DNA from: Paraburkholderia sp. PGU19
GTDB lineage: Bacteria > Pseudomonadota > Gammaproteobacteria > Burkholderiales > Burkholderiaceae
Direction of reading: 5' to 3'
Length of the DNA: 64,000 nt
NCBI RefSeq assembly: GCF_013426915.1
Contig: NZ_AP023183.1
Location: 62,001 to 126,000 of the forward strand
Within the stretch, counting starts at the first letter, position 1. Each line of letters opens with the position of its first letter. Both the position numbers and the translations under genes were made by a program. The notes beneath the pieces are model-generated. The model searched no databases, was not told where the DNA came from, and was given only the letters and a program-made list of their open reading frames with translations. This document shows positions 1 to 64,000 of the stretch, piece after piece.

Positions 1-1
1 A

Positions 2-285
2 TTACGCCCGACGTTGACACTCGTCGCGCGCCAGCCGCTCGGCAAAGGGGCGATGCGCGACGTCTTCCCAGCAGCCGAGCGTGGCCAGCAGCTTGCGCAT
101 GCGGTCGAGGTGCTGCAGCACTTCTTTCTGCAGCTGCCCGCGTTCGCGCATCAGGTGGCGCGACGCTTCATCCTGCGCGGACGGCACGTGAACCACGTGC
201 ATGCGGTCCCGCTCGCCACGCAGCCACGCGCGCAGGTTGATCACCAGCCTGATGGCATCGAGCCGGTCGGTCTTCGCGCGACAAC
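2..285 (-). pseudogene. IS110-family transposase fragment
   Basis: The minus strand encodes a stretch typical of the N-terminal DEDD RuvC-like domain of IS110 transposases, with the AKTDRLDA motif followed by a Ge..rmhvVhvPs / RER..L..e helix pattern. Only about 95 residues are recognisable. A stop codon lies at the window edge, and the residues upstream of about position 285 no longer match the family. It is cut on both sides, and the IS701 element begins about 100 bp away. No function is expected. The family call is sound; the exact subgroup is not determinable. Confidence 0.6.
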
Positions 286-380
286 TGTGCGCATGATCCT
301 CTCTCCTTTCAGTAAGGCTCAACAGGCTGATTTTAAGGATTGGCCTGTGTGCCCCCTGCATAGGATCTTTCATTCTCTAG

Positions 381-1881
381 TCTCACTGTGTCACAAAATC
401 TATTTGCAGTGAAGCGATACCTGGTAGTATTGAATAATACAGACTTCGGGCGATCGCGATGAGAGAAGATGTCGACGAATTTGACGCGTATCTGAATCAT
501 CTGGCGCTGGCGTTAGGGCACGCCGATCGCCATGCCGGCCTCAAGGGTTACTGTTCGGGCTTGGTAATGCCGTTGTCACGCAAGAGCGTCGAGCCGATGG
601 CCGCGCATATTGACCCACTTCACGCGAGTGCGAAACACCAGTCACTTCACCATTTTGTGGCCAAGGCAGAATGGTCTGACCGGGCGGTCCTGCAGCGGGT
701 ACGCGAATGGGTGATGCCCGCGTTAGGCCTGCACGCTGCTGAAGAGGCTGGCTATTACTGGATTATTGACGATACGGGCTTCCCGAAGAAGGGCAAGCAT
801 TCGGTCGGCGTAGCGCGACAATACTGTGGGCAACTGGGCAAACAGGATAACTGCCAGATCGCCGTGAGCCTGTCGATCGCGACGCAACGGGGCAGTTTGC
901 CGATTGCCTGGCAATTGTATATCCCCAAGGAATGGATTGACGACCGGGAACGTGCCCGTCGCGCTGGCATTCCCGACGAACTAGTTTTCCAGACCAAGCC
1001 ACAGATTGCGCTGGCCCAGCTTCGCGAGGCCATAGCATCCGGCGTTGCGCCGGGCATCGTGCTGGCCGACGCTGGGTATGGCGACGAAACCGCATTCCGG
1101 GAGGGCATAACTGAACTGGGTTTGTTGTACGCGGTAGGGATCCGGCCGGTCACCTCTGTGTGGGCGCCAGGTACGGAGCCGCTTCCACCCAAGCCCTGGA
1201 GCGGGCGCGGTCAGCCACCGAAGTTGTTGCGCCGTGCGCCCGGCCATAAACCGCTCGCGGTGAAGGAACTGGCCATGCAATTACCCGTGAACGCCTGGCA
1301 AACCGTAACCTGGCGGGAAGGTAGCAACGCAGCACTTTCCTCACGCTTTGCCGCCGTACGGGTTCGTCCCGCACATCACGACTATTGGCGAAGTACGGTT
1401 CGCGACGAAGAATGGCTGCTTATTGAATGGCCTGATGGCGATACGGAGCCGCTCAAATACTTTCTCGCTACTGCCCCCGAGGAGGCGACACTTGAGCAGC
1501 TTGTGTTCGTGACCAAGATGCGCTGGCGCATCGAGCGCGACTATCAGGACCTGAAACAGGAGTTCGGGCTCGGTCATTATGAAGGGCGAGGCTGGCGTGG
1601 CTTTCACCACCACGCCACATTGAGTATCGCTGCGTATGGGTTTCTGATGGCTCAGCGACTGCGAATGCAATCAGGTGGACGCGATAAAAAAAACTTCCTT
1701 GAACGGGCGCTGCCTGCCCTTCCCTCGGATTACATCCCCCGGGGCAGTCCAGCGCGCTCAACGCCACGTTCCTGATTCCATTACCACGTTGCGCATCCTG
1801 CTTGGACTAAGGCTCATGCAACGATGGCTCGCTCCCTAGTACAGCAATCGAGCGCGCAATTATTTATATGACACAGTAGTA
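381..1881 (+). mobile_element. IS701-family element, copy A
   Basis: The 1501-bp element is bounded by imperfect inverted ends sharing ACTGTGTCA, just inside a CTAG tetranucleotide on each side (377-380 and 1882-1885). This fits the 4-bp YTAR target duplication known for IS701 elements. It contains one intact transposase gene. A second copy at 3230-4729 appears identical except for one missing base. Confidence 0.88.
459..1775 (+). CDS. IS701-family transposase (intact)
   Basis: The 438-residue protein is a DDE transposase of the IS701 family. The N-terminal part (MREDVDEFDAYLNHL) and the block DDTGFPKKGKHSVGVARQY around residues 104-122 are characteristic, with the first catalytic Asp in that block. 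The second Asp lies in LADAGYGDE near residue 203, and the C-terminal block with MRWRIERDYQDLKQEFGL supplies the Glu. Length is normal for the family, and the frame is uninterrupted, so this copy is probably functional. It is the only gene of the element and would catalyse cut-and-paste movement into YTAR targets. Confidence 0.92.
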   Translation: MREDVDEFDAYLNHLALALGHADRHAGLKGYCSGLVMPLSRKSVEPMAAHIDPLHASAKHQSLHHFVAKAEWSDRAVLQRVREWVMPALGLHAAEEAGYYWIIDDTGFPKKGKHSVGVARQYCGQLGKQDNCQIAVSLSIATQRGSLPIAWQLYIPKEWIDDRERARRAGIPDELVFQTKPQIALAQLREAIASGVAPGIVLADAGYGDETAFREGITELGLLYAVGIRPVTSVWAPGTEPLPPKPWSGRGQPPKLLRRAPGHKPLAVKELAMQLPVNAWQTVTWREGSNAALSSRFAAVRVRPAHHDYWRSTVRDEEWLLIEWPDGDTEPLKYFLATAPEEATLEQLVFVTKMRWRIERDYQDLKQEFGLGHYEGRGWRGFHHHATLSIAAYGFLMAQRLRMQSGGRDKKNFLERALPALPSDYIPRGSPARSTPRS

Positions 1882-1885
1882 CTAG

Positions 1886-3225
1886 CAGGTTGCTGAAATA
1901 CCGCCGACGCGCGTCATCGCGGCGGGCCGTAGATGCGTTGATATGAGGACCTTACCCGCCCCCTTGGAGATCATGCGCGGCGCTGACACGTTTACCGAGA
2001 GTTTGTTTTCTTTTCGCAAGCTGGACGACTTCGTTCCGGCCTCGCATCCGCTGCGTGCGATCCGCGTCATGGCGAACAAAGCGCTCGCGAAGATGGATCG
2101 ACTGTTTGCCGGGATGTACGAAGCCGACATAAAGGGCGGGCGGCCGAGCATCGCGCCGGAGAAATTGCTGCGAGCCATGCTCATTCAGGTGCTTTACAGC
2201 ATCCGCTCGGAGCGCCAGCTCATGGAGCAGGTGCAATACAACCTCTTGTTTCGCTGGTTCATTGGCCTGGCAATGGATGATGTGGTGTGGGTGCCCACGG
2301 TCTTCACGAAGAACCGCGAGCGGTTAATCAAGCACGACGCAGTGATCGAATTCTTCAACGAGGTGGTGAACATCGCTGAGAAGAATGACCTGCTCTCGGG
2401 TGAGCATTTCAGCGTGGACGGCACGCTGATCCAGGCGTGGGCGGGGCACAAAAGCTTCGTGCGCAAGGAGGGTGACGATCAGGACAACGACGGTGGCAGT
2501 GCGGGTGACTTCAAGGGTAGCAAGCGCAGCAACGAGACGCACCAGTCGAAGACCGATTCCGATGCGCGTCTTTATCGCAAAGGCAAGACGGCCAGCGAAT
2601 TGCGGTACATGGGCCATACGCTGACCGATAATCGGCACGGCCTGGTAGTCAACGCGCGCGTGACCAGTGCTGACGGGCACGCTGAACGCGAGGCAGCCAA
2701 GATCATGATCAACGATGCAAGGCAAGTGGCAGAAGACCCCGACGTGGAAATCACGCTGGGTGCGGACAAGGGTTACGACGCACAGGAATTTATCGAGGCC
2801 TGCCAGGCGATGAAGGTTACACCGCACGTTGCACAAAACACTTCGGGCCGGCGTTCCGCGGTGCCCGATACGATTGCCTCAAGCGTGGGCTACGCCATTT
2901 CGCAGCAAAAACGCAAGTTGATCGAACAAGGTTTCGGATGGGCCAAGACCGTGGGACGTATGCGCCAGGTCATGGTGCGTGGCTTGAAGAAGGTGGACCA
3001 GATGTTCGTGTTGAACATGGCGGCCTACAACCTCGTGCGCATGCGTTCACTGGGACAAGTCCGCCCGTAGTGGCGGAAATGGCAGAAACGAGCCCAGAAA
3101 TTGGCCTCAGGTCATCGAAAATGATGTTGAATCCGCGCTGAAATTTCGCAATGCGAAAAAGCTTGAAACAGAAGCTGCGTAAGCGGAGGGGTGCTGCTTT
3201 CACTGATGGGTACTTCAGCAACCTG
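1886..3225 (+). mobile_element. IS5-type element between two IS701 copies
   Basis: The 1340-bp element is bounded by inverted repeats CAGGTTGCTGAARTACC (left at 1886, right ending at 3225) and flanked on both sides by CTAG (1882-1885 and 3226-3229). The same CTAG copies serve as inner flanks of the two IS701 elements, so the elements abut without spare sequence. Confidence 0.85.
1943..3070 (+). CDS. IS5-family (IS1182-like annotation) transposase
   Basis: The 375-residue DDE transposase has the N-terminal DUF772-type region (GGRPSIAPEKLLRAMLIQ, near residues 65-85), the first catalytic Asp in HFSVDGTLIQAW, the second in GADKGYDA and the C-terminal RKLIEQGFGWAKTVG block with the Glu. Length and order fit the IS5 superfamily. 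The likely true start may be the internal ATG at 1973 (MRGADTFTE), which matches family N-termini; the longer ATG start has no clear ribosome binding site. The gene appears intact. The family name is less certain than the fold. Confidence 0.85.
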   Translation: MRTLPAPLEIMRGADTFTESLFSFRKLDDFVPASHPLRAIRVMANKALAKMDRLFAGMYEADIKGGRPSIAPEKLLRAMLIQVLYSIRSERQLMEQVQYNLLFRWFIGLAMDDVVWVPTVFTKNRERLIKHDAVIEFFNEVVNIAEKNDLLSGEHFSVDGTLIQAWAGHKSFVRKEGDDQDNDGGSAGDFKGSKRSNETHQSKTDSDARLYRKGKTASELRYMGHTLTDNRHGLVVNARVTSADGHAEREAAKIMINDARQVAEDPDVEITLGADKGYDAQEFIEACQAMKVTPHVAQNTSGRRSAVPDTIASSVGYAISQQKRKLIEQGFGWAKTVGRMRQVMVRGLKKVDQMFVLNMAAYNLVRMRSLGQVRP

Positions 3226-3229
3226 CTAG

Positions 3230-4729
3230 TCTCACTGTGTCACAAAATCTATTTGCAGTGAAGCGATACCTGGTAGTATTGAATAATACAGACTTCGGGC
3301 GATCGCGATGAGAGAAGATGTCGACGAATTTGACGCGTATCTGAATCATCTGGCGCTGGCGTTAGGGCACGCCGATCGCCATGCCGGCCTCAAGGGTTAC
3401 TGTTCGGGCTTGGTAATGCCGTTGTCACGCAAGAGCGTCGAGCCGATGGCCGCGCATATTGACCCACTTCACGCGAGTGCGAAACACCAGTCACTTCACC
3501 ATTTTGTGGCCAAGGCAGAATGGTCTGACCGGGCGGTCCTGCAGCGGGTACGCGAATGGGTGATGCCCGCGTTAGGCCTGCACGCTGCTGAAGAGGCTGG
3601 CTATTACTGGATTATTGACGATACGGGCTTCCCGAAGAAGGGCAAGCATTCGGTCGGCGTAGCGCGACAATACTGTGGGCAACTGGGCAAACAGGATAAC
3701 TGCCAGATCGCCGTGAGCCTGTCGATCGCGACGCAACGGGGCAGTTTGCCGATTGCCTGGCAATTGTATATCCCCAAGGAATGGATTGACGACCGGGAAC
3801 GTGCCCGTCGCGCTGGCATTCCCGACGAACTAGTTTTCCAGACCAAGCCACAGATTGCGCTGGCCCAGCTTCGCGAGGCCATAGCATCCGGCGTTGCGCC
3901 GGGCATCGTGCTGGCCGACGCTGGGTATGGCGACGAAACCGCATTCCGGGAGGGCATAACTGAACTGGGTTTGTTGTACGCGGTAGGGATCCGGCCGGTC
4001 ACCTCTGTGTGGGCGCCAGGTACGGAGCCGCTTCCACCCAAGCCCTGGAGCGGGCGCGGTCAGCCACCGAAGTTGTTGCGCCGTGCGCCCGGCCATAAAC
4101 CGCTCGCGGTGAAGGAACTGGCCATGCAATTACCCGTGAACGCCTGGCAAACCGTAACCTGGCGGGAAGGTAGCAACGCAGCACTTTCCTCACGCTTTGC
4201 CGCCGTACGGGTTCGTCCCGCACATCACGACTATTGGCGAAGTACGGTTCGCGACGAAGAATGGCTGCTTATTGAATGGCCTGATGGCGATACGGAGCCG
4301 CTCAAATACTTTCTCGCTACTGCCCCGAGGAGGCGACACTTGAGCAGCTTGTGTTCGTGACCAAGATGCGCTGGCGCATCGAGCGCGACTATCAGGACCT
4401 GAAACAGGAGTTCGGGCTCGGTCATTATGAAGGGCGAGGCTGGCGTGGCTTTCACCACCACGCCACATTGAGTATCGCTGCGTATGGGTTTCTGATGGCT
4501 CAGCGACTGCGAATGCAATCAGGTGGACGCGATAAAAAAAACTTCCTTGAACGGGCGCTGCCTGCCCTTCCCTCGGATTACATCCCCCGGGGCAGTCCAG
4601 CGCGCTCAACGCCACGTTCCTGATTCCATTACCACGTTGCGCATCCTGCTTGGACTAAGGCTCATGCAACGATGGCTCGCTCCCTAGTACAGCAATCGAG
4701 CGCGCAATTATTTATATGACACAGTAGTA
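3230..4729 (+). mobile_element. IS701-family element, copy B
   Basis: This copy is 1500 bp, one base shorter than copy A. It has the same inverted ends and CTAG flanks (3226-3229 and 4730-4733), in the same orientation as copy A. The two copies form a direct repeat around the IS5-type element. Confidence 0.88.
3308..4623 (+). pseudogene. IS701-family transposase, frameshifted copy
   Basis: This gene matches the intact copy at 459-1775 up to about residue 338 (YFLATAP). A run of five C in copy A is four C here (4323-4326), which shifts the frame and ends the first open frame at 4360. The remaining 90 residues, including the catalytic Glu block MRWRIERDYQDLKQE, continue in another frame to 4623. 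As written it would make a truncated, inactive protein. The single missing base in a homopolymer may be a true mutation or a sequencing error. Confidence 0.88.
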
Positions 4730-4922
4730 CTAGTCGTTCACTGTCCAACTTCTCGGGTTCAGTTCATAATTTGGTGAACACCAAACTACCCAAAACCTCA
4801 TTCAGCACGCCAGAACGGCCACTGCGAGACGCTTACCGGAGGGTATTCAAGGTGAATTTCTAGCGTTTCCGCAATCCTCGTGACGATTATCTAGCCGGCG
4901 CCACTGTAAATACTTTATGTAA

Positions 4923-5758
4923 GGTTGTGGTGCAATTCCGATGCGTCGGTCTGTTACTCTTGAGCTTTTGACGACCACGCGCCAATGAGCAAGCTGAAAG
5001 ATCTCGAAGGGTTATTCAACGGGCGTCATTTCGACCGCGAAGTTATCGTCCTTTGCGTGCGTTGGTATCTGCGCTACAAGCTCAGTCTGCGCGATCTTGC
5101 CGAGATGATGGTTGAACGCGGCCTGTCCCTCGCCCACACCACGATCCTGCGTTGGGTGAAGCGCTACACGCCGGAGTTCGTCAAACGCTGGAATCGGCTG
5201 GCCACGACAGGCGGTCAGTCATGGCGAGTCGATGAGACTTACGTGAAGATTCGTGGCAAATGGGCCTATCTTTACCGCGCTGTTGACCGGGCAGGAAAGA
5301 CGATCGATTTTCGACTCAGCGCCAGGCGCGATGTGGCGGCCGCAAAGGCGTTCTTCGCGAAGGCGATCAGAACACAGGGGCGCACTCCCGAAGCGATCAC
5401 GCTGGACGGCTATGCGGCATCTCATCGAGCGGTCCGCGAGATGCAGACTGACGGATCTCTACCCAGGCGAACGAAATTGAGATCCTCGAAGTACCTGAAC
5501 AACCTGATCGAACAAGATCACCGTCACATCAAATCGCGGGTGAACGTGATGCTCGGGTTCAAGCGGTTCCGGAACGCGGCCGTTACCCTCTCCGGCATCG
5601 AACTGATGCATCGCATTCGAAAAGGCCAGTTCGCTCTCACCAGAGTGCACCTCAAAGGTACCACTTCGCCCTCGATCTGGATGGCGGTTCTTTCAGCTCG
5701 TTGAGATCCCCGAAAAATCGGCGATTTCTCGCCTGCCTACCCAATTTGCACCACAACC
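4923..5758 (+). mobile_element. IS6-family element, copy 1 (uninterrupted)
   Basis: The 836-bp element has terminal inverted repeats beginning GGTTGTGGTGCAA at both ends (left at 4923, right ending at 5758). It holds one 239-residue transposase. The 8 bp outside each end do not match, so no target duplication is visible, which is common after IS6-type cointegrate events or rearrangement. Confidence 0.88.
4985..5704 (+). CDS. IS6/IS26-family transposase
   Basis: This 239-residue IS6-family DDE transposase has a helix-turn-helix N-terminus ([10 protein letters not shown]...[10 protein letters not shown]) followed by the catalytic motifs [24 protein letters not shown] and [12 protein letters not shown], giving D, D and E in order. 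Length is typical of IS26 relatives. It is the only gene of its element. It is the uninterrupted counterpart of the intron-split gene at 28865-31946, which has the same length when rejoined. Confidence 0.93.
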
Positions 5759-5911
5759 AGAGAAACTCTGGAGCCGCTCGAAGCGCTGCACCCGGACGAC
5801 GCGTTTAGCGAGGACTGAACGGCGTCAACCGAGCCACTGATCGAGACCATGGTGTAACGGGGTCGCGGCCGATCTTCAAAGCGGTGTTATCCGGCCGCAG
5901 ACGGCCGAGCC

Positions 5912-7529
5912 TGTGTGAAAACGCACTCATCGCCTAAACTGAATCAACGCATTGAGACCGGGTGACTCATGAAGCGATTCGTTGAAGGCGATGACCGCAA
6001 ACAGGTCGCACTACTTCCCGAATGCGTCGACGACTATATAGGACAGGACAATCCGGTCAGAATCATAGATGTCTTCGTCGACGAACTGGACCTTGCGGAA
6101 CTTGGCTTCAACGGCGCTACGCCGGCAGTCACAGGGCGGCCGTCCTACCACCCGGGCGTGATGCTCAAGGTCTACATTTATGGCTACCTGAACCGGGTAC
6201 CTTCCAGCCGGCGTCTTGAGCGCGAATGCCAGCGCAATATCGAAATGATGTGGCTGACAGGACGTCTGACACCAGACTTCAAGACGATCGCAGACTTTCG
6301 CCGCGACAACGGCGCGGCGATACGGAACGTATGCCGCCGTTTCGTCGAACTATGCCGCGGTCTGAAACTGCTATCTGCTGATACGGTGGCCATCGACGGC
6401 AGCAAGTTCAAGGCTGTGAACAGTCGGGACAGGAATTATACGGTGGGCAAGATCGACAAGCGTCAGCAGCAGATTGAAGAAAGCGTTCAGCGATACCTCG
6501 ACGCAATTGAAACCGCGGACCGAACCAGTCCAATTGGTTTCGACGTGAAGACTGTGCGGCTTTACGAGAAGATCGCCCGTTTGCGCCAGCAGATGCGTGA
6601 ACTCGAGCAGATCAGAGCGCAGTTGAAGAACCAGCCCGACAAACAGTTGTCACTCACGGATCCGGATTCCCGTTCCATGACCAGTGATGGCAGGAGAACC
6701 GGAACGGTCGGCTACAACGTTCAGACTGCCGTGGACACGAAGCATCATCTGATTGTCGAGCACGAGGTGACCAACGTCGGAAACGATCACGGACAACTGA
6801 GCAGAATGGCGATAGCTGCGAAGGACGCGATGGGCAGATCGAAGCTGAAGGTGGTTGCTGATCGGGGTTACTTCAGCGGGCCAGAGATACGTGCATGCGA
6901 TCTGGCCGGCATCACAGCGTATGTCCCCAAACCACTGACCTCGGCGTCGAGGAAGAAGGGCCTCTTTACAAAGCGCGACTTCGTCTACGTTGCAAAAGAC
7001 GACGTGTATCGATGCCCAGCCGGCGAACGCGCCATTCATCGATTTAACACTGTCGAAAATGAAATGAATCTGCGGGTGTACTGGCCCAGCGCATGCCCGC
7101 GCTGCCCTCTCAAGGCACGCTGTTCGCCCAGCGACTATCGCCGCATCCGACGATGGGAGCACGAACATGTACTGGAAGCTATACAGCGTCGGTTGGACCG
7201 GAACCCTGAGGCAATGACCATCCGCAGAAGTACTGTCGAGCATGTCTTCGGCACGCTCAAGCACTGGATGGGTTCCACACACTTCCTGACGCGGACGCTC
7301 GGGCGAGTGAGTACGGAAATGAGTCTCCAGGTACTGGCCTACAACCTTAAGCGAGTCATGAATATACTTGGGGTTGCGAGGACGATCAAGGCGATGAGGA
7401 TGGCTGGAAGCTGAGGTCCTGAGGGGCCTCATTGCGACCGGTGATGTCGGGAAGATCGCCGGGTCCACAAAACGCGCTCGAGCACGCCAGGCAAACTCGC
7501 CTTAACGCGAAAAAAGTCGTTTCCACACA
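5912..7529 (+). mobile_element. IS1182-family element
   Basis: Inverted ends share TGTGTGRAAACG (left starting at 5912, right ending at 7529), about 1.62 kb apart, and enclose one full transposase gene. No matching target duplication was seen next to the ends. Confidence 0.8.
5969..7414 (+). CDS. IS1182-family transposase
   Basis: The 481-residue protein has the IS1182 layout. An N-terminal DUF772 region (TGRPSYHPGVMLKVYIYGYL, around residues 55-75) precedes the first Asp in DTVAIDGSKFKAVNS. A coiled-coil-like insertion follows, then the second Asp in VVADRGYFSG. Next is a Cys-rich stretch (CPAGE...CPRCPLKARC) and the C-terminal RRSTVEHVFGTLKHWMG with the Glu. Frame and length are complete, so the element is probably active. 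Confidence 0.92.
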   Translation: MKRFVEGDDRKQVALLPECVDDYIGQDNPVRIIDVFVDELDLAELGFNGATPAVTGRPSYHPGVMLKVYIYGYLNRVPSSRRLERECQRNIEMMWLTGRLTPDFKTIADFRRDNGAAIRNVCRRFVELCRGLKLLSADTVAIDGSKFKAVNSRDRNYTVGKIDKRQQQIEESVQRYLDAIETADRTSPIGFDVKTVRLYEKIARLRQQMRELEQIRAQLKNQPDKQLSLTDPDSRSMTSDGRRTGTVGYNVQTAVDTKHHLIVEHEVTNVGNDHGQLSRMAIAAKDAMGRSKLKVVADRGYFSGPEIRACDLAGITAYVPKPLTSASRKKGLFTKRDFVYVAKDDVYRCPAGERAIHRFNTVENEMNLRVYWPSACPRCPLKARCSPSDYRRIRRWEHEHVLEAIQRRLDRNPEAMTIRRSTVEHVFGTLKHWMGSTHFLTRTLGRVSTEMSLQVLAYNLKRVMNILGVARTIKAMRMAGS

Positions 7530-7549
7530 TCCTTATATGGACACCGCCC

Positions 7550-7796
7550 GGTTTGCCAGGTTGATCTTGTGTGATACGTGAACGAGGTATCGGCTGCGGT
7601 CTTATATGCGGCCTTTTGCAAGCCGAAGCTGCGGGCCCTGATGGAATGCGCCAGGAACGTCCTCATCTCGGCCACGTGCTTGAAGCACAAGGGTGTGTTC
7701 AGGTTTGCGTTCCTGCGGTCCGACCTGTCTCGCCATCACATTGAATTCAACCCAAGCAACCTACCAGTTCCTCAACGCTTCAAAGTGCTCATCCTG
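7550..7796 (-). other. Non-coding end of the IS1111-type element, possible bridge-RNA locus
   Basis: These 247 bp lie between the transposase stop and the inverted repeat, downstream of the gene. In the IS1111 group of IS110 elements the bridge RNA that pairs donor and target DNA is known to come from this side. I see no credible protein here, and I could not fold the RNA, so the call rests on position only. Confidence 0.3.
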
Positions 7797-8819
7797 CTAT
7801 GCAGGTCTGTTGCTCACATGATGCGCTTCGTACGACGTTCCGTGAGCGAGGATCGCCCAGGCGATTCTCGCCATTTTGTTCGCCAGGGCAACTGTTGCTA
7901 CATTTACTGGACGTCGCGCCTGTATTGCCTTTTGCCATGCGGTCGGTACCTTGGTGTGACACAGAACAGAGCGCGCTCCATGTATCAGCAACGTACGCAA
8001 GTATGGGTCGCCACGTCTGGAGATCGAGCCCAGCCGTATCTTTCCGCCGGTACCATTCTGACGAGGAACAAGCCCCAGATACGCTGCGAATTCGCGCCCC
8101 GACCTGAATGTCTTCGCATCTCCAATTGTAGCTACCAGCGCCGTTGCAGTCAGGCGGCCGATACCCGGCACTTCGGAGATCGCACGACATGCCGCTTCGT
8201 GTTTCTGCCAGGCGCCAATCCGCTTCTCGAGTTGATCGATGTCCTCGTCAAACAGGTTGATGCGACGCAACTGTTCGAGAAGGTTAAGAAGTATCGATCT
8301 TGGCAGTGTGTCTTCGAGTTCTGCCATGCGCTCCCTGATCTCGTCGAGTCCTGCTACGCGTCCTGCGCGAAACGTAGCGCCGAATTCATACAGCAGCCCA
8401 CGCAGCTGATTTATCTGCATCGTTCGAAACTTGACGAGCAACGAGCGCATACGATGAAGGCTTAGCATCACTTGCTGATCCTCTGTCTTGGCGGCAACCG
8501 TGCGCATGCCGGGTTGCTGCACTGCAGTCCAGATGGCCCGGGCGTCCGCCGCATCAGTCTTGTTCGTTTGCACGAAAGGTCGAATGAACTGGGCGTGTAA
8601 TAGCACGACCTCGTGTCCGAGCGCGCGAATCTTGCGCGCCCACCAGTGAGCACTTCCGCAAGCTTCGAGGGCGACGCGACCAGCGGGGCGCCGCGCCAGA
8701 AATGCGATTAAATCGTCTCGTCCGAACTTCCGGTTCGCGATCTCGCCAGTTTGGGCGTCGACCCAGTACAGCTGGAACACCCGTTTTGCAATGTCGAGTC
8801 CGTATGTCGTAGCATTCAT
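7797..8819 (-). CDS. IS110-family (IS1111 group) transposase
   Basis: This is a 340-residue DEDD recombinase. The N-terminal RuvC-like domain begins MNATTYGLDIAKRVFQ (first Asp), continues with VALEACGSAHWWAR (Glu) and KTDAADARAIW (two Asp). The C-terminal Tnp domain has EVPGIGRLTATALVATIGD and a RRGDPYLRTLLIHGARSV block with the expected Ser region. The start at 8819 is chosen because it begins the conserved domain; the open frame extends 30 residues upstream without similarity. Bridge-RNA-guided insertion is known for the family. Confidence 0.92.
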   Translation of the reverse strand: MNATTYGLDIAKRVFQLYWVDAQTGEIANRKFGRDDLIAFLARRPAGRVALEACGSAHWWARKIRALGHEVVLLHAQFIRPFVQTNKTDAADARAIWTAVQQPGMRTVAAKTEDQQVMLSLHRMRSLLVKFRTMQINQLRGLLYEFGATFRAGRVAGLDEIRERMAELEDTLPRSILLNLLEQLRRINLFDEDIDQLEKRIGAWQKHEAACRAISEVPGIGRLTATALVATIGDAKTFRSGREFAAYLGLVPRQNGTGGKIRLGSISRRGDPYLRTLLIHGARSVLCHTKVPTAWQKAIQARRPVNVATVALANKMARIAWAILAHGTSYEAHHVSNRPA

Positions 8820-8935
8820 CTGGGGCCTCCGTTCCTCAAGTGGTTGTGTCGCAGCTCCACTTTGGCACATCGATGCCGTTCGGTCCTGGAGGCCCTCAAT
8901 CGTGCCCAATTCCCCGGAGGGAGGGCGGTGTCCAT

Positions 8936-9422
8936 TCCATCTCGGCCAGAAGGCACCGTTCGCAAGTCAAATTGATTGGCCGTTCGAACGGCGGCTCCAA
9001 TCGCAAAAGCTGCCGGTTTAGTGGCATACCGGCGCCGCGCGTCGATTCGAGAGTCCGTGAGCCGCAGCGGATCCGCGCATACTGTATCGGTGCCGGGCCA
9101 TTTGTTCGGCTGGGTTTTGCAGCAAACGTCACAATGACCTCTATGGAGAGGTGGGCCCGATGCCATGAGCGAATCTTCCCGCAAAGATTTCGCCGAGGCA
9201 CGAAAAGCCGACGCGTCGAATTCACCGGACGCTAGCCAAGCCTGAGCACTAACAGGCGACCCCTGTCGGCCGGAACAAGCGGACGATTGCCCGCGCAGCG
9301 CACGAGTATCCGACCGAACGTCGCCAGCGATCAGCCAGTCAGCATCCGTGAGAGCCAGTTCCAACCCGATCGGCCTCGCGAGCGGTGGGCTACCGCTTCG
9401 CGTCAAGCGCCAACGACGTTAC
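8936..9422. other. Intergenic stretch without a recognised gene
   Basis: About 490 bp separate the IS1111-type element from the thiolase stop. Short open frames on both strands show no recognisable domain and no convincing ribosome binding site. It probably holds the flank of the insertion and the transcription end of the thiolase gene. Confidence 0.4.
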
Positions 9423-10631
9423 TCAGACAATCTCAACTGCCACCGCCGTGGCCTCGCCGCCGCCGATGCACAGACTCGCCACGCCTCGCCTTTCGCGTCG
9501 CTGGCGGAGTGCACCGAGCAGCGTCACGATAAGGCGCGCGCCCGTCGCGCCGATCGGGTGGCCCAGCGCGCAAGCACCGCCATGCACATTCACGCGCTCA
9601 TGCGAAAGCGCCAGTTCGCGCATCGCGGCCATGACCACAACGGCGAATGCCTCGTTGATTTCCCACAGGTCGACATCGCTCGCCTGCCACCCAACCTTGG
9701 CTAGCAGCTTCCGGATCGCACCGACCGGCGCAGTCGTGAACCAGGCCGGTTCCTGAGAGTGTGTGGCGTGTCCGTGGATAACGGCCAGCGGCGATAAACC
9801 ACGCTCGCGTGCGCCCGACTGGCGCATCAGAACCAGGGCCGCTGCACCGTCGGAGATGGAACTGGAGTTCGCCGCCGTGACTGTGCCGTCCTTTCCAAAG
9901 GCGGATTTTAACTTCGGGATCTTGTCCAGTTGCGCCTTCGCTGGCGCCTCGTCTTCGTCGACGAGTATCTCGCCGTTGCGACCCGGCATGGCCACCGGCG
10001 CGAGCTCCCACCGGAACAGGCCGTCGCGCTGCGCCTGCTGCGCGCGCAGCGTAGAGGTGGAAGCAAAGGCGTCTTGCGCCTCGCGCGTGAAAGCGAAGTG
10101 GCGTGCGCAGTCCTCGGCGAAGGTGCCCATCAGGCGGCCGTCGGAGGCGGGGCTGTAGTGGTCCTCCAGGCCGTCGAAGAACATGTGGTCCAGTACGTGG
10201 CCGTGTCCCAGACGCTGGCCCGAACGGGCCTTGGGCAACAGGTACGGTGCGTTGCTCATGGATTCCATGCCGCCCGCCACGATTACCTGTTGACTCCCGC
10301 TGAGCAGCAGATCGTGCGCCAGCATCATTGCCTTCATACCCGAGCCGCAGACCTTGTTGATCGTGGTGCAGCCCGCTGACACCGGCAAACCCGCGCCGAG
10401 CGACGCCTGGCGCGCGGGAGCCTGACCGAGGCCTGCGGGCAGCACACAGCCCATGAGCACCTCATCTACGGCGTCGGGTTGCAGCCCGGCACGTTGTACT
10501 GCGGCGCGGATAGCGTGGGCGCCCAGCACAGGCGCCGTCAGTGAAGCGAAGTTGCCCTGGAATCCACCCAGCGGCGTGCGGGCAGCAGCGACGATCACGA
10601 CGGGATCATTCGAAGTCGAAGAGGCAGGCAT
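9423..10631 (-). CDS. Thiolase (acetyl-CoA acyltransferase)
   Basis: A 402-residue thiolase that condenses or cleaves 3-ketoacyl-CoA. The acyl-carrying Cys lies in NKVCGSGMKA (about residue 95), NEAFA is the oxyanion-region motif, GHPIGATGAR holds the catalytic His (about 358) and CIGGGEA the second Cys (about 388). Length is normal. ATG at 10631 is preferred because GGAG sits 6 bases upstream; a TTG four codons earlier is also open. It lies 156 bp downstream of a 3-hydroxyacyl-CoA dehydrogenase-like SDR on the same strand. The pair would perform the last two beta-oxidation steps, for short or branched acyl-CoA or aromatic side-chain degradation. The substrate is unknown. Confidence 0.93.
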   Translation of the reverse strand: MPASSTSNDPVVIVAAARTPLGGFQGNFASLTAPVLGAHAIRAAVQRAGLQPDAVDEVLMGCVLPAGLGQAPARQASLGAGLPVSAGCTTINKVCGSGMKAMMLAHDLLLSGSQQVIVAGGMESMSNAPYLLPKARSGQRLGHGHVLDHMFFDGLEDHYSPASDGRLMGTFAEDCARHFAFTREAQDAFASTSTLRAQQAQRDGLFRWELAPVAMPGRNGEILVDEDEAPAKAQLDKIPKLKSAFGKDGTVTAANSSSISDGAAALVLMRQSGARERGLSPLAVIHGHATHSQEPAWFTTAPVGAIRKLLAKVGWQASDVDLWEINEAFAVVVMAAMRELALSHERVNVHGGACALGHPIGATGARLIVTLLGALRQRRERRGVASLCIGGGEATAVAVEIV

Positions 10632-10787
10632 GCGAGTCTCCAATCGCCGCTTCGTGGCGGCTTTGCAAGGGGTGAGGAAAGTGTCGTCGTCGATGAATCA
10701 TCTGAGCCAATCGGGATTGGGCGGCTCAGGGGACTCGAGCACGGCGGCAGCAGGAATAACGATGCGCACTCCAGGCACTGACTAAGT

Positions 10788-11555
10788 TCACCTGGCCGCC
10801 ATGCGGATGGCGCCATCAAGGCGAATCACCTCGCCGTTGAGGTAGGTGTTTTCGAGGATGTGCAGCACAAGGCCCGCGAACTCTCCGGGCCGTCCAAGGC
10901 GCGCGGGAAAAGGGACCATCTTCCCGAGGGCGTCTTGTACTTCTGTGGGCATGCCCTTGAGCATCGGCGTCTCCATGATTCCGGGCGCGACGGCGACCAC
11001 GCGAATGCCATGGCGGGCCAGTTCGCGCGCGACAGGCAGCGTCATTGCCACCACACCGCCTTTGGAAGCAGCGTAGCCCGCTTGCCCGATCTGGCCATCG
11101 AAGGCCGCGACCGAAGCGGTATTGATGATGACCCCGCGCTCGCCATCGGTCTCGGGCACGTTCCCGGCCATGCACGCTGCGGCCAGTCGTACCATGTTGA
11201 AGGCGCCGATCAGGTTGATCTGAACAGTGCGCGCGAAACTCTCTAGCCGGTGCGGGCCTTCGCGTCCGAGCACTTTCTCGGCGGGGGCAACGCCTGCGCA
11301 ATTGATCAGGCCATTCAGCGCGCCGAAGGTGTCGCAAAACGTGGCCAACGCACGCTCAGCGCTCGCTGAGTCGAATATGTCGACCTTGGCGAAGTGGGCA
11401 TTGCCGCCCAGTTCCGCCGCGAGCGCGGCCCCGGCGTCCTCGTCGACGTCTATCAGCAGCACGCAGGCGCCGCCCGCCACCAGACGACGCGCCGTGGCTG
11501 CGCCGAGCCCTGAGGCGCCACCTGTGACGACGAAACCTTTCCCTTGAATCTGCAC
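10788..11555 (-). CDS. SDR 3-hydroxyacyl-CoA dehydrogenase (HSD10-like)
   Basis: A 255-residue short-chain dehydrogenase. It has the NAD site TGGASGLG (11-18), the catalytic Ser near 148 in INTASVAAFDGQ, and Tyr161/Lys165 in YAASK. The GQIGQAGYAASKGG segment and overall layout resemble type II 3-hydroxyacyl-CoA dehydrogenases. The start is GTG at 11555, with GGGAG upstream; the open frame runs 61 residues further without family similarity. It is followed by the thiolase on the same strand, so a two-gene unit oxidising 3-hydroxyacyl-CoA and then thiolysing it is likely. An AraC-type gene is divergent. Confidence 0.88.
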   Translation of the reverse strand: MQIQGKGFVVTGGASGLGAATARRLVAGGACVLLIDVDEDAGAALAAELGGNAHFAKVDIFDSASAERALATFCDTFGALNGLINCAGVAPAEKVLGREGPHRLESFARTVQINLIGAFNMVRLAAACMAGNVPETDGERGVIINTASVAAFDGQIGQAGYAASKGGVVAMTLPVARELARHGIRVVAVAPGIMETPMLKGMPTEVQDALGKMVPFPARLGRPGEFAGLVLHILENTYLNGEVIRLDGAIRMAAR

Positions 11556-11918
11556 TTCTGTCTCCCGGAAGTGACCACCTCGATGCGCAAGGTACCGGGC
11601 CCCGTGCTTCGCTGTGAGCACGGAATGCCGGAGCCATGCGTCCCGTCGGACGGTCATGTGATGCGACCGGCACGCTGCATGGCCCCGGCCGACAAAGCCA
11701 TTTGCGACGGTCAACTGGCTGGTCATGGTAAGCGGCACGCGAAAGCACGCCCATGCCCATAGACCTCTTCATGCGTGCGCCTTTCGGACATATCGTGCGG
11801 GGATTGCGTCGCTCCCAGCGTTCCTTGCCCGATGACTGCTCCTGCTCAGTCGTACCAGGTTTCGCTTGGACGCGGTAGCGATTAACATCAGTGCACTTTC
11901 TGTGGGTGGACGCTGACC
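11556..11918. promoter_or_regulatory. Divergent promoter region between SDR/thiolase and AraC-type gene
   Basis: The 363 bp between the two divergent starts must carry both promoters and probably the AraC-type operator. I did not find a clear repeat pair or consensus promoter by eye. Only the arrangement supports the call. Confidence 0.4.
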
Positions 11919-12935
11919 ATGAATGAGGCTCAAGACAAGGGCACAACCTCTATCGGCCTGGTGCGTGAAGCAATTCTCGTTGCCACGCAACGTAATCTCG
12001 ATGTAGCGGCCGTTCTTCAGCACGCTGGAATCGCGGCGGAATTGTTGAATGCGCCGAGAGCCCGTGTGCCGGCGTTAGCCTTTTCGCGCCTGTGGGCGGC
12101 TCTGGCCGACTTGATGGACGACGAGTTCTTTGGTCTCGACAGCCACGCACTGCGGCGGGGCAGTTACGCTCTGATGTGTCATGCCGTGCTGCATGCCGAC
12201 AATCTGGAGCACGCGCTGCGTCGCATGCTGAAGTTCCTGCGTGCGGTTCTCGACGACATTCATGGGGAGTTGCGCTGCGAAGGCGAGCATGCACTGATCA
12301 TCCTCCATGACGATGGGCGGACGCGCCGCCTCTTTGCCTACGGGACCTGGTTCATCCTCGTACATGGCCTTGCGTGCTGGCTGGCGCGCAGACGGATTCC
12401 GCTGATCGAGATGAGGTTTCGCGCTTCCGCGCCAATCGATGACAGCGACTACCGCATGCGCTTCTGCGAGGATGTGACGTTCTCCGCGGAACAAACCCTG
12501 ATCCGTTTCGACCGCAGTTTTCTCGACCTGAAACTGTCCGAGACGGAAGAGAGCCTGCGTGCATTTCTGCACAACGCACCAGCCAACATCCTGGTCAAAT
12601 ATCGCAACGAATCCAGCACCACGGTCCTGGTAAGACGCCGACTAAGAAACCAGGCCCCCGACGACTGGCCCGACCTTGACGCGCTAGCGCGACTACTGAA
12701 TCTGTCTGCGGCCACGCTGCAACGCCGCCTGCTGGCCGAAGGCACGAACTATCGGCAACTGAAAGACGAGTTGCGCCGTGACATTGCCATTGAGTTGTTT
12801 TCCAGCAGTTCTCTCACAGTCGCAGAAGTCGCTGCGCGGACTGGATTTCAGGAAACGAGTGCTTTCCACCGAGCCTTCAGGAAGTGGACGGGGGCCAGTC
12901 CGGGAATGTACCGCCATGGCAGGGCGAACTCATAA
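11919..12935 (+). CDS. AraC-family regulator with Arabinose_bd-type sensor domain
   Basis: A 338-residue regulator. Residues about 15-210 match the arabinose-binding-domain type N-terminus of OruR/ArgR-like AraC proteins (SRLWAALADLMDDEFFGL...ALMCHAVLHADNLEHALRR). The C-terminal third holds two helix-turn-helix motifs, LARLLNLSAATLQRRL and VAEVAARTGFQETSAFHRA, ending FRKWTGASPGMYR. It is divergent from the SDR-thiolase pair, which it most likely controls in response to a small ligand. The ligand is unknown. Confidence 0.9.
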   Translation: MNEAQDKGTTSIGLVREAILVATQRNLDVAAVLQHAGIAAELLNAPRARVPALAFSRLWAALADLMDDEFFGLDSHALRRGSYALMCHAVLHADNLEHALRRMLKFLRAVLDDIHGELRCEGEHALIILHDDGRTRRLFAYGTWFILVHGLACWLARRRIPLIEMRFRASAPIDDSDYRMRFCEDVTFSAEQTLIRFDRSFLDLKLSETEESLRAFLHNAPANILVKYRNESSTTVLVRRRLRNQAPDDWPDLDALARLLNLSAATLQRRLLAEGTNYRQLKDELRRDIAIELFSSSSLTVAEVAARTGFQETSAFHRAFRKWTGASPGMYRHGRANS

Positions 12936-13481
12936 CGCTGGAACTCATAGCGTTGCCATCACAGCAGTTTCCGCGTTCAGATGTGCTTGCACGTCTGAAC
13001 GGTCAAATTGATCTATCCTCTTCTCCAACCACGCCTCGCGCGAACCACGACTGCCGATTGAAGGTGCAACCGCGCGACCGGATGAACCGCAGATAGGCCG
13101 GACGCACCCAAGCGACATTCCACTCCTACTCATTCGAGTTTCGGGGCGATTTGCAAGTCGTGCACGATGCGCAATGAAAGCGCAGCGTGTCCACACACCT
13201 CACGCAAACTGACGTCGGCGGACATGGATTGGCGTCCGAACCAGGCTGACACTGCAGTCGCGTTCGGCAAATCGGAACACGCCTCGCGCCCGGTTGCGCA
13301 AAGTAACCGGACTTGGCTCCGCGAGAGCCCGGCACTTGATCGCCGCGCAGAATAAGTGAAGTGTCATCGCTCATTTGGGCAGCAGTTTTCTCGCCAACGC
13401 GTCACCAGCTCAGCAGCGAGAAAAGAAAAGCTTCCCTCGATGAGCCGCTCATTGCGGCAGCAAAAAATATACGGAGACGAG
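12936..13481. other. Intergenic stretch upstream of the tannase-family gene
   Basis: About 545 bp with no recognisable gene. Open frames here lack domains. The downstream part must carry the tannase promoter and its Shine-Dalgarno sequence (ACGGAGACGAG before ATG 13482). Confidence 0.4.
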
Positions 13482-15170
13482 ATGAGAACCCGGTTAGGAA
13501 GGAGCCGACCCTCGGCAATTGTGAGTGCTTTATTCGCGGCATCAGCTGTTGCCGTATCTGGCTGCGGCGGCAATGACGCCGCACCGGCAAACGTCGCGGT
13601 CGTGACGCCAGCCGCGAAGTGCAGTGCGTTGGCCGGTATCACCGTTCCCGCCAGCTCGATCGGACTGCCGACAACAGGTGCCACGGTCGTGTCCGCGACG
13701 CTCGTTGCAGAGACCGATCCTGGTAACAACAATGGCGAGTATTGCAAAGTGCTCGGAAGTATTCATCCGGTGGATTTCAATGCGCCCGATATCAGGGCGG
13801 AGGTGGATCTACCGACTAACTTTAACGGAAAATCCGTTCACTTCGGCGGCGGGGGCTTCGACGGCACCATCCCGAATACTGAGGGCTCGCCGGCTGATGG
13901 GTTCTTAACCGGAACAGAGCCCGCAGGCGTCAGTACACCTTTGCGCAGAGGTTATGTGACTTTCGGGAGCGACAGTGGGCATGCGGCAAACGCCTTCGAC
14001 GGTACTTTTGCAACAAACGATGAGGCACTCGCCAACTACGCAGGCGAACATATTAAGAAGACGCATGACTTCGCAGCCTACATCGCAACGGCAAGATATG
14101 GATCGGACTTCGTTCACAGCTATTTTATTGGTGGATCGAGCGGAGGCCGGCAAGGTCTGATTGCGGCGCAACGATTCCCGCATGACTACGACGGCATCAT
14201 TTCGACATTTCCCGCTTCAGGAATAACAGGACTATGGCTCCAGATGGGCAGGATCTCGCGATCTCTGCTCGCACCCGGAGGATACGTCACACCTGCTAAA
14301 GGCAAGGCGCTTCTCGCAGCGGTCATGAAGCAATGCGACGCTCTGGATGGCGCGGCTGACGGCATCATCAGTAACCCCGCGGCGTGCGTATTCGATCCGG
14401 CAACGATTCGCTGCCCTGGCGGCGTCGACACGGGTGATAGCTGCTTGTCGGACGCACAAATCAATACGATGACCACCGCTGGCACGCCGCTTAACTTTAG
14501 CTTCAACCTGGCAAACGGAATTCAGTCATTCCCCGCATTTAACGCGTTCACGGGAGCAGACTTCTGGTCCGTCGGCTTTGCATGGGGCGCGTCAGCCACC
14601 GATGCGATAGTCGAGCCTGGGGTGATCGGCAAAAGCGCGTTCTACTACACGTTTTCAAATGACATGCTTCGCTTCGCGGTTGCTCGCGACCCCGGTTTGA
14701 GCATTCTCAACTTTAATCCAGCCAACCCCGGATTATTGACCTCGCGCGTGCAGGTGGTCAGCGCGCTCATGGACAGCACGAGCACCGACCTGAGTCAATT
14801 CCAGGCCCGCGGCGGCAAGATCATTCTGCAGCACGGACAATCAGACCAGTTCATTCCGGCGCAATTGTCGATTGATTACTACGACCGGCTGGTGTCCCGG
14901 TTCGGGCAGGGACCACTGAGTCAATTTCTGAAGTTCTACCTGGTGCCGGGCGCGGCGCACGGTGTCGGCGGGCAATTCAATGGTTCATATGACGGTCTGA
15001 CGGCATTGGACAACTGGGTGACGAAAGGTACCGAGCCCAAAAATCTGACTATCACCGACCTGGCTCCGCCAACAGCTGGACGCACCCGGCCAATGTGCGA
15101 ATACCCACAGTGGCCCAAGTACGTTGGTGGCGACCCGAATCTTGCAGCCAGCTTCGTGTGCTCGAACTAA
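13482..15170 (+). CDS. Tannase/feruloyl-esterase family lipoprotein
   Basis: A 562-residue alpha/beta-hydrolase of the tannase/feruloyl esterase family, which splits phenolic acid esters. The N-terminus is a lipoprotein signal, with a hydrophobic stretch and lipobox AVSGC (Cys28), so it is probably anchored in the outer membrane or periplasm. The nucleophile is Ser220 in GGSSGGRQG, the acid lies in HGQSDQFIP and the His in PGAAHGVGG. Many Cys residues fit the disulfide-bonded lid. ATG 13482 has GGAGA upstream. It lies before an aromatic-acid transporter, suggesting release and uptake of a phenolic acid. Confidence 0.9.
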   Translation: MRTRLGRSRPSAIVSALFAASAVAVSGCGGNDAAPANVAVVTPAAKCSALAGITVPASSIGLPTTGATVVSATLVAETDPGNNNGEYCKVLGSIHPVDFNAPDIRAEVDLPTNFNGKSVHFGGGGFDGTIPNTEGSPADGFLTGTEPAGVSTPLRRGYVTFGSDSGHAANAFDGTFATNDEALANYAGEHIKKTHDFAAYIATARYGSDFVHSYFIGGSSGGRQGLIAAQRFPHDYDGIISTFPASGITGLWLQMGRISRSLLAPGGYVTPAKGKALLAAVMKQCDALDGAADGIISNPAACVFDPATIRCPGGVDTGDSCLSDAQINTMTTAGTPLNFSFNLANGIQSFPAFNAFTGADFWSVGFAWGASATDAIVEPGVIGKSAFYYTFSNDMLRFAVARDPGLSILNFNPANPGLLTSRVQVVSALMDSTSTDLSQFQARGGKIILQHGQSDQFIPAQLSIDYYDRLVSRFGQGPLSQFLKFYLVPGAAHGVGGQFNGSYDGLTALDNWVTKGTEPKNLTITDLAPPTAGRTRPMCEYPQWPKYVGGDPNLAASFVCSN

Positions 15171-15505
15171 TTGGGTTGGCAGTGTGCCATCCGTCGTGCC
15201 GGGCGGTCAGGTTACGCCCGGAGCCGCCGGTGCTGGCGCGACTGGGCGCATACGTTCCTGCCCTCAGCCGTTTTATTGGCATCCGAATTACACGCCTGCC
15301 GCCAGTGGCGCAACACCGTAAACGCAGGTGTTCGGCGACCTCACCTATCTTGAAGTTAATGGACATCGACTGCCAGCAGCCTTCGCCCGACACTGGTTAC
15401 AGCACAGCGGCGATGGTCCATCCGGCCGCGACAAGGCAACCTCATCGACGACGCCATTAGCGCCTGCGTGGACTTCGCCCACGACATTAAACCAACGGAG
15501 ACAAG
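15171..15505 (+). other. Gap between tannase and transporter genes with possible gene remnant
   Basis: A short plus-strand frame up to 15321 ends in a PQPFYWHPNY-like tail and looks like the C-terminal remnant of a coding sequence, but I cannot assign a family. The final part contains the Shine-Dalgarno sequence ACGGAG of the transporter gene. Confidence 0.3.
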
Positions 15506-16864
15506 ATGAACCAGATAGACGTGCACTCACTCGCGGGTGAGGCAAGATTCAATGGCTTTCACGCCCTGGTCCTGTTCTGGTGTCTGTTGATGCTGATACT
15601 CGACGGCTACGATCTTGCCGTCGTGGGCGCAGCGCTGCCATCAATCATGAAGGACATGGGCATCGACGCAACCAGGGCTGGCGTCATGGCCGGATCGGCA
15701 CTTTTTGGCGTGATGCTCGGGGCCATTTTCCTCGGCACGCTGGCTGACCGTTTCGGCCGACCCATGATGATCTGTGTTTGCGTCGCGATGTTTAGTCTTT
15801 TCACCGCAGCGGCTGGGTTGACCAGCGATCCCATTGCTTTCAGCGTGACGCGATTCATCGCTGGCCTGGGCATTGGTGGAGTCTTGCCAATTGTCACCGC
15901 GCAGATGGGGGAGTTTTCGCCGAACGCCCTGCGCACGCGGTTGGTGACGCTGGTGTTCGCGGGATATTCCATTGGCGGCATTCTGGTGGCGCTGACTGCA
16001 AAGCAGCTTATCGGCAGCTACGGCTGGCAATCCGTCTTTTTTGCCGCAGGCCTGCCTGTCCTGCTGATTCCGTTCATCATCAAAACGATGCCCCATTCGA
16101 TGTCCTTTCTGGTTAAAAGCGGCCGGCACGACGAACTCCGCGCCGTGGTGAAGCGGTTGGTGCCCGACTATCCGATGAGCGGTCAGGAGCATTTTGCCGG
16201 ATCTTCGGCGGACAAAAGCAAGGACGCTTCGGTGCAACGCCTCTTCCAGGATGGGCGGGGCTTCAGTACGACGATGATCTGGGTCGCGTTCATGACCGGC
16301 CTTTTCATGGTCTACGCACTCAGTTCCTGGTTGACCAAGCTGATGGCAATGGCTGGATTCAGCCTGGGTTCAGCTTTGAACTTCGTGATCGTCTTCAACG
16401 TCGGCGCCATCGCCGGTGCGATTTTTGGTGGTTGGCTCAGCGACAAGGTCAACATCAAGAGGGTGCTGATTGCGTTTTACGTCGTCGGGGCGGTTGCGCT
16501 GTCGCTGATGGGCTACACGAAGTCGACCGTGTCGTTGTTTGTCGTTGTATTCGTTGTCGGCGCATCGACGCTTGGTACGCAACTGCTTGCCTATGCTTAT
16601 GCGGGCGACTTCTATCCTCATGCGATCCGGTCTACCGGTGTTGGCTTTGCTTCTGGCGTGGGCCGGACCGGCGCCATCGTGGCACCGGTGCTCATCGGTT
16701 GGCTCGTCTCCCTGAAGCTGCCGCTTGAACAGAACTTCATGGCAATCGGTCTGGCTGGCCTCATCGGTGCGGCGGCGGTGACGCTGATCAATCAGACACG
16801 TGCCGACTCATTCCGCTCAGCCGGCGCGCCTGTCGCCGTAGTTCAGGGTAGCGCAGGGCGCTGA
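15506..16864 (+). CDS. MFS aromatic-acid:H+ symporter (AAHS family)
   Basis: A 452-residue inner-membrane protein with 12 predicted hydrophobic segments. The AAHS hallmarks are present: LDGYDLAVVGAALP in helix 1 (Asp33/Asp36) and GTLADRFGR in the loop between helices 2 and 3, with the related GGWLSDKVNIKR in the second half. Members such as PcaK and BenK import benzoate-type acids with protons. An upstream ACGGAGACAAG gives a good ribosome binding site. With the tannase-type esterase before it and the CoA ligase after it, uptake of the released phenolic acid is the likely role. Confidence 0.9.
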   Translation: MNQIDVHSLAGEARFNGFHALVLFWCLLMLILDGYDLAVVGAALPSIMKDMGIDATRAGVMAGSALFGVMLGAIFLGTLADRFGRPMMICVCVAMFSLFTAAAGLTSDPIAFSVTRFIAGLGIGGVLPIVTAQMGEFSPNALRTRLVTLVFAGYSIGGILVALTAKQLIGSYGWQSVFFAAGLPVLLIPFIIKTMPHSMSFLVKSGRHDELRAVVKRLVPDYPMSGQEHFAGSSADKSKDASVQRLFQDGRGFSTTMIWVAFMTGLFMVYALSSWLTKLMAMAGFSLGSALNFVIVFNVGAIAGAIFGGWLSDKVNIKRVLIAFYVVGAVALSLMGYTKSTVSLFVVVFVVGASTLGTQLLAYAYAGDFYPHAIRSTGVGFASGVGRTGAIVAPVLIGWLVSLKLPLEQNFMAIGLAGLIGAAAVTLINQTRADSFRSAGAPVAVVQGSAGR

Positions 16865-16975
16865 GGTCTCTACCATATGCGGCTTCATGGCCGAGGTTCG
16901 TTCGTGTGAAGAGCGCGGCTGTCACGGACTCTCCACCCGAAAAACACCAAGTCCAGGTCGCAGCAAATTTTCAGC

Positions 16976-17713
16976 ATGCCGAGAACAATGGACCGTCTAT
17001 CTCCTCCTCCTTTCCGCTCGTTTTCCGACGTGAGTCGAGCCGTCGACTGGGCACTCGTCACCCGGCGCAGCGTCCGTGCTTTCCTGCCCATACCGGTTCC
17101 CCGCGAGGAAGTCGAGTCCATCCTCAACGTTGCGCGCTTCAGCGCAACCGGCGTCAACATCCAGCCCTGGCATGTGCATGTTGTGACAGGCACGATGAAG
17201 TCCCGCCTGTCTGCTGCCATCAACGAGATCAATGATGATCCTGCACGAAGTTCAGACCTGGATGAGCCCTACGATTACTACCCACGCGAATGGATCGCGC
17301 CGTATGTGGACCGCCGGCGGGAGGTGGGTTGGAATCTGTACGGCCTGCTGGGCATCCAGAAGGGGGATAAGGAGCGGATGCACGTCCAGCACGGCCGCAA
17401 CTACCGCTTCTTCGATGCGCCCGTCGGCCTGTTTTTCACGGTTGACCGGGTCATGCGTGAAGGGAGTCTGCTGGACACCGGCATGTTCCTGCAAAGCGTC
17501 ATGATTGCCGCCCGGGCGCGGGGCCTCGACACCTGCCCGCAGGCGGCTTTCAACAAGTTCCATCGTGTCATCGCCAACGAACTGTCCATTCCCGACAATC
17601 ACATGTTGGTCTGCGGGATGAGTCTGGGTTATGCGGATCCTGGTTGCATAGAAAACTCGCTTGTCACGGAGCGCAGCCCGGTCGGCGATTTCACTACTTT
17701 CTACGAAAAATGA
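16976..17713 (+). CDS. Nitroreductase-family FMN oxidoreductase
   Basis: A 245-residue protein of the nitroreductase fold. It has the typical N-terminal FMN-contact region TRRSVRAF (about residues 28-35), ARFSATGVNIQPWHVHVV and the C-terminal GMSLGYADP motif. Such proteins reduce nitro groups, quinones or enones with NAD(P)H. It sits between the aromatic-acid transporter and an acyl-CoA synthetase, 14 bp before the latter start, so it is probably cotranscribed. The specific substrate is unknown. Confidence 0.88.
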   Translation: MPRTMDRLSPPPFRSFSDVSRAVDWALVTRRSVRAFLPIPVPREEVESILNVARFSATGVNIQPWHVHVVTGTMKSRLSAAINEINDDPARSSDLDEPYDYYPREWIAPYVDRRREVGWNLYGLLGIQKGDKERMHVQHGRNYRFFDAPVGLFFTVDRVMREGSLLDTGMFLQSVMIAARARGLDTCPQAAFNKFHRVIANELSIPDNHMLVCGMSLGYADPGCIENSLVTERSPVGDFTTFYEK

Positions 17714-17727
17714 ATGGAGACAAAGTC

Positions 17728-19380
17728 ATGAGTGCAAAGGCCTACTCTCAAGGACTTGAGAAGAACGCGGCAAACCACGTTCCATTGACGCCATTGACCT
17801 TCCTCGATCGAACCGCCGACGTCTATCCGGATCGGACCGCGATCATTCATGGCGACTTCCGGCAGACGTGGGCCGAAACCCGCGAGCGTTGCTATCGCCT
17901 CGCATCGGCGCTCGTTCAGTTGGGGATCGAACCGGGCGATACCGTGTCGATCATCTCGCCGAACACCCCGGCCATGCTCGAGGCTCACTTTGGCGTGCCG
18001 CTGTCCGGTGCCGTGCTCAACGCCGTCAATTGCCGCCTCGATGCTGACGGCGTCGCATTCATTCTGCGTCACGGCGAATGCAAGCTCCTGCTTGTAGATC
18101 GCGAATTTGCTCCGATGGTCGAGAAAGCATTGCAGTCGGTTTCCAATCCGCCGCGCGTGATCGACATCAACGATCACGAAGCGCCTGACGGCACAGCCAT
18201 CGGGGAAACTGATTATGAGTCGCTGCTGTCGAGCGGTGATCCCGCATTTGCCGGTCGCCGCCCGGTCGATGAGTGGACGCCCATTGCCCTGAATTACACC
18301 TCGGGCACCACCGGCGATCCGAAGGGCGTCGTTCCGAGCCACCGGGGCACGTATCTGATGAGCCTGTTGCAGATGACGAACTGGCCGCTCCCGCGCGCGC
18401 CGGTTTATTTGTGGACGCTTCCCATGTTCCATGCGAATGGCTGGTGCTTCACATGGGCGATTACTGCCGCGGCCGGAACACATGTATGCCTGCGCAAGGT
18501 GAATGCTGTCAATGTTCTTTCCGCCATCGTCAGACATGGTGTAGATCACTTTTGTGCGGCGCCAATCGTCCTGTCAGGCCTCGCAAGCATGCCTCATTCA
18601 GAACGGCAGCCGCTGCCGCGTCGGGTACGGGTCCTGACAGCCGGCTCGCCGGCGCCAGCCGCTGTTCTCGAAGCCGTCGGCGCGATGGGTTTCGATGTCG
18701 ACCACGTCTTTGGCATTACTGAGATTTCCGGCACCCCGATCAGCTGTGCATGGCATGACGAGTGGGACGCGTTGCCGCCGGAGCAGCAAGGGAAATTGAA
18801 AGCGCGGCAGGGTGTACGTGCGGCAGCGTTCGAAAAGATGTCGGTCGCAGATCCTGAGACGCTCGAGACGGTGTCGGCGGACAGCAAGTGTTGCGGTGAG
18901 GTCCTGGTTCGGGGGAATACGGTGATGATGGGATATCTTAAGAATCCCGACGCAACCGCGAAGGCTTTCGCTGGCGGCTGGTTCCATACTGGAGATCTGG
19001 CCGTGGTCCATCCTGATGGCTATATCCAGATCACAGACCGCTCGAAAGACGTGATCATCTCCGGTGGAGAAAATATTTCGTCTGTGGAGGTGGAGGAAGT
19101 CATATACCGCATGTCAGGCGTCCTGAACGCGGCCGTGGTCGCGCAACCTGATGAGAAATGGGGCGAGACTCCTTGCGCGTTTATCGAGCTGAAGCCGGAT
19201 GCCTCCAACATAACGGAGCAGGATGTAATCCTGTTCTGCCGGGAGCGACTGGCGCATTTCAAATGCCCGCGTCGCGTGATTTTCGGCGAATTGCCCAAGA
19301 CCGCTACAGGAAAGATCCAGAAGTTTCGTCTTCGCGAGCAGGCGGGCAGCCGAATAGCCATTACCCGATTGGCAGGATGA
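17728..19380 (+). CDS. Acyl-CoA synthetase (AMP-forming ligase)
   Basis: A 550-residue ANL-superfamily enzyme that activates a carboxylic acid to its CoA thioester. Motif YTSGTTGDPKG lies at about 190-200. GYLKNPDATAKAF and GWFHTGDLAVVHPDGYIQITDRSKD carry the hinge and ATP-binding Asp, and the catalytic Lys is in PKTATGKIQKF near the end. The start at 17728 is chosen for the upstream GGAG; in-frame starts at 17644 and 17710 are open. It follows the nitroreductase closely. Context suggests a phenolic or medium-chain acid substrate. Confidence 0.92.
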   Translation: MSAKAYSQGLEKNAANHVPLTPLTFLDRTADVYPDRTAIIHGDFRQTWAETRERCYRLASALVQLGIEPGDTVSIISPNTPAMLEAHFGVPLSGAVLNAVNCRLDADGVAFILRHGECKLLLVDREFAPMVEKALQSVSNPPRVIDINDHEAPDGTAIGETDYESLLSSGDPAFAGRRPVDEWTPIALNYTSGTTGDPKGVVPSHRGTYLMSLLQMTNWPLPRAPVYLWTLPMFHANGWCFTWAITAAAGTHVCLRKVNAVNVLSAIVRHGVDHFCAAPIVLSGLASMPHSERQPLPRRVRVLTAGSPAPAAVLEAVGAMGFDVDHVFGITEISGTPISCAWHDEWDALPPEQQGKLKARQGVRAAAFEKMSVADPETLETVSADSKCCGEVLVRGNTVMMGYLKNPDATAKAFAGGWFHTGDLAVVHPDGYIQITDRSKDVIISGGENISSVEVEEVIYRMSGVLNAAVVAQPDEKWGETPCAFIELKPDASNITEQDVILFCRERLAHFKCPRRVIFGELPKTATGKIQKFRLREQAGSRIAITRLAG

Positions 19381-19589
19381 CACGGGTTGGTCTTCCGGAC
19401 CTGTCATGAGCTGCACACTGCGACTACCGTCTGCCGCGCCAGCAATAGCGCGTATTCGTATCGTAGGTATGCTGCTCATTGTGCGATAGATGGAGATAGA
19501 CCGTGCAAAGCTACCTTCATCGCGTTCTTGCTTTGGATGAGCCTCAGCCCTGGTGTCCATCAGACACCGGTCGACTCAAGGAGATAATG

Positions 19590-19997
19590 ATGAGCAAAGA
19601 TTTCAGTGATGAATCGGCGGCCCTGGAAGCCACCGTGATGGAATATATGACCGCGTTCATGCGCGCCGATGTCCCTGCCGTGCTCGCGACTTACGCTGAG
19701 GACGGCGTGCTGATGGCCCCCATCGGACCGGCGATCGAAGGCAAGAAGCAGCTTGCCGAGGTGTATCCGGGCCTGTTCGACGCAGTCGATTTCAACATGG
19801 TTCCCAAGGTAACGGAAGTCCTTCAGACGAGCGCCGACTGGGGCTTTGTTCGCTCTGCGACCGAGGGCACTCAAACCAACAAGGCGACCGGCGACACCGA
19901 GGCTGCCAAATATCTGGAGCTGTTCCTGCTCCGCAAATCGGAAACTGGTGCTTGGCAGATCGCCCGATACAACACCACGCAGATCCCCGCGGCATAG
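19590..19997 (+). CDS. SnoaL-like / NTF2-fold protein (DUF4440 type)
   Basis: A 135-residue protein with the NTF2-like pattern MEYMTAFMRADVPAVLATYAEDGVLMAP followed by an IEGKKQLAEVY helix and a C-terminal beta sheet ending GAWQIARYNTTQIPA. AAGGAG lies just upstream. Related proteins are isomerases, lyases or ligand binders; no catalytic set is clear here. It is about 210 bp after the acyl-CoA synthetase and is probably the last gene of that unit. Function is unassigned. Confidence 0.8.
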   Translation: MSKDFSDESAALEATVMEYMTAFMRADVPAVLATYAEDGVLMAPIGPAIEGKKQLAEVYPGLFDAVDFNMVPKVTEVLQTSADWGFVRSATEGTQTNKATGDTEAAKYLELFLLRKSETGAWQIARYNTTQIPAA

Positions 19998-20130
19998 GCG
20001 GCGTTTGAACGAGAACCCGGCTCGACCCTCATCGACGATCAGGGCCGTGCCGGTCGATCAACCATCCCAACTGGAAAAGGCAGCTAACCCATTCGACCGG
20101 CGGAATCGAGATTGATACGCCTATTCAGAG

Positions 20131-20362
20131 CCGCGAGGACCGTGGCGATCGAGCCTACGTGCAGGAAATCGTGGTAACTGCGCAGAAGCGGAGCGAGCGG
20201 ATCAACGAGGTTCCGCTGTCTGTCACCGCCGTGACGGCGATGCCCTCGCACGTCGCGGGGTAACCTCGGCACTTGACCTCGAACGCGTTTTCCCGGATTT
20301 ACCTATCAGCCCAGCAACTATGGAAACCCGGTGTTCTCCGTTCGCGGCGTGGGTTTCTCTTC
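20131..20362 (+). pseudogene. TonB-dependent receptor N-terminal remnant
   Basis: One frame reads EIVVTAQKRSERINEVPLSV, the plug-domain start of TonB-dependent receptors, and stops at TAA around 20261. The continuation FPGFTYQPSNYGNPVFSVRG appears in another frame to about 20360, with an internal stop between. No signal peptide and no barrel follow. It is a degraded fragment of an outer-membrane receptor gene. Confidence 0.75.
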
Positions 20363-20485
20363 GTCTGAGCGCAAGTGCAAGTGCGGTCGCACGTTCGAAA
20401 CTGCGAAGCGCCACGGCGTCCGGCTGACTCACGCAACAAAGCGGGGCAGCGCATGGTCCGGTCACCGCCCTAACGCATCGCAGTG

Positions 20486-20929
20486 TCAATTCTTGTCTGG
20501 GTTGACGACTCGTATGGGACGAGTGCCGATACGCGCACCAGTGACCTCGTCGACCGCCACCGCCCTGATCTCCGTTCCTGTTTCGGCATCCAGGAAGCGA
20601 ACCAGCTTGCTATCCCCGCGGTGCTGCCGCCCCCATGCGCCGATGATGAACAGCACCGGCAGGAAGTCCATGCCCGCAGCCGTCAGCACGTATTCGTCGC
20701 GCGGCGGACGCTCGGAATAGCGGCGTTTCTCCAAGATACCTTGTTCCGCCAGCGCGGCCAGACGCCGCGTCAGCATCGTCGGCGCAATGCCCAGACTTTT
20801 GCGGAACTGGTCGAAGCGCGTCAGACCCGCGTGGGCGTCGCGCAGGATAAGGATGCTCCACGCGTCGCCGGCGACAGCCAGGCTGCGCGCAATCGGACAC
20901 GGGTCATCGCACGAATTGATATCGTCCAT
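20486..20929 (-). CDS. HxlR-family transcriptional regulator
   Basis: A 147-residue winged-helix protein with the HxlR signature. It starts DDPCPIARSLAVAGDAWSIL with the redox- or ligand-relevant Cys, then has LTRFDQFRKSLGIAPTMLTRRL (recognition helix region) and YSERPPRDEYVLTAAGMDF (wing). It is divergent from an SDR and a zinc-less alcohol-dehydrogenase-like gene, a frequent arrangement for regulators responding to reactive electrophiles or quinones. Two near-identical 15-16 bp repeats in the shared promoter region are candidate operators. Confidence 0.9.
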   Translation of the reverse strand: MDDINSCDDPCPIARSLAVAGDAWSILILRDAHAGLTRFDQFRKSLGIAPTMLTRRLAALAEQGILEKRRYSERPPRDEYVLTAAGMDFLPVLFIIGAWGRQHRGDSKLVRFLDAETGTEIRAVAVDEVTGARIGTRPIRVVNPDKN

Positions 20930-20930
20930 A

Positions 20931-20991
20931 CAATTTTGATAGTGACATAGCCTTAACTTCCCACTATAGTCGATTTCAATTTGATAGTGAC
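20931..20991. promoter_or_regulatory. Paired direct repeats, candidate HxlR operators
   Basis: CAATTTTGATAGTGAC (20931-20946) and CAATTTGATAGTGAC (20977-20991) lie in the 89-bp gap between the HxlR gene and the divergent SDR start, 46 bp apart. A partial inverted match (CACTATA) lies between them. Placement and similarity suggest regulator binding sites controlling both genes. Confidence 0.55.
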
Positions 20992-21018
20992 GCGGGTGTC
21001 CCGCACATGGAGCTTGAA

Positions 21019-21879
21019 ATGACTGACAAAAAGCCTTTGGGTATCGCCCTTGTCACAGGGGCGTCTTCGGGTATCGGACAGGCCGCCGCGCAGCGACTGA
21101 GCGAAGCGGGTTACAAGGTTTTCGGCACGAGCCGGCGGCCAGTGCCTGCGGGCCAGCATCCGTTCGGCATGCTGACGCTCGACGTCACCAGCGATGAATC
21201 CGTCGACGCCGCGGTCGCCCAGGTTCTGCGGCGAGCCGGGCGCATCGATCTGCTCGTGAACAACGCGGGCTTCGGCGTCACGCCCGCCGGCGCCGAGGAA
21301 AGCTCGATTGCGCAGGCGCAGTCGATCTTCGATACCAACTTCTTCGGCGTCGTCCGGATGACCCGCGCGGTCGTGCCTTACATGCGGCGCCAGGGAAGCG
21401 GCCGCATCATCAACATCGGTTCCGTGTTGGGTTTCGTGCCCATGCCGTACGGGGCGCTCTACGCGGCAACGAAGCATGCAGTTGAGGGCTATTCCGAATC
21501 GCTCGATCATGAATTGCGCGGGTGGGGCATCCGTGTGTCGGTCATCGAGCCCGCTTACACGAAGACGCCCTTCGACGCGAACTTCCTGGAACCCGATTCC
21601 ACGCTCGATGCGTATCGCGAGGCCCGTGCGGTCGTCAGCAAACGGATCAATGAAGTGATGGCAACCGCAACGGAGCCTTCGGTGGTCGCCGAGGTCGTGT
21701 TAAAGGCGGCAGTCGCGGCGAAGCCGAAGCTGCGCTACCCAGCCGGCGCGCTCGCGAGCCGTCTGCAAATGCTGCGCAGATTTGCGCCGGCCGGTCTCGT
21801 GGATGCCGGGCTTCGTAAAGACCTTCGACTCGACACGATACCTGCGTCGCAGTCGGTAAGCCCTCTTTTGCAAGAATGA
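21019..21879 (+). CDS. Short-chain dehydrogenase/reductase
   Basis: A 286-residue classical SDR with TGASSGIG (cofactor site, near residue 14), NNAGFG, Ser in INIGSVLGFVPMPYG, and Tyr/Lys in YAATKHAVEGYSESL. ATG 21019 is preferred because GGAG lies 6 bases upstream; another ATG at 21007 is in frame. It is divergent from the HxlR gene and 43 bp upstream of a quinone-oxidoreductase-like gene, probably one operon. The substrate is unknown; detoxification of carbonyl compounds is plausible. Confidence 0.9.
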   Translation: MTDKKPLGIALVTGASSGIGQAAAQRLSEAGYKVFGTSRRPVPAGQHPFGMLTLDVTSDESVDAAVAQVLRRAGRIDLLVNNAGFGVTPAGAEESSIAQAQSIFDTNFFGVVRMTRAVVPYMRRQGSGRIINIGSVLGFVPMPYGALYAATKHAVEGYSESLDHELRGWGIRVSVIEPAYTKTPFDANFLEPDSTLDAYREARAVVSKRINEVMATATEPSVVAEVVLKAAVAAKPKLRYPAGALASRLQMLRRFAPAGLVDAGLRKDLRLDTIPASQSVSPLLQE

Positions 21880-21922
21880 AAAACATGGAGCGCCGGATCA
21901 CACCAAGGGACCACCAAGCATC

Positions 21923-22924
21923 ATGAGAGCATTCATTCTCGAACGTTACGGACGCAAGCATGGCGCGCATATCGCGGACATGCCGGAGCCGCAACTACGC
22001 GACGACGACGTCCTGATTCAGGTCCACGCCGCCAGCCTGAATGTTCTGGATTCCAAAATACGCGACGGCGAATTCAAGCTGATTTTGCCGTATCGCTTGC
22101 CGCTCATTCTCGGCAACGACGTGGCCGGCGTCGTCGTGAAAGTTGGGCCGCGCGTGCAGCGGTTCAAGATCGGCGACGAAGTCTACGCGCGCCCCGATAA
22201 AGATCGCATTGGCGCGTTTGCCGAGCTGATTGCAGTGAATGAAGCGGACTTGTCCATCAAGCCCAAGACACTCACCATGGAAGAGGCCGCCTCGATTCCG
22301 CTCGTGGGTCTGACTGCGTGGCAGGCGCTGATCGAAAAAGCGCAACTGCGGAAAGGACAAAAGGTCTTCATTCATGCAGGCTCCGGCGGTGTCGGAACGT
22401 TTGCGATCCAACTCGCGAAGCATCTGGGTGCGTTCGTCGCGACGACAACGAGCACGGCAAACGTGGAATGGGTGAAGCGCCTCGGTGCCGATGTCGTCAT
22501 CGATTACAGGAAGGACGACTTCGAGAAGGTGCTTGCCGACTATGACGTCGTGATAAACAGTCTGGACGCGGCGACGCTGCGCAAATCCCTTCGTGTGCTG
22601 AGACCCGGCGGACGGCTTATCTCGATCTCGGGGCCGCCGGATGCTGACTTCGGAAAAGAGCTTGGTCTGCCGCGCTTCCTCTGCCTGGCGATGCTTCTAC
22701 TGAGTTACCGAATCAGGAAGGAGGCTAAACGCCTCAAAGTCAGCTATTCGTTCCTGTTCATGCGGGCAAGTGGAGATCAGCTACGGCAGATCACGTCGCT
22801 CATCGATGCCGGGGTTGTACACCCAGTCGTGGATCGCATCTTTCCATTCGATTCGATCAGAGAGGCCATGGCCTACGTCGATAGCGGACGGACCAAAGGC
22901 AAGGTGGTTGTCAAGATGAGGTGA
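21923..22924 (+). CDS. NADP-dependent quinone oxidoreductase-like MDR protein
   Basis: A 333-residue medium-chain dehydrogenase of the zinc-independent quinone oxidoreductase type. The N-terminal GroES-like domain has the PYRLPLILGNDVAGVVVKVG motif. The nucleotide-binding domain has AGSGGVGTFAIQLAKHLGA (about residues 152-170). No catalytic-zinc Cys/His set is visible. It follows the SDR by 43 bp and presumably shares its HxlR control. The probable role is reduction of quinones or enones. Confidence 0.9.
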   Translation: MRAFILERYGRKHGAHIADMPEPQLRDDDVLIQVHAASLNVLDSKIRDGEFKLILPYRLPLILGNDVAGVVVKVGPRVQRFKIGDEVYARPDKDRIGAFAELIAVNEADLSIKPKTLTMEEAASIPLVGLTAWQALIEKAQLRKGQKVFIHAGSGGVGTFAIQLAKHLGAFVATTTSTANVEWVKRLGADVVIDYRKDDFEKVLADYDVVINSLDAATLRKSLRVLRPGGRLISISGPPDADFGKELGLPRFLCLAMLLLSYRIRKEAKRLKVSYSFLFMRASGDQLRQITSLIDAGVVHPVVDRIFPFDSIREAMAYVDSGRTKGKVVVKMR

Positions 22925-23175
22925 TCGGCGCGCTGCGTTACGATGGACTTCCGCCATAGATAACAGCCAGTTCGCCTAATATGGCATTCGGGTGCGAATG
23001 GCCGTTCCGCCCCTGGAAGCAGCCGTCGGAGTTGCGGAGGGTTGAATAGCGGATGTGGGTCGACATCAGGCATCCGATGGCAGGTCGCGGCAGTGCGAAG
23101 ATCGCGAGTGCCATGCGCATCCGGTTAGCAAAGCGGGATCATCCGTTGGGGATACCCGCGTGTCGCTTCGCCCCA

Positions 23176-23622
23176 TCACAGTGGCGTGCTACCCCCGAGC
23201 ATCGATTGACGGCAGGCGGGCGCGCCGCAATGACATGCGTACTGCTCCCGGATGTCGTCAGTGATCTCGCCGTCGACCGCCAGTCCGTAATCAATGAACA
23301 GTTCTTTGCCGCGCTCGATGTCAGTAATTGCATGGATGAATACGCGATTACCCGTCTCGATTGCTTCGCAGTTGGGCGCACACGCATGGTTCAGGAAGCG
23401 GGCGCTGTTGCCGCCACGACTGCCGTCGATCACGCGTCCGTCGGAAAGTCCGAATACGAATGTGTGTCCGACCTCGGATAGCTGACGGGCGGCGGCGCGT
23501 CGCCAGCTGGTCACTTCACCCTTGTACTCGATGAGGCGCTCGCCGGGGGCGATGGGCTGGAGCGCAAAGAGCCCCTTGCCATGGACCGATGAGCGGCGTG
23601 CGGTGATGCGTCGCAGTCGCAT
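23176..23622 (-). CDS. SET-domain protein-lysine methyltransferase-like
   Basis: A 148-residue compact SET domain. RSSVHGKGLFALQPIAPGE is the N-terminal SET motif, NSARFLNHACAPNCEA the cofactor-binding pseudoknot motif, GKELFIDYGL the second catalytic motif with Tyr, and CHCGAPACR a post-SET-like zinc-binding cluster. Length fits stand-alone bacterial SET proteins. It would transfer methyl from S-adenosylmethionine to a lysine; the target protein is unknown. It is unlinked to operon partners and lies just left of the Tn7-like element. Confidence 0.88.
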   Translation of the reverse strand: MRLRRITARRSSVHGKGLFALQPIAPGERLIEYKGEVTSWRRAAARQLSEVGHTFVFGLSDGRVIDGSRGGNSARFLNHACAPNCEAIETGNRVFIHAITDIERGKELFIDYGLAVDGEITDDIREQYACHCGAPACRQSMLGGSTPL

Positions 23623-23703
23623 TGCGTCGTTTTCCTTCCGTTGTTTTTTGCCAGTCCCGATCAGGTGCGAAGCATACCGCTGCCGGTGTTCATATTCAAC
23701 GAG

Positions 23704-23850
23704 CGTCGATCAAAATAAGTCTGTCAATCCAGAATCCCGTCAAAGACAAGCCGTATAAGCTGGCGTCATTTTTAATTGCCAATTTTATTGGCACTCGCAA
23801 CTAAATAAAATCGTCAATTCGCATAAGTCCGCATTAATTTCGTCAATTCG
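23704..23850 (+). repeat. Left end of the Tn7-like element with TnsB-type binding repeats
   Basis: The end starts CGTCGATCAAAATAAG and carries repeated TGTCAATC/CGTCAATT units, with two exact CGTCAATTCG copies at 23812-23821 and 23841-23850. Multiple short repeats inside each end are expected for TnsB binding. The first 97 bp are closely matched by 34749-34845. Confidence 0.65.
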
Positions 23851-23890
23851 CGTCCTAGACTTCGAAGCCCGTGCCTACTGCGTTGATCTC

Positions 23891-24526
23891 ATGGAAGATT
23901 TTCTGGATAATCCGCAGCCTGTCGCGCTTGATCGGCCACGCGGCGCGCATCGGCTCGAAGCTTTCAGTCCGAAGCTCAACCGGCGGCTGACGTTCTATCG
24001 ACGCTGCGCATTCGATCAGTGGATCCTCATCGAAACAGATCCGGGGGTACGGGTATTCTGCGAGCGCCCAGGGTACGTTCAGCTTCGTGGGCAGCGACAG
24101 CTTGCCGACTTCTGGGTCTCTTTCTCGGACCGGCAGGAGTTAATCCTGCTGCCGGCGCCGGTTACCGCGGACGGTCCAACGCGTGACGGCAAATTCAGGG
24201 ATTTCAACTCGATCGATGTCCGGAGCGTCAATCCGGCCGATCTGGCGGCATCGCGCACGTGGATTGACAACTGGAAGCGCATGCTGCCTTGTATCGTCGT
24301 CACCCGTGGCCTCGTGCCCGCATCTCTCCTTGACGCGATTGAGCAGTTCATCTGCAGTCCTCAGTCCTTGCTTTCCATCGAGCGCAAGTTTTCAGCGGGC
24401 GATCCGATTCTCGCACGGGCGGCAGTCTTCGGGCTGCTGTATGCAGGCCGCGTGAGCGCCCCAGAGTTGCGAACCGACGCATTGTCGTCGATGACGCGAT
24501 TCGCTTCTCAGGAGAGTCAGTCATGA
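23891..24526 (+). CDS. tnsA: TnsA-like endonuclease subunit
   Basis: A 211-residue protein with the TnsA N-terminal endonuclease pattern: LTFYRRCAFDQWILIETDPGV, then FCERPGYV and RQLADFWVSF with the conserved Asp. In Tn7-like elements this restriction-enzyme-like subunit cuts the 5' ends, allowing cut-and-paste excision together with TnsB. Its stop overlaps the tnsB start (ATGA), so the two are translationally coupled. A truncated homologue lies at 36420-36800. Orthology is inferred from motif and gene order. Confidence 0.78.
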   Translation: MEDFLDNPQPVALDRPRGAHRLEAFSPKLNRRLTFYRRCAFDQWILIETDPGVRVFCERPGYVQLRGQRQLADFWVSFSDRQELILLPAPVTADGPTRDGKFRDFNSIDVRSVNPADLAASRTWIDNWKRMLPCIVVTRGLVPASLLDAIEQFICSPQSLLSIERKFSAGDPILARAAVFGLLYAGRVSAPELRTDALSSMTRFASQESQS

Positions 24527-26514
24527 GCCGTCGCAAACCCGAACTGCAGGCGCTCGATCTCGCGTCGTGGCCCGCCGTCGCATGGACAGATTTCGACGCG
24601 AAGGCACGTAAGGTTATCAAGATGCGAATGCAGGCGATCGAGCGCTTCGCGCGGGGTGAACCGGTCAAGGGCATTGAGCAGTCGACTGGCGTGAACAGGC
24701 GGCAGCTCTATCGATTGCTGGAACGTGGACTGTCACTTCACCCTGATGGACGGATTTACGGGTTCCGCGGGCTGCAGAGTTACGTGAGAGTCACGGAATA
24801 CGCGCGGCTGGGCCAGATCACTGTGAGGGGAGAGCGGGGCAGTCGCGGTACGGCAGGCGCTTTCTCCCAACTTCTCGAACGCTACCCGTCACTTTCAGTA
24901 TGGCTACGTTCGCAGCTCAAGCGGCGTCGTGTCACGCTCGAGCAGATCCATACCGAAGGCCGGCTGCATACGAGATTGAGCGGTTTGCAACCGCTGCACG
25001 TCGAGTTTCTGTGGCAGTGCCGCTCCGCGGGGCTAACGGTTGGAGACTACCCTTTCAATACCCGCGGGCGGGCGATCCGTTCACTGGCAGCGCATCTGAA
25101 GGCGGAAATGCTGCGCAACTTCGCCACAGGCGCGCGGGCGGCAGGAGCTTCGCACCTGAAAGGGATACCACGCCACGAGGACGATTTTGCCAGTCCACCA
25201 GCAACGCGGCCTTACCAGGTCGTGGAGTTTGATGGGCACCGGCTCGATATCCGGCTCAAGGTAGTAGTGCGTGATCAACTGGGCTTCGAGCACGAGTTCG
25301 AGATTGAGCGCGTCTGGCTACTCGCGATCATTGACGTCAGCACCCGGGCGGTGCTCGGCTATCACATTGCGCTGGGACGCGAATACAGCCGCTATGACGT
25401 CATCAAGACAATCGAGAACGCACTGGAACCGCATCGACCACGAACCTTCACGATTCCAGGCTTAACCTACGGACCACGTGACGGATTCCCATCGCAACGG
25501 TTGCCGGAACTCGCGTACGTCACGTGGGAGTGGATGAAGCTTGACAACGCGAAGGCGAACCTGGCAAACGAGTCACGGGCTGCATTGTGCGAATTCGTCG
25601 GTTGCTGTGTTGATGCCGGGCCGAAGTACAGTCCAGATGAGCGACCCTATATCGAACGCTTTTTTGGCACCATAGCCGGCAGGCTGTCGTCCAGGTTGCC
25701 GGGTTACACGGGTTCGCATCCGCGTGACTTGCGCCGTGCTCTGGCGGATCCAAAGGGCAACCTGCGCCTGTACGTATCACTCGACGAGCTGGAGGAGCTG
25801 ATTGAGTACGCGATCGCGAGCTACCATGGCACGCCACACGCCGGGCTGAACAATGTCACGCCATTGGAGGCGATGGAATATTTCGTTCGCGGCAGTCAGC
25901 AACTGCTCACGTGGCTTCCCGAACATCACCGGCGTTCCCTCTGCCTGATGCAATCGGCAATTCATTGCCAGGTACGCGCCTACCTCGGCAAAGGTGTCCG
26001 GCCACATATCAATCTGCACGGCGCTCGATATACGAGCGCCGTGCTTGCGTGCAGCACACAGTTCATCGGCAAGCGATTGCTGGTCTATATGAACGCGGAC
26101 GATATGCGTAGCGTGCGCGCATTCCTGCCGGATGGTACCGAACTGGGCGTTCTCGATGTTCAAGGCGCGTGGCGCCTGATACCACACACTCTCAAACTGC
26201 GGCAGGAAATCCTCAAGGAGAAGGGTAACCGACGTTCGCCGACATCGGTCGAGGCAAATCCGATCGAAGAGTACGTTCAAGGCAAACTGGCCAGGGCGAA
26301 GAAGACACGCAGGGCGGCCTCGGACCTGTCGCAGGCGATGCGCGTTATGTCAGCTGCGTCGTCAGCACGCCCGCCCGTAGGCCCTCCGACCGCCGTAACA
26401 GTTGCTGCGCTTACGGCGGTAGGGCCGTCGGAGCCAGAGACCGAAGGAGTAGCAGCACCGCGGGGCCCAACGCGTCCCCGAAAGCTCACCATTGGCACCG
26501 GCCAGGTCTTTTAA
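24523..26514 (+). CDS. tnsB: TnsB/TniA-like DDE transposase
   Basis: A 663-residue Mu/TnsB-type integrase-fold transposase. The N-terminal third has helix-turn-helix segments (VKGIEQSTGVNRRQLYRLL). The catalytic core has Asp in VVEFDGHRLD (about 237), Asp in MKLDNAKAN (about 341) and Glu in PYIERFFGT (about 378). A Mu-transposase C-terminal beta-barrel follows (ARYTSAVL...RVYMNADD-like region), then a charged tail. It overlaps tnsA by 4 bp and precedes tnsC. Size and layout match functional family members. Confidence 0.9.
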   Translation: MSRRKPELQALDLASWPAVAWTDFDAKARKVIKMRMQAIERFARGEPVKGIEQSTGVNRRQLYRLLERGLSLHPDGRIYGFRGLQSYVRVTEYARLGQITVRGERGSRGTAGAFSQLLERYPSLSVWLRSQLKRRRVTLEQIHTEGRLHTRLSGLQPLHVEFLWQCRSAGLTVGDYPFNTRGRAIRSLAAHLKAEMLRNFATGARAAGASHLKGIPRHEDDFASPPATRPYQVVEFDGHRLDIRLKVVVRDQLGFEHEFEIERVWLLAIIDVSTRAVLGYHIALGREYSRYDVIKTIENALEPHRPRTFTIPGLTYGPRDGFPSQRLPELAYVTWEWMKLDNAKANLANESRAALCEFVGCCVDAGPKYSPDERPYIERFFGTIAGRLSSRLPGYTGSHPRDLRRALADPKGNLRLYVSLDELEELIEYAIASYHGTPHAGLNNVTPLEAMEYFVRGSQQLLTWLPEHHRRSLCLMQSAIHCQVRAYLGKGVRPHINLHGARYTSAVLACSTQFIGKRLLVYMNADDMRSVRAFLPDGTELGVLDVQGAWRLIPHTLKLRQEILKEKGNRRSPTSVEANPIEEYVQGKLARAKKTRRAASDLSQAMRVMSAASSARPPVGPPTAVTVAALTAVGPSEPETEGVAAPRGPTRPRKLTIGTGQVF

Positions 26515-26536
26515 TCTGACGTTTGTGGGAGGCAAC

Positions 26537-27517
26537 ATGTCGCTTGAGATACCTCGTCCGATCGATCCATCGCTACACCCGCTCGTGACAGGCAACTACC
26601 GCATTGCCACACCGGCTATCGAGTCTTTTTATGAACTGGTAGTTCGATGTCTGCATTACCGGATTATGGGCGCGCTTATCTATGGGCCGTCACGCATCGG
26701 CAAGACCCGTGCAATTGAATATGTCCGGCTGCTGCTGGCGCGCAACTATCCGCGGATGACGAGTTACCACGCGCAGTGCGAGCACAAGCCGCGTCATGCC
26801 GAGGGGCCGTTCTTCGCAAATCTGCTTGAGGCGGTCGGTGACCCGGATCCGAACGCTGGCTCCAATCCTTCAAAGCGGATGCGCCTGACGCTGAGAATCC
26901 GTCAGGCGGCATCCTGTTCGGGCAGTGGGATGGTGCTGCTCTTTTGCGACGAGGCCCAACGATACAACGACAATGAATATGAATGGCTGCGTGATGTTCA
27001 TGACGCGCTGGACCGCCAGCAAATCAAACTGTTCACCTTTCTTGTCGGTCAACAGGAGCTGGTCGCGCAGAAGACCGCGATGCAGGTTGCGGGCAAGACG
27101 CAGATCGTCGCGCGTCTCATGGTCGAGGAGCTGTCATTTTATGGCATACGCAATGCACATGACGTCGCGACATGCCTGAACGGCTACGATCAGACCGCCT
27201 ATCCGGAAGGAACTGGATGGAGCTTTACACGCTTCTACGTTCCGCAGGCGTTTGACGCTGGATATCGACTCGTCAACGACGCAGACGTGCTGTGGAATGC
27301 GTTCGAGAAGGCGCACCACAAGGCCAGTCTTCCAGGGCAACTGGAGATCCCGATGGAGTCGTTTGCGCGCGCCGTCGAGATCGTCCTCAAGGATAGTGAA
27401 CTACAGGACGCGCGAGGCTATCGCCCCGATCAGGTCCTGTGGGAACACGCGGTACGGCACTGCGGTTATGTACAGTCTCGCCATGCAACCGGACGCGTCC
27501 TCGTCACCGCGGCGTAG
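26537..27517 (+). CDS. tnsC: TnsC/TniB-like AAA+ ATPase
   Basis: A 326-residue ATPase with Walker A GPSRIGKT (50-57) and Walker B VLLFCDEA (about 133-140), typical of the TniB/TnsC regulators that form target-bound filaments and link target choice to TnsB. ATG 26537 has GGGAGG upstream; the longer open frame overlaps the tnsB tail and is unlikely. Its end overlaps the tniQ start. Confidence 0.88.
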   Translation: MSLEIPRPIDPSLHPLVTGNYRIATPAIESFYELVVRCLHYRIMGALIYGPSRIGKTRAIEYVRLLLARNYPRMTSYHAQCEHKPRHAEGPFFANLLEAVGDPDPNAGSNPSKRMRLTLRIRQAASCSGSGMVLLFCDEAQRYNDNEYEWLRDVHDALDRQQIKLFTFLVGQQELVAQKTAMQVAGKTQIVARLMVEELSFYGIRNAHDVATCLNGYDQTAYPEGTGWSFTRFYVPQAFDAGYRLVNDADVLWNAFEKAHHKASLPGQLEIPMESFARAVEIVLKDSELQDARGYRPDQVLWEHAVRHCGYVQSRHATGRVLVTAA

Positions 27518-28139
27518 CGGGACGCTGCTGCAGGAGCCACGATTCCCGATCCTGACGCTCGACGAGAGCAAGCTGACGCCGGCGCTGGGCTACGTGTTTC
27601 GGAGGAAGTGGCTATACCCCCATGAGTCGCTGATCTCGATCCTGTGGAAATTCGAGAAGGCCAATGCCTTGTCGGGCGCCGTCGTGGCGCGGCTCATGGG
27701 ACCCGACGTTGACCCCTACGAAGGGGTCGCGCCACGCCGGGGGATCGTTGATGTTGACCGACTTCGGGAAAATCTTGGCCTGCCCGGGAAACTGCTGCAC
27801 AGCGCGCTGATAGAGGGAACGGAGCGGCAACGCTACAGCGACGCCTTTCGCTTCTGTCGCCACTGTCTGACGCTGGGCTACCACAGTGTCGTGCATCAGC
27901 TTGAAAGCCTGAGCCAGTGTCCCGCCCATCACGGCATTCTGGAGTCGCGATGTCGACGCTGCGGGCATGAGACGCCGCATCGCATAAGTGTGCGGCTGCT
28001 TGAAGCGCGGTACCGTTGTGCCAACTGTCTTGCGCCATACGCGCGTTATGGCTGGACGCCATACAACGCGCAGCCGATGAGACCGGAGCATCGCAAGGCA
28101 TTCACACGTCGCTATCTTGAGCGTTGTCGCGGCTTGTGA
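27468..28139 (+). CDS. tniQ: TniQ-family target-selection protein
   Basis: About 223 residues with the TniQ zinc-ribbon pattern: FCRHCLTLGYHSVVHQL, CPAHHGILESRCRRCG and YRCANCLAPY. TniQ/TnsD proteins choose the target. The start is either 27468 or 27483, both overlapping the tnsC end; the longer frame from 27252 is a shadow of tnsC. It is the only TniQ here and is short, so a TnsD-like DNA-binding extension for a fixed attachment site is not evident. No guide-RNA or CRISPR component accompanies it. Confidence 0.82.
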   Translation: MYSLAMQPDASSSPRRSGTLLQEPRFPILTLDESKLTPALGYVFRRKWLYPHESLISILWKFEKANALSGAVVARLMGPDVDPYEGVAPRRGIVDVDRLRENLGLPGKLLHSALIEGTERQRYSDAFRFCRHCLTLGYHSVVHQLESLSQCPAHHGILESRCRRCGHETPHRISVRLLEARYRCANCLAPYARYGWTPYNAQPMRPEHRKAFTRRYLERCRGL

Positions 28140-28329
28140 CGCTGGCAAAGCGAGCAAACGGCTCCCGTTTCGCCTCACCTCTGCTCCGCAAGTGTGGGGA
28201 GAGCATAAGGAGAATTGAGGGCGTCCAGCAATTGACACCTTCGCAGCGCGAGTACCGTGATCAGGTCGTAAATCGCTCGCGCTAGATGCCTGATTTTGCG
28301 GCGTTCGCCGCAGTCGCCACCCTTGCGTG

Positions 28330-28384
28330 TACTCGAATTGACGCCATTAATTCGTAAACGGTGACGAATTTATTTTGATCTACG
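28330..28384 (-). repeat. Right end of the Tn7-like element
   Basis: Read on the minus strand, the end is CGTAGATCAAAATAAATTCG, matching the left end with few differences. A CGTCAATTCG repeat lies inverted at 28334-28343. Confidence 0.65.
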
Positions 28385-28690
28385 GATGCGCTACGCGCGC
28401 ATTGCCGCTCACAGCTTGCGAGGATATTTGGTCAGCAAGCGGCGGAACCCCGCTTCGATGTCGTAAAGGACTGGGCGGCCGACCCATACACGGCCACGGC
28501 AATGGATCTGGATGCGCCAAAGGGACATCTGGCCGCCCCGGCGGCGAGGGCCGCAGGAGGCGGCTGGCGCGGTCGCCTGGTGGGCATCGCGAGCGAATGG
28601 TCGTCCACGTATCCGGGATATGTGGCCGGTGCAATCGACGCGGCGGACGCGGGTGTGCGCGCGATGATTGAAGCGATGGCAAGAAAATGA
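28382..28690 (+). pseudogene. Flavin amine oxidase, C-terminal fragment
   Basis: The frame reads ALRAHCRSQLARIFGQQAAE, DWAADPYTATAMD and ASEWSSTYPGYVAGAIDAAD before a stop. This is the C-terminal end of flavin monoamine-oxidase-type proteins, including the GY.aGAidA motif that closes over FAD. The rest of the gene is missing: the Tn7-like right end abuts the fragment, and the left flank of the transposon does not contain its N-terminus, so a rearrangement followed the insertion. Confidence 0.7.
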
Positions 28691-28724
28691 CGCGCGGTAC
28701 TGCGCGCAAAGCAGATTTGTCAGG

Positions 28725-28810
28725 ATGAGTTCAATGCCAGAAGTCAAAACAGACACTTTGGCCGCCGTGCCATCGTTATCTCTTTACTCTCACGCAAAGG
28801 GCAATGTCAC
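28725..28810 (+). pseudogene. Gene start truncated by IS6 copy 2
   Basis: A frame beginning MSSMPEVKTDTLAAVP follows the amine-oxidase fragment and is cut after about 28 residues by the IS6 end at 28811. The PSLSLYSHA stretch is faintly like the start of RidA-family proteins, but this is too short to assign. Confidence 0.3.
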
Positions 28811-28864
28811 GGTTCTGGTGCAAATAGGTAAGCCGGTTGAGACACTTCATATAGGCAGGATACC

Positions 28865-29056
28865 TTATCGATTGGACAGAACAGACTTCCATACGGCGGG
28901 CGCAGCGGCATCCTTGAGGCCGAGCTTCGCGAGGTCGAACTGGCCTTTGCGAATTCGATGCGTCAGTTCGATGCCTGAAATCGTGGTCGCGGCGCCCCTG
29001 AACCGTTTGAAACCGAGCATCACATTCGTTCTGGATTTGATGTGGCGATGGTCCTG
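28865..29056 (-). CDS. IS6-family transposase, exon 2
   Basis: These 63 codons plus stop begin [20 protein letters not shown] and end KSVLSNR, matching the C-terminal quarter of copy 1 ([20 protein letters not shown]). The frame is in phase with exon 1 only after exact removal of 29057-31418. It has no start of its own. Confidence 0.92.
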   Translation of the reverse strand, partial: QDHRHIKSRTNVMLGFKRFRGAATTISGIELTHRIRKGQFDLAKLGLKDAAAPAVWKSVLSNR

Positions 29057-29096
29057 GTCGGGTAGCCGTACCGCATTGCTGCGATACGGCCCCCTA

Positions 29097-29131
29097 AGAA
29101 CCGTACGTGCGCCTTTAGGAGCATACGGCTC
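29097..29131 (-). ncRNA. Group II intron domain V
   Basis: The minus-strand hairpin runs from GAGCCGTATGC to GTACGGTTCT, the near-invariant catalytic core of bacterial group II introns. It lies about 40 bp from the 3' splice site and just after the maturase stop, as expected. Confidence 0.88.
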
Positions 29132-29188
29132 AAGCCTCTACAAAGGCATCTGTCGACACCCGGTGGTGAAACTGCTTTTTCAGGCGTA

Positions 29189-30825
29189 TTACGGATTTCT
29201 ACGGCAACTGAGATGGTGCACTTGAAGGTTGCTTGCTGCATCCGTCCCGCCGTCGGTTCGCTTCACAATATGCGTGACATCCCAGCGGGTGTCCATTGTG
29301 ATGGGCTGCCGACAGTTGGAACACATGCCATCTTGCCTTAGCCATACACGGTACAGCTTACGGCGACCTCGCGCTGAGTTCAGCATCTTCTGGCCCCATC
29401 GGGATTCGAAGTACCGCGCCCATTGCGGATCGTGCGGATTGGCGCCCGCCTTGATCTTGACATGCCGTTTTATTGGCGTGTCCGATACCTTCAGCAAGGT
29501 GACCGCTCTTGTCGTGCCATCCTCTTCTTTTTCTGTGGCGGCAAATACCCAGTCCCGGAGACCCTTGGCCTTGAAGTATTTGATTTTTATCCATCGGGCG
29601 CCTTTGTTGGGGTGCCGTCTTGCCGCCCATCGCCATAGCATTGACCAGACCTCGTGATCAACCCGATTGAAGGCTTTCTTGGCGACTGCATGGCTGTGGT
29701 AATTCGCCCATCCTCGCAAAACAGGATTGAGCAGCCTTATCAGGTTCGCCTGTTTAGCCGTCTTGTTGGCCTTGATGATTTCACGGACTTTGTCAAGATG
29801 TGCATTGACGTTCGCTTTCGACGGTTTCATCAAGTGCTTGCCGTTGTACTTGCGAATGTTCCATCCGAGGAAATCAAACCCGTCCTTGATGTGCGTTATC
29901 CTGGTCTTTTCTGGCGACAAGACCAGCCCGCGTTCCGCCAGAAATTCAGTTACTGCCGGCCTGACCTCATGTTCCAGCCACTCTTTCGAATGGCCGGTGA
30001 TAATGAAATCGTCCGCGTAACGCACCATGTTCACTTTCAGTCCTCTCTGCCGGGCTCGCGGGAATCTCTCCGCGAGCATCGCTTCGAGGCCATCAAGCGT
30101 CATGTTGGCTGCCACCGGTGAGATGATTCCCCTTGCGGGGTGCCGGCGTCAGTGGGGAAGAGTTCGTTTTGATACACGTAGCCCGCTTTGAGCCACTTCT
30201 TGAGGATCACCTTGTCCGTAGGGATGTTGGCGATCATCCAGTCGTGGGAAATTTTGTCGAAACAGCCTTGGATGTCGGCCTCTAGCACCCATTCCGCACT
30301 CGCCTTTTTCGCCAGGGAGATGAAGCATTGTCCTCCCGCGTCAGCAGTTGAGCGTTCCGGCCTGAACCCGTAAGAGTTCGGGTCGGCAGTGGTTTCCGCA
30401 ACCGGCTCCAGAGCAAGCAGATGCAACGCTTGCATCGCCCTGCAGCGCATCACGGGTATGCCGAGCGGCCTCGTCTTGCCGTTTTTCTTCGGAATCAACA
30501 CTCTCCGAAGCGGAAGGGGCGAGTAGCCCCGCCTCTTCAACGACGCAATCGCGTTGGCCTTTGCCGCCGGTGTTTTCCACGTTACCTTGTCCACACCGGG
30601 GGTGTTCCTGCCTTTGTTTTCAGTCACCCGCCTGACGGCTAATGCACGGCCGCTGAACGAGTGGGTCAGCAGCCATTGCAGGGCTCTCACCCTGTTATGG
30701 CGACCGGCCTGTACCGCCTTCACCATACGCGACTGCAGCCTACTTACCTGACGTTGAACATCGGCCCAATTGATGCCGTCCCACGTCACGCCAGAAGGTG
30801 CACGCGCCCGTGTTGCTGCACTCAT
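29189..30825 (-). pseudogene. ltrA: Group II intron reverse transcriptase/maturase, frameshifted
   Basis: The N-terminal frame (start 30825, AAGGA upstream) has RT blocks including RVLIPKKNGKTRPLGIP, SYGFRPERS and VLEADIQGCFDKISH, and reaches GTPQG. The next frame (from about 30115) continues with VAANMTLDG, the catalytic YADD in NMVRYADDFIITG, the maturase thumb and a C-terminal HNH (CSNC...HIVKRTDGGTD...HHLSC). The switch lies in a four-C run at 30129-30132; a fifth C would restore GTPQGGIISP. As written, the RT is broken, so splicing would need a maturase in trans. Confidence 0.9.
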
Positions 30826-31418
30826 TTGCTTTCCTTCCGTATAGATGGTTCTGCAAACTCTCTGGTGAGGAGAGACCACGAGGAAGTCTGCCCGCTTTCG
30901 CGTCGGGTGATGTTGCAACCCGTATCCCGTCCATTACAGCCGGGCTTTCGCTTTTTCCCCGATCCTGTGCCCGCACCGCCATGGGCAGACTTCGCAGCCT
31001 GCTGTCCCCGAAGGGAGCGATACGGGGTTTCCACGTTCCGCTTATGGAAGTACGCCGGGTTAGGTGCCTGCTCTGGGCCGGAAGGTATATGGGTCACGAA
31101 CGCGTAATCGAGAAACGCTGTTCCCACCTCCAGTACCGTTTTGGTTCGAGCGTATTAGCCATTTCCGCTCGTTCAACATAACGACCCTATTGCAGATTCA
31201 AATGTTTTCACCATACCGACTATCTGGCACTCATCCGGCTTATGGCTGCCAGAAGGGTACGCCTCTCGCGATTGATACCCCGCGCCTTGCGGCGCTTCGT
31301 TACGTTGTCAGAGCCGCTCTTGATTCAGGCTCCTAGATTCACCGGGTGACACCAGTGGTTCACTCCTTCTATACGGCGAGAAGGGCGAACAACTTCTGTA
31401 AGCGACTTCGTGTCGCAC

Positions 31419-31946
31419 CTCGATCACGTTGTTCAGATATTTCGACGACCGGACCTTCGTGTCTTCAGGCAGCAGACCATCGGTCTTCATCTCGCGCACC
31501 GCGCGGTGCGAGGCAGCATAGCCGTCGAGCGTGATGGTCTCCGGCGGCTGGCCCTGATGCGTGATGGCCTTGCTGAAGAATGCTTTGGCGGCGGCCACGT
31601 CGCGCCTCGCCCTGAGAATGAAGTCCACCGTCTGGCCAGTCCGATCCACTGCACGGTACAGGTAGACCCACCTGCCACGAATCTTCAGATAGGTCTCGTC
31701 GACGCGCCACGAACGACCCGCGGGTGTAGCAAAGCGATTCCAGCGTTTGACGAACTCAGGCGTATAACGTTTCACCCAGCGCAGAATCGTCGTGTGAGCC
31801 AGCGACAAACCCCGTTCGGCCATCATCTCGACCAGATCGCGCAGGCTGAGCTTGTAGCGCAGGTACCAGCGAACACACAGAATGATCACATCGCGGTCAA
31901 AATGACGGCCCGCGAACAGTTCCTCCAGACTCTTCAGCTTGCTCAT
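31419..31946 (-). CDS. IS6-family transposase, exon 1
   Basis: The first 176 codons of an IS6/IS26-type transposase have the HTH region, [12 protein letters not shown] and [12 protein letters not shown], and end exactly at KYLNNVIE, whose Glu is the third catalytic residue. The group II intron begins with the next base. Exon 2 at 28865-29056 continues QDHRHIKSR. Joined, the 720-bp gene encodes 239 residues, the same length as copy 1 at 4985-5704. Without splicing, translation reads into the intron and the protein is truncated (stop near 31308). Confidence 0.92.
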
Positions 31947-32014
31947 CGGCGGTTCTCAATTCGTTCAGACCGACACCTTAACCGATTCGCCCCCGCGCTA
32001 TTTGCACCAGAGCC

Positions 32015-32390
32015 GACGATCAAGGACGCCCTGAATGCCGCATGAGTGGGCCGGTGTGCGTAACATCCGATCGACAGCGTTACCTGATCAGATCGCTTGT
32101 TGACGCAACAACCTGACAAGGCATAACCTGCCGTTGTTTTTGTATGTTCGGATTGATAGACAGTACGTTGTAATGTAACGTTCAAGGTCCAGAAGTTATA
32201 GCGGTGATCCCTGACTTTTGGTGCGTGTTGAGGCCCACCGTCCCGACAGGACGCTGGGCTTTTTTTCGAGCCCGACGTGTAGAAGTGATGGCGGATTGCG
32301 CTGCCGAAGGTTGTGCGCGTTACCCATAGGTGAACGCGATACGTTCGACTTTCCCGCACCCCAACGACGGTTCTCACCCGTCACAGCGCT
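32015..32390. other. Stretch right of IS6 copy 2 without a recognised gene
   Basis: No coding frame with a recognisable domain was found on either strand. The notable element is a strong terminator-like hairpin at 32233-32266, listed separately. Confidence 0.4.
32233..32266 (+). terminator. Intrinsic terminator
   Basis: GCCCACCGTCC (32233-32243) pairs with GGACGCTGGGC (32249-32259) with one mismatch across a CGACA loop, followed by seven T. The plus-strand gene it once served is not recognisable; it may have been lost when the IS6 element arrived. Confidence 0.75.
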
Positions 32391-32723
32391 TCAGTGTGAA
32401 GCCAGATAGCCTTGCGTTTCCGACGGGAGCGCCGTCGCGCCCTGTGCTACCTCCACGACAGGGGCGAAATCCAAAGTCTGAAATGCAGCAGTGTCAGCGC
32501 CCGCGATCGGACGTTTGTGCATGGCCCGGCTCAGGATGTGGGTCGCGAGCCGATAAAAGAGTTCGAGCTGCCCTGCATCCGATGCATGAGGTGGCAGGTC
32601 GAAAGCCTCCTCGAGCACCCGGCGTGGGATATGAAAACGTTGAAGTCCGCGAATTACGCGAACCTGGAACACGACCCCATCGCCGTTGTGAGGGATCGCT
32701 GCCCAAACCAGCGCGCTGCCCAT
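32391..32723 (-). CDS. Small DUF1488-like protein
   Basis: About 110 residues. VVFQVRVIRGLQRFHIPRRV is followed by LEEAFDLPPHASDAGQLELF and a helix YRLATHILSRAMHKR. This resembles the layout of DUF1488-type proteins (beta strands, LE..F.L...sda motif, then an Ile/Ala helix). The family has no established function. The start could also be 32747. A clearer family member lies nearby at 33087. Confidence 0.5.
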   Translation of the reverse strand: MGSALVWAAIPHNGDGVVFQVRVIRGLQRFHIPRRVLEEAFDLPPHASDAGQLELFYRLATHILSRAMHKRPIAGADTAAFQTLDFAPVVEVAQGATALPSETQGYLASH

Positions 32724-33086
32724 GAGATGCCCCCTGTTTGCCTGCAAACCTGATTCAAGGCTCGATGTCCTATGGTGGCACTCAAAAAATACATTTCAAA
32801 AATGCGACCATTGGACTTTGACATTTTCGCCACACGAGGTTTGTGGGCTGTGACTGTCACGACGGCGACTGTGTAAAAACAGCCATCTGCAAGGCGATGC
32901 GACCGAAGTCATGAGGCCGGAACCGGGCCTTACCGGGACGGCTGACGACCCGTTCCCCCTCACGAACTGGCGAGGCGTATCCGGGCGTGCTAACCATTTC
33001 GCGTCAGCGACAATCCTCAATGGCGGGAGAGATGGTTCGGTATGCTGATCGTGGTCATCGGGATTGCCGGACCTGTGGTGAAGTCG
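32724..33086. other. Intergenic stretch without a recognised gene
   Basis: About 360 bp between the two DUF1488-like genes. No domain-bearing frame or clear regulatory element was seen. Confidence 0.35.
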
Positions 33087-33356
33087 TCAGGGACGCGCGA
33101 AATCGTCCGGCGTCAGTTCCAGGCGCGTGGCCGGATGGGCGAGCAGCCTGCGCTCGGCAATCGCGCGGATGCGCCCGTACCCATCGCGGAAGGTCTTCAG
33201 GATGCGGGCGTCGCTGGCCCGGGGTTCGAGCCAGAAATACGCTTCCAGTGTCGCGATCGTGATCACGCATTCAACCGGGCCGTTCGGGCGCACGAGGCCA
33301 AACGCCACGCCGCGGTGGTCGGCAAGCACCTGGGGTTCGAGTTCAACAGTTTCCAT
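33087..33356 (-). CDS. DUF1488-family protein
   Basis: An 89-residue protein with VAFGLVRPNGPVECVITIAT (beta strands), the LEAYFWLEPRASDARIL segment, the FRDGYGRIRAIAERRLLAHP helix and a final LTPDDF, matching the DUF1488 pattern. Function is unknown. Such small genes are common on Burkholderia accessory DNA. It follows the broken recombinase on the same strand. Confidence 0.65.
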   Translation of the reverse strand: METVELEPQVLADHRGVAFGLVRPNGPVECVITIATLEAYFWLEPRASDARILKTFRDGYGRIRAIAERRLLAHPATRLELTPDDFARP

Positions 33357-33510
33357 GGGCGGTCAGGCAGTCAATGCTTCGGGGCGCGTCACACGGATTC
33401 TTGCATACGCGATGCGGTTTGAATATCGGATCGTACCGGGTGCCCTGTATAACGGACACGTGAGGTCGAACGTTGACCGGTCTGCGGCATGAATCCGGGC
33501 AGGGCAGGCG

Positions 33511-34748
33511 TCACCAGTCGATGCGATGCTTCTCGTCGGTCTCGTGATGGCGGCGATCGTCGTCGACGTGCAGGTAAAGGCTCGTCGTGGTCAGCGACGC
33601 GTGACCGAGGTTGTCGCGCACCAGGCGCAGATCGACCTGATTGTCGGCCATGTGCGAACCGGCGCTGTGCCGCAGCCAGTGCGCCGAGGCCTGCCCGAGC
33701 AGGTCCGCGCGTGCCGTAAAGGCCTCGCCACGTTCGCGCAGCCGCCCGGCGGCGCCGGCAAACACGTCCTTGACGATCGTGTGCAGCGCGGCCCGGGTCA
33801 GCGGCCGGTGTGACGGCCCTTCCGTCTTCGTCCGGCCCGGTTCCGCTGTGCTTCCCGCAGTGCTTCCCGCGGTGCTTCCGATCGGCAGGACGAGCGGCGT
33901 CGTCTCGTTGGGTGAGGGCAGGGCCGTCATCCCCAGGTGCTGGCGGTAGCGCGACAGTTCCGTCATCAGATCGCGTGTTGCCGGCACGAGCCGTTCCCGG
34001 TCGCCCTTGCCATGCACGGTGAGCCACCAGCGCATCGTGCCGTCGGCGTCGCGCCGCACGAAGAACTGCCCCATCGGGTTGCCGCCGACTTCGGCGATGC
34101 GCAGGCCGCCCAGATACAGCAGTGTGAAGAGCCACCGCACGCGGTGGTAGTGCGCGCGGTCCCGGGCGGTCTGCTGCGGCATCGACGCAATGAAGTCCTT
34201 GACCTCCTGCCACAGGCCGGGCTCCAGATAGCGGGTGATGCGCGGGGTGGCTTTCGGCGTGCGCTGGCGCGAGAGCGCGAGCGGGTTGCCGGTGAGATAG
34301 CCGGCCTGCACCAGCCACGAAAACAGCACATTCAGGATTACCATCGCCTGGCGGACGCTGGCGGGCGACAGCGGGCCGTGAAACGGCCGCCAGCGCGCGT
34401 CGCCGCGCCGGATGCTTGCGGCCGCCGCCCGCGCCCGCGTTGGCAATCCAGGTGGCGGCGGGCTGCGGATCGGCGAGGAAGCGCTGGTAGCGCAGACAGT
34501 CCTCGTGGGTGAGGGACGAGAGCGGCTTGCCCAGCTGCACGAGCGACCACAGCAGCAGCCGTTCGGCCTCCTTGCGATAGTTGTCGAAGGTGGTCTGTTT
34601 GTCGGCGAACCGTGCGAGCCACGCGCGGATCGCCTCGAGATCGTTCGCCGCGGCGAGCTGCGCGACGCCGCCCGTGGCGCGGTTGGTCCCGGCGTGACCG
34701 TCGAGTGCGGCCGGGATCACGAGCCTTTCCAGCGGGGCGGGGTGCAGC
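33511..34748 (-). pseudogene. Tyrosine recombinase, N-terminally truncated and frameshifted
   Basis: The C-terminal catalytic domain (to 33511) has Arg in LGGLRIAEV, HWLRHSAGSHM, and LGHASLTTTSLYLHV with the Tyr. The N-terminal SAM-like domain (LAAANDLEAIRAWLARFADK, then LLLWSLVQLGKPLSSLTHED) is in another frame; the switch lies near 34400-34440 on the minus strand, apparently one missing base. Upstream codons (RLHPAPLERLVIPAALDG) run straight into the Tn7-like relic end at 34749, so the first part of the gene is lost. A tandem GSTA repeat lies in the insert near 33845-33885. Confidence 0.82.
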
Positions 34749-34845
34749 CGTCGATCGAAATAATTCTGTCAATCAAGAATCCCGCTAAAGGCAAGCCGTA
34801 TAAGCTAGCGTGAGTTTTGATTGACGATTTTATTGGCACTCGCAA

Positions 34846-36414
34846 GAGAGTGTGCAGAAGTTGGGGAGGCTCCAAAGGGGGCCGTTCGGTGGCGGCGCCA
34901 GTTTCACTTCAGGTAGGCTTACCAGTCTCGCAACGGTGGGAGCTAGCCATGCGGTTGATCATCGAAGCAAGGTTGGTCGACGGAGACAGTGACACAGTCG
35001 AGGAGGGCGACGGAGTTCTGGCCGTCGTTGAGCGCCCTGATTGCAGTATTGCTGAACTGGGCTTGTCTCTCGCGGAAGGGCGTTCGCTGCTGGCGAAGGT
35101 GCGGATCGAACTTGTTTCGAAACAGGTGCGGCGATGGCTCGCAGGCCAGACTCATTGTGAGAGCTGCGGTGCGGCCTTGTGGCATAAAGACAGCCGCTCG
35201 ACCGTGCTGCGCACCGTCTACGGCAAAGTGACGCTGAAGAGTCCGCGGCTGTGGTCTTGCGCGTGCCAAGAGACTGCGCAGATGAAGCAGCGTGTGATCC
35301 ACCCCTTGTCGAAGGCGCTGGCCAGGCGCGTCACCCCGGAGCTGGAATATCTGCAGGCGAAGTGGGCAGCTCATTTGCCCTACCGGCAGGCGACGAATAT
35401 GCTCAAGGAAGTGCTACCGCTGGACAACGGCATCTCGTCGAGTGGCATCCGAGATCGGATTCTTGACCTTGGAAAACAGCTCGACGCTGAAATCGAGCGT
35501 GACATTGCGCAGCTGCCCCAGTCTGTCGCAGACGGACAGGTTCGCGAGTGCAGTCATGTCGCCGCCGTGAGGGTCGACTCGGCGTGGCTGCGCAATTGCG
35601 ACCCCGGGGCAGACCCGGGCCGTCACGTGAACATCGTCGCGGGACGGGCGACGTTCACCGACGGTCCCCCAAAACTGTATGCCTATGTGCACAAGGAAGT
35701 GACCTCGGCCGCAGCGCGACTCGATCAGTTCCTCAGCAGGAACGGTGTGGCGAGCGATGAACGCGTGACTGTGATCAGCGACGACGCCGGTGAGTTTGGG
35801 AAGACCGTCGAAGGCAGCCGGCTGGCTCGCGGGCGGATCCTCGACTGGTTTCACATCGCGATGAAGTTCAGGGCGGCGGAGCGTTCCGTATTCGGATCGA
35901 CTCGATGGAACGCGAATCGGTGGACACCGAGATCATCCACGCCAAATGGCTGGTCTGGCATGGAAAGGGCCGCAAGGCGTTGGAGCGGATCAAGGCACTG
36001 GACAGTCAGCTGCTGGCAAGACCGGGATACGAATTCAATACATTGTGGTGGAATCTGAACACTGTCTCCAATTACCTGGAGAAGAACGCGGGCACGTTGG
36101 TCAACTACGGCGCCCGATATCGCAAGGGCCTGCCGATCAGCAGCAGCATCGCCGAGTCCGCGGTGAACCAGGTCGTCAGCTGCCGTATGGCCAAGAAGCG
36201 ACAGATGCGCTGGACAGACGAAGGGGCACATTGCATGGCACAGGTCAGGGTTGCGGTGTTGAACGGGGAATTCTCACCCCGTCGCATCTCGACATTCAGG
36301 ACTGCCGACAGCGGTTACGGCAAATGCACCGGGCCAATGGACGCGACAGACCGAGCAGTCATGCAGTAAGTTCTGAAATCCTAACGAATCTCTCCCCAAC
36401 TTTTGCATGCTCTC
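34846..36414 (+). mobile_element. ISKra4-family element
   Basis: Inverted ends GAGAGTGTGCAGAAGTTGGG (34846) and, inverted, GAGAGCATGCAAAAGTTGGG (ending 36414) bound 1569 bp holding one transposase gene. It sits inside the Tn7-like relic, between its left end and the tnsA fragment. Confidence 0.85.
34949..36369 (+). pseudogene. ISKra4-family transposase, frameshifted
   Basis: The first frame (start 34949 after GGGAG) has the zinc-finger-like CESCGAALWHKDSR...RLWSCAC, HLPYRQATNMLKEVLP, VRVDSAWLRN and ISDDAGEF segments and reaches DWFHIAMKFRAAERSVF. The frame then changes near 35893, and RIDSMERESVDTEIIHAKWL continues in the other frame to 36369, including SSSIAESAVNQVVSCRM with the Glu. One extra base would restore a family-length protein of about 470 residues. 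Confidence 0.88.
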
Positions 36415-36419
36415 ATCTA

Positions 36420-36800
36420 CGCGTGACGCTCTATCGACATGCCGCGCTTCAGCAATGGGTGTTGCTTGAGGCGAGCCCGACGGTAGAGGCGTTGTGCGAA
36501 AGCCCCGGGTTTGTCATCATCGGCGGACAGCAACTCCTTGCGGACTTCTGGGTACGTTATGCTGATCGACATGAGTTAGGTATCCGTAGTGAAATAATGA
36601 CTGATGATGATGCGATATCGGAAGCCGTCGGCACGCTGGATATGCGGGGATTGTCTATCCGGCGTGTCGAGCCGGCCGAGCTAAGCGGCCCATCGTTGCC
36701 TGAACGACTGATCGCGTACGAGACTCATTTTCTCGGCGCCCAGCTCGTCAAACTGAAGCCTGCCTCAAGCTCTGCTAGAAGCGATGCCGGATGCCAATAA
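36420..36800 (+). pseudogene. TnsA-like fragment
   Basis: The frame RVTLYRHAALQQWVLLEASP, then CESPGFVIIGGQQLLADFWV and RRVEPAELS, aligns with the intact TnsA at 23891 (LTFYRRCAFDQWILIETDP, QLADFWV, VNPADL). The N-terminal 30 residues are lost at the ISKra4 side, and the C-terminus diverges before the stop at 36800, which overlaps the convergent porin stop. Confidence 0.78.
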
Positions 36801-37929
36801 CTACTTGCGCCTGGTTCTGAGTTGTGGAGGCGGTTAGGCCCGTGAGGTTTGCGACCGCCTTCCCACCGGTCGAATCAATGCCCGACGCATGCTGGTAAAC
36901 AGCGACTGTGTAAAGGTCAGTTCGCTTGGAAAGGAAGTAGTTAGCCCCGATCGTGCCTTGATTGTAAGTTGCACCGTTGACGCCATATCCTTTCAGGTAG
37001 TTATAGGCGACGCCGAGGTGGAGGGCCGGCGTGAGTTGATAGCCGACATTGACTTCAATGTCGTGGAATCTTGCATCGCCGCCTGCGCCGGTAGCCGGGA
37101 GACCCGGTAGCGTCCCGATATCCTTGAACTGCGTGTTGCTGTAGGCAACGCCGATCGTTGCAGCGCCAACGGCATAAGAAGCGCCTGCGACGAAGATCTG
37201 CTGTGTTTTCGCGGACGCATAGCCGGAATACACGCGGCTTGCAGTCATGTTGGAACCCGTAGTGCTTGAACCCGCGGTATTGCCAAAATAGGAGAAGTTA
37301 GGATCCCGCGCGTTGACGAAAGCGGCGCCAAGCGTTAGTGGTCCTGAATTGTAGTTCGCCCCGACTGACCAGATCTGGTTTTGGTTGAAATTCCCAGCGA
37401 CACCGCCGAAGCTGTAGAGGCCCGCGAACGACAATCCACCGTACGACACACTGCGAAACTTGATCGCGTTGTTGACGTGGTTGCTGCCATCTGTGTTATC
37501 TACATCGCCAGGATGGGCGCTGGCGTATCCACCCCACATCTGTGCCGCCACGAACATGTAGGTCAAATCGTTAATCAAATCATATTGACGCCCGAACGTA
37601 ATGGTACCTATGTTCGATGATGAGAAACCGAGATAGGCTTGGCGTCCGAACTCGTCGCCCCCTTGACCGAGCTTTCCGTTCGCGACACTGAAGCCGTTTT
37701 CAAGCACGAAAAGTGTTTGCAGTCCGCCCCCGAGGTCCTCAGCGCCTCGCAGCCCCCAACGGTCGCCACTGAGATTTCCGGCGGCCATCGAATACTGCTT
37801 GTGGCCACCAACGTTGTTCGCATAGTTCATGCCGACGTCGATCATACCGTAGAGTGTGACGCTGTTCTGAGCATGTGCCGTAGATGCGAACGAGGCTATG
37901 AGGGCCGCCGCAATCAAGGACTTTTTCAT
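36775..37929 (-). CDS. Gram-negative general porin (OmpC/OpcP type)
   Basis: A 384-residue outer-membrane porin. The signal peptide MKKSLIAAALIASFASTAHA is followed by QNSVTLYGMIDVGMNYANN, and the protein ends in the beta-barrel sequence VVIGIRHRF with terminal Phe. LRGAEDLGGGL and FGRQAYLGFSS are typical of Burkholderia trimeric porins. The start at 37929 precedes the signal peptide. It is apparently a monocistronic gene next to the DUF4198/PepSY genes and convergent with the TnsA relic. Confidence 0.93.
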   Translation of the reverse strand: MKKSLIAAALIASFASTAHAQNSVTLYGMIDVGMNYANNVGGHKQYSMAAGNLSGDRWGLRGAEDLGGGLQTLFVLENGFSVANGKLGQGGDEFGRQAYLGFSSSNIGTITFGRQYDLINDLTYMFVAAQMWGGYASAHPGDVDNTDGSNHVNNAIKFRSVSYGGLSFAGLYSFGGVAGNFNQNQIWSVGANYNSGPLTLGAAFVNARDPNFSYFGNTAGSSTTGSNMTASRVYSGYASAKTQQIFVAGASYAVGAATIGVAYSNTQFKDIGTLPGLPATGAGGDARFHDIEVNVGYQLTPALHLGVAYNYLKGYGVNGATYNQGTIGANYFLSKRTDLYTVAVYQHASGIDSTGGKAVANLTGLTASTTQNQAQVVIGIRHRF

Positions 37930-38122
37930 ATGAATGTTTTGTGGTTGGATAAAAAAAATCTTCACTGTCTCACTCCAAACTTTTCGACAATCAGCGAGGT
38001 CACGCGGCCGGCCCCTGGACGACTCTTATTGGATCTCCGGGCACAGTCGAGAGCCTGCAGAAAGCAGGTGCAAACCCCTTCGTCACGCTGGTTGCAGTGC
38101 AGCGCTTCCGGGAAAGATGAAA

Positions 38123-38148
38123 ACGCCGGCAACCAGAGTTGCCGGCGT
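38123..38148 (-). terminator. Intrinsic terminator downstream of the DUF4198 gene
   Basis: An 11-bp perfect inverted repeat ACGCCGGCAAC/GTTGCCGGCGT with a 4-base loop, followed on the minus strand by TTTTCATC. It would end minus-strand transcription from 38163-39069 before the porin gene. Confidence 0.8.
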
Positions 38149-38162
38149 CCAGGGACGCCTCC

Positions 38163-38297
38163 TTACCTGACGACGAAGCGCGCGCTGCTCGTCGACCTGT
38201 CTTCCATCTTCACAAGAGCGATCACCTTGTCGCCCTCGACAAGCTTGACGCCGCGAGCGGCAGCAGCAAGTGCGGCCAGGCCGGAAATTCGTTTCAT
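38163..38297 (-). CDS. Possible 44-residue protein
   Basis: A small frame, MKRISGLAALAAAARGVKLV... ending STSSARFVVR, lies 28 bp downstream of the DUF4198 gene and directly before the terminator. No Shine-Dalgarno sequence is visible, so it may be translated by coupling or not at all. No family recognised. Confidence 0.35.
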   Translation of the reverse strand: MKRISGLAALAAAARGVKLVEGDKVIALVKMEDRSTSSARFVVR

Positions 38298-38325
38298 GGG
38301 AGGAGGTCCGGCAGATAACGGCTGA

Positions 38326-39069
38326 TCATTCGGGCAGGTGCTGCAGCATGAACGACAGTGTGGCCTCATGCTCGTCGCTGTTCGTCTTCGCTGGTTCCGA
38401 CGGCGGCGAATCGAATTTCGCAACGACTACGTTCAGGCCCTGGTTGCGCACCTTGATCGTCACGGTGCCGTCGGCGCCGGTCTTCAGCGGTTTGGAATCG
38501 GGGTCGTTGAGGAGGTCTGGCTGCACCTCGGCGCCGGGCGCAGGCTTGCCGTCGTAGAGCACCAGAACCGTGAGTGGCTGGCCCATCTGATCCGGCAGGT
38601 GTTTGTCGACCGGCACGATCTGCAGCTTCTGCCCGGGCAGTAAGGGCATCGCCCCATCCAGAGACCGGCGCAGATGCACCCCGTACTTGAATGTGTGCAA
38701 GCTGATCGTGGCGTTGGGCACCTCGTCCTTGCCCTTGTTGAGCCACTTGCCGTCCGCCGTCTTGCTCCACAGGCCGTTATCCATGATCCCGGCAACGATT
38801 GCCGGCTGGTTGTCGGTATTCACCACGAGCAGCGGGCCGCTGGGCGTGAGCTGCGTGGAAACCTCCTTGCCCTGCTCGTCGTAGGCCTTGACGCTCTTCA
38901 CCTTGGGCTGGCGCTTGAGGACATCCAGGTCGTCGCCGCCGAGGCCGTAGATCAGCGCCAGCTGGTTCGAGCGCTGCGCAAACCAGATGCCATGGGCCTG
39001 CGCCAGGCTGGCCGCGCCCATGCCTGCAACTATGCTTGCCACGACAGCAAGCTTTCCGGTGATCCTCAT
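38326..39069 (-). CDS. DUF4198-family periplasmic protein
   Basis: A 247-residue secreted protein. The signal peptide MRITGKLAVVASIVAGMGAASLAQA is followed by HGIWFAQRSNQLALIYGLG, typical of DUF4198 (His directly after the cleavage site). The middle has PVDKHLPDQMGQPLTVLVLY and the C-terminal half an Ig-like fold with GADGTVTIKVRNQGLNVVVA. Such proteins commonly accompany PepSY and TonB-receptor genes for metal uptake; the metal is unknown. It lies 72 bp downstream of the PepSY fusion and is probably cotranscribed. Confidence 0.88.
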   Translation of the reverse strand: MRITGKLAVVASIVAGMGAASLAQAHGIWFAQRSNQLALIYGLGGDDLDVLKRQPKVKSVKAYDEQGKEVSTQLTPSGPLLVVNTDNQPAIVAGIMDNGLWSKTADGKWLNKGKDEVPNATISLHTFKYGVHLRRSLDGAMPLLPGQKLQIVPVDKHLPDQMGQPLTVLVLYDGKPAPGAEVQPDLLNDPDSKPLKTGADGTVTIKVRNQGLNVVVAKFDSPPSEPAKTNSDEHEATLSFMLQHLPE

Positions 39070-39141
39070 TTGTGTCTCCTTTCAGTGGTTGGAAAAAAGC
39101 GATTTTGTTTACTGTTTTGCCGACGGTGCCTGCCTTTCCAT

Positions 39142-41196
39142 CTACAGATCGAGTACCAGCGTCCGGCTATTGGCACGCGAACAGCAGGGAGCGAAGCGAT
39201 CGTTCCTATTTTTCTCGTCGTCGGAGAGAAACACGTCGCGATGCTGCGGTTCGCCTTCCAGCACGCGCGTCACACAGGTGCCGCAGACGCCTTGTTCGCA
39301 GGACGCCGCAATATGGATTCCGCAATCGGCCAAAGCAGCCATTACCGTCTTGTCGGTCGGGATACGAATAGTCTTGCCAGTGCTTGCAATCGTGACGTCG
39401 AATTCGACATTGCTGTCGGATTCCCTGCGTTCAACGCTGAAATATTCCCTGTGCATACGGGTTTTGTGCCAGCCTTTTTCCAATGCGGTGTCGATGACTG
39501 CATTCATGAATGCTTCGCCGCCGCATACGTATAAGTGCATTTCGGCATCGTGCGTTTCGAGAAGCGCGGCTAGATCGAGTCGTTGCTGTTTCTGGTCTTC
39601 CGTGAAGTGGAAGAAAACGTGGTCGGCGAATTTCGAGCGCTTGATGCGGTCGACAAAGGCTGCGCGCGCCGGCGAGCGCGCAAAGTAATGCATTTTGAAA
39701 TCGGCTCTGAGACCAGCCAGGTGTTCCGCCATGCAAAGAATCGGCGTAATACCGATACCACCCGCGATGAGCAGGGAGTGCCTTGCGGATTCCACGAGCG
39801 GGAAGTGATTTTTCGGCGCGCTGACATCAATTAAGTCGCCTTCCTTGACATGCTCATGCATGGCCCGCGACCCACCGCGCGTCGGTTCCGCCCGCATGAC
39901 GGCAATGAGATAGCGATGTCTTTCCCCAGGAGGATTGCACAGTGAGTATTGTCGAACCTTTCCTCCGGCTACATGAACATCAATGTGGGAACCGGCCGTA
40001 AAGGGCGGCAGCGCTTTTCCGGCAGGGTCGACAAGTTCAAAAGATTGAATGTTCTCCGCTTCGGCTTTTTTCCTGGCCACTTTCAACGTGAGAGTGGTTC
40101 GGGGCGACACGGGAGCCCGCGGAGGGCGTTTGCGGCGTAGATAACTGCCGATGCCGGCGTAAGCCAATACCGGTACAGAGAGCATGCCGATCAGTTGCAG
40201 CACTTGAATAAATCCCCCGCTCAGCCATCCGTAATGCAGCGCAAGCGCCGTCAGGTAAATCCGGTGACCTAAGCTGTTCTCGGCATATGAAGTAAAGCGC
40301 AACACTTTGCCCGTTCTCGGATCGAGACTGACATAGGAAAACGCATTTACATGAGGTGCGTCGCGTGCGACAAGATCGATGTTGAAAGCATCCCCGGCCT
40401 TGCCAGGGTAGCGAATGCGAGCATATTTTGGTTGCGGCACCAATGCCTGTGCGCGTTGCCAGAGCGCCTCGACTGGCAGGCTTTGCGTATGGGCCTGCAC
40501 GACCGATCCGGGAGAAGGTGCGGGGGGCTTCGAGGCCGTCAGTGTGTAGAGCGCATCCCTCACGAATTGAAACGATTGCAGCGCGCCGGTGAGCGCGGAC
40601 GCAAGTACGATGAGGCTGACATAGACACCAAGCGTTTTGTGCAGATTGAGCCAGCGCGCGCGACCGGTGAGGTTGGACTTGATCCTGACGGCGCGCCTGC
40701 GTTTGCGCAAGGCCTCTGGAATCCACACAGCTAGGCCGCCACCGACCAGGACAATCGCGAATGTCAGCGCGAGCGTTCCAGCAACGACGCTTCCATTTTC
40801 CAGAAACTGAAAGCTGTGCAGGCTGGCCATCGTACCGAACAGGCCGCCGTAGCGATCCTCGCTTCCACGCACTTCGCCAGTGCATGGATTGACGTAGTAC
40901 CACCGGTTGTCGCTCAAAAGAACGCGCGTGCTGGAATCCGCGTCGTCGTATATGCGCAGCTGCTTTGGCCGGCCTGCGACTGGATTAGAAGCGCTGGCAT
41001 TGGCAATCAACGTATCGAGCGGTAGCCGCTGTTTGCACGATGCGACTTTTAGTAGATCGTGGTAGATGACGGGTTCGAGTGGCGCTCGAAACAGCATGCC
41101 CGCGCCGGTAACCGCCACCATGACGACGAACAGACCGATGCTCAGGCCTGTCATGCGATGTAACTGAAGAATTCGCTCACGTAGAGATACACGCAT
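39142..41196 (-). CDS. PepSY-TM / ferredoxin-NADP reductase / [2Fe-2S] fusion
   Basis: A protein of about 684 residues. The first 370 residues form a PepSY-associated membrane domain with helices at about 15-35, 155-175, 200-220 and 350-370 (LHRMTGLSIGLFVV, WLNLHKTLGVYVSL). Then follow an FAD/NADPH reductase domain (RQYSLCNPPGE, LLIAGGIGITPILCMAEHL, MHLYVCGGEAFM) and a plant-type [2Fe-2S] domain (CEQGVCGTCVTRV plus CC near the end). It would move electrons from NAD(P)H across or to the membrane, plausibly to reduce ferric chelates or haem, as other PepSY reductases do. Start 41196 is preferred over 41250 because GGGGGG precedes it. Confidence 0.9.
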   Translation of the reverse strand: MRVSLRERILQLHRMTGLSIGLFVVMVAVTGAGMLFRAPLEPVIYHDLLKVASCKQRLPLDTLIANASASNPVAGRPKQLRIYDDADSSTRVLLSDNRWYYVNPCTGEVRGSEDRYGGLFGTMASLHSFQFLENGSVVAGTLALTFAIVLVGGGLAVWIPEALRKRRRAVRIKSNLTGRARWLNLHKTLGVYVSLIVLASALTGALQSFQFVRDALYTLTASKPPAPSPGSVVQAHTQSLPVEALWQRAQALVPQPKYARIRYPGKAGDAFNIDLVARDAPHVNAFSYVSLDPRTGKVLRFTSYAENSLGHRIYLTALALHYGWLSGGFIQVLQLIGMLSVPVLAYAGIGSYLRRKRPPRAPVSPRTTLTLKVARKKAEAENIQSFELVDPAGKALPPFTAGSHIDVHVAGGKVRQYSLCNPPGERHRYLIAVMRAEPTRGGSRAMHEHVKEGDLIDVSAPKNHFPLVESARHSLLIAGGIGITPILCMAEHLAGLRADFKMHYFARSPARAAFVDRIKRSKFADHVFFHFTEDQKQQRLDLAALLETHDAEMHLYVCGGEAFMNAVIDTALEKGWHKTRMHREYFSVERRESDSNVEFDVTIASTGKTIRIPTDKTVMAALADCGIHIAASCEQGVCGTCVTRVLEGEPQHRDVFLSDDEKNRNDRFAPCCSRANSRTLVLDL

Positions 41197-41536
41197 AGAC
41201 CCCCCAATAACTGGAATGACGTTGGCTTTGATTGCCAGCCATCGGCTCAACGATGGCTGCTGCTATGGATGAGGCGGCGTGCAGCGCCACCAGTCGCTCG
41301 AGATCAGATGCGAGGTGCGCGCCCCACGTGGGCTGGTTCATGGAGGAGGCCATGTCTGGCAGGCTGTGGGTATGAGGCAGATGATCAACGCCCGGCAGTA
41401 TCATCGTTGCGAATATCTTGCGAATAGCAACCATGCCTTCTGCCGAGATGTCGCCCAAACAGTCTGTTAGGAGTAAACCCAATAAAACAGGAATCCAAAG
41501 TAATATTCTATGATGCTTGATGTCTGTAAGATCCAT
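41177..41536 (-). CDS. Small membrane-anchored hypothetical protein
   Basis: A 119-residue frame with one N-terminal hydrophobic segment (HRILLWIPVLLGLLLTDCLG) and a His-containing middle (GVDHLPHTHSLPDMASS). It overlaps the start of the PepSY fusion by about 20 bp, which suggests translational coupling. No family recognised. It may be an accessory protein of the reductase, or a spurious frame. Confidence 0.45.
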   Translation of the reverse strand: MDLTDIKHHRILLWIPVLLGLLLTDCLGDISAEGMVAIRKIFATMILPGVDHLPHTHSLPDMASSMNQPTWGAHLASDLERLVALHAASSIAAAIVEPMAGNQSQRHSSYWGVYACIST

Positions 41537-41615
41537 GATCTCCTGGCGCGCTTCGACTTAAGGCTTTGTTCGATGGCAAGACTTGACAGTACGCGTGCCC
41601 GCGGTGAACCTATGA

Positions 41616-41645
41616 GTCCAATTCAAAAAGTTTGATAGGTCCAAT
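41616..41645 (-). promoter_or_regulatory. Direct repeats at the start of the MocR gene
   Basis: On the minus strand ATTGGAC occurs at 41639-41645 and 41616-41622, 23 bp apart (about two helical turns), within the divergent gap and overlapping the MocR start codon. Spaced direct repeats are a common binding pattern of MocR regulators, so autoregulation and control of the divergent genes are plausible. Confidence 0.4.
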
Positions 41646-43113
41646 GGCTGACTCGTTACTTGCTGACCTCCTGATCGGCCGTCTCTGTCGGGACGGCTCC
41701 GTACCCCTACAGATCCAGATCGCGAACGGGATCCGAGACGCGGTATCCGACGGCACCCTGAAGGCTTCCGTACGTTTGCCGTCTTCCCGAACGCTCGCGG
41801 CGGCACTAGGGGTCTCCCGAATAACCGTTGTAACGGCTTATGAAAGGCTGTCGGCCGACGGCTATCTCCATACCGATTCCACGAGCGGTACGCTTGTCTC
41901 CGACAAGCTGCCGCAATCGATGAAGCCGGCGCGTCGGGAATCAACCGCGCGAACCCTGTCCGAGCGCGGAGAGCAACTGATACGCGCTCCTGGGGGTATC
42001 CAGGAACGCAAGGGGGCGTTCGTGCCGGGTGTCTGCGATACGGATTATTTTCCTTATCAGATATGGAGGCGTATCCAGAATCGCTATCTCGGGGAGCAGC
42101 ATGCGGACCTCATGGGCTACTCCAATCCAGGCGGATATCTCCCGTTGCGCCGCGCGCTGTCGGAGTATTTGCGAGTATCGCGCGCGGTTCGAGCCTCCCC
42201 GGAGCAGATCATCATAACAATGGGGAGCAATCAGTCGCTTGACCTTTGCTCACGCATTCTGGCCGACGTGGGTGAACTGGCCTATGTTGAAAACCCTTGC
42301 CACTGGGCAACGCCAATCCTGTTGCGCGCCAACGGGCTGGAAGTGGAGGCTATTGCTGTCGACAGTAACGGGATGAAGCTCGAACGATGTTTGCGCCGAC
42401 CTCGACTCGTAGTGATGACCCCATCGCATCAGTTTCCAATGGGGGTGACGTTGTCGGACGAACGGCGTGCCCGTTTGCACGCGGGCGCTGCGCGGTGGGA
42501 CGCATTCGTTCTGGAAGACGACTATGACAGTGAATTCCGATATGACCAGCGTCCGCTTCCGTCTCTTCAAGGCGTCGATGAAAACGGCCGTATCATTCTG
42601 ATGGGAACGTTTAGTAAGGTAATGTACCCCGGCATGAGGCTCAGCTATATAGTCGTTCCGCCCGACCTGGTCGATTCCTTCGCAGCCGCTTCGTTGCGCT
42701 TATACAGACCAGGGCACCTTTCCTTGCAGGCAGCGATGACAGACTTTATTGCGGACGGTCATTTCTCGACGCACATTCGGCGGATGCGCGATATCTATGG
42801 TGCAAGACAATCGGAATTGCTCCGGTGTCTAGACCAGTGCTTTGGCGATGCACTTGAAACATCACGGAACGCGGCGGGCCTGCATATGACAATCAGGATC
42901 CGGGATCTGGTTGACTTCGATACGACTGTATCGCGATCGCTTGAACAGGGAATTTACCTTCGCAGGCTGCACACGTTCAATCAAGGCGATCCAGGATTTC
43001 GTGACGGATTTCTGTTGGGGTTCGGCGCGCTCGATATCGAAGCCATCCGTCCGGCTGTGCAGACCTTCGCACGCATCGTCGAGAGCGTGATGTCTGTGCC
43101 GGATTCGCGGTAG
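41644..43113 (+). CDS. MocR/PdxR-type GntR regulator with aminotransferase domain
   Basis: A 489-residue protein. The N-terminal winged helix PLQIQIANGIRDAVSDGTLKA, then LPSSRTLAAALGVSRITVVTAYERL, is GntR type. From about residue 115 a fold-type I aminotransferase domain carries the cofactor-binding YENPCHWATPILLR, LEDDYDSEFRY and Lys in GTFSKVMYPGMRLSY. MocR proteins sense pyridoxal phosphate or amino-compound adducts. It is divergent from the small membrane protein and PepSY genes. Confidence 0.92.
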   Translation: MADSLLADLLIGRLCRDGSVPLQIQIANGIRDAVSDGTLKASVRLPSSRTLAAALGVSRITVVTAYERLSADGYLHTDSTSGTLVSDKLPQSMKPARRESTARTLSERGEQLIRAPGGIQERKGAFVPGVCDTDYFPYQIWRRIQNRYLGEQHADLMGYSNPGGYLPLRRALSEYLRVSRAVRASPEQIIITMGSNQSLDLCSRILADVGELAYVENPCHWATPILLRANGLEVEAIAVDSNGMKLERCLRRPRLVVMTPSHQFPMGVTLSDERRARLHAGAARWDAFVLEDDYDSEFRYDQRPLPSLQGVDENGRIILMGTFSKVMYPGMRLSYIVVPPDLVDSFAAASLRLYRPGHLSLQAAMTDFIADGHFSTHIRRMRDIYGARQSELLRCLDQCFGDALETSRNAAGLHMTIRIRDLVDFDTTVSRSLEQGIYLRRLHTFNQGDPGFRDGFLLGFGALDIEAIRPAVQTFARIVESVMSVPDSR

Positions 43114-44026
43114 TGCCTCTCAGACACTTCTCGGCAAGCGTCGTACAGCTAGTCGAGGCATTGAGATTTTATCCAAAGGAATGGTCAGGTCTTTTCCCAT
43201 TCCACTTCAGGATCTCTCCGATGTAGGACCGGCCCCCCGACTCCGGCATGCTTCGAAATTGAGGCGAATCGGTGGGCAGGAGCAGCCTGTCGAGCGTATG
43301 CCTGGCCAGGCATAGGCGTCATGCGAAGTCATCACGGGCCATGCCTGGCCGTTTCATTGCGAAGCGCAGAAAGTCCCGCTGAGCGAGGTCCGAAATTCTT
43401 TCCGATGTCGCCATCGAATGCTCCTAATATCAATAAGTAAGACTACGATGTTTTCCTCGGGAATCTGAATCGACACGCATTCCACTGGCTGCACCGTCGC
43501 CTTTCCATGACGGTCGTGCTCAATATGGAGTTCGCACATAACCTTGTGCGTTATTACCTGGTCAGCTGTGCACCGCGCGAGCTGTGATGCGCGCTTCGGC
43601 GCCTCTGGCTGACAGAGTGGTCGCCCGGCCGTTGGAAACCACCGGGCGCTCAAGCATTCGCGTCTTCGTGGCTGGCGGACTCCATCGATTTCCACACTTT
43701 ACCCAGCCGACCCCATCGCTCGCTCGCCGACGGTCAATAGGTTCGCCAGACTAACATCAGTACCTTGACTTACCGGAACGGCACGTCACGCTGCTTTCTG
43801 ACCTTTGCACAGCATGGACCCGGTGTCAAAACCAATGCGCCGGCAAGCTCGGTGGTGATGATTCGGCTTTGTCATTCAAAGTCGCGAAGGAACCCTAAGA
43901 TCGATGCCGTCCGGCTTGCAGCCATGAATCATCGCGGTTGTCCCCGTCAAGATGCGTGCGGTCGGCATCGATCGGCAAGTGGGTCGACATAGATCTTGAC
44001 GTCGCGAATGAGATGGAGATCGTTCG
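43114..44026. other. Intergenic stretch without a recognised gene
   Basis: About 910 bp. A 113-residue minus-strand frame at 43354-43695 and short plus-strand frames show no family similarity or convincing start. It looks like decayed sequence. Confidence 0.4.
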
Positions 44027-44431
44027 ATGGTACTGACTGACGACGCGCAATTGCATCGTCAAATACGTGCCGAAAGAAGGCGCATGTCGCAATTTGCAAT
44101 GGACTGGCGGCATTTTCTGCTGCGAGCGCTCAACCACTGTTCCGTCGCCCCGGGGCCGGAGCCGACAGGGGTTTTTGAAACGCGCTGGATCGTGGAAGAC
44201 GCCACGACAGCGCTCCGCGTTCTCAGCAGCGAATCGCTCGCAGCCTTTGCAATGAGGCGCGAGTCGTCTGCACGATGCGGCCAGTGGGTCCCGCTCGACA
44301 GCGCCTGCACCGTTACTATCTTCATTCCTCGACAATCGAGGATTTGGCCAGCTAGGCCCGGCATGATTCTCGCCCCCAGTCGCAGTCATGATCCGGGGGT
44401 GTTGTCACCGGGCCTGGTGGGTGGCTGGTGA
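44027..44431 (+). CDS. Hypothetical protein
   Basis: A 134-residue frame (MVLTDDAQLHRQIRAERRRM...) with a possible GGAG 8-9 bases upstream. No domain is recognised, and the last residues run into the left flank of the IS110 element, so the natural C-terminus may have been replaced. Confidence 0.3.
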   Translation: MVLTDDAQLHRQIRAERRRMSQFAMDWRHFLLRALNHCSVAPGPEPTGVFETRWIVEDATTALRVLSSESLAAFAMRRESSARCGQWVPLDSACTVTIFIPRQSRIWPARPGMILAPSRSHDPGVLSPGLVGGW

Positions 44432-44437
44432 TCGCTA

Positions 44438-45759
44438 ATAGGGGCTCGGCCAGGATATCTTGAGGCCGTCCGTAACGTGGATGCCGAGACTTGCCACCGA
44501 TGTTGCAGGCCAAACCGTTCAACCTGCAAAGCCTTCGATGCAAGAAAACCAACAACATAGCTCTGTCGATGTATTCGTCGGCGTCGATGTCGGCAAAGGC
44601 CACCATCACGCCGTCGCCCTCGATCGGCGCGGAAAGCGCCTTTACAACAAGGCGCTGCCCAACGATGAGGCCAAGCTGCGCGCCCTCATTACCGAACTCA
44701 AGACGCACGGCCAGCTCCTGTTCGTCGTCGATCAACCCGCCACCATCGGCGCGTTGCCCGTGGCAGTCGCCCGTGATGAAGGTGTTCTGGTCGCATATCT
44801 ACCGGGTCTGGCTATGCGCCGCATCGCCGACCTGCACGCCGGTGAAGCCAAGACTGATGCTCGCGATGCCGCCGTCATTGCTGAAGCCGCGCGCTCAATG
44901 CCGCATACGCTGCGCTCACTTCGGCTGGCCGACGAACCACTCGCCGAACTCACCATGCTGTGCGGCTTCGACGACGATCTGGCGGCCCAGATCACGCAGA
45001 CCAGCAACCGCATTCGAGGTCTGCTCACCCAGATCCATCCGGCGCTGGAAAGGGTCCTGGGGCCGCGCCTCGACCATCCGGCCGTGCTCGATCTGCTTGA
45101 GCGATACCCGTCACCCGCCGAGCTCGCCTCAGCCAGCGAGAAAGCACTCGCCAACCGCCTCACCAAACTCGCACCTCGCATGGGCAAGAGCCTGGCTGCC
45201 GACATCGTCCAGGCGCTCAGCGAACAGGCTGTGATCGTGCCCGGTACTCAGGCCGCAACCATCGTCATGCCGCGTCTTGCCCAGCAACTCGCATCCTTGC
45301 GCAAGCAACGCGAGGAGGTTGCCAGCGAAGTTGAACGTCTGGTGCATGCACACCCTCTTTGGCCGGTCCTGACCAGTATGCCGGGAGTCGGCGTCAGGAC
45401 CGCCGCCAGACTCCTCACTGAAGTCGCTCACAAAGCCTTCGCATCGGCTGCGCATCTCGCCGCCTACGCCGGCCTCGCCCCGGTGACCCGACGCTCGGGC
45501 TCGTCCATCCGTGGCGAACACCCGTCCAGACGGGGCAACAAGGTACTCAAGAGAGCGCTCTTCCTCTCGGCCTTTGCTGCCCTGCGAGACCCGATCTCAA
45601 GGGACTATTACGCGCGCAAGGTCCAGCAGGGCAAGCGCCACAATCAGGCGCTCATCGCTCTCGCTCGACGACGCTGCGACGTGCTGTTCGCCATGCTGCG
45701 CGACGGCACCCTCTACCAACCAAAATCCGCCCCTACCGCTTGACGAGTCACATAGGGGC
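44438..45759 (+). mobile_element. IS110-family element
   Basis: An intact IS110-type transposase gene is flanked by the short direct repeat ATAGGGGC at 44438-44445 and 45752-45759, a candidate core sequence at the insertion junctions. IS110-group elements lack terminal inverted repeats, so the ends are approximate. The upstream non-coding part (to 44537) is where IS110-group bridge RNA would be encoded. Confidence 0.6.
44538..45743 (+). CDS. IS110-family transposase
   Basis: A 401-residue DEDD recombinase. VFVGVDVGKGHHHAVAL holds the first Asp, KTDARDAAVIAEAARSMP the Asp pair, and LTSMPGVGVRTAARLLTEV with YAGLAPVTRRSGSS and RRGNKVLKRALFLSAFAAL forms the C-terminal Tnp domain with the Ser region. 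The start MQENQQHSS at 44538 is chosen because it begins the conserved domain. The frame is intact. It belongs to a different subgroup from the IS1111-type copy at 7797. Confidence 0.92.
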   Translation: MQENQQHSSVDVFVGVDVGKGHHHAVALDRRGKRLYNKALPNDEAKLRALITELKTHGQLLFVVDQPATIGALPVAVARDEGVLVAYLPGLAMRRIADLHAGEAKTDARDAAVIAEAARSMPHTLRSLRLADEPLAELTMLCGFDDDLAAQITQTSNRIRGLLTQIHPALERVLGPRLDHPAVLDLLERYPSPAELASASEKALANRLTKLAPRMGKSLAADIVQALSEQAVIVPGTQAATIVMPRLAQQLASLRKQREEVASEVERLVHAHPLWPVLTSMPGVGVRTAARLLTEVAHKAFASAAHLAAYAGLAPVTRRSGSSIRGEHPSRRGNKVLKRALFLSAFAALRDPISRDYYARKVQQGKRHNQALIALARRRCDVLFAMLRDGTLYQPKSAPTA

Positions 45760-46166
45760 ACCCCCCCGGGCGGCGGCACACAGCAAAAGGGAGATATGTA
45801 GACGTGAGGTTCCCGGATTGATCTGAGTTGGGTCGGAATTCTACGGCCTTTGGGAGCCAAGGACTCATGCCGCTCACACTGGCACCGCGATGCAGCGTTG
45901 CCAAAACGTTGGTTTCGCACCGCCGGAACCAATGCAAAATACTGTGTCAGGGAGTGAAAAACGCGTGGAATCTGCTGAATCATGTCATTAACCGGTGACA
46001 TGTGCGGGCCGGCTGGCGTACGATCTCGTCGTCAAGGGACGAACCAGAAGGATACCTGAATGGACGGATTCCGATCCCTGCAGGGTTGGGATGCATCGAG
46101 TGCATCAGATTGGCAGCGAGCTCTCAAGTTTGAAGTGCAACACTCCGACTCGTATAAGGTGTTGCC
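45760..46166. other. Stretch between IS110 and the IS30 remnant
   Basis: About 400 bp with no recognisable coding frame. Confidence 0.35.
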
Positions 46167-46414
46167 ATGGAAAAACGATACCAACAATTCCAGCCTGAAG
46201 AACGGCTGACGATTGCCAGCCAGCGTCTGCAGGGTTCGAGCATACGTGCCACGGCCCGTATGCCCAGGCGCTAAGCGTGGCACGACGTGTCGCTGCCCGG
46301 GGTCCCGCCAAGCTCGACCCGCAAGGGATTACATGGCGCATCGTCCTCACGCTGCTGGACTGGACACGGTCGCCTCAGCAGATAGTTACGTGGATCAGCC
46401 AGTCCCCGCGGTAG
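46167..46414 (+). pseudogene. IS30-family transposase remnant
   Basis: A 35-residue start, MEKRYQQFQPEERLTIASQR..., matches the HTH of IS30 transposases and stops at 46274. A second frame from about 46277 continues with ARGPAKLDPQGITWRIVLTL and DWTRSPQQIVTWISQ, also IS30-like, to a stop at 46414. No catalytic domain follows. Confidence 0.7.
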
Positions 46415-46567
46415 TGGCCCGGATGATGGAACCCGATCAGGCCTCCCATCTTTTTGTGCAGGTCGCGATCGCGGGGAGCGAACTTGCACCCAAACGCATG
46501 CAGAATCCAGAAGTTGACCTTGTTGGTGCTGCGTCACTCAAGGACGTGTTGCGGACGGCTTACGGTG

Positions 46568-47320
46568 TCATGCCGGGCGGTAGATCGCGTATACCTTGGC
46601 CACGTCTTCGCGACTTTCCCAGCTGCATTGCGCGCTCTGTTCAACGAGGAAGATGTCGCCACGCACAAAAGTCTCGGTTCGGCCGATTTCGTCGATGAAC
46701 GTTACACTGCCGTCCAGGAGATACATTAGCTCGTAGTGGTGATAAAACATCGCGCTTCGATGATAGGGCGTCGAATCCCAGGTGCCGCATGTGAATGCTC
46801 CATCCACGGAACGATAGTCCGTGAAGTTGCGGCATACAGGCGCCGGCGTGAGCAGCAAGTGCGCGGGAGGCGTACCGGACGGTTCCCGTTGAGCCGCCTG
46901 TTGAATCGGCACAACACTGTCATCAGCAGGCTGGCTGCTGTGATAACGCATGAAGATGATCGATACGGGCTCTTGCGCCGACCATGAAAATTCCGCGCCG
47001 TGGCTCAACACCGCGCTGTCACCTGGCCCTAAGGTTAAAGCTTGCACCGGTTGCGTCAGGGTGATCGCTCCTTCCGAAACGATGATAAATTCATCTGCCG
47101 GCTGGCAATGCACTACACCACACCCTGCATCGAGCGCTATCACGCCTGCGGTCACAGGACAAGGCGGCAAATCCAAAAGGCGGCGACGGGAAAGAAAGCG
47201 GTTGTCGCCCACGGAGCCGGTCGCTACGAGCCCCTGGCTCTTGTCCGATGCGAACTTACGGAGGTCCACAAACGATCGGGGAGTGCGGTGCCGTGCCGCT
47301 GCTTGCTGCAACTTGGACAT
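46568..47320 (-). CDS. Bicupin protein (DUF861/ureidoglycine-type)
   Basis: A 250-residue protein with two cupin halves. The first has ADEFIIVSEGAITLTQPVQA and LGPGDSAVLSHGAEF; the second YELMYLLDGSVTFIDEIGRT and VRGDIFLVEQSAQCSW ending VYAIYRPA. Start 47320 is chosen at MSKLQQAAARHR. Related small bicupins often lie in amine or amino-acid degradation clusters. Metal ligands look incomplete, so an enzymatic role is not assured. It lies downstream, on the same strand, of the deleted aldehyde dehydrogenase. Confidence 0.78.
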   Translation of the reverse strand: MSKLQQAAARHRTPRSFVDLRKFASDKSQGLVATGSVGDNRFLSRRRLLDLPPCPVTAGVIALDAGCGVVHCQPADEFIIVSEGAITLTQPVQALTLGPGDSAVLSHGAEFSWSAQEPVSIIFMRYHSSQPADDSVVPIQQAAQREPSGTPPAHLLLTPAPVCRNFTDYRSVDGAFTCGTWDSTPYHRSAMFYHHYELMYLLDGSVTFIDEIGRTETFVRGDIFLVEQSAQCSWESREDVAKVYAIYRPA

Positions 47321-47635
47321 GATGTGCTGGTCGTTCGATTTTGTGGAAGGATGGCTACGCCGCATTTGCGGTGAGTGTGAAAATGTATTTCGCTTCAAAG
47401 TCGATCATGATGCAATTGCCTGTTGATTGCGGGCCCCAGACCTGTCCGTATCGTTGTTGCGATGATGAGAATTTAATCAAAGCAATAGATGCGGTTGGTA
47501 CCGTTCGATGGAGCTAAAGCGCGCAGTTGCATCGTTTTTATAACCCGGCACGGCAGGTTATGCCGCGCCTTTCAAACCACTCTTTTTAACTTTCCGTGTA
47601 GAAGGAAACAGCGTCGTGTTTAGGGAGAGCTCTGG
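47321..47635. other. Gap between the cupin gene and the aldehyde dehydrogenase pseudogene
   Basis: About 315 bp with a GC-rich inverted repeat near 47544-47570 (GGCGCGGCA/TGCCGTGCC), which may be a terminator remnant. It lacks a clear T-run. No coding frame. Confidence 0.3.
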
Positions 47636-48163
47636 TTAGGTGCACACGTGAATGAGAACGTGTTTCGCGCGCTGATTCGCCTCGAACGCTTCCCGTCCAA
47701 AGTCCTTACCAATTCCGGAGCGCTTAAAACCGCCCGTAGCAATGACGGAATCGTCGCAGCGGCCATACCTATTCACCCATACGGTCCTCGCCTCGATTCC
47801 ACGCGTGAAGCGTAGCGCGCGGCCCAGGTCCGCCGTATGCGCACTGGACGCGAGCCCATACTCCGCGTGCTGTGCAAGCGCGAGCGCCTCGTCTTCAGCT
47901 TCGAACGTCTGGACTGTCAGGATCGGCCCAAAAATTTCCTCCTGCACCGCACGATTATTCGATTCGACGTCAGTCAAGATGGTCGGCTGATAGTACGCAC
48001 CGCGTACGTCGGCGCGGGCATACGCGGCACCGCTGGGAAAGGACGCGGAAGCGACACCGTTCGACGGCCGCGCGACGGGCACCCGCGCCGCATCTTCGTT
48101 GAGGTACTCGCCATCGATGAAGTGCCCGCCACGCATTGAGCGCGATCCGGGATCGAAATACAT
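47636..48163 (-). pseudogene. Aldehyde dehydrogenase with large internal deletion
   Basis: A 175-residue frame joins an N-terminus like that of the intact gene at 55137 (MYFDPG...GGHFIDGEYL, VARPSNGVASASFP) directly to the C-terminal part (YYQPTILTDVES, EEIFGPILTVQTFEAEDEAL, TVWVNRYGR, KRSGIGKDFGREAFEANQRA). About 300 residues, including the catalytic Cys and Glu, are absent although the frame stays open. It cannot be an active dehydrogenase. Confidence 0.88.
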
Positions 48164-48545
48164 GTCAAACGTATGCCGGTTGAAGAAGTGAGGAGGTCGG
48201 ATCCATCATCTGAGCGATGCATCGGAGACATGGATCGTAAGTGCATCCACGCCGCAGATGCTGCCGAGATCGTGGTTCGATTCGACACTGCGCCCGCGTT
48301 TTTGCTACGCATTCCGTGCAATCGTCGTGATTTGATGGGATAACATAGACTCGCGCCGAAACAACCGGATCGTGCTAGGCATCTCTGGTTTGCAAATGCG
48401 ATATTGGTGGCGTCAGCCTCTATGGTCGGAGTCCAGCGCTGTCGAATCCAACGCCCGCGCACTTCTTGCACGCGACGCTAGCAAGCACTTCGCCCTATAT
48501 CCTCGATGTATCCGACGGCCGACCGGTCTCATATCCGGCCGGCGC
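48164..48545. other. Stretch without a recognised gene
   Basis: About 380 bp upstream of the aldehyde dehydrogenase pseudogene. Frames on both strands show no domain. Confidence 0.35.
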
Positions 48546-48755
48546 TCAAGATGGCGAAGACTCCGCGCATACGCTGCTCTGACACTGAGACTCGTCCGAG
48601 CTATTAACATTCGTCAACGCCGACTCCAAAGCCTGAACAAAACGCTGAAATGCATCGAGGGTCCCGTGGATGCTTCGGTACTCGGTGAGCCCGATCTTTG
48701 CGTCTAGCACAACCAGCATTCCAGCGTCCCCTGCCAATTCCAGGATGTTCATTTC
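48546..48755 (-). CDS. Small hypothetical protein
   Basis: A 69-residue frame MNILELAGDAGMLVVLDAKI GLTEYRSIHG... with GGAG 7 bases before the ATG. Soluble, with an acidic Ser-rich tail. It follows the next small gene by 35 bp. No family recognised. Confidence 0.45.
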   Translation of the reverse strand, partial: EMNILELAGDAGMLVVLDAKIGLTEYRSIHGTLDAFQRFVQALESALTNVNSSDESQCQSSVCAESSPS

Positions 48756-48790
48756 CTTCTCCATCGATCGCCTGCCTATCGCCCCATCGA

Positions 48791-49039
48791 TCACGCCGCA
48801 AGCGGGTAAGCGTGCATCGCTGGCATGCTCCTATTTTCCGGAAAGACGTTCCACGAACCGTCATCGTGCCGGAAGAAAACGATGGTCAAAGTTCCGTCCA
48901 CCAGCGGCCCGCCGATGCGCACAAAGCGTCTTCTGTCCTTTGGAGTGCGGCTGAACTCGACTACACTTATGGTCTTCGCGGCAGAATGGCCAAACCACTT
49001 GCCGACCAGCGTTCGTAAGCACCTCTCGCCGCAACCCAT
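48791..49039 (-). CDS. Small hypothetical protein
   Basis: An 82-residue frame MGCGERCLRTLVGKWFGHSA... with AGAGGAG upstream at good spacing. The C-terminal half (GGPLVDGTLTIVFFRHDDGS WNVFP) looks like a beta-rich domain. It probably forms a two-gene unit with the 69-residue gene downstream. No family recognised. Confidence 0.45.
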   Translation of the reverse strand: MGCGERCLRTLVGKWFGHSAAKTISVVEFSRTPKDRRRFVRIGGPLVDGTLTIVFFRHDDGSWNVFPENRSMPAMHAYPLAA

Positions 49040-49111
49040 TTCACTCTCCTCTTACAGCGTCGCCACTACTTCCCGTCACGTCGTGGCCAGAACATCGCAC
49101 CGGCACATCGC

Positions 49112-49267
49112 TTACCGGTCAACAACTATAGGAAACGCCACGAGCTTCTCCAGACCTTCGCCGTTCAGCAGGTGGCCGTACTGTTCTCGCGTCATGTCGG
49201 CCATGTGGAATTTGGTGAGGGTGCCGTAGCAGTCGAAGGTGATGTATTTCGGTTCGAGGTCGATCAC
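49112..49267 (-). pseudogene. HAD hydrolase N-terminal fragment (paralogue of 56823)
   Basis: The frame VIDLEPKYITFDCYGTLTKF HMADMTREQYG... matches the first 43 residues of the intact gene at 56823 (MIEFEPKYITFDCYGTLTKF). It diverges after LVAF and stops at 49112. Start would be GTG 49267. The nucleophile Asp is present but the rest of the enzyme is missing. Confidence 0.85.
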
Positions 49268-49318
49268 GGCGCAGTCCTATCGTGATGGCGAACTCGCATC
49301 GGAGTTCAATGGCGAAAA

Positions 49319-49337
49319 CAGGAAAAGCTCATTCCTG
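49319..49337 (-). promoter_or_regulatory. Inverted repeat upstream of the HAD fragment
   Basis: CAGGAA and TTCCTG separated by 7 bp, 52 bp before the fragment's start. The same half-sites, 5 bp apart, lie 49 bp before the intact paralogue (56757-56773). Confidence 0.5.
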
Positions 49338-49502
49338 TAAAAAAGATTTAAGCAGGAAAAAAAAATAGATGCTCCTGATTCGTGCGCTGCCGGCGACACA
49401 AACCATGCGTTTTGAGGCTTCCGGCAGCACAGAATGCGGCACTCAGGTCGAACGCCTTGTCCCTGCTGGGTTTGCGGCTAGCGCCAGACGGATGACACGA
49501 GT

Positions 49503-49550
49503 TCAGGCGCGCAGGTCGATCAGCACGCTCTTGAAACGCAGGTTTGCTTC
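49503..49550 (-). pseudogene. Aldehyde dehydrogenase C-terminal tail
   Basis: Fifteen codons plus stop read EANLRFKSVLIDLRA, nearly identical to the end of the intact enzyme at 55137-56615 (EANLRFKSVLIDIRS). The IS5-type element begins 3 bp upstream and removed the rest. It precedes the HAD fragment just as the intact genes are ordered. Confidence 0.8.
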
Positions 49551-49552
49551 TT

Positions 49553-50716
49553 ACAACTGGTTGCGGGTTTCGATCAGGCTCGACGCGGCACGGTTTGACG
49601 AGCGCATGGGATGGGAAGAAATGGCTGCGGCGAAGCGCGCGACGCGACGATATGGTGCGAAGATTTCGGTATGGCGCAGACGAACGGGATCACGGCGCGA
49701 TGCGCCGACGGTGGAACAAAGATCTCGAGCGGGAGATCAGCTTTGGCAGTAGTGGCGCAGGTTGATCATCGTATAAGCGAGCGTCTTTAACGCATAGTGT
49801 AACTGACTGATTCGCTCGAAACGTAACAGAAGGCGACGGAACTTGTCTACCCAGGCGAACACGCGCTCGATCGTCCTGAACCGCTCCTTGAAAATGGCCG
49901 GATCGAACAGTGCCTTGCGGCCGCGCTTCGGGCTCTTCCTGTCGCGCGAACTCGCGTTGATGTTGGGCACCATTCCGCGATTGAAAATAGCTTTGCGGTT
50001 GCGCCGGCAATCGTACACGCCATCCAGACTTACGACGGTTCCCCGCAGGTCCAGCCCCACCGCGGGGGCGATGCGCGTGAGCCGCGGCAGCGCTTCGCGC
50101 AGCAGCGGCGATTCATTGCGATTGCCCGGGGTCGACACGAACGGCGCGATCACGTTGCAGTTCCGATCGTAGAGGGTAACGACCTTGCAGCCCTTGACCT
50201 TCTTGTGGCCGCTGAAGCCGAGGTTGTCGGCTCCCTTCTTCGCGGCGCTCATGGTGCCATCGCCATGAATGACGCGAGTGTCTAGGCGATCGTCGCAATG
50301 AAGTCTGGACACCGAACTCTCGAAAATAGCATCAAAGCATCCGTCCGCTTCCCAACGCCGAACGGCTCGATAGATGCGCGTGTAATGGATCTCGGGGCGG
50401 CCGTGCCGATCTTTCCCGATGGGCAGCTCCTTCCATTGGCAGCCGAGATAGAGCTCCTTCAGGATGTAGTTGAAGATTGTGTGCGCGCTGAGCTTTCGCG
50501 CCGGGCCGCGACGGCCCTGACTCAGATGCGGCCAGACAAATTGCTCGAACTGCTCGACACTCAATCTCGTCGGAATCTCTTGCCACGATTGCCTTTGGGC
50601 CATTTCTCCCTTCAAAGCATTGGGATTCTAGCCGATTCCAGTGGGGCGACGGGAACCCATGCCCCATGGCCCTTTCAGCCGATTTTGCCGGTCGCAAAAA
50701 AACCGCAACCAGTTGT
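49553..50716 (-). mobile_element. IS5-superfamily element (single-gene)
   Basis: Inverted ends ACAACTGGTTGCGG at 49553 and, inverted, ending at 50716 enclose one transposase gene, about 1.16 kb in total. The left end cuts an aldehyde dehydrogenase tail; the right end abuts a sigma-factor fragment, so the flanks come from unrelated genes. Confidence 0.8.
49737..50603 (-). CDS. IS4/IS5-type DDE transposase
   Basis: A 288-residue transposase. The N-terminus has the DUF4096-like pattern (LSVEQFEQFVWPHLSQGRRG, ILKELYLGCQWKELP). The DDE domain has VIHGDGTMSAAKKGADNLGF (Asp), VVSLDGVYDCRRNRKAIFNR (Asp) and RFRTIERVFAWVDKFRRL (Glu). ATG 50603 is preferred over a TTG four codons upstream. The frame is intact. 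Confidence 0.85.
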   Translation of the reverse strand: MAQRQSWQEIPTRLSVEQFEQFVWPHLSQGRRGPARKLSAHTIFNYILKELYLGCQWKELPIGKDRHGRPEIHYTRIYRAVRRWEADGCFDAIFESSVSRLHCDDRLDTRVIHGDGTMSAAKKGADNLGFSGHKKVKGCKVVTLYDRNCNVIAPFVSTPGNRNESPLLREALPRLTRIAPAVGLDLRGTVVSLDGVYDCRRNRKAIFNRGMVPNINASSRDRKSPKRGRKALFDPAIFKERFRTIERVFAWVDKFRRLLLRFERISQLHYALKTLAYTMINLRHYCQS

Positions 50717-50842
50717 GAGAAAGGCCATCGCCGCACTGCCACCGGGCCAGCGACAGGCAATCGAACTGCTCAAGCAGCGGGAACTGTCGCTCAGGAAGGC
50801 GTCAGCGGCGACCGGAATGAGCATTGCAGCCCTCAAGGTGGC
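50715..50842 (+). pseudogene. ECF sigma factor region 4 fragment
   Basis: The plus-strand frame VRKAIAALPPGQRQAIELLK then SLRKASAATGMSIAALKVA is the C-terminal HTH (region 4) of ECF-type sigma factors. It is cut by the IS end on the left and runs into unrelated sequence on the right. Confidence 0.7.
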
Positions 50843-50844
50843 GA

Positions 50845-50946
50845 GTCGGCTGCGGGTAGCCTGCGGCAGACGGCGGCATCGATGGAGGAAATTACCGGGA
50901 CGGTCGATCAGTCTGCCGCGGCGGCTCGTGGGGCCGACGAGCGTGC
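50845..50946 (+). pseudogene. Methyl-accepting chemotaxis protein fragment
   Basis: One frame reads GSLRQTAASMEEITGTVDQS AAAARGADE, typical of the start of the cytoplasmic signalling domain of chemoreceptors. Only about 33 residues remain, directly joined to the AsnC fragment. Confidence 0.65.
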
Positions 50947-51156
50947 GATCTGCACGTCGTCGAGTTTTTCGAGCTGGATCTGCGCACCGTACCCGATGAT
51001 GTAACCCGCCTTCTCCAGACGCTTCACGCGGATCAGGCAAGGGCTGGGCGACAGCCCGACTGCGTCGGCCGGCTCGACGTTCGTGATTCGCCCTCGCTTT
51101 TGCAACTGCGAGAGGATGCGCAAATCGATTCGGTCCAGCTTGCAGTCGGTGCTCAT
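50946..51156 (-). pseudogene. Lrp/AsnC-family regulator, N-terminal fragment
   Basis: The frame starts MSTDCKLDRIDLRILSQLQK and has the AsnC helix-turn-helix (ITNVEPADAVGLSPSPCLIR VKRLEKAGYI) and the start of the ligand domain (IGYGAQIQLEKLDDVQI). It then enters chemoreceptor-derived sequence. The effector-binding domain is lost. It is upstream of and codirectional with the aminotransferase, which it may once have regulated. Confidence 0.75.
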
Positions 51157-51199
51157 CGTGATTCCGTCGCGTACGCATGTCTAGGATCACTTGATGCTA

Positions 51200-52609
51200 T
51201 CAGGCGGCCGCGCGACGGTTGCATTCAATCGAACCCTTCAGGACACCGCGGACTTCGGCTTGCGCCAACACGTCGTCGAGCGTCTTTTCGAGGCGCTCGA
51301 ACAGCAGGTCGAACTCGCTTTCGGTGTAGCACAGCGCGGGCGCGAAACCGAGAATGTTGTCGCCGAACGCGCGGAACACGAGGCCGTTCGAATATGCGGC
51401 GGCAGCAATGCGGTCCGGCAGTTTCAGCGCCGCGTCGAAGCCCTGTTTCGTGTCCTTGTCGGCGACGAGTTCGAGCGCGCCCAACAAACCGCGATGCCGC
51501 GAATCGCCGACGAGGGGATGCGCGAGCAGCGCATCGAGCCCTTGCGCGAAGCGCGGCGCACGCGCGACGCCGTTCGCGAGCAGGCCGCCTTCGTGATAAA
51601 GGCGCATCACTTCGAGGCCGATCGCGGCGCTCACGGGGTGCGCCGAGTACGTGTGCCCGTGGCCGATAGCAGCCGCGACGTCGCCGCCGTCGGCGATGCC
51701 CTGATAGACGGCGTCCGACATCAGTACCGCGCCCATCGGCGCATAGCCGGCGGTGAGGCCCTTGGCGACCGTCATCAGGTCCGGCTCGACGCCTTCCGCT
51801 TCGCACGCGAACAGCGGCCCCGTGCGGCCAAAGCCGGTGATGACTTCGTCGGCGACGAACAGGATGCCGAGCTTGCGGCAGGCTTCGCGTATCGCGTTCA
51901 ACCAGCCGACAGGCGGCACGATCACGCCGCCCGAGCCCTGGATCGGCTCGCAGAAGAAGGCGGCGACGTTGTCCGCGCCGAGAGCTTCGACTTTCGCTTC
52001 GAGCGCGGCGACGGAGGCGGCGATCAGGGCGGCGTCGTCGGCGAAATCATTGCGGTACGCGTAGGGCGACGGGATGTGATGTTGCGTGGGCAGCGGCACG
52101 TCGAAGTTGCGATGGAACGCGGGCAGTGCGGTGAGGCCGGCGCCGGTCGACGACGAGCCGTGATAGCCGCGTTGCAGCGCGATGATGTGCTTTTTCGACG
52201 GACGGCCTGTCGCGTTGAAGTAGTGCGTGATGAAGCGCAGCGCGGAGTCGACGGCATCCGATCCACCGAGCGTGAAGTACACGTGCTGCAGCGACGCGGG
52301 CGCGAGTTCGACGAGCCTGGCGGCGAGTTCGATGGCGGGTTCGGAGCCGAAGTGGAAGTAGCCTGTCGCGTAGGGGAGGCGTTGCAGTTGTCGTGTCGCT
52401 GCGTCGACGATGCTTTGATGACCGTAGCCGGTGTTGACGCACCAGAGGCCTGAGAACGCGTCGAGCAGTTCGTTTCCGTCGATGTCGCGGAGGTAGACGC
52501 CCTGCGCGGATTCCAGCACGGTGACACCGCGCGCTTCGTGTGCGCGATAGCTGACGACGGGGTGGATCAGATGCCTACGGTCGGCTTCGATGAGCGATGG
52601 GTTAGACAT
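51200..52609 (-). CDS. Class III aminotransferase (omega-amino acid:pyruvate type)
   Basis: A 469-residue PLP enzyme. Signatures: ANTGYGHQ-like GLWCVNTGYGHQ near the N-terminus, GGSDAVDSALRF, the cofactor-ring motif ALQRGYHGSSSTG, FFCEPIQGSGGVIVPP, Asp in FVADEVITGFGRTG and the Schiff-base Lys in MTVAKGLTAGYAPMGA. Start 52609 is the ATG that begins the conserved N-terminus (MSNPSLIEADRRHLIHP). It transfers an amino group from an amine or omega-amino acid to pyruvate. Together with the hydroxyacid dehydrogenase remnant it suggests amine catabolism. Confidence 0.92.
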   Translation of the reverse strand: MSNPSLIEADRRHLIHPVVSYRAHEARGVTVLESAQGVYLRDIDGNELLDAFSGLWCVNTGYGHQSIVDAATRQLQRLPYATGYFHFGSEPAIELAARLVELAPASLQHVYFTLGGSDAVDSALRFITHYFNATGRPSKKHIIALQRGYHGSSSTGAGLTALPAFHRNFDVPLPTQHHIPSPYAYRNDFADDAALIAASVAALEAKVEALGADNVAAFFCEPIQGSGGVIVPPVGWLNAIREACRKLGILFVADEVITGFGRTGPLFACEAEGVEPDLMTVAKGLTAGYAPMGAVLMSDAVYQGIADGGDVAAAIGHGHTYSAHPVSAAIGLEVMRLYHEGGLLANGVARAPRFAQGLDALLAHPLVGDSRHRGLLGALELVADKDTKQGFDAALKLPDRIAAAAYSNGLVFRAFGDNILGFAPALCYTESEFDLLFERLEKTLDDVLAQAEVRGVLKGSIECNRRAAA

Positions 52610-52783
52610 GATGCAGTTCTCTTCCAGGAATAGGCGTTGGACCATTCCAATACTACGGGAGAGCCCCATCCGCCGATCCGCAAAATCAGTCACGGAAAAG
52701 CGCAAATGCGGCTTTTCGTGGGCTACACGCAGCATTTTGTGCTTGCGCGCTGCTTTAAGCAGGGCAGTACGGCTTCCGTAGCG

Positions 52784-53697
52784 TCAGTAGCCAAGGCTGC
52801 GGTCAACTTGCCCAAGTATCGCCAAGCCGTCGCGATGACGGCGGATGTTGTCCAGCACTACATCCACGGTCGTCTCGGGCTGGGTCGCACTCGCGATATG
52901 CGGCGTGATCCGCAAGTGCGGATACGCCCAGAAAGGATGCGACTCGGGCAGCGGCTCCGGGTCCGTCACGTCGAGAATCGCGTTTTGCAAGTGGCCGCTG
53001 TCGATCGCATCGAGCAGATCGTGCTGGTTCACTTGCGGACCGCGCCGGACGTTGATGAATGACGCGCCCTTCGACAGCCTGCCGAACGGACGTTTGTCGA
53101 GCAGGCCGCACGTTGCGTCGGTGAGCGGCAACAGGCAGACGAGAATATCGGTGCGGGCGAGAAATGCGTCGAGCGTGTCGACGCCTGCAAAGCATTCGAC
53201 GCCTTCCTGCCGATGCGCGGAACGGCTCCAGCCCGCGCACGGAAAGCCGAACAGGCGCAGGCGCTCGAGCACCGCCGTGCCAAGCATACCGAGCCCAAGC
53301 ACGCCGACGCGGCGCGACGTGGCCGCGCGCACGGGCATCTCCTTCCAGATGCGCTGTTGCTGCTGCAGCGCGTATTCGAAGAGATCGCGATGAATGGTCA
53401 GCACGGCTTGCGTCACATATTCGACCATGCCTTCGACGATACCGGGCTCGACCATTCGTACCACGGCGATATGTGGCGGCACGCGTGACAGATTGAACTG
53501 ATCGATGCCCGCGCCCACCGAGAAGATCACTTCGAGATTGGGTAGCGTGCAGGCCGGGTCGTCGGGCGGCTGCCAGGCGGCGAGATAGCGGATGGACGCC
53601 GGATCGCCGATGTCAACGGAGTCTCAGCGGCCTTCTGCGCGAAGAGCCGCGCCCATAGCTTGCCGCGTTCGGGGTCGGCCTTGTAGAGAAGCGTCAA
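52784..53697 (-). pseudogene. D-2-hydroxyacid dehydrogenase (GhrA-like), frameshifted
   Basis: The main frame (52784-53530) has IFSVGAGIDQF, the NAD site GVLGLGMLGTAVLERL, FINVRRGPQVNQHDLL and TPHIASATQPETT, as in glyoxylate/hydroxypyruvate reductases. The N-terminus is present in other frames: LLYKADPERGKLWARLFAQK (start TTG near 53697) and then DIGDPASIRYLAAWQPPDD. A small deletion near 53625 joins them out of frame. As written, the N-terminal part is not fused to the NAD domain. Confidence 0.78.
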
Positions 53698-54010
53698 GTT
53701 TTATTTCAGCTCTTTTGATCAGATTTTCGTGGCAAAAGGCATCAGGATTGCTCGTTAAGTAAGGGCTGCCAGATCAGAGGAACACTTCACTATGACATGC
53801 GGGACCCAGGTGGGCAGAACGCCACAGCAAGAAGCATCGGCGTCATACGATCCGAACGACCTCTGCATGTTTTCTCCATGCACGAAGCACATCGCCGACG
53901 AAAGCCGTCCCCACAGTAGGCGGAGGGAGTTGCGCGAATATCTATCGACCAGGTTATTCCACGGCCGGACGGTTTTCACGTGCCGCGTCGCGCACACCGA
54001 GTCTCTCTTA
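53698..54010. other. Intergenic stretch without a recognised gene
   Basis: About 310 bp between the hydroxyacid dehydrogenase remnant and the acetyltransferase stop. The plus-strand frame starting at 53792 is a shadow of the acetyltransferase. Confidence 0.35.
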
Positions 54011-54895
54011 CTAACAGACGGCCTGATTAACGATGCCGAATTGCCGAACGGATGCATCGGCGGGAAGAGCACCGTTGCGTGCCATTTTCACAACGGTACC
54101 GGCGTGTGCAAGTCCGAGTCCTTCCAGCCATTCAGAGAGTCGACATTCATCAGGCGTGTCAATACGCACGAATGCGCCCGCGTTCAGCGCGAGCCAGTAA
54201 CTGATCAATGCCTTGGCACGGCAAGAGTCGTCAGATTCCGATGCGACGACGGGGCCGATCGCGAAACCGTGTCCGAAGCGTCGGAAAAGCGCGAAGCCGA
54301 TGAGATCGCCATCACGGGCGAGTGCGATCCCCTCGGAAACTTCGAGAAGCGCCGGCATGAGCTCGCCGCGATCCAGGCCGCTCGCACGCGACGCGAGCTC
54401 GGTCAGGCGTGCAGTATCGTTCGAGCCGAGCGGGCGAAGCCTCTCGCCTTGTGGGAGGGAAACAAGTGGCGGCTGGAATGCGGTTCCCTGGTGCTGATGG
54501 ATTGTTCCAATCGCTTCGAAGCCGAGCTTCTTGTACAACGGCTGGCCCTCTCTTGTGGCGTGAAGAATGACGGTCCTCTCGCCGAGTTCTTCGAGCAGCA
54601 GTTCCATGAGCTTGCGTCCGATTCCCCTGCCTTGGTGCTGCGGAGAGACAATAACCATTCCGAGTGATGCGCAATCAGATCCGTACTTCCAGCAAAGCCC
54701 GGTGCCAACCACTGTCCCGCCGCCATCCTGCGCGACGAATCCCCTGCCCGCCTGGGCGACAAGTTGCCAGTCCTCCACGCGATGAGGCCACCTGAGCTCA
54801 CTTGACAGGGCGCGCGCTGCTGCGATGTCCCGAAGTGAAAAAGGCCGATAGACAATTTCACGACTCGCGACCTCGGCTTCCTTTCGGCCGGACAT
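54011..54895 (-). CDS. GNAT-family N-acetyltransferase (two-domain)
   Basis: A 294-residue protein. Residues about 15-130 form a GNAT fold with the acetyl-CoA loop VIVSPQHQGRGIGRKLMELL and YKKLGFEAIG. The C-terminal half (GFALFRRFGHGFAIGPVVAS, VRIDTPDECRLSEWLEGLGL) matches the Acetyltransf_18-type domain often paired with it. Start 54895 (MSGRKEAEVASREIVYRPF) fits the domain start. It is divergent from the aldehyde dehydrogenase. The substrate is unknown, plausibly an amine. Confidence 0.88.
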   Translation of the reverse strand: MSGRKEAEVASREIVYRPFSLRDIAAARALSSELRWPHRVEDWQLVAQAGRGFVAQDGGGTVVGTGLCWKYGSDCASLGMVIVSPQHQGRGIGRKLMELLLEELGERTVILHATREGQPLYKKLGFEAIGTIHQHQGTAFQPPLVSLPQGERLRPLGSNDTARLTELASRASGLDRGELMPALLEVSEGIALARDGDLIGFALFRRFGHGFAIGPVVASESDDSCRAKALISYWLALNAGAFVRIDTPDECRLSEWLEGLGLAHAGTVVKMARNGALPADASVRQFGIVNQAVC

Positions 54896-54974
54896 GCCTT
54901 TCTCCTTGGCTAGGTGCATACGCGGCAACTGTCGCATTGCCCTGATCCGTTGTCCATAACGTTGAAAGGGAGAA

Positions 54975-55108
54975 CGCTAAATCAACGCAAACTGCGGTGT
55001 CAAAGAACTAATAACACTCTGGATCTGCTGAATCGCCCTCTTAGTCAGCGAGTTCTGCCGGGCGGTCAGCGGTACGATTCCCACCTGCGTCAACCCGCTA
55101 AATCAACG
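54975..55108 (+). promoter_or_regulatory. 13-bp direct repeats in the aldehyde dehydrogenase promoter region
   Basis: CGCTAAATCAACG occurs exactly at 54975-54987 and 55096-55108, between the divergent acetyltransferase and aldehyde dehydrogenase genes. The pair could be an operator set or a small duplication scar; the sequence alone does not decide. Confidence 0.4.
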
Positions 55109-55136
55109 TCAGATGCACGAGTCAAAAGGAGAAGAA

Positions 55137-56615
55137 ATGGACAGCTTCGATCCCGGCAAAGTGGCAGTGCGTTCCGGGCATTTCATCGGCGGAAAACACA
55201 TTGAGGAGGGCACGCAGAAGCTACAGGTGGTTCGGCCCTCCGATGGCATTGCATATGCGTCGATTCCAGTGGCCAGTGCTGAAATGACGGACCGTATTAT
55301 CGAGAATGCATGGACCGCCTGGCGTGCGAGCGGATGGGGGCAGTCTGCACCGCGCGATCGCGCAAGCGTCTTACGCCGCTTTGCTGACCTTGTCGCTGCA
55401 GATGTCGAGACGCTGGCGCCGCTTGAGGCGCTTGGGTCCACACGCCCGATTCGCGAGGCGGCGGCGTGGGACGTACCCTTCACCGCCGAAGGCATCCGCT
55501 TTTACGCGGAGTTCGCCGACAAGATCGGCGGCGATGTCGCCGCGACCGACCACGACCACCTCGGGATGACGATAGCGGAACCTTACGGAGTGGTCGGGGC
55601 GATCGCGCCGTGGAATTTCCCCCTGGTGATGGCGTCCTGGAAGCTTGCGCCGGCGCTCGCGGCGGGAAATGCGGTCGTGTTGAAGCCCTCGGAGGCGACG
55701 CCTTTTTCGGTGCTGCGCCTCGCGGAACTGGCCGTCGAAGCGGGCGTGCCACCGGGTGTTTTCAATGTGATACAGGGCGACGGTCACACGACGGGCGATG
55801 CACTTGTACGTCATCCGCATATCTCGAAAGTGACATTCACCGGGTCCACGCGCACGGGAGCCGCGATCATGGCCGCATGCGCTCAATCGGGCACGAAGCC
55901 GGTCACCCTGGAGCTGGGCGGGAAAAGTCCCCAGGTTGTCTTTGCGGACGCGCCGCGGCTCGACGATGTGGCTCGTCGCATAGCGACAGGGGTGGCGGGC
56001 AACGCCGGGCAGGTGTGCGTCGCGGGATCACGTCTACTGGTCGAGCGGTCAATTGCGGACGATCTGGCTGGACGGATAGCGCGCATCTTAGGCGAACGCA
56101 AGGCGGGCGCGACATGGTCGCGTGACACGACTTTATCGCCGATCATCTCCGCCGCCCAGGCAGCTCGAATCGAATCGATTGTGCAGCGCACTGTAGCCGG
56201 CGGCGCCACCGTACTTTGCGGAGGGTGTCGCGCCGAAGGCGAAGCGGGCGGAGCATTCTATTCCCCAACGATTCTCTGCAACGTCAATGAGCAATCCGAA
56301 GCTGTGCGGGAGGAGGTGTTTGGCCCCGTTCTGACGTTGCAGACGTTCGATACGGAAGATGAAGCGCTGGCTCTGGCCCAGCACGCCGACTATGGCCTGG
56401 CGGCCGGTGTGCATACAGCGGATCTGGGTCGTGCAATGCGCTTCGTGCGTGCTATCGAAGCGGGCACTGTTTGGGTGAATCGCTACGGCAGAACCAGCGA
56501 TTTCATGATTCCGACGGGCGGCTACAAGCGCTCCGGTGTTGGCAAGGATCTTGGACGGCAGGCATATGAAGCAAATCTGCGGTTCAAGAGCGTCCTGATC
56601 GATATACGGTCATGA
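55137..56615 (+). CDS. NAD(P)-dependent aldehyde dehydrogenase (PuuC-like)
   Basis: A 492-residue aldehyde dehydrogenase. IAPWNFPLVMASWKLAPALA and KPSEATPFS bind the nucleotide, FTGSTRTGA is the Rossmann loop, Glu lies in TLELGGKSPQ and the catalytic Cys in GNAGQVCVAGSRLLV. EVFGPVLTLQTF and TVWVNRYGR complete the family set. ATG 55137 has AAAGGAG upstream. It is the first gene of a plus-strand cluster with a HAD protein, an FAD amine oxidase and an ABC importer, and should oxidise the aldehyde made by the oxidase. Partial paralogues lie at 47636-48163 and 49503-49550. Confidence 0.93.
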   Translation: MDSFDPGKVAVRSGHFIGGKHIEEGTQKLQVVRPSDGIAYASIPVASAEMTDRIIENAWTAWRASGWGQSAPRDRASVLRRFADLVAADVETLAPLEALGSTRPIREAAAWDVPFTAEGIRFYAEFADKIGGDVAATDHDHLGMTIAEPYGVVGAIAPWNFPLVMASWKLAPALAAGNAVVLKPSEATPFSVLRLAELAVEAGVPPGVFNVIQGDGHTTGDALVRHPHISKVTFTGSTRTGAAIMAACAQSGTKPVTLELGGKSPQVVFADAPRLDDVARRIATGVAGNAGQVCVAGSRLLVERSIADDLAGRIARILGERKAGATWSRDTTLSPIISAAQAARIESIVQRTVAGGATVLCGGCRAEGEAGGAFYSPTILCNVNEQSEAVREEVFGPVLTLQTFDTEDEALALAQHADYGLAAGVHTADLGRAMRFVRAIEAGTVWVNRYGRTSDFMIPTGGYKRSGVGKDLGRQAYEANLRFKSVLIDIRS

Positions 56616-56756
56616 ACGGGCACAAACGCTGGCGGCAGCGCGACGTGCGCTGCCCTTAGCAGACTGTGCTGTTTCGGCCTTTTATAAAGCGTTGAGGCCA
56701 TGTTTTACCGACCAGAATGGACGACATCTTCTTTTTTTCAATGCTTAAATTCTGTT

Positions 56757-56773
56757 CAGGAACGCACTTCCTG
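56757..56773 (+). promoter_or_regulatory. Inverted repeat upstream of the HAD gene
   Basis: CAGGAA-5 bp-TTCCTG lies in the 207-bp gap between the aldehyde dehydrogenase and HAD genes. The gap is otherwise T-rich upstream. The same half-sites survive in the decayed duplicate at 49319-49337, which suggests a functional operator. Confidence 0.5.
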
Positions 56774-56822
56774 TTTTCGCAACTGAACCCCAGCGGGTTC
56801 ACAATACGATAGGACTTTTACC

Positions 56823-57491
56823 ATGATCGAATTCGAGCCAAAGTACATCACGTTCGACTGCTACGGCACGTTGACGAAATTCCGCATGGGCGACATGGCC
56901 CGCGAGATGTACGGTAATCGCCTTCAGGGCGCCGAACTGGAGCAATTCGTCGCGTTCTTCTCGGGCTATCGCCGCGATGAAGTACTTGGTGCGTGGAAAC
57001 CGTATCGTGACGTGATCGTCAATGCCGTTCGCCGCACCTGCAAGCGCATGAACGTGGAGTTCAATGAAGCGGAAGCCGAAAAGTTCTACTTCGCGGTGCC
57101 GACGTGGGGCCCGCATCCGGACGTGCCGGAAGGCCTGTCGCGGCTCGCGAAGAAATACAAGCTCGTGATCCTGTCGAACGCATCGAACGACCAGATCCAG
57201 AGCAACGTTGACAAGCTCGGCGCACCGTTCCACCGCGTGTTCACCGCCCAGCAGGCTCAGTCATACAAACCGCGCATGCAGGGCTTCGAGTACATGTTCG
57301 ACCAGCTGAACTGCAATCCGCAGGACGTGCTGCATGTGTCGTCGAGCCCTCGCTACGACCTGATGACGGCGCACGACATGGGCATCAAGCACAAGGCGTT
57401 CGTCAAGCGCGGCCACGAACCGGATGCGCCGTACTACGAGTACTATGAAGTCGACACCATCGGCGATCTGGCAACGCAACTCGGTCTGTGA
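56823..57491 (+). CDS. HAD-superfamily hydrolase (haloacid dehalogenase type II)
   Basis: A 222-residue HAD protein. The nucleophile Asp is in ITFDCYGTLT (residue about 11), the second motif in VILSNASNDQ, Lys in AQSYKPRMQGFEYMF and the acidic motif in VLHVSSSPRYDLMTAHDMG. Length and motif spacing match type II L-2-haloacid dehalogenases, but family members also hydrolyse other substrates. Embedded between an aldehyde dehydrogenase and an amine oxidase, a role in amine catabolism rather than dehalogenation is plausible. A 51-codon fragment of a paralogue lies at 49112-49267. Confidence 0.88.
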   Translation: MIEFEPKYITFDCYGTLTKFRMGDMAREMYGNRLQGAELEQFVAFFSGYRRDEVLGAWKPYRDVIVNAVRRTCKRMNVEFNEAEAEKFYFAVPTWGPHPDVPEGLSRLAKKYKLVILSNASNDQIQSNVDKLGAPFHRVFTAQQAQSYKPRMQGFEYMFDQLNCNPQDVLHVSSSPRYDLMTAHDMGIKHKAFVKRGHEPDAPYYEYYEVDTIGDLATQLGL

Positions 57492-57522
57492 TCCACTGCC
57501 TCCATTTATGCAAGGACAGCCG

Positions 57523-58797
57523 ATGAAGCTCGACTCCTTCTGGCTCGACACCGCACCTGCCGGCATTCAGGTGAGCGAGGACCCGGTCGAAGGCCATGTC
57601 GACGTTGCCGTGATTGGCGGCGGTTTCACCGGGCTGTCCGCTGCGCTCGCACTCGGCAAGCGCGGCGCGGTAGTGGCCGTGGTGGATGCCGGGCGTATCG
57701 GCGGCGGTGCATCGGGGCGCAACGGCGGTCAGTGCAACACGGGCGTCGCGCAGGACTATGCGGCGCTGCGCGAGCAACTGGGCATCGAGCGCGCGCGAGA
57801 CTGTTATCGCGCGTATGCGGCCGCGGTCGCTACCGTCGAGCGGCTGATTCGCGAGGAGCAGATCGATTGCGACTATCTCGCGTCGGGCAAGCTGAAGCTC
57901 GCGGCGAAGCCGCATCATGTCGCACATCTGGAACATACGGCCGAGTTGATCAGCCGCGAAGTTGATCCCGATGTCGAGATCATTCCTCGCGAGCGCATTC
58001 GCAGCGAAGTCGAGTCGGACAGTTTCTTTGGCGGGCTGCTGCATAAGCACGGCGGGCAGATGCACATGGGTAAGTTCGCGGTTGGTCTGGCGAATGCGGC
58101 TGTTCGCAACGGGGCGCGGCTATTCGAACATGCAGCCGTCACGTCGATCGAAAAGGATCGCGGCGCGTATCGGATCGAATCGGCGCGCGGCACGTTGCGC
58201 GCGCAGCAGGTGTTGATCGCGACAGGCCCATCGCGGCACGGGCCTTTCGGCTGGTACCGGCGTCGAATGGCCCCGGTCGGATCATTCATCATTGTGACGG
58301 AGCCTTTGCCGGCCGAGGACCTCGCGCGACTGTTGCCGAATCGCCGCTCCTACACGACCAGCCGGCTGATGCATAACTACTTCCGTGTCACTCGGGATTC
58401 CCGTCTGCTGTTCGGTGGACGCGCGCGCTTCACGGCATCGGAGCAACCGTCGGATGAAAAAAGCGGTCGTATCCTGCAGGCGAATCTCGCGCAGATGTTC
58501 CCCAGCCTCGGCAATGCGCGCATCGACTATTGCTGGGGTGGACTTGTCGATATCACGGCTGACCGTCTGCCACGCGCGGGACAACACGACGGCATTTATT
58601 TTTCGATGGGCTACAGCGGCCATGGCACGCAGATGTCGACGCACATGGGCCAGGTGATGGCCGATGTGATGTCCGGAAACCCGGAAGCGAACCCATGGCG
58701 TGACTTCGACTGGCCCGCCATTCCAGGGCACACGGGGAAGCCCTGGTTTTTGCCGCTCGTCGGTGCCTATTTCCGGATCAAAGACGTCTTTTATTGA
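57523..58797 (+). CDS. FAD-dependent amine oxidase (gamma-glutamylputrescine oxidase-like)
   Basis: A 424-residue DAO-family flavoprotein. The N-terminal dinucleotide fold is VAVIGGGFTGLSAALALGKR followed by GGGASGRNGGQCNTG, as in PuuB. The C-terminal GHGTQMSTHMGQVMADVMSG contacts FAD. ATG 57523 has AAGGA upstream; the longer frame overlaps the HAD end. It would oxidise an amine or N-substituted amino acid to an aldehyde, feeding the aldehyde dehydrogenase at 55137. Exact substrate unknown. Confidence 0.9.
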   Translation: MKLDSFWLDTAPAGIQVSEDPVEGHVDVAVIGGGFTGLSAALALGKRGAVVAVVDAGRIGGGASGRNGGQCNTGVAQDYAALREQLGIERARDCYRAYAAAVATVERLIREEQIDCDYLASGKLKLAAKPHHVAHLEHTAELISREVDPDVEIIPRERIRSEVESDSFFGGLLHKHGGQMHMGKFAVGLANAAVRNGARLFEHAAVTSIEKDRGAYRIESARGTLRAQQVLIATGPSRHGPFGWYRRRMAPVGSFIIVTEPLPAEDLARLLPNRRSYTTSRLMHNYFRVTRDSRLLFGGRARFTASEQPSDEKSGRILQANLAQMFPSLGNARIDYCWGGLVDITADRLPRAGQHDGIYFSMGYSGHGTQMSTHMGQVMADVMSGNPEANPWRDFDWPAIPGHTGKPWFLPLVGAYFRIKDVFY

Positions 58798-58823
58798 CGA
58801 ATACTCCCTCGTGGAGGAGACAG

Positions 58824-60440
58824 ATGCACAAGATAAATATGCCCGATGCTGCCGCCAGTGTCGGAGATGAGTTCGAACAACTCACCGGCAAAGGACTGTC
58901 GCGGCGTAATCTGCTTCGCGCGATGGCTGCTGGCGGAATGCTGTCGATGACCGGCACGGGATTGATTGCGGCGAGCGGGTCGGCATTCGCCCAACAGAAT
59001 CCAAAAAAGGGCGGCAAGATTCGCGTCGCGACTCAATCTGCATCCACTGCCGATACGCTTGACCCCGCGAAGGGCGCGTTGAGTACGGACTACGTGCGCG
59101 CCAACATGTTCTACAGCGGTCTGACGGAACTCGACTCGCATCTCGGCGCCAAAATGGCGCTGGCAGAATCGCTGGAAACGAAGGATGCGGCCGTGTGGGT
59201 CGTCAAGTTGCGCAAGGGCGTACAGTTCCACGACGGCAAGGCGCTGGCTCCCTCCGATGTAGTCTATTCGATCATGCGCCATAAAGACCCGGCGACCGCT
59301 TCGAAGGCAAAGACGCTCGCTGACCAGATCAAGGACGCGAAGGCGACGGGTGCGAACGAAGTGACGATTACGCTGGAAGGACCGAATGCCGACCTGCCGG
59401 TGATTCTCGCGACCTCGCATTTCATGATCATCAAGGACGGCACGAAGGACTTCAGGACAGCCGTTGGCACTGGTCCGTTCAGGCTCAAGGAATTTTCGCC
59501 GGGCGTACGTACCGTCGGCGTGCGCAACGAGACTTACTGGAAGACCGGCCTGCCGCATCTCGACGAGATCGAACTCATCGGTATCGGTGATGAACCGGCA
59601 CGCGTCAACGCGTTGCTTTCAGGTGACGTGCAACTGATCAATGCAGTAACGCCCAATTCGGCGCAGCGGATCAAGGGGACGCCAGGGTTTTCAGTGCTCG
59701 AGACGAAAACGGGCCAGTACACGGACCTGATCATGCGTGACGAAGGCGGCATCACGGGCAACGAGGATTTCCGCCGGGGCATGATGTACCTGCTGGACCG
59801 TGAGCAGATCCTCCGCGCGGCGTTTCGCAGCTACGGGGCAGTCGGTAACGACCAGCCTATTGATCCCACGAACAAATACTACTTTCCGGGTCTGCCGCAG
59901 CGGACCTTTGATCCTGACAAGGCCAAATACCATTTCCAGAAGGCAAAGCTCGGCGGAACGCCGCTGCAACTTTACGCGTCGCCGGCGGCCACGGGATCGG
60001 TAGAAATCGCGATGCTGCTGCAGGCGGCAGCGCCGCGCGCGGGCCTCAATCTCCAGGTGAGCCGTGTTCCGGCAGACGGCTACTGGTCGAACCACTGGAT
60101 GAAGCATCCGCTCACCTTTGGCAACGTCAACGCCCGGCCGAGCGCGGATGTGCTCTTCACTCAGTTCTTCAAGTCCGACGCGCCATGGAACGAAGCGAAC
60201 TGGAAGAACCCGAAATTTGACCAGATGCTCATCGCCGCACGGGGCGAGCCTGACGACGCGAAGCGAAAAAAGATCTATGGCGACATGCAGGTGCTCGTAC
60301 ACGAAGCCGGCGGTATCGGTATTCCTCTGTTCGTGAGTTCACTCGACGGCCATACGACACGGCTGAAAGGGCTCGGCTCGATTCCGCTCGCCGGCCTGAT
60401 GGGCTTCACATTTGCGGAACACGTCTGGCTCGAGTCCTGA
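58824..60440 (+). CDS. ABC importer substrate-binding protein (SBP_bac_5, Tat signal)
   Basis: A 538-residue periplasmic binding protein of the peptide/opine/nickel family. The N-terminus holds a twin-arginine signal, LSRRNLLRAMAAGGMLSMTG, ending at about AFAQQN. The domain follows with GGKIRVATQ, LRKGVQFHDGKALAPSDVVY and FRRGMMYLLDREQILRAAF. GGAGGAG precedes ATG 58824. It lies 26 bp after the oxidase and heads the importer, so it likely captures the amine compound the oxidase uses. Confidence 0.92.
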   Translation: MHKINMPDAAASVGDEFEQLTGKGLSRRNLLRAMAAGGMLSMTGTGLIAASGSAFAQQNPKKGGKIRVATQSASTADTLDPAKGALSTDYVRANMFYSGLTELDSHLGAKMALAESLETKDAAVWVVKLRKGVQFHDGKALAPSDVVYSIMRHKDPATASKAKTLADQIKDAKATGANEVTITLEGPNADLPVILATSHFMIIKDGTKDFRTAVGTGPFRLKEFSPGVRTVGVRNETYWKTGLPHLDEIELIGIGDEPARVNALLSGDVQLINAVTPNSAQRIKGTPGFSVLETKTGQYTDLIMRDEGGITGNEDFRRGMMYLLDREQILRAAFRSYGAVGNDQPIDPTNKYYFPGLPQRTFDPDKAKYHFQKAKLGGTPLQLYASPAATGSVEIAMLLQAAAPRAGLNLQVSRVPADGYWSNHWMKHPLTFGNVNARPSADVLFTQFFKSDAPWNEANWKNPKFDQMLIAARGEPDDAKRKKIYGDMQVLVHEAGGIGIPLFVSSLDGHTTRLKGLGSIPLAGLMGFTFAEHVWLES

Positions 60441-60506
60441 CGCGCTATTCCCTCAGTCGCGCCGCTGCTTCGCGGCGTACATTTCTATTCAGGAGGCGTT
60501 TTTCGC

Positions 60507-61463
60507 ATGAAAGCAAACGCGCAACGACTCATCGCCGCTCGCCTCGGTTTCGCGCTGGTCACGCTGCTGCTGGTGTCCGCTATCGTGTTCGCGATCACGG
60601 GTCTGCTGCCCGGCGACGCGGCGCAGGAGGCACTCGGCCAGGCGGCGACGCCAGAACAGGTGGCAGCCTTGCGCCACCAGTTCGGTCTCGACCAGCCCGC
60701 GCTACAGCGCTATTTCCAGTGGCTCGTTCATGTCGCAAGCGGCAGCTTCGGCACTTCGCTGTCGAACAACATGCCCGTGAGCGAGCTGATCGCCACACGC
60801 CTGCCGAACACGCTCATGCTCGCAGGTCTGACGGCGGCCGTATCGGTGCCCGTCGCACTGGCGATCGGCATCCTTTCCGCGATGTATCGCGGTTCGCTAC
60901 TCGACCGCGTGCTCAACGTGCTCACGTTGTCGACGGTCGCGGTACCCGAGTTCCTCATCGCGACCATCGCCGTGCTGATTTTTGCGGTGAAGTTGCGCTG
61001 GCTGCCCGCGCTGTCGTATCTGTCGGAGGTGACCTCGTTCGGCGCGCTGGTGCGTATCTATGCTATGCCAGTGATGACGCTGTGTTGCGTGATCGTCGCG
61101 CAGATGGCGCGCATGACCCGCGCGGCGGTGCTCGATCAACTGAATACGTCATACGTCGAAATGGCCGTGCTCAAGGGCGCGTCGCCGGTACGCATTGTGT
61201 TGCGCCATGTGCTGCCCAACACGGTCGGCCCGATTGCCAATGCGGTTGCCCTGAGTTTGTCCTACCTGTTCGGCGGCGTCGTGATCGTCGAATCGATCTT
61301 CAATTATCCGGGGCTCGCGAGCCTGATGGTCGATGCCGTGACGAATCGCGATATGCCGCTGGTGCAAGGATGCGTAATGGTGTTTTGCGCAGCGTATCTC
61401 GCGCTCGTTCTCATTGCCGACCTATTTCAGATCATCTCCAATCCGAGGCTGCGTCAACGATGA
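60507..61463 (+). CDS. ABC importer permease (DppB-like)
   Basis: A 318-residue inner-membrane permease with six hydrophobic segments, the N-terminal LGFALVTLLLVSAIVFAITG, HQFGLDQPALQRY, and the EAA loop (VEMAVLKGASPVRIVLRHVL) that docks to the ATPase. AGGAGG is upstream. Its stop overlaps the next start by 4 bp, indicating coupled translation with the DppC-like partner. Confidence 0.93.
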   Translation: MKANAQRLIAARLGFALVTLLLVSAIVFAITGLLPGDAAQEALGQAATPEQVAALRHQFGLDQPALQRYFQWLVHVASGSFGTSLSNNMPVSELIATRLPNTLMLAGLTAAVSVPVALAIGILSAMYRGSLLDRVLNVLTLSTVAVPEFLIATIAVLIFAVKLRWLPALSYLSEVTSFGALVRIYAMPVMTLCCVIVAQMARMTRAAVLDQLNTSYVEMAVLKGASPVRIVLRHVLPNTVGPIANAVALSLSYLFGGVVIVESIFNYPGLASLMVDAVTNRDMPLVQGCVMVFCAAYLALVLIADLFQIISNPRLRQR

Positions 61464-62416
61464 ACCGAACCGACACATCCCATGCGAGGACCGTTCTGTA
61501 TGCGGTACCCGATGAGGAAACCCCTCCTGGTGCCGAAGCGTTTCAGGACGCGTGCGCCGCTGTGCCCGCCGCAAGGCGTGGTCCGGTGCGCCGTTTCGCG
61601 AGCCGCTTCTCGCTGCTTGGCCTGATTGGCCTCTTCATCGTCGTTTTCTGGCTCGGCGTCGCATTTATCGGGCCGCTGGTTGCGCCGTACCAGGGAGGGG
61701 CGGTGACGTCGACGGAGGTATTCGGGGCGTACAGTGCGGCACATCTGTTCGGCACCGATTATCTTGGCCGCGACATGCTTAGCCGCGTCCTGTATGGCAC
61801 GCAATATACCGTGGGACTGGCCCTCGCATCGACGGTGCTCGCCAGCTGCATCGGCACATGCTTCGGGCTGGTTGCAGCCGTGTCCGGGCGCTGGGTCGAC
61901 GAAATCTTGAGCCGGCTGTTTGACGCGCTGATCTCCATTCCGAGCAAGATACTGGCGCTCGTCGTGATCGCCGCATTCGGCTCGTCGGTGCCGATGCTGA
62001 TCATGGTCGCCGCGCTCGCCTATATTCCCGGCGCGTTTCGCATTTCGCGCTCGCTTGCGGTCAACCTGATGACACTCGAATACGTGCAGGTCGCGAAGGC
62101 GCGCGGCGAAGGATTGTTGTATATCGCCCGCGTCGAGGTGCTGCCTAACATGATTCACCCGATGCTCGCGGATTTCGGCCTGCGCTTTGTCTTCATCGTG
62201 CTGCTGCTGAGCGGCCTGAGTTTTCTCGGCCTCGGCGTGCAGCCGCCGAATGCCGATTGGGGCTCGCTCGTGCGCGAGAACATCGGCGGACTCGCGGAAG
62301 GCGCACCTGCCGTGCTGATGCCCGCCGTTGCGATTGCGACGCTGACGGTCGGCGTGAATCTGCTGATCGACAGCCTGCGCCGCCACGGTGCGCGCGCTCA
62401 CGGAGGCGGGAAATGA
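61460..62416 (+). CDS. ABC importer permease (DppC-like)
   Basis: A 318-residue permease. A cytoplasmic N-terminus of about 50 residues precedes the first helix (FSLLGLIGLFIVVFWLGVAF). HLFGTDYLGRDMLSRVLYGT is the typical DppC motif, and EYVQVAKARGEGLLYIARVE the EAA loop. ATG 61460 overlaps the DppB stop, and its own stop overlaps the ATPase start (ATGA). Confidence 0.93.
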   Translation: MNRTDTSHARTVLYAVPDEETPPGAEAFQDACAAVPAARRGPVRRFASRFSLLGLIGLFIVVFWLGVAFIGPLVAPYQGGAVTSTEVFGAYSAAHLFGTDYLGRDMLSRVLYGTQYTVGLALASTVLASCIGTCFGLVAAVSGRWVDEILSRLFDALISIPSKILALVVIAAFGSSVPMLIMVAALAYIPGAFRISRSLAVNLMTLEYVQVAKARGEGLLYIARVEVLPNMIHPMLADFGLRFVFIVLLLSGLSFLGLGVQPPNADWGSLVRENIGGLAEGAPAVLMPAVAIATLTVGVNLLIDSLRRHGARAHGGGK

Positions 62417-64000
62417 ACATGATCGAAGTCAAAGGGCTGCGCGTGGTCGCGGGAACGGCGCCCGACCCTGTCGTCGAGATCGTGAAGGGCGTCGACTTCA
62501 CCGTGAAGAAAGGCGAAGTGCTCGCGCTGATCGGCGAGTCCGGTTCGGGCAAGACGACGATTGCGCTCTCGCTGCTCGGGCACGCGCGCGGCGGCTGTTT
62601 GATTGCAGGCGGCTCGGTGAAGATCGGCGGCGTCGATGTGCTGTTGCTCGACGAAAAAGGCCGGCGGGCGTTGCGCTCGCGCACGGTCGCGTATGTCGCG
62701 CAGAGTGCGTCGGCGGGCTTCAATCCGGCGCGCACGATCATGGATCAGGTGACGGAGCCCGCGCTGCTGCACAAGCTGATGACGCCTGCTGCCGCACGCG
62801 AGAAAGCCGTTGGACTTTTTCGCTCCCTTGCTTTGCCGTCGCCCGAGACGATCGGTTCGCGCTATCCGCATCAGGTGTCGGGCGGCCAGTTGCAGCGGCT
62901 GATGGCGGCGATGGCGCTGATCACCGATCCCGCCGTCGTCGTGTTCGACGAACCGACGACTGCGCTTGACGTCACCACGCAGATCGAAGTACTAGCCGCG
63001 TTCAAGAAAGTGATCCGCGAACTGGGCACGACAGCTGTCTATGTGTCCCATGATCTGGCCGTCGTCGCGCAGATGGCGGATCGCATCGTCGTGCTCAATA
63101 GCGGCAAGGTACGCGAAAACGGCACGACGGTGCAGGTACTCGATGCGCCCGCCGACGACTATACGCGGCAGTTGCTCGAGGCGACGCGCCGTCCGGAACC
63201 AGAGCTCGCGGTACCGGCCACAGATGCGTCGCCACCGCTGCTCGAGATCCGCAATCTGAACGCGGGGTATGGGCGTATTGATGCCAACGGCGTCCCGGCT
63301 GTATGCGTGCTCGATAACGTGAGCTTGCGTATTGCTCGCGGTAGTGCGCTCGGCGTGATTGGCGAATCGGGTTCGGGCAAGACAACACTGGCGCGCGTGG
63401 TGGCGGGTCTCGTCGATCGTGCCCGCGGTGAAGTGCTGCTCGACGGCAAGGTGCTCCCGGCGAAGCTGTCAGAGCGCACACCCGACCAGTACCGGCGGGT
63501 GCAGATCGTCTTTCAGAACGCGGACACAGCGCTCAATCCGAGCCGCACGATCGCCGATATTCTCGCGCGGCCGATGAACTTCTATCACGGCCTGCGCGGC
63601 GCGGCGGCGCAAAAGCGGATGCTCGAACTGCTCGATCTGGTGAAACTGCCGGCATCTATTGCGAAGCGTCAGCCCGGCGGTCTGTCGGGCGGCCAGAAGC
63701 AGCGCGTAAATCTGGCACGTGCGCTTGCGGCCGACCCAGCGCTGATTCTCTGCGACGAAGTGACCTCCGCACTGGATACCGTGGTCGGTGCGGCAATCCT
63801 GGATCTGCTCGTGGAACTGCGGCGCGAACTGGGGGTGTCGTATATGTTCATCAGCCACGACATTTCGACGGTTCGCGCAATCTGCGACGACGTAATGGTG
63901 CTCTATGCAGGTCAATGCGTGGAAGCGGGCCAGCGCGATGTGCTGGCTGCGCCACCCCACCATCCGTACACGGGGCTGCTGGTCGATTCCGTGCCCGCGC
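62413..64000 (+). CDS. ABC importer double ATPase (DppD-DppF fusion), partial
   Basis: The frame runs off the window after about 529 codons. Two complete ATPase domains are visible. The first has Walker A GESGSGKTT (about residues 35-43), signature VSGGQLQRL and Walker B VVVFDEPTT. The second has GESGSGKTT again (about 317-325), LSGGQKQR and ALILCDEVTS. The second half ends near PHHPYTGLLVDSVPA, so little is missing. It energises the two permeases. Confidence 0.93.
   Translation, partial: MNMIEVKGLRVVAGTAPDPVVEIVKGVDFTVKKGEVLALIGESGSGKTTIALSLLGHARGGCLIAGGSVKIGGVDVLLLDEKGRRALRSRTVAYVAQSASAGFNPARTIMDQVTEPALLHKLMTPAAAREKAVGLFRSLALPSPETIGSRYPHQVSGGQLQRLMAAMALITDPAVVVFDEPTTALDVTTQIEVLAAFKKVIRELGTTAVYVSHDLAVVAQMADRIVVLNSGKVRENGTTVQVLDAPADDYTRQLLEATRRPEPELAVPATDASPPLLEIRNLNAGYGRIDANGVPAVCVLDNVSLRIARGSALGVIGESGSGKTTLARVVAGLVDRARGEVLLDGKVLPAKLSERTPDQYRRVQIVFQNADTALNPSRTIADILARPMNFYHGLRGAAAQKRMLELLDLVKLPASIAKRQPGGLSGGQKQRVNLARALAADPALILCDEVTSALDTVVGAAILDLLVELRRELGVSYMFISHDISTVRAICDDVMVLYAGQCVEAGQRDVLAAPPHHPYTGLLVDSVPA

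Follow-up and report, generated by a model that had tools for sequence, protein, structure and literature searches.

We analysed a window of 64,000 nucleotides from Paraburkholderia sp. PGU19 (contig NZ_AP023183.1, positions 62,001 to 126,000), part of an 11.2-Mb genome assembled in 5 contigs. On the minus strand of this window, positions 28811-32014 hold an IS6-type insertion sequence with a group II intron inside it. The element is bounded by 17-bp terminal inverted repeats (left, 28811-28827; right, 31998-32014; 16/17 positions match by eye) and measures 842 bp without the intron. We sought 8-bp direct repeats at its ends and found that the flanks differ, with no target duplication; in IS6 elements, target duplications are often absent after cointegration. 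The transposase is read from two open frames on the minus strand: a 5' exon of 176 codons ending in ...KYLNNVIE (31419-31946) and a 3' exon of 63 codons and a stop, beginning with QDHRHIKSR (28865-29056). The open reading frame at 31308-31946, which includes the 5' exon, matches PF13610 (E=1.2e-34), and a DDE_Tnp_IS240 transposase together with short terminal inverted repeats places the element in the IS6 family.

The intron lies directly 3' of the Glu codon of NNVIE, in phase 0, as a sequence-only reading of this DNA had proposed. Both the exons and an intron-free paralogue in the same genome (C5:343609-344446; 97.8% and 95.9% identical to the 5' and 3' exon, respectively) agree with this placement; the paralogue is a natural empty site, but lacks one full-length open frame. 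Joining the exons, which we read apart, gives the 239 residues predicted by that reading (176 + 63 codons), the length of the uninterrupted copy at 4985-5704 of the window. From the IS literature, we take the Glu of NNVIE in IS6, and its counterpart in IS66, to be a catalytic residue.

The intron itself spans 29057-31418 on the minus strand (2362 nt) and runs from GTGCG to CCCGAC. The ends named in the sequence-only reading withstood a covariance-model check: a match to RF00029 (domains V-VI, 29057-29133, 52.2 bits) stops exactly at 29057, and RF02012 (group-II-D1D4-7, the domain I block) matches 31227-31358 with 76.9 bits, both on the minus strand. Domain VI folds with a bulged A at 29063, 7 nt from the intron's 3' end, and the minimum free energy of domains V-VI has a z-score of -6.6. 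Domains V and VI with the bulged A, the 3' AY end (GAC), the GUGYG 5' end and the domain I match are all features of a group II intron. IStrons are described as an intron ribozyme combined with an IS (PMC4227781); the window's Rfam matches are to group II introns only, whereas an IStron joins a group I intron to the IS.

Every domain of the maturase is present, in two frames. The N-terminal part (RVT_N and the start of RVT_1) occupies 30100-30918 and the C-terminal part (the rest of RVT_1, GIIM and HNH) occupies 29189-30115 in the other frame, both on the minus strand, with the break falling within the RT domain. The boundary motifs, domain V and HNH maturase that had been adduced in support of the intron are all there, but the maturase does not form one intact RT-maturase-HNH protein. 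Among the 28 full-length introns, an open frame of 558 codons or more is present in 22 and absent from six, the window intron among them; in another Paraburkholderia, an intron 98% identical to the window's has an open maturase frame. A scan of the source genome for this intron found one full-length copy only, and the four further group II intron matches there do not match the window intron at full length. Because its maturase is frameshifted, the window intron is probably unable to splice unaided, and both it and the transposase are now probably splicing-poor or dead. The sequence-only reading gave too little weight to this frameshift, which casts doubt on splicing of the window copy. Its observation is confirmed and its interpretation is supported in part: the window copy is real, and is probably a decayed case of a known kind, the IS-resident group II intron. 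The closest solved maturase to the protein of a related intron at locus L042 is PDB 6me0 (E=5e-196 over 533 residues), presumably that of a T.el4h-type intron. T.el4h-type introns are thermophilic cyanobacterial introns with other target sites, and their likeness to L042 is that of a best structure match alone.

We scanned 84,980 species genomes for exact matches to a 31-base, target-independent pattern of the intron's 5' end, and found 70 loci, which do not amount to 70 independent events, as several represent contig ends or share a genome. By upstream motif, the intron follows the Glu codon in 36 IS66-type genes ([D/N/C]NNxxE) and 7 IS6-type genes (KYxNNxxE); the same Glu site is used at L032, which has an assembly gap, and at L046, in a frameshifted gene, for a total of 45/70. 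A search of IS6 genes for the same insertion site, suggested in the sequence-only reading, thus yielded seven more IS6-type loci, plus L097 and L102; what that reading missed is that the site is not peculiar to this gene, since the intron lineage also enters IS66-type genes at this Glu codon. One locus has no upstream sequence. The other 24 of the 70 lie elsewhere, and several of them have a site in common, for example ATAGGAAAATCAA or CGGCCTTATGTGG; the lineage therefore also uses targets other than the NNxxE motif. Fourteen variants of NNxxE occur among all classed loci, with plasmid loci and the window included. At L011 the exons match PF03050 at 137-260 and 261-283, placing the splice site between adjacent profile positions; accordingly, no residue separates the Glu from the intron. 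One P. panacisoli assembly carries the intron 5' end at three IS6-type loci. In the window's own family, the pattern with up to 2 mismatches was present in 8 of 398 genomes, at 10 loci: six at the IS6 Glu codon (three already in the 70, plus the window, L097 and L102), three elsewhere and one without upstream sequence. In viral contigs, searching for the maturase confirmed no locus, and scanning for the 5'-end pattern gave 0 loci. At L025, in an IS66 gene of P. phymatum, the insertion lies 19 codons before the Asp of HGDET.

Pairing between intron and target was assessed in 27 of the 28 full-length introns (L032 was left out for its assembly gap). In the window, all on the minus strand, EBS1 (intron nt 307-314; 31105-31112) forms 8 pairs, one of them G-U, with an IBS1 across the x-x-Glu codons of the catalytic motif (31419-31426), CTCGATTA facing TGATCGAG; EBS2 (nt 241-245; 31174-31178) pairs with an IBS2 at target positions -13 to -9, within the Asn-Asn codons (31427-31431), TGTTG facing CAACG; and EBS3 (nt 346; 31073) pairs with the first base of the 3' exon. 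Across the introns, Watson-Crick pairs numbered 126/162 for EBS1/IBS1 (positions -6 to -1), where 2000 partner shuffles averaged 90 and reached 112 at most, and 114/135 for EBS2/IBS2, where 2000 shuffles averaged 82 and reached 101 at most, a comparison that ignores relatedness among the introns. EBS3 is complementary to position +1 in 26/27 introns, including all 5 with a base other than A there; the EBS columns were picked by fit on these same introns, and EBS3 is the best column, with runners-up fitting 25/27. Individual loci with other targets follow suit: at L082, ATAGG and AAATCAA face an EBS2 of CCTAT and an EBS1 of TTTGATT, and at L095, ATAACCC faces an EBS1 of GGGTTAT. The EBS/IBS pairing that the sequence-only reading had named as a check was found for EBS1, EBS2 and EBS3, and these sequence fits indicate that all three pairings vary with the target. 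An alternative EBS2, the run GUUGUU at nt 26-31 of the intron, gave the top score against AACAAC codons; we rejected it because it is near-constant in introns with other targets (it is mostly fixed by the search pattern), whereas nt 241-245 varies with the target.

A comparison of the window with L042 illustrates this variation. The two introns are 98% identical, and 2 of their 58 differences fall within the 8-nt EBS1; their IS6 3' exons share 61% identity over 120 nt, without gaps. At both of these EBS1 positions the window intron makes Watson-Crick pairs with its own target; L042 makes one Watson-Crick and one G-U pair, and has an additional mismatch at -7.

We consider it likely that the window intron belongs to a mobile, group IIB-like lineage whose homing target is the DNA encoding the last catalytic motif of DDE transposases, and the sequences lend good support to active-site-codon targeting across two transposase families. 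EBS2 would recognise the Asn-Asn codons, EBS1 the x-x-Glu codons and EBS3 the base that follows; with these three pairings, reverse splicing, the presumed route, would therefore insert the intron immediately 3' of the Glu codon and in phase 0, whatever the transposase family. Small changes in EBS1 and EBS2 could let the lineage track codon changes and reach IS66-type as well as IS6-type genes, and the window copy probably arrived by retrohoming from another IS6 gene. Transposase would be made only if the intron splices, which would make transposition dependent on splicing.

The site might instead be a historical accident, in which one ancestral intron entered one IS gene and then spread by descent and from IS to IS, the catalytic codons being merely slow to change. 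We regard this account as doubtful, if tenable. The tree, built from 36 of 79 rows (16 odd or rearranged rows and 27 rows below 1400 nt were dropped), offers it some encouragement: all 25 IS66-type rows in the tree fall, with one ectopic insertion, into a clade of 26 rows (99/94), and another clade unites the four IS6-type introns (88/90; 93% of bootstrap trees), two of these four on long, uncertain branches. The description of E.c.I4-type homing sites simply as specific positions (PMC3522654, in the portion of that source at hand) also fits an accident. Against it, introns with other targets lie between the IS6-type and IS66-type clades, with poorly supported branching; the transposases of IS66 and IS6 match different Pfam families, yet the L042 IS6 exon weakly matches IS66 (E=2.4e-5); and intron lineages besides this one also occupy catalytic codons, in further IS families. 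For the IS6-Glu and IS66-Glu habits, the tree fits either one origin or two.

That the intron was carried passively, by IS6 transposition or recombination rather than by retrohoming, seems to us very improbable. IS6 elements recombine readily, and the lack of target duplications around the window element would agree with passive carriage; this explanation has to contend, however, with introns that are 98% identical in IS6 genes with very different exons, with two EBS1 changes that follow target changes, and with near-identical exons that lack the intron in the same genome. We think it unlikely, though less so, that the maturase frameshift is an assembly error and that the window intron is intact, splicing and mobile. 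The disruption does look like a single frame change in an otherwise well-kept reading frame, of a type that is open in 22/28 full-length introns. However, 5 other full-length introns are broken too, the assembly, in 5 contigs, is 99.97% complete (with 4.65% contamination, however), and disrupted intron reading frames are reported for some E. coli copies (PMC3522654, in the portion available).

Homing to catalytic codons, the reading that we prefer, would have a simple basis: introns may last where their target cannot change, and no part of a transposase is less free to change than its catalytic codons. These codons recur with similar DNA in unrelated IS families, and multiplying IS copies would supply fresh sites. 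The proposed pairing would give an RNA parasite a mechanism for tracking a moving host, through codons that the transposase cannot alter without losing catalysis, and one intron lineage could thereby enter IS families that are unrelated to each other, as well as IS copies of several genera. If this is true, catalytic-codon homing would permit jumps between unrelated IS families at a site that is hard for the host IS to change, and the pairs of EBS and target would constitute natural retargeting data.

Residence of a group II intron in an IS is known; an active-site codon as its target is new. One of the published hosts is IS679, which we take to be a member of the IS66 family. In titles and abstract openings among the matches listed, with few subscription journals represented, we found no mention of transposase catalytic codons as targets of group II introns, which counts lightly toward novelty. 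The sequence-only reading had called an IS-resident intron with splicing-dependent transposition uncommon; this was overstated, as such cases are published for RmInt1, E.c.I3 and E.c.I4 (PMC4238363 and PMC3522654, each in the portion at hand). Like the window intron, RmInt1 is a group II intron in an IS transposase, that of ISRm2011-2 (IS630-Tc1 family) in Sinorhizobium meliloti; the available part of one report describes its splicing as needed for IS transposition, argues that this limits transposition, and finds the splicing-dependent transposition to be inefficient (PMC4238363). In the RmInt1 copy on pSymA (L113), we found 4 nt between the Asp codon of FIDE and the splice site; the published IBS1, GAUGAGA, covers that codon. 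RmInt1 differs from the window intron in being of class D, with the 5' end GTGTGCTGCAGAGG rather than GTGCGACACG, and in its target, the first Asp of IS630 rather than the IS6 Glu codon. Its maturase is described as having no endonuclease domain (PMC8914252, in the portion available), whereas the window intron has an HNH domain and so falls outside RmInt1 and bacterial class D. In Escherichia coli, E.c.I3 in IS679 and E.c.I4 in IS3 elements occupy fixed positions in transposases; their homing sites are described as specific positions, and catalytic codons go unmentioned in the available part of that report (PMC3522654).

Placement relative to catalytic codons was also examined in two wider samples, with catalytic residues assigned from our general knowledge for every transposase family. 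The first was drawn by RF00029 from 299 Pseudomonadota genomes, 69 with a match; among the places listed, 98 were read on the 3' side. Eight insertions lie in DDE/rve transposases by Pfam. We place 6/8 no more than 4 codons from a catalytic one, four of them at the first Asp (L157, L168, L179 and L245) and two immediately ahead of the IS3 Glu (L159 and L160). Two fall outside this distance: L170, in an IS66 gene some 15 codons past the Glu, and L242 (weakly IS5-like). The 4-codon criterion was written down before the second sample, which was again drawn by RF00029 and comprised 60 new places from 369 genomes of the window's own class, 93 with a match. Again, eight lie in DDE/rve transposases and 6/8 within 4 codons, all at the first Asp of rve/IS3 types (L248, L259, L260, L261, L277 and L279); the others are L288 (IS5-like, 10 codons before HIGVD) and L302 (IS5-like, N-terminal). 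For 6/8, the binomial probability is 1.3e-5 (p=0.09, from 27 of about 300 codons being near, with gene length assumed); reducing the placements to 5 site types, with 4 misses, gives 5e-4 (6e-3 at p=0.15); the sampled places are related to each other, making these figures guides only.

Both exons were read for L159, L179, L245 and L260 among the 12 placements within 4 codons; for the rest, the profile or a motif in the 3' exon gave the position, least surely for L157, L168, L277 and L279. Pfam was run on 50/59 (first sample) and 20/31 (second sample) open 3'-exon frames; because only frames of at least 55 codons were covered, insertions near gene ends can be missed. We did not count L203, where the match to Transposase_31 starts 59 residues past the splice site, or L222, which is IS3-like by eye with no Pfam match, as insertions in transposases. 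A catalytic codon in every case is ruled out by L170, L242, L288 and L302, and outside the samples by L025 and by L247 (E. coli ISEc1), which lies 9 codons after the Glu, beyond the 4-codon limit. L306, in IS110, a non-DDE family outside the criterion, begins QLCVVH and presumably lies about 7 codons after its Asp.

These placements are suggestive of a catalytic-codon rule beyond the intron's own lineage. In its general form, the rule would be that transposon-resident bacterial group II introns home to the catalytic codons of the transposase, independent classes having tuned their EBS to different DDE members (the Glu of IS66 and IS6; the first Asp of IS630, IS66, IS256/Mutator and rve/IS3; and next to the IS3 Glu), a proposition that we judge to be evenly balanced. 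Inteins and group I introns are described as selfish elements in conserved, often functional codons (PMC2814812, in the portion at hand); they often use homing endonucleases. For these elements, the argument that a selfish sequence lasts where its site cannot change is already published. For group II introns, the same 2009 study reports no preference for conserved sites (combined p = 0.49), a view that the general rule, if true, would overturn. The proposed pairing makes that negative result testable again; the hosts named in the portion at hand are mitochondrial or plastid genes, and the paper nowhere uses the word 'transposase' (PMC2814812). Known introns fit the catalytic-codon pattern in part. 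The second intron of pSymA lies 1 nt after the YVWID Asp codon of a Mutator/IS256-type gene, if its 3' end is shifted 2 nt from the Rfam end, and L179 and L245, whose 5' end matches that of RmInt1 over 14 nt, sit at D-D-T codons, the first Asp motif of IS66.

At the same IS6 site as that occupied by the window's intron (29057-31418, minus strand), P. silvatlantica carries a 149-nt remnant of this intron (locus L031:1778-1926), in which the intron's 5' start is fused to its 3' end through an internal deletion. On an A. johnsonii plasmid (L023:1801), we found an intron copy that is very close to the Acinetobacter introns in IS66-type transposase genes and is located outside IS66. Its insertion site ends TGGTCGAA and matches the copy's own EBS1, the intron stretch that pairs with the bases before the splice site; this copy looks like an ectopic retrotransposition. 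Plasmid pSBC2-3 of Caballeronia sp. SBC2 (L010) contains a related intron twice, in opposite orientation and approximately 1.2 kb apart, with a single annotated maturase protein accession common to both copies.

Certain relatives share upstream DNA. Five loci from beta-proteobacterial MAGs (L035, L067, L069, L075 and L082) form a sublineage with a common upstream string close to ATAGGAAAATCAA and a TAG three codons upstream of the splice site. Four loci from a single MAG (L070, L071, L078 and L090) have the upstream string CGGCCTTATGTGG in common.

Other introns lie within, or appear to lie beside, introns. For two group II introns (L167:87-605 and L197:2936-3148), the 3' exon is the maturase/reverse transcriptase of another group II intron. 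These exons start with VICC... and FMLGVIG..., respectively, presumably just past the YADD motif; the two are nested introns, possibly at the RT catalytic motif. At L153, the 3' flank opens with gtgcgacct, resembling the 5' end of another intron, and the arrangement looks like tandem introns.

Within the window, just upstream of the IS6 element (28811-32014, minus strand), are plus-strand genes for a 663-aa protein (24523-26514), whose match to rve_3 is weak and falls short of the Pfam cut-off, and an overlapping AAA_22 ATPase (26492-27517), a pair that we take to resemble a TniA/TniB-type transposon. Close to the start of the window are two plus-strand transposases with the same DDE_5 match (459-1775 and 3308-4360) in one 4-kb stretch, amid several other IS genes.
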